11,271 nt of DNA from Bacteroidetes bacterium QH_10_64_19 (GTDB lineage: Bacteria > Bacteroidota > Rhodothermia > Rhodothermales > Salinibacteraceae). Position numbers and translations under genes: made by a program. Where the stretch lies: assembly GCA_003023125.1 (NCBI GenBank), contig PXSY01000212.1, positions 1 through 11,271 of the forward strand, given 5' to 3'. Shown piece by piece: positions 1 through 11,271 of this stretch. Below the pieces are notes generated by a model. It was not told the DNA's origin. It saw only the letters and a list, made by a program, of their open reading frames with translations, and ran no database searches. Every line of letters begins with the position of its first letter. Position 1 is the stretch's first letter.

Positions 1-1
1 G

Positions 2-725
2 GCGTTCACCCGCACGGCCGACGGGCGCTATGTGCTGGCCGCCGAACTGGTCGTGCAGGCAAAAACAATGAACCGGCCCGACTTTCGGTACGGCGATTAT
101 CGCGTGTGGGGCGATGTCGATTGGTCGCGGTATTCCCGGGACGAAAGAGCCCCCAGCGTCGAACAGATCGTCCGGTCGCTGTCGATCCGTGCGGAGGCGC
201 GGGTGCTCGGGCGATCCTTTCAGGGGCACGCCGCCGTCCGCCAAATTACGGAAGAGGACCATCAGGTGCTCCGCGAGGCCGCCCGCGATTCCGCTGGAGC
301 CCTGGGCTCGGATTCTGCCCGAGGAAAAGCTGGAAGCGGCGCTCATTATGGACGATCGCTCAGCCGTGGAGGAGCTCGTTCGGGATGAGAGTCCGGGGGT
401 CGCAGAAGAGCGAAAACAGTATTTGTACGAGGAAGCCCCCCGCCGCAATCCGGATCTCGTGGACCGTCTCCAGCACCTGTACGACGGACACTGCCAGGTC
501 TGCCGGTGGAATCCGGTTGACGAGTACGGCGAACCGCTCTGCGAGGGCCACCACATTCAGTGGTTAAGCCGCGGGGGGGACGATGCGCTCGACAACCTGA
601 TGCTCGTATGCCCCAACCATCACCGGGCCATCCACCGGTGCGACGCACCGCTCGACTGGGGCGACATGGCCTACGATTTCGGCGGCCACCGGGAGGCCGT
701 GGCCGCGGATCGGCACTTGGTGTGA
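2..725 (+). pseudogene. HNH endonuclease, 5'-truncated by the window and frameshifted
   Basis: A nuclease-type gene read in two frames. The first part (from base 2) is open and protein-like through residues such as AELVVQAKTMNRPDFRYGDY and RSFQGHAAVRQITEEDHQVL. From about 270-305 the sensible reading moves to the next frame (+1), continuing with ILPEEKLEAALIMDD to the stop at 723-725. The C-terminal part is a classic HNH/zinc-finger nuclease fold: CQVC (codons at 492 and 501), then CEGHHIQW with the catalytic His pair, an Asn (DNLMLVC) and the CPNHHRAIH end. HNH domains of this form cut DNA, often in restriction of modified or foreign DNA. The N-terminal half could be a PUA/EVE-like modified-base reader, but that is only inference. 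The true start lies outside the window. The shift may be a real inactivating indel or a sequencing error; no slippery heptamer suggests programmed shifting. HNH identity is fairly sure, pseudogene status less so. Confidence 0.7.
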
Positions 726-854
726 ACGTGTCACCGCGCTGGGGGAAGATGCATCCTACAAGACCGAGGCCCTTCAACCTTCCAACGTTGAACGTTCGCT
801 CGCTAAACGCTGGGCCGGCTCTCTTCTTCGGGGCATCGGTACTCCTGCAAGCAC

Positions 855-875
855 CCCGTTTGATTCGGAAACGGG
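855..875 (-). terminator. stem-loop just after the methyltransferase stop
   Basis: A perfect 7-bp inverted repeat, CCCGTTT (855-861) and AAACGGG (869-875), encloses a 7-nt loop. It begins one base beyond the stop codon of the leftward methyltransferase gene. There is no clear T-run on the exit side, so it may be a weak terminator or a 3'-end stabilising hairpin. It could also serve the rightward HNH gene, where ATTATT follows the stem. Confidence 0.4.
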
Positions 876-876
876 A

Positions 877-1656
877 TTATTCAAACGGCTTGCGGAAAAC
901 CAGGAAGTGCTGGCGTGGGAGCATGTCCTTCGTCTCTACCCATTCGAGCCCGATGGCCTCCATCTCCTTGCGGACCTGTGCCTCCGACATCTTGTGGAGC
1001 GGCTTGATGGGAATGCTCGGGTCTTCCTTTCGGTACTCCGCGAGCACCACGCGTCCACCGGGTGTTAAGTCCTCCATGAGCGCCGTCATCATCTCATAGG
1101 GATGCGAAAACTCGTGGTAGGCGTCCACCATGTAGGCGAGATCGATGGAGTCGGCGGGAAGGTTGGGATCCGTCACCGTCCCGCGGACGGGCGTCACGTT
1201 CTCGATCTCCCGCTCCGAGATGCGATCCCGGACGATGTCGAGCATTTCCGGCTGGATGTCAACCGCGAAGACATTGCCCCGTGACACCCGTGGGGCCACG
1301 CGGAACGTGAGATAGCCGGTACCGGCGCCGATGTCGGCCACGGTGTCGGTCGGGTCGAGCGGCAGACTGTCCACGAAGAGATCCGGGCGCTCCTTTCGCT
1401 CGCGCGCCGGGCGTTCGAGCCAGTCGGCGCCGCGGTGGCCCATCACCCTTGAGATCTCGCGGCCCAGGTAGACCTTGCCGATGCCGTTATGGCTCGGGGG
1501 GCGTTCGCTGTAGACCTCCGACGTATCCACCGTGTCGGCGGAGACGGCTTCTGGGGCAGGAGCGGCGTCGTTTCGGTCCATGGTGCCCAGAACCCCGAAG
1601 ATTACGAGGAGGGCGAGGCCGAGTGCCCCAATGGAGATGAGTCGACGTTGAGACAT
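877..1656 (-). CDS. membrane-anchored class I SAM-dependent methyltransferase
   Basis: 259 residues. Residues 5-24 form one hydrophobic segment after MSQRR, followed by a polar Ala/Pro/Asp linker to about 55. A conserved-looking stretch, GREISRVMGHRGADWLERPA (65-84), precedes the Rossmann methyltransferase fold. Motif I is VADIGAGTG (106-114), the acidic strand-2 residue is D133 (AVDIQPEM), and the post-I/IV region carries DLAYMVDAYHEF (172-183). The C-terminal strands end in FLVFRKPFE. These are established signatures of SAM binding; the substrate cannot be read from sequence. By the positive-inside rule the N-terminal helix is a signal anchor or signal peptide, putting the catalytic domain outside the cytoplasm, which is odd for a SAM enzyme. 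The start at 1656 is chosen because it includes the basic-then-hydrophobic leader; no strong Shine-Dalgarno is visible. It appears monocistronic: a hairpin lies at each end. Confidence 0.88.
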   Translation of the reverse strand: MSQRRLISIGALGLALLVIFGVLGTMDRNDAAPAPEAVSADTVDTSEVYSERPPSHNGIGKVYLGREISRVMGHRGADWLERPARERKERPDLFVDSLPLDPTDTVADIGAGTGYLTFRVAPRVSRGNVFAVDIQPEMLDIVRDRISEREIENVTPVRGTVTDPNLPADSIDLAYMVDAYHEFSHPYEMMTALMEDLTPGGRVVLAEYRKEDPSIPIKPLHKMSEAQVRKEMEAIGLEWVETKDMLPRQHFLVFRKPFE

Positions 1657-1702
1657 CGTAATGTGCGAAAGTCTAGAAGAAAATGTCCTTCACAAACGCG
1701 AA

Positions 1703-1735
1703 TGGCCGCTGAAGGGTTTATCCCTACAGCGGCCA
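1703..1735 (-). terminator. strong hairpin, probable terminator of the small membrane-protein gene
   Basis: Arms TGGCCGCTG (1703-1711) and CAGCGGCCA (1727-1735) pair perfectly over 9 bp. After an A-A mismatch, AGGG/CCCT adds 4 bp around a 5-nt loop. It lies 73 bp past the stop at 1808 for leftward transcription, and the minus strand then continues TTCGCGTTTGTG, a poor but T-containing tail. On the plus strand no T-run follows. A smaller hairpin (GTCCCT 1779-1784 with AGGGAC 1792-1797) lies between it and the gene. It also separates this gene from the methyltransferase start at 1656. Confidence 0.55.
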
Positions 1736-1807
1736 GACAGACGGGCATATCAGCCTTCTTACAATGTCGGGGTCGGTAGTCCCTTAGGTCGAGGGACAGG
1801 ATTGCAC

Positions 1808-2059
1808 CTAGCCAATCAACTTCTTGCGATCCGTCCGCTCAAACCGACGCTTCGATTTCCAGGCACCCCGATAGGCCGTCTCAAATCGCTCTCGGAGCAC
1901 CCCGCTCGTCGCCGAGAGCACGAACGAAATGGGTGCAAGAAGGAGGTGGGTGATCAAGAACCCGACGAAGTGAGGGCGGGATTGCGGGCGACTGAAGACG
2001 TACGTCTCGATCGCCATGTACATAGTCCAGAGGAACGAGAGTAAAATGTATGTAGTCAT
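1808..2059 (-). CDS. small two-helix membrane protein of unknown function
   Basis: 83 residues, not recognised. Two hydrophobic segments, about residues 4-22 (rich in Leu, Tyr, Met, Trp) and 31-50 (FVGFLITHLLLAPISFVLSA), are joined by a short Arg/Pro/Ser loop. A strongly basic tail from 56 to 83 (many Arg/Lys) should lie in the cytoplasm by the positive-inside rule, giving a hairpin topology with both ends inside. Support for a real gene is the membrane-protein pattern, the AGGTG Shine-Dalgarno a few bases before the ATG at 2059, which is unusual in this window, and the hairpin beyond the stop. Its flanks are AT-richer than the rest of the window. No domain with a known role is seen, and no partner gene is adjacent. 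Confidence 0.6.
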   Translation of the reverse strand: MTTYILLSFLWTMYMAIETYVFSRPQSRPHFVGFLITHLLLAPISFVLSATSGVLRERFETAYRGAWKSKRRFERTDRKKLIG

Positions 2060-2063
2060 ATAA

Positions 2064-2068
2064 CACCT
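2064..2068 (-). promoter_or_regulatory. Shine-Dalgarno of the 83-residue membrane protein
   Basis: On the minus strand the sequence ATAGGTGTTAT directly precedes the ATG at 2059, giving AGGTG four bases from the start codon. It supports this start; most other genes in the window lack such a site. Confidence 0.5.
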
Positions 2069-2077
2069 ATTTTTGTT

Positions 2078-2293
2078 GTGCAGAAGATATCGTTCTTACG
2101 AGTGCTCCGCCCTGGTTCAGCGTCTTCAGGGCGTAGGAATTTTCGGGGTTTTGAGCGCGTTCGCGTCGAATCGGTCCCGAAAATATTGCACTACATAGTA
2201 CAGTACGAGAGGGAATTAGTTTTGGCCTGGATAGATCTTTACGACGACGAGAACGAGATGAAGGAAGCGCTCCCAGTTGTTGGAATTGGATGA
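2078..2293 (+). CDS. doubtful short ORF or gene remnant
   Basis: A 71-codon frame from a GTG at 2078 to a stop at 2291-2293. The first half is Arg/Ser-rich and unconvincing. The second half (residues about 34-71, including YERELVLAWIDLYDDENEM) is amphipathic and acidic and looks more like real protein, so it may be the tail of a decayed gene. There is no Shine-Dalgarno and no family I can name. A faint likeness to the C-terminal helices of DUF4160 proteins is too weak to use. Its base composition is lower in GC than the neighbouring genes. Confidence 0.2.
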   Translation: MQKISFLRVLRPGSASSGRRNFRGFERVRVESVPKILHYIVQYERELVLAWIDLYDDENEMKEALPVVGIG

Positions 2294-2638
2294 AGAGATA
2301 TGCACAAAACCCTGATTATTTTTTTGGATTCGAGTGCCATTTTGCAGCTTCGACCCCGGTGTCTCGGCTGAACATCAATCCACCGAATAGCTTCCTACGC
2401 ACACATCCAGGGAGGAGATAAGAGGCATCCGCCGAGTCTACCGTCTTGCACACGCCGCGCTGAATCGGCTGTAGACCGGATCCGGCAGACGGCAGAGGAA
2501 TGGGGCTTCAATTTTGCGCCCCGCTGCGGTGACGGAAGACGACCGAGAGTGCTGGCGGGCGGTTTCGTGGGGGGTAGGAGAGGTGGAGATACAGACGGAG
2601 AGCGATTCACAATTCTGTGAACTGCCTGTTCTCGACCA

Positions 2639-3082
2639 ATGCCTAACGTGACCACTGAGCATTTCTATCTCCTACTGCTAATCATCCCAATCGTATTTGC
2701 CATCGGGTCGGGAGTGGCAAAGTGGTGGCGGGAAGCACTGAAGAACCCCGCGGCCGGGTCGGGAACGACGACCGATGGGGAGGCCGACATAGAAGCCGTA
2801 GGACTGTTTCCTGAAGGCCGGCACCACCGACTGCGGCTGACCAATGACGGAACGGCCCCGGCGCATGACGTGCACGTCTACGTTCGCAACAAGCCCATTC
2901 CGAGGCATCGCGGCGGTGCGAGCGCCGAGCCCCATCCGCGTCCGGAGGTCGGCCCCAGCGAGTCGTTCTCCTATCGGTACGCGCCGAGCGGAGGCGAGCA
3001 AAGAGATCGAATCGTCGTTCGGATCGAGTGGAAGGACGCTTCTGGCAGGAATGCAAAGCAGACGGCCGTGCGGGTTCCGTAG
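2639..3082 (+). CDS. single-pass membrane protein with a beta-rich domain, function unknown
   Basis: 147 residues, not recognised. A single hydrophobic helix at about 9-27 (FYLLLLIIPIVFAIGSGVA) is followed by a basic/aromatic stretch, KWWREALKN, which by the positive-inside rule suggests an outside N-terminus and a cytoplasmic remainder. From about 48 to the end the sequence alternates in a beta-strand pattern (HRLRLTNDGTAPAHDVHVYV, later SFSYRYAP and DRIVVRIEWKD). It resembles the Ig-like/CARDB folds in which a strand, an NDGTAPA-type turn and another strand recur; this is a fold impression only. The ATG at 2639 is chosen because it keeps the membrane helix; no clear Shine-Dalgarno precedes it. 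It is convergent with the next small gene, with a 200-bp gap between them. Confidence 0.65.
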   Translation: MPNVTTEHFYLLLLIIPIVFAIGSGVAKWWREALKNPAAGSGTTTDGEADIEAVGLFPEGRHHRLRLTNDGTAPAHDVHVYVRNKPIPRHRGGASAEPHPRPEVGPSESFSYRYAPSGGEQRDRIVVRIEWKDASGRNAKQTAVRVP

Positions 3083-3222
3083 GATACGGGAGGACGGTGG
3101 GGCGCACGGACATCTCGACCGGATTTGGGGAAGGACAGGGCACGCGATCCCGATCTCCGGGAGACCGGGTCTGAGGGACCGGGTTTGTCGTTGGGGCTGT
3201 CTGCTGAGGAGCGCCCTCCGCT

Positions 3223-3260
3223 ACCTTTGCGGTTCATATACCTTTACGGTTCGTAAAGGT
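3223..3260. repeat. tandem ACCTTTRCGGTTC repeat overlapping a perfect hairpin
   Basis: ACCTTTGCGGTTC (3223-3235) recurs as ACCTTTACGGTTC (3240-3252), 17 bp apart, with one difference. The second copy is also the left arm of an 8-bp inverted repeat, ACCTTTAC (3240-3247) and GTAAAGGT (3253-3260) around GGTTC. Overlapping its end, GGTGCGCACC (3258-3267) is a perfect 10-bp palindrome. It lies between the 3' ends of two convergent genes, so a shared terminator is the simplest role, though no T-run follows on either strand. A protein-binding site is the alternative. Confidence 0.5.
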
Positions 3261-3282
3261 GCGCACCGAGGGGCCGCCAACA

Positions 3283-3513
3283 TTACCACCAGCGATCTGC
3301 CTCTTCCCAGTTCTCCCGTTCTTCCTGCCAGCCCTTTTCCTCCGGGCTGTACTGACGACTGAGCCAATTGAAGGCCAGTCCCGCCACCGATGCGACGATA
3401 ATAATGACGGCCACGAGATCCTCGAAAGTCTCGCCGAAGACGACGACAGAAACGGTGAGCCCGAGAAATAAGGCGGCTGTGATTCTGTTGGGAGTCTTTT
3501 CCGGGTCAATCAT
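3283..3513 (-). CDS. small two-helix membrane protein with acidic Trp-rich tail
   Basis: 76 residues, not recognised. Two hydrophobic segments, about 11-27 (ITAALFLGLTVSVVVFG) and 33-51 (LVAVIIIVASVAGLAFNWL), are separated by the acidic turn ETFED. The tail, from 52, is rich in Glu and Trp (ending EEADRWW). The pattern is clearly that of a membrane protein rather than a shadow of another frame, and no competing frame in this interval is as convincing. The start at 3513 is the only ATG that keeps the whole first helix with a short polar lead (MIDPEKTPNR). No clear Shine-Dalgarno is seen. Acidic soluble tails are common in halophile membrane proteins. No function can be proposed. Confidence 0.6.
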   Translation of the reverse strand: MIDPEKTPNRITAALFLGLTVSVVVFGETFEDLVAVIIIVASVAGLAFNWLSRQYSPEEKGWQEERENWEEADRWW

Positions 3514-3987
3514 GGGTCCGTGAGCTCTCGTCCCATCTGGTGACTTCGCTCAAGTCCGTCTCCCTGGGGGCCACTGCGGGCCCAGGATCGGCCCAGAGCA
3601 GCTGCGTTCATGGCAAATTTATCCGGCCAGGTAATGGTTTCTTCGAGTCGCAATGTGTCGCCCCGGCGAACGTACTCTTCACATTGACGGGAGTATTGAA
3701 GCGGTGGTTCTCGGTCTCTACGCTCGTATCGGCCCGCCGTTGCCCACGTTTTGGCAAGACGGGGTTCTCAAATTCGAGTCCGCTTTTCCGTCAGTTGAGC
3801 GTTGGAATCGGTCGTAGCCCGTGCGAACCGATCGGAATTACGGAAACCGAATGGATCTGTGTGACAGACTAGAACCCCACCTGCACACGTGCATTGGACA
3901 TAAATCCGTCGGGGATGTCGACGAATCCGTCAATGAGGGGCGAGGCTCCTTGCTTGTTGAGATTTCCTTATCACTCACCCGCGCTTC
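3514..3987. other. divergent gap of about 470 bp, no convincing gene
   Basis: Upstream of both the small leftward membrane protein and the rightward UPF0182 gene, so it should hold promoters for both. Two short frames look partly protein-like. One is a 54-codon frame at 3653-3817 (+) that contains GLYARIGPPLPTFWQDGVLK. The other is an antisense frame on the minus strand, open from about 3768 to a TGA that overlaps the ATG of the 76-residue gene, containing DTLRLEETITWPDKFAMN but lacking a good ATG start. They cannot both be real, and either may be a decayed gene. Short stems occur, for example GGGCC/GGCCC near 3580-3595 and ATCGGT (3807-3812) with ACCGAT (3827-3832). Confidence 0.45.
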
Positions 3988-6882
3988 ATGTCACTTCTTC
4001 CGTCGAGTCGATGGGCTCAGGTTCTGCTGGGCGTCCTCGGAATTGTCCTCACCGTCCTGCTTGTCACCCCAGAGCTCGTGATCGAGTATTTCTGGCTGGG
4101 GGAGCTCGGTTACTCGGGCGTCTTCTGGACGATTCGGGGGACTCAGGTGCTGCTCTTTGTCCTGGTGTTTGCCGTGGCCGCCCTGTACTTCGGCGGCAAC
4201 TTTCATCTGCTCGTAGGCAATATTCCGCCCCTGTGGGCCTCGCAGTGGGCCCAAGAAGGAGAGGCGCCCGAGGTGGGGGGCAAACCGCTCACGCGAGGAC
4301 GGCTCCGGCGGTTGTCCTACGTCGTGGCGGGGGTGCTCAGCCTCCTGTTTGCCGCGGGATTTTCCGGACGGTGGAATGAGTTGCTCCGCTTCTGGTACGC
4401 GGGGGAATATGGCCAGGCCGATCCCATCTACGGGGTCGACCTGGGCTTCCACATGCTAGAGCTTCCCTTTCTGCAGGCACTTCAGAGCGGCATCGTCGGG
4501 CTGGCGTTCCTCGGCCTGCTGGCGCTCGTCACCGGGTACGTCATCGCCGGTCAGATCGGCGTGCAGGACGGTGGCTTCGAGGCCGATGCGGGTGCCCTCC
4601 GGCATCTTGGGGCCAACGTGGTCTTCCTGTTGCTGGGATGGGCGTGGGGCTTCTATCTTGACCTGTACGAACTGCTGCAAGAGGGAGGGGGCGCCGTGTA
4701 CGGCGCAGGCTACACGGACGTCAACGTCATGATTCCGGCCCTTTACGTAATGGTCGCGGCGACGCTCGTGCTCGCCGGGCTGGTGGGACTGAACCTGTAT
4801 CAACGGCGGCTCCGGCTCCTGGGCATCGGCGGGGCGGGGTACGTCGTCTTGCTGGTGGGCGGGCTTGTCCTGGCGCCGTCCCTCGTCACGCAGCTGACGG
4901 TCCTGCCCAGCGAATTGCAGGTGGAGCGTCCGTACCTGGAGAATAATATCAACATGACCCGCGAGGCGTACGCGCTCGAGGACTTCAAGGAGCGGTCGTA
5001 CCCGGCCCAGCCGGACCTTCCGGCGGATGCCGTGGAGAAAAACGAGGAAACCATCGACAACGTGCGGCTCTGGGATCCTCGTCTCCTCATCGACACCTAC
5101 CGGCAGCTTCAAGAGATTCGTCTCTACTACGAGTTTTACAGCGTGGATGTCGACCGCTACATGCTTGACGGCGATTACCGGCAGGTGATGGTGTCGCCCC
5201 GGGAACTCACCCAGCAGCTTCCGGAGGACACGTGGGACAACCGGCACGTCCGCTTCACACACGGGTACGGCTCGGTGTCCAACCTCGTGGCGCGGGAGGG
5301 ATCGGAAGGGAGTCCGGAGTTTCTCACGAAGGACATTCCGCCGCAGTCCGAATACGAGTCCCTCGACGTGGACAACCCAGCGCTCTATTACGGAGAGAAT
5401 ACGCCCCACTACCGCGTTGTGCCGGCGGGCGTTCCGGGAGACTCACTGGAGTTGGACTATCCTCGCTCCGGCGAAAACAAGTACACTCGGTACGACGGAG
5501 AGGGAGGCGTGGCTGTGGGAAGCTTCTGGAAGCAACTGCTCTTCTCGTACTACATGGGCGACTTCAATATTCTCCTCACCGACTATGTCCGGGACGACAG
5601 TCAAATTCAGTTCTGGAACCAGGTGGAAGAGCGGGTGCGTCGCGTCGCGCCCTTCCTGAAGCTCGACAAAGATCCCTATCTGGTCCACGGCGACGACCGT
5701 CACTACTGGATTGCGGACGCCTACACGACCAGCGAGTCGTTCCCGTACTCCGAGCCCATTCGGGGCCAGCGAGGATACGAGGGCACGCGCTACATCCGAA
5801 ATTCCGTGAAGGTCGTGGTCGATTCCTACAGTGGAGACGTGTCCCTGTACGTGTCGAACCCGGAAGATCCGATCATCCAGACGTACGAACGGATCTTCCC
5901 GGACCTCTTTCAACCGCTCGACGCCATGCCGGAGCTGCTACAGGACCACATCCGGTACCCACAGGACATCTTCGAAATCCAGATGGAGCGGTACCGTCGC
6001 TACCACCAGACGCAGCCACAGGTCTTCTACAACAACGAGGACCTCTGGACGCGGCCGCAGGAGCAGTACGCGGGCCGGCAGCGGCAGATGGAACCGTATT
6101 ACATTCTCACGGATCTGCCGGGACAGGACGATGCCGGACTGGAGTTCATGCTCATGATGCCCATGACGCCGGACGGGCGCGACAACATGATCGGTTGGGT
6201 GGCGGCCCGGTCCGATCCGCCCAACTACGGCGATGTCGTCGTCTACGAGCTGCCAAAGGACCGGCTCATTCGTGGGCCGAACCAGATTGAATCGCGGATC
6301 GATCAGGATACTGAGATTTCCCGGCAGCTTTCGCTCTGGGACCAGCGCGGGTCGAGTGTGATTCGCGGAAACGTCATTGTCGTCCCCATCGAGGACTCGT
6401 TCCTCTACGTGGAGCCAATCTTCCTGATTGCCGATGAGATCCAGATTCCGGAGATGCAGCGCGTGATCGCGGCGACCGATCAGGGGGTGGCCATGGAACG
6501 AACCCTGCGCCAGTCGCTCAACAGCGTGCTGGGGGAGCAGGTGGTGGAGACACGCGACCAGGCCCTAGCGCAGATGGAGCAGGCGGCCGACGCGGCGCAG
6601 GCCGCTGCCGCCCCGGAGCAGGTGGAAGGGCTGGAGCGGGCGAAGGAGCTGATTCAGGAGGCCCGCCAGGCCCTTCAAGACGGCGACTTTGCCACCTTTG
6701 GGGAGCGATTCGACGAACTGGAGCAGGCGCTCAACGACGTGCCCCTTCCCGATACGACGCAGGCCGTACCGCCCACCCCCACGTCCGACGCCATGCCGGA
6801 GACAAGTGGGGGAGCTAAAAAGGGAATCTCAACCTGCGACCTGGACCTGTGCGGGCCTGAGCTTAGCGCTTCTGGATCATAA
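3988..6882 (+). CDS. UPF0182 (COG1615) family large integral membrane protein
   Basis: 964 residues, within the usual size of UPF0182 proteins, a family of unknown function found in Actinobacteria, Cyanobacteria and some others. Seven hydrophobic segments fit the family: about 10-30, 51-68, 109-125, 168-190, 208-228, 247-270 and 278-300. A long extracytoplasmic domain follows, with the family-like blocks DPYLVHGDDRHYWIADAYTT (about 560-580), SVKVVVDSYSGDVSLYVSNP (about 605-625) and LLQDHIRYPQDIFEIQMERY (about 649-668). Residues about 855-920 are Ala/Gln/Glu-rich helix, likely coiled coil (ERAKELIQEARQALQDGDF). The end is a Pro/Thr linker and a short Cys-containing tail (STCDLDLCGPELSASGS) that overlaps the opposite gene by 20 bp and may be a late extension. 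Start: the ATG at 3988 precedes the first helix directly; no Shine-Dalgarno is visible. It stands alone, with no operon partner. Family assignment is firm; role unknown. Confidence 0.93.
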   Translation: MSLLPSSRWAQVLLGVLGIVLTVLLVTPELVIEYFWLGELGYSGVFWTIRGTQVLLFVLVFAVAALYFGGNFHLLVGNIPPLWASQWAQEGEAPEVGGKPLTRGRLRRLSYVVAGVLSLLFAAGFSGRWNELLRFWYAGEYGQADPIYGVDLGFHMLELPFLQALQSGIVGLAFLGLLALVTGYVIAGQIGVQDGGFEADAGALRHLGANVVFLLLGWAWGFYLDLYELLQEGGGAVYGAGYTDVNVMIPALYVMVAATLVLAGLVGLNLYQRRLRLLGIGGAGYVVLLVGGLVLAPSLVTQLTVLPSELQVERPYLENNINMTREAYALEDFKERSYPAQPDLPADAVEKNEETIDNVRLWDPRLLIDTYRQLQEIRLYYEFYSVDVDRYMLDGDYRQVMVSPRELTQQLPEDTWDNRHVRFTHGYGSVSNLVAREGSEGSPEFLTKDIPPQSEYESLDVDNPALYYGENTPHYRVVPAGVPGDSLELDYPRSGENKYTRYDGEGGVAVGSFWKQLLFSYYMGDFNILLTDYVRDDSQIQFWNQVEERVRRVAPFLKLDKDPYLVHGDDRHYWIADAYTTSESFPYSEPIRGQRGYEGTRYIRNSVKVVVDSYSGDVSLYVSNPEDPIIQTYERIFPDLFQPLDAMPELLQDHIRYPQDIFEIQMERYRRYHQTQPQVFYNNEDLWTRPQEQYAGRQRQMEPYYILTDLPGQDDAGLEFMLMMPMTPDGRDNMIGWVAARSDPPNYGDVVVYELPKDRLIRGPNQIESRIDQDTEISRQLSLWDQRGSSVIRGNVIVVPIEDSFLYVEPIFLIADEIQIPEMQRVIAATDQGVAMERTLRQSLNSVLGEQVVETRDQALAQMEQAADAAQAAAAPEQVEGLERAKELIQEARQALQDGDFATFGERFDELEQALNDVPLPDTTQAVPPTPTSDAMPETSGGAKKGISTCDLDLCGPELSASGS

Positions 6883-7252
6883 TCCAGTTGTTGCCTGCCT
6901 CGTCGCGGTACAGTCGCACATCCACCAGGGTGGGGCGCATCTTGTAGGTGAACGTATACGTGAAGTACTCGTCGAGCTCGCCCTGGTCGACCCCCTCCTT
7001 GAAGCGTCCCCAGAACAGCGGATTATTGCTACAAGGAGCCAGTTCGGTGAAAAAGTTTGTGTCTCGGGCCTCCTCGGGAGGGACGCCGCTCAGGTTTGAT
7101 TCGTAGCGGTTATAAAATTGCACGGTGCCCTCGTCGTCGAACGCGAGATCCGTCGCCGGCTCCTTCCCCTCGGGCGAAGGATCTTCTGGGGGCTGATCCG
7201 CGTCGGGCTCCTCCCCTTGCAGATACGAATACGGATTCTGGGAAGACGGCAT
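6863..7252 (-). CDS. pyp: photoactive yellow protein (PYP), blue-light photoreceptor
   Basis: 129 residues. PYP is a small cytosolic PAS-fold photoreceptor that binds p-coumaric acid by a thioester to one cysteine and cycles on blue light. Alignment by eye to the Halorhodospira halophila protein has a constant +5 offset with no gaps from its residue 42 to 100. Key residues are kept: Y47 (Tyr42), E51 (Glu46), P73 and the chromophore cysteine C74 (Pro68-Cys69, in ELAPCSNNPLFWGRFKEGV), F101 and M105 (Phe96, Met100, in TYTFTYKMRPT). Changes at the pocket are S55 for Thr50 and V57 for Arg52. The N-terminal about 35 residues are Pro/Glu/Asp-rich rather than the usual helical N-cap. PYP is known in Salinibacter. 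No tyrosine ammonia-lyase or p-coumaroyl-CoA ligase gene is near, so the chromophore supply must be elsewhere. It converges with and overlaps the UPF0182 gene; no Shine-Dalgarno is seen before the ATG at 7252. Confidence 0.96.
   Translation of the reverse strand: MPSSQNPYSYLQGEEPDADQPPEDPSPEGKEPATDLAFDDEGTVQFYNRYESNLSGVPPEEARDTNFFTELAPCSNNPLFWGRFKEGVDQGELDEYFTYTFTYKMRPTLVDVRLYRDEAGNNWIMIQKR
6872..6887 (+). terminator. weak stem-loop spanning the UPF0182 stop codon
   Basis: CTGGAT (6872-6877) and ATCCAG (6882-6887) pair around a CATA loop; the UPF0182 stop TAA is at 6880-6882. On the plus strand TTGTTG follows. It lies inside the 3' end of the PYP coding sequence, so any termination role is tentative, but it is the only stem I see for this convergent pair. 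Confidence 0.25.
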
Positions 7253-7925
7253 AAGGAACAGGCGCAGCGTCCGAGAAAGCAGTGGGGGAAGGCATGCAGC
7301 CGCCCGCTGGGGGTGCTGCGATTCAGAAGCAGGGGGGCTCTCGTGATGAAGCGAGACCGGTGGGTTCAGCGAGGGGAACCCTGATTGGGGCGCATTTCAA
7401 GTCCTTGATCGGTGATCTTCGTCGGCCTCCGGCGTGGCCCCAGGCCGGATGAACCGCTGTCTCTCGCCGACCGACGGCGGCCCACTGCGCTGGGAGCGAA
7501 GTGCAGGAGGCAAGGACCCGGATCAGCGTACTCCGAGTCGTCTCCGGAGGGTCGCTGCTTCCAGCGAGGCCCCTGCTGTCCGGCGAATTTACGCAATGAG
7601 GTCGGGCATAGGATCGCCGTCGACGACGCATCGAATGCGGGTTGGGCCAACGTGCATTGTTGGGCACTTGGGAGGCAACCAGGGTTCTGTGTTGTATTTG
7701 TCGTCTCAGGCATCGGTCCTCCCGAGCGAAATGACCCCGTCTTGTTTCCCACGTGGTGCTTCGGAATGCGGATGTAACCAAGTCGCTATGAACCTACGTG
7801 CGTGTTCGCGAGAAGAACCCTCGCCTTACTCTTCCGATAGGACCCAAACCTATGAAACAGGTGGCACTTTGTGAACACGTCACCCGGAAAAAGCGACGTT
7901 CGGCCTTGGACTGAACCATAGACGG
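7253..7925. other. longest non-coding stretch, about 670 bp, divergent promoter region
   Basis: It lies between the leftward PYP gene and the next rightward gene, so promoters for both must be here; none can be assigned with confidence. Several frames stay open for over 100 codons, but their translations are Arg/Ser/Pro-rich with no domain pattern, typical of non-coding high-GC DNA. Short stems are present: TCGCTG (7552-7557) with CAGCGA (7562-7567) and a CTTC loop, CTCCG/CGGAG around 7531-7549, and CACT-CGCT/AGCG-AGTG around 7482-7503. These could belong to an untranslated leader or a small RNA, but I recognise no known RNA family. Confidence 0.45.
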
Positions 7926-8369
7926 ATGAAGCAAGAGACAGAGACACCAGCGGACGCCGACTCAACGACCGAGGCCCTCCGTACTCGCATCGAAGCGGCC
8001 CTTCAGGAGTCTCTTGAGAGGCAGTGGGAGGAGGTTCTGGATCAATGGGCGGGGGCCGAGGCTGCCGATCGGGAAGCGGTCTGGACCTATGCCGCGAACC
8101 TCCGCGACCGAATCCTCAATGCGCTTCTCGCGGCTGACTCGCACGAGGCCCTCAAGCGATGCCTTGCGGTTGGGTACGTTGAGATGAAGTGTCACTGGAC
8201 GATGCTCAACACACAGATCCAGCATCAGACGTCCCGAAACGGGCGGCCCGAAGAGCCCCTCATCTACCGGGCCACCTGCGTGAGCCTCATCGTTCAAGCT
8301 CTTGAACCGCTCCTCAACCGCGAGTACGTAGAGGGACTCACCGACTTCTTGGCCGAGTCGCTCGCTTAG
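7926..8369 (+). CDS. soluble helical protein of unknown function
   Basis: 147 residues, not recognised. It is predicted to be soluble and nearly all helical, with no membrane segment or signal peptide. The N-terminal about 16 residues are acidic and disordered (MKQETETPADADSTT). Helices follow at about 17-45 (RIEAALQESLERQWEEVLDQ), 48-70, 72-103 and 110-147. Two cysteines, C79 and C89, and a third, C118, are scattered without a metal-binding spacing. Aromatic/acidic composition fits a cytosolic halophile protein. The start at 7926 gives a natural acidic N-terminus and is preceded by GACGG, a weak Shine-Dalgarno. Reading frame, length and composition are gene-like, and no overlapping frame competes. 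It is separated from the next gene by 224 bp with its own promoter, so no operon is implied. Confidence 0.72.
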   Translation: MKQETETPADADSTTEALRTRIEAALQESLERQWEEVLDQWAGAEAADREAVWTYAANLRDRILNALLAADSHEALKRCLAVGYVEMKCHWTMLNTQIQHQTSRNGRPEEPLIYRATCVSLIVQALEPLLNREYVEGLTDFLAESLA

Positions 8370-8478
8370 CCGGACGACCCCGTTTGCCCTCAGGAGTCGT
8401 CGCGCTGGAACATTCCCCCGGATACGTCGAACATTTGGGAAGTATTCACGGTGATACCAGTGGTTTTGGGAGCTTGCG

Positions 8479-8508
8479 TTGTGAGACGTGAGGTCCCTTT
8501 TCTATATT
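8479..8508 (+). promoter_or_regulatory. candidate sigma-70-like promoter of the TerC gene
   Basis: TTGTGA (8479-8484; 4 of 6 to TTGACA) and TATATT (8503-8508; 5 of 6 to TATAAT) are separated by 18 bp. The site lies about 85 bp before the ATG at 8594, in a locally AT-richer patch. The expected transcript start is near 8515, giving a leader of roughly 80 nt. Confidence 0.45.
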
Positions 8509-8593
8509 CTGCCTCGATGGTCCAACCTCGGACTGTCGCAGACCGTTGCGCCGGGGAAGGAAATCGTCCGCCTTCGAAAAACGCTCTGATCGG

Positions 8594-9379
8594 ATGGAAT
8601 GGATTTCGTCTCCAGAAGCCTGGATCGCGCTTGGTGCGCTGACGACCCTGGAGATTATCCTGGGCATCGACAACATCGTGTTCATCTCGATCCTGTCGAA
8701 CAAGCTCCCGGCCTCGGAGCAGTCCCTCGCCCGCCGGGTGGGGTTGGGGCTTGCCCTGGGCGGTCGCATCCTGCTGTTGTTTTCCATCAACTGGGTCATG
8801 ACCCTCACGGCCCCTCTCTTTTCGATGTTTGCCCACGCCTTCAGCGGACGCGACCTGATTCTGCTGATTGGGGGCTTTTTCCTGATTGGCAAGGCCACCA
8901 GGGAAATCCATGACAAGCTGGAAGGGGAAGATGGGAAGGCGGGCGCGGGCCGTGCCGACGTGACGTTTGCCAGCGTCATTACTCAGATCTTCCTGCTGGA
9001 CCTCGTTTTTTCCCTCGACTCGGTCGTCACGGCCGTCGGCATTGCGGACAACATTGAGGTCATGATCATCGCCGTCACCATTGCCATCGTCATTATGATG
9101 GTGTCGGCCGAAACCATCTCCAGTTTCATCGAGGCGCACCCTACGGTGAAGATGCTGGCCCTGAGCTTTCTGTTGCTCATTGGGGTAACCCTCGTGGGCG
9201 AAGGCCTGGGACAGCACATTCCCAAGGGATACGTCTACTCGGCCATGGCCTTCTCTCTGATTGTCGAGTTTCTCAACCTGCAGGCCACGCGAACGGACGA
9301 GGAGCCGGAAGAGACCGTTCGGCTCCATACGCCGCGGTTGCGGCGGGCCGTAGAACGGGCCGTGGAGGAGGAGGCCTGA
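8594..9379 (+). CDS. TerC-family integral membrane protein, likely metal-ion exporter
   Basis: 261 residues from the ATG at 8594. The frame is open further upstream to a TTG at 8546, but those 16 residues are basic and unlike the family, whereas MEWISSPEAWIALGALTTLE is the typical TerC N-terminus. Seven or so membrane segments are visible. The two signature acidic helices are present: EIILGIDNIVFISIL (20-34, with E20, D26, N27) and LDLVFSLDSVVTAVGIADN (135-153, with D136 and D142). An acidic/charged loop lies at 105-122, and a Glu-rich cytoplasmic tail follows 230. TerC proteins are membrane proteins tied to tellurite resistance and, in several bacteria, to manganese export, in some cases to support metalation of secreted enzymes; the ion here is not determined. 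No riboswitch of the yybP-ykoY type is recognised in the leader. It is convergent with the peptidase gene, 27 bp away. Confidence 0.92.
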   Translation: MEWISSPEAWIALGALTTLEIILGIDNIVFISILSNKLPASEQSLARRVGLGLALGGRILLLFSINWVMTLTAPLFSMFAHAFSGRDLILLIGGFFLIGKATREIHDKLEGEDGKAGAGRADVTFASVITQIFLLDLVFSLDSVVTAVGIADNIEVMIIAVTIAIVIMMVSAETISSFIEAHPTVKMLALSFLLLIGVTLVGEGLGQHIPKGYVYSAMAFSLIVEFLNLQATRTDEEPEETVRLHTPRLRRAVERAVEEEA

Positions 9380-9406
9380 TTGACCGAAAAGAAGTCGGGG
9401 ACCGCG

Positions 9407-11128
9407 CTACTGTGCACTTGCCATCTCTGCGGCCCGCTGGAGGGCGGACTTCGCATTTACGACGGCGCCGGTTTTCGAGAGCGCGCCGAAGCGCGCCGTC
9501 GCTGTGCCGCCGGGGCGGGTGACCTGTCGATCGCGGTAGCGCGTGGCGGTGTCGAGGATGACCGAGCGGACCTCGGTGGCGCTCAGCGACGGGTAGTGGG
9601 CCATGATGAGAGCGGCCAGTCCACTCACCATGGGCGCCGCCATACTGGTGCCGTCGTTGCGCTCGTATTGGTCGTCCGGGACTGTGGAATAGATGGAGTG
9701 GCCCGGGGCAAACACGTCCACCCGATCGGCCCCGTAGTTGCTAAACGGAGCGGCGAGTTGCTTGCCGCCCTTCCAGGACGAGGCCCCCACCTCGATCCAT
9801 CGCTGCGCCCGCCCGTTCTCCTCATAGGAGGGAGAGGGATAGTTGTCGGTCGAGTCCACATTTTCGCCGTCGTTGCCGGCGGCGTGCACCATGAGCACGC
9901 CCATCGAGTCGGCGTGCCGAACGGCTGCGTCGACGACCTCTTTGTGGGGGGAGTAGGACTTGCCGAAGCTCATGTTGATGACGTCGGCCCCATTCTCGAC
10001 GGCGTAGCGGATGGCGTTGGCCACGTCCTTGTCGCGCTCGTCCCCATTGGGGACCGTACGGATCGGCATGAGACGGACGCCCCGAGCAATGCCATCGGTG
10101 CCGAGGTCGTTTTGGCGCGTGGCCCCAATGATCCCCGCTACGTGCGTGCCGTGAGTGGCATCAGGGCCTTCCACGTCATTGTTGCCGTACTGCCGCTCAG
10201 TCTTGTCCGTGTAGTTGTCCCCCACGATGGGGCGCGGGTCGAAGTCCGGGTTGTAGTTGTACTCGACCTGTCGTTCGAGCTGGTCTTTGTATTCACGGAG
10301 GTCTTCGGGGGAAAGGCCCTGGTCGTAGAAGTAGCGGAGGGTTTTCTGGGCCCGCTGCACGGTCCGCTGGGGGCTCGACACGGAGCGAACGGTTTCCGCG
10401 GTGAGGGTGTCGGTCTCAAGGTGCTTCTTTAGAATCTGTGCGGAATTCTGAACAGCGGTCTGTGCCTTTTCGACCCGGGCGAGACGCTGCTCGGCCTGCT
10501 TGCGCTTTTTCTGAAAGGTCTGCTTGAGTTCGCGGTACCGCCGGTAGGCTTCCCGGTCGGTCGACGCGACGTCGGCCGAGTCGGCATCGGCGAAGCGCTT
10601 GCGCAGGTCTGTGTAGAGCCGCGTGAGTTCGTACGTGTCCTGATTGACGTGTTCGCCGTCGGGGCCTCCGATGAAGTTCCACCCGTGCACGTCATCGACG
10701 TAGCCGTTGCCGTCGTCGTCCACGCCGTTGCCCGGCACCTCGTCGGCATTCGTCCAGGTCTCTGCCGCCAGGTCTTCGTGCTCGATGTCGATGCCCGAGT
10801 CGATGATGGCGACGCGGACTGTGTCTCGAGGGTCACGATCCTGCAGCACGGTTCGGTAGGCGGCCTCGGTGTTGAGGCCGGGGCCGCTGCGCGGCACGCG
10901 GTCGCGGTGATACCAGTCCTGCGGAGCGCGGGAGGGGGCGGGGGGCACGGACTCCTCGGGCTCCGCCGTCTCGTCGTCGGTCGAAGAGGACTCTGTTTGG
11001 GAAGCCTCCGGCGGGGACGACGCCGTGGTGGTATCGGGACTCGTCGGGGTCGTGGCCGGCTGACTTCCGGAGCAGCCGACCAGGAGAAGAGCGACGAGCA
11101 GCGTGAAACGGGTCGTGGCTCGCTTCAT
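9407..11128 (-). CDS. S8 (subtilisin-like) serine peptidase, lipoprotein
   Basis: 573 residues. A lipoprotein signal (basic MKRATTR, hydrophobic core, lipobox LVGC with C19) anchors it to a membrane outside the cytoplasm. A Ser/Thr/Pro/Glu-rich linker runs from 20 to about 70. The catalytic triad is intact: D110 (VAIIDSGID), H326 (HGTHVAGIIG), S495 (GTSMAAPMVSG), with oxyanion N419 (HAAGNDG). Between Asp and His lies an insert of about 150 residues. It opens with an Asp-rich loop, GVDDDGNGYVDD (135-146), likely calcium-binding and known in related subtilases. It then forms long charged helices (about 165-290, for example RRYRELKQTFQKKRKQAEQR), probably coiled coil. There is no inhibitor-type propeptide obvious. 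The role is probably extracellular protein turnover or maturation; the substrate is unknown. The ATG at 11128 gives the correct lipoprotein signal. A 50-bp gap to the upstream gene suggests cotranscription. Confidence 0.94.
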   Translation of the reverse strand: MKRATTRFTLLVALLLVGCSGSQPATTPTSPDTTTASSPPEASQTESSSTDDETAEPEESVPPAPSRAPQDWYHRDRVPRSGPGLNTEAAYRTVLQDRDPRDTVRVAIIDSGIDIEHEDLAAETWTNADEVPGNGVDDDGNGYVDDVHGWNFIGGPDGEHVNQDTYELTRLYTDLRKRFADADSADVASTDREAYRRYRELKQTFQKKRKQAEQRLARVEKAQTAVQNSAQILKKHLETDTLTAETVRSVSSPQRTVQRAQKTLRYFYDQGLSPEDLREYKDQLERQVEYNYNPDFDPRPIVGDNYTDKTERQYGNNDVEGPDATHGTHVAGIIGATRQNDLGTDGIARGVRLMPIRTVPNGDERDKDVANAIRYAVENGADVINMSFGKSYSPHKEVVDAAVRHADSMGVLMVHAAGNDGENVDSTDNYPSPSYEENGRAQRWIEVGASSWKGGKQLAAPFSNYGADRVDVFAPGHSIYSTVPDDQYERNDGTSMAAPMVSGLAALIMAHYPSLSATEVRSVILDTATRYRDRQVTRPGGTATARFGALSKTGAVVNAKSALQRAAEMASAQ

Positions 11129-11178
11129 CGAAAGGGACCGTTGTGGGAAGGGGAGAACAGCGGGGCAGGCCAGTTTCG

Positions 11179-11271
11179 CTACGCGACGACGGGCCCCTGC
11201 AGGTCACGCTTCAACTCGGGCGGCAGGCCGAGGTGCTCGTCGCGAAAGCCCCTGAGCTCGTCGATCGTGTC
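11179..11271 (-). CDS. C-terminal end of an unidentified gene
   Basis: The last 30 codons and TAG stop (11179-11181) of a leftward gene that begins beyond the window. The visible tail contains GFRDEHLGLPPELKRDLQG and ends PVVA. It is open to the window edge, with acidic/basic composition like neighbouring proteins; alternative frames here are less protein-like. It is the likely upstream partner of the peptidase gene, whose start is 50 bp downstream with no terminator between. Too short to assign a family. Confidence 0.5.
   Translation of the reverse strand, partial: DTIDELRGFRDEHLGLPPELKRDLQGPVVA

What the first reader, a model, noticed from the sequence alone, without database searches (positions are those of the whole stretch)
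6863..7252. Orphan photoactive yellow protein with altered N-cap and pocket
Tyr42, Glu46, Pro68, Cys69, Phe96 and Met100 equivalents are all present, so chromophore binding and photocycle are expected. However, the N-terminal cap is replaced by an acidic Pro-rich segment, and Arg52 and Thr50 are Val and Ser. In the model PYP the cap and Arg52 affect photocycle recovery, so kinetics may differ. No signalling partner or chromophore genes are adjacent. PYP itself is known in Salinibacter; the cap and pocket changes are the points to check.
Basis: partly seen in the sequence, partly recalled or inferred. Interest (0 to 1): 0.7.

Follow-up and report, generated by a model that had tools for sequence, protein, structure and literature searches.

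The report
Light sensor gene missing its front
The gene is an ordinary salt-lake bacterial blue-light sensor (photoactive yellow protein) that appears to have lost an 81-base internal piece between two short repeats, removing its end cap and the first strand of its core, so it is probably a damaged copy rather than a new kind of sensor.

Summary
The ORF is real (minus strand, 7252-6863, 129 aa) and is a Salinibacter-type photoactive yellow protein (PYP), 92% identical to P0002 over aligned residues, in a gene order shared with 7 of 13 genomes of the genus. The named pocket residues are right. The main reading is not: the N-cap is not replaced by an acidic segment. In 16 of 17 aligned relatives that extension precedes a normal cap. 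The window copy lacks 27 residues (H. halophila 7-33: both cap helices and PAS strand A), an 81-bp in-frame deletion whose ends lie on direct repeats seen in relatives (13 of 14 bases in G010/G011, 10 of 14 in the others tested). Of 120 listed homologues (302 hits) only the window shows it. AlphaFold2 gives P0002 a full PAS fold (pLDDT 78) but the window protein neither strand A nor B (56.5). Ser50 and Val52 are the lineage norm; S. ruber PYP (432 nm, about 1 h, Ser50) is already characterised. Most likely a crippled or dead allele; an artefact or a functional capless PYP remain possible. No reads or own genome were available.

The parts
6863..7252 (-). pyp ORF, 129 aa, Salinibacter-type photoactive yellow protein with an internal 27-residue deletion
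7139..7252 (-). residues 1-38: acidic Pro-rich N-terminal extension (MPSSQNPYSYLQ...) ending in the cap-start motif AF (H. halophila Ala5-Phe6); normal for the lineage
   Evidence: alignments A1 and A5; the exact place of the gap is ambiguous within the repeat (A1 sets it one residue later)
7128..7138 (-). deletion junction: the single remaining copy of the direct repeat GACGACGAGGG; 81 bp (H. halophila residues 7-33: cap helices and strand A) are missing here relative to orthologues
6866..7138 (-). residues 39-129: PYP core from the Asp34 equivalent to the C terminus (strand B onward)
7031..7033 (-). Cys74 codon = Cys69, chromophore attachment site

Best explanation
The window carries the Salinibacter pyp orthologue after an 81-bp in-frame deletion by slippage or recombination between two direct repeats 81 bp apart (at the codons for F-D-D-E at the start of the cap and I-D-D-E/A at the end of strand A). 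The product keeps the lineage's acidic N-extension and the pocket residues from strand B onward, but joins H. halophila-equivalent residue 6 directly to residue 34. Without both cap helices and PAS strand A (which carries pocket residue Ile31) it most probably cannot form the stable dark state, so this allele is most likely a loss-of-function or strongly destabilised PYP. Shown: the deletion relative to the relatives examined, repeats at its ends in relatives, an intact downstream core. Inferred: the mechanism of deletion, that it is present in the organism, and that function is lost.
For: The 27-aa gap is in the window alone: 16 of the 17 relatives in A1 have the missing stretch, the other (P0041, 92 aa) starts after it; of 120 listed homologues (of 302 hits) 118 keep the Phe28-Gly29 motif of strand A (117 by script, P0108 by eye), the other two are P0041 and the window. 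All 18 distinct pyp genes, from 15 genomes, printed keep it (three further hits, L025-L027, were not printed by that script). Orthology: pyp stands between the 147-aa gene and UPF0182 in 7 of 13 genomes (G001-G004, G007, G010, G011). Repeats: in L015/L016 (G011/G010) the best 14-bp direct-repeat pair of the gene (13 of 14; 62,550 pairs) is the one bounding the deletion, spacing 81; in L015, 1 of 7,668 in-frame start/spacing combinations does as well; the repeat finder lists the same pair in L055 as 21-23 nt at 78-81% identity. Structure: P0002 model pLDDT 78.0, pTM 0.68, cap helices 43-49 and 52-57, five strands 61-65, 70-74, 121-130, 133-143, 149-155; window model pLDDT 56.5, pTM 0.43, only the last three strands. 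TIGR02373 is matched from profile position 4 in three intact relatives, from 30 in the window; PF00989 PAS scores 22.7-27.2 bits in those three, 15.4 in the window. Leu15, Asp24, Leu26, Phe28, Gly29, Ile31, all lost, are reported as over 70% conserved, and Phe28/Gly29 as unlikely to be used for tuning (PMC12826048 section 5). Engineered delta25 PYP has a less stable dark state and some shortened variants unfold without light (PMC4214557, passages).
Against: The frame is open and the core is nearly identical to P0002, with no further decay. The junction puts Leu and Phe at the Ile31 and Leu33 positions, which might rebuild a strand. AlphaFold2 was run on an alignment in which the missing columns are insertions, so it is not a fair test of a rebuilt strand. 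In the five other loci tested (L001, L002, L004, L009, L017; L002 and L009 are the same gene) the repeat is only 10 of 14, reached by 46-88 of 7,668-7,881 combinations; one of them, L017 (G007), is as close by UPF0182 (90%) as G010 and G011. The window's cluster has one member on one contig: the deletion is unreplicated.
Confidence: 0.62

Rival explanations
1. Functional capless PYP: the deletion slides the extension's T-D-L-A-F segment into the place of strand A (G-I-I-K-I in P0002), giving a natural PYP without cap helices, similar in spirit to engineered delta25 PYP or nanoFAST, with a long-lived or constitutive signalling state.
For: Leu and Phe fall on positions 31 and 33, Asp34 onward is intact; TIGR02373 extends its match to residue 36, over L-A-F; the frame is kept and the pocket residues from Tyr42 on are present. 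Engineered PYPs lacking 25-26 N-terminal residues still cycle or bind a ligand (PMC4214557 passages; PMC8132994 passages).
Against: Position 30 becomes Asp, and Phe28-Gly29 are lost; a profile of 111 intact cores aligns the window only from position 33. No strand is predicted there (block pLDDT 32-43). delta25 and nanoFAST begin before strand A (residues 26-27), so they are not equivalents. No second allele of this kind among the 120 listed homologues.
Confidence: 0.17
2. Artefact: the 81 bp were lost during amplification, library preparation or assembly at the short repeat, and the organism has a normal PYP of about 156 aa.
For: Only one sequence on one contig shows it; the ends lie on a short direct repeat, where template switching also occurs (general knowledge); the neighbouring UPF0182 ORF reads past the place where relatives' matches end, a second local oddity.
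Against: A repeat of about 10-13 bp is too short to collapse in usual assemblies (general knowledge); UPF0182, TerC, subtilase and methyltransferase ORFs of the window have near-full Pfam domain matches; no marked GC change at the junction (0.59-0.61 in the windows over 6900-7349).
Confidence: 0.19
3. One reading: a working orphan PYP whose cap has been replaced by an acidic Pro-rich segment, with unusual pocket tuning by Ser50 and Val52.
For: Pocket residues present; no partner genes among the window ORFs scanned.
Against: The acidic segment precedes a normal cap in relatives; Ser50/Val52 are the lineage norm and Ser50 is described for S. ruber.
Confidence: 0.02

Closest known systems
Salinibacter ruber PYP (Q2S0F2; Memmi et al. 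2008, Mix et al. 2021: both seen only as references in PMC12826048, not read)
   Same: Same lineage by the named relatives (S. altiplanensis L004; several Salinibacter sp.); Ser50. Reported 432 nm, about 1 h recovery (passage).
   Different: The intact relatives examined (for example L004 and L055, 156 aa each) have cap and strand A, which the window lacks. The S. ruber sequence itself was not fetched; that it has a 31-residue N-extension without effect on kinetics, and no flanking biosynthesis genes, is recalled from the 2008 abstract, from no call.
H. halophila delta25 PYP (PDB 1XFQ)
   Same: N-cap missing; pocket residues from Tyr42 on retained.
   Different: delta25 is an engineered N-terminal truncation that starts at residue 26, before strand A; the window lacks 7-33 and carries its lineage's extension in front.
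nanoFAST (PMC8132994, passages)
   Same: PYP-derived domain without the N-terminal helices that still binds a small ligand.
   Different: Engineered, 26 residues cut; the passage reports the five-stranded sheet for apo FAST, and that nanoFAST keeps it is inferred; it works with a synthetic fluorogen.

Membership tests
Photoactive yellow protein (PYP) family | Cys69 (used to define the family in PMC9664959, passages), with Tyr42 and Glu46 conserved | tested here: met
   Cys74, Tyr47, Glu51
Photoactive yellow protein (PYP) family | Match to TIGR02373 over its curated cut-off | tested here: not met
   86 bits vs 143.05; but three intact relatives miss it too (99.9-110.8 bits), so the cut-off does not decide membership; profile positions 4-29 are unmatched in the window only
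Photoactive yellow protein (PYP) family | Complete PAS core of five strands including strand A (Phe28-Leu33 region) | tested here: not met
   Absent from sequence and from the model (model not a fair test of a replaced strand)
Photoactive yellow protein (PYP) family | N-terminal cap of two helices | tested here: not met
   Only the Ala5-Phe6 equivalents remain
Photoactive yellow protein (PYP) family | Covalent p-coumaric acid and a photocycle | not testable with these tools
   Needs spectroscopy
Salinibacter single-domain pyp (orthologue) | Same gene neighbourhood and closest sequence | tested here: met
   pyp between the 147-aa gene and UPF0182 in 7 of 13 genomes of the genus of G004; in the other 6 the 147-aa gene is 3-4 kb from a pyp copy (4) or on another contig (2) and UPF0182 is elsewhere

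The most novel reading that the evidence does not exclude
A natural PYP that dispensed with both cap helices and its original A strand in one repeat-mediated step and re-formed the sheet with a strand from its acidic extension, giving a photoreceptor locked in or biased to the signalling state.
Probability: 0.1. Interest if true: 0.55.

Novelty: new variant of a known kind. Interest (0 to 1): 0.25.

Why it matters
It corrects the finding: what looked like an evolved cap and pocket is a deletion allele of a known photoreceptor type. If real, it is a natural deletion mutant that would test whether PYP needs strand A and the cap, and it points to a repeat that can remove them in one step in this lineage. 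If it is an artefact, it warns against reading PYP diversity from single contigs.

Tried and rejected
Longer start: no in-frame ATG/GTG/TTG upstream. Own-genome search: no genome held. Viral carriage: no DNA in viral contigs matched the patterns made from P0002. Chromophore enzymes in the genus of G004 instead: PF00221 lyase over cut-off in 11 of 13 genomes, in two score classes (about 610 and about 450 bits). In 6 of 13 genomes (G008, G009, G012, G013, G014, G015) a 450-class lyase lies 1.7-2.9 kb from a pyp copy; in G010 and G011 it is on the same contig but more than a million bases away, in G007 on another contig; G004 and G002 show only the 610 class; G001 and G003 none (their genomes may be incomplete). 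TIGR02372 ligase: 0 of 13 over cut-off, and it rings below cut-off in 12 of 14 control genomes, so it is uninformative. NCBIfam could not tell tyrosine from histidine lyase for the three lyases scanned (all below cut-off). Foldseek comparison of the models was not possible. Memmi 2008 is not held. Paper searches for 'photoactive yellow protein' with 'pseudogene' (4 papers) and with 'N-terminal cap' (5 papers): no listed title or abstract start described a natural cap deletion (of these papers none was opened).

Rows left out: A1 used the window and 17 of the other 119 listed proteins; A3 the window and 53; A4 53. 182 of the 302 hits were not listed and not seen. The core profile used 111 of the 118 intact proteins (7 did not fit the script's motif), so its invariant Phe28-Gly29-Ile30 is by selection.

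Full report
What is there. The ORF lies on the minus strand, 7252 down to 6863, ATG start, 129 aa. It matches PYP by TIGR02373 (E 2e-24, below the model's cut-off) and PDB PYP chains (best 1gsv_A, E 2.7e-20).

A protein search returned 302 homologues, 120 listed. The window protein is its own cluster (one member, one contig); the next, P0002, is 156 aa and 92% identical over the aligned residues (A1; 76%, where the gap counts). In A1, 16 of 17 relatives have the same kind of acidic extension and then about 27 residues that the window lacks; P0041 (92 aa) starts after both. In H. halophila numbers the window joins Phe6 to Asp34 and lacks 7-33, which in the P0002 model are the helices 43-49 and 52-57 and the strand 61-65. 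Of the 120 listed, 118 keep the strand A motif, P0041 starts after it, and the window is the only one with an internal loss (motif test, P0108 by eye). All 18 distinct pyp genes from 15 genomes printed keep it; three further hits (L025-L027) were not printed by that script.

How it arose. In relatives two direct repeats 81 bp apart flank the missing part. In L015/L016, from G011 and G010, this pair is the best 14-bp direct repeat of the gene, 13 of 14 among 62,550 pairs (the same pair in L055), and in L015 1 of 7,668 in-frame start/spacing combinations reaches it. In L001, L002 (= L009), L004 and L017 the pair is 10 of 14, reached by 46-88 of 7,668-7,881 combinations, so support is weaker there. 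A slippage or recombination deletion is still the simplest cause; both repeats are in the same codon register, so the frame is kept.

Is it the orthologue? pyp stands between the 147-aa gene and UPF0182 in 7 of 13 genomes of the genus of G004. L004 (S. altiplanensis) also shares TerC (there apparently broken) and the methyltransferase; L001 (a MAG) shares TerC but has a hybrid-kinase-like ORF where the methyltransferase would be (kinase by eye). So the window pyp is the orthologue, not a paralogue of different build.

What it means for function. AlphaFold2 on a 53-row alignment gives P0002 a full PAS domain with cap (mean pLDDT 78.0, pTM 0.68). The window protein on a matching 54-row alignment gets 56.5 and 0.43, with the last three strands and helices 49-55 and 78-90 only; residues 31-70 lie at block means 32-53. 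The alignment treats the lost columns as insertions, so strand replacement was not fairly tested. Profile evidence agrees: TIGR02373 is matched from position 4 in three intact relatives but from 30 in the window; PF00989 falls from 22.7-27.2 bits to 15.4; a profile of 111 intact cores aligns the window from position 33. The 2025 family review lists Leu15, Asp24, Leu26, Phe28, Gly29, Ile31 among positions over 70% conserved, Ile31 as pocket residue, and calls Phe28 and Gly29 unlikely to be used for tuning (PMC12826048 section 5). Truncated H. halophila PYPs, which lose less than this, are already less stable in the dark state, though they keep a similar photocycle (PMC4214557 passages). I therefore think loss of function most likely; it is not shown.

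The pocket. Ser50 and Val52 are ordinary here: position 50 Ser 109, Ala 10; position 52 Val 85, Ile 30, Phe 4, Arg 0, of 119 parsed among 120 listed homologues. The review gives S. ruber PYP as 432 nm with Ser50 and about 1 h recovery (passages and section 5).

Orphan status. No partner or chromophore gene was found among the window ORFs scanned. The review found TAL in 7 and pCL in 42 of 113 predicted pyp operons (section 8), so absence is common. In the genus of G004, 6 of 13 genomes have an aromatic lyase 1.7-2.9 kb from a pyp copy, with a ligase of the AMP-binding kind between them in the two loci examined (L054 by Pfam; L052 by NCBIfam). In G010 the lyase of that class is about 1.7 Mb from pyp. 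The lyases' substrate was not established.

Verdict. A known photoreceptor type with a repeat-bounded internal deletion, most likely a damaged allele; unreplicated, with artefact and functional capless PYP as live rivals.

Noticed in passing
window 3988-6882 (+), overlap 6863-6882: UPF0182 ORF (964 aa) reads past where relatives' best matches end (query residues 929-958 over 13 genomes, three of them with stops inside the match) and overlaps the pyp 3' end by 20 bp; in L001, L004 and L055 the two genes do not overlap.
   Followed up: partly
window 7926-8369 (+): 147-aa gene next to pyp and divergent from it, matched in 13 of 13 genomes of the genus of G004, within 0.7 kb of pyp in 7; no Pfam or NCBIfam match. 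A conserved family of unknown role.
   Followed up: partly
L054:3809-11049 and L052:3762-8999: pyp clusters in sister genomes: an upstream protein with a PYP-like PAS domain (TIGR02373 61 bits in L054; weak P0002 match in G008) and a coiled-coil look, then PYP, an AMP-binding ligase, an aromatic amino acid lyase and a DUF427 gene (Pfam in L054; DUF427 by eye in L052). The upstream protein is a candidate signalling partner.
   Followed up: partly
L004:4767-5252 (-): TerC-like ORF in S. altiplanensis looks truncated or frame-broken compared with the window's 277-aa TerC.
   Followed up: no
window 9407-11128 (-) and 114-725 (+): Beyond TerC the window has a subtilase where L004, L001 and L055 have an argH-like gene, and beyond the methyltransferase an HNH nuclease ORF where L004 has an SPFH-like gene: the conserved block is bounded by rearrangements (argH and SPFH by eye).
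   Followed up: no
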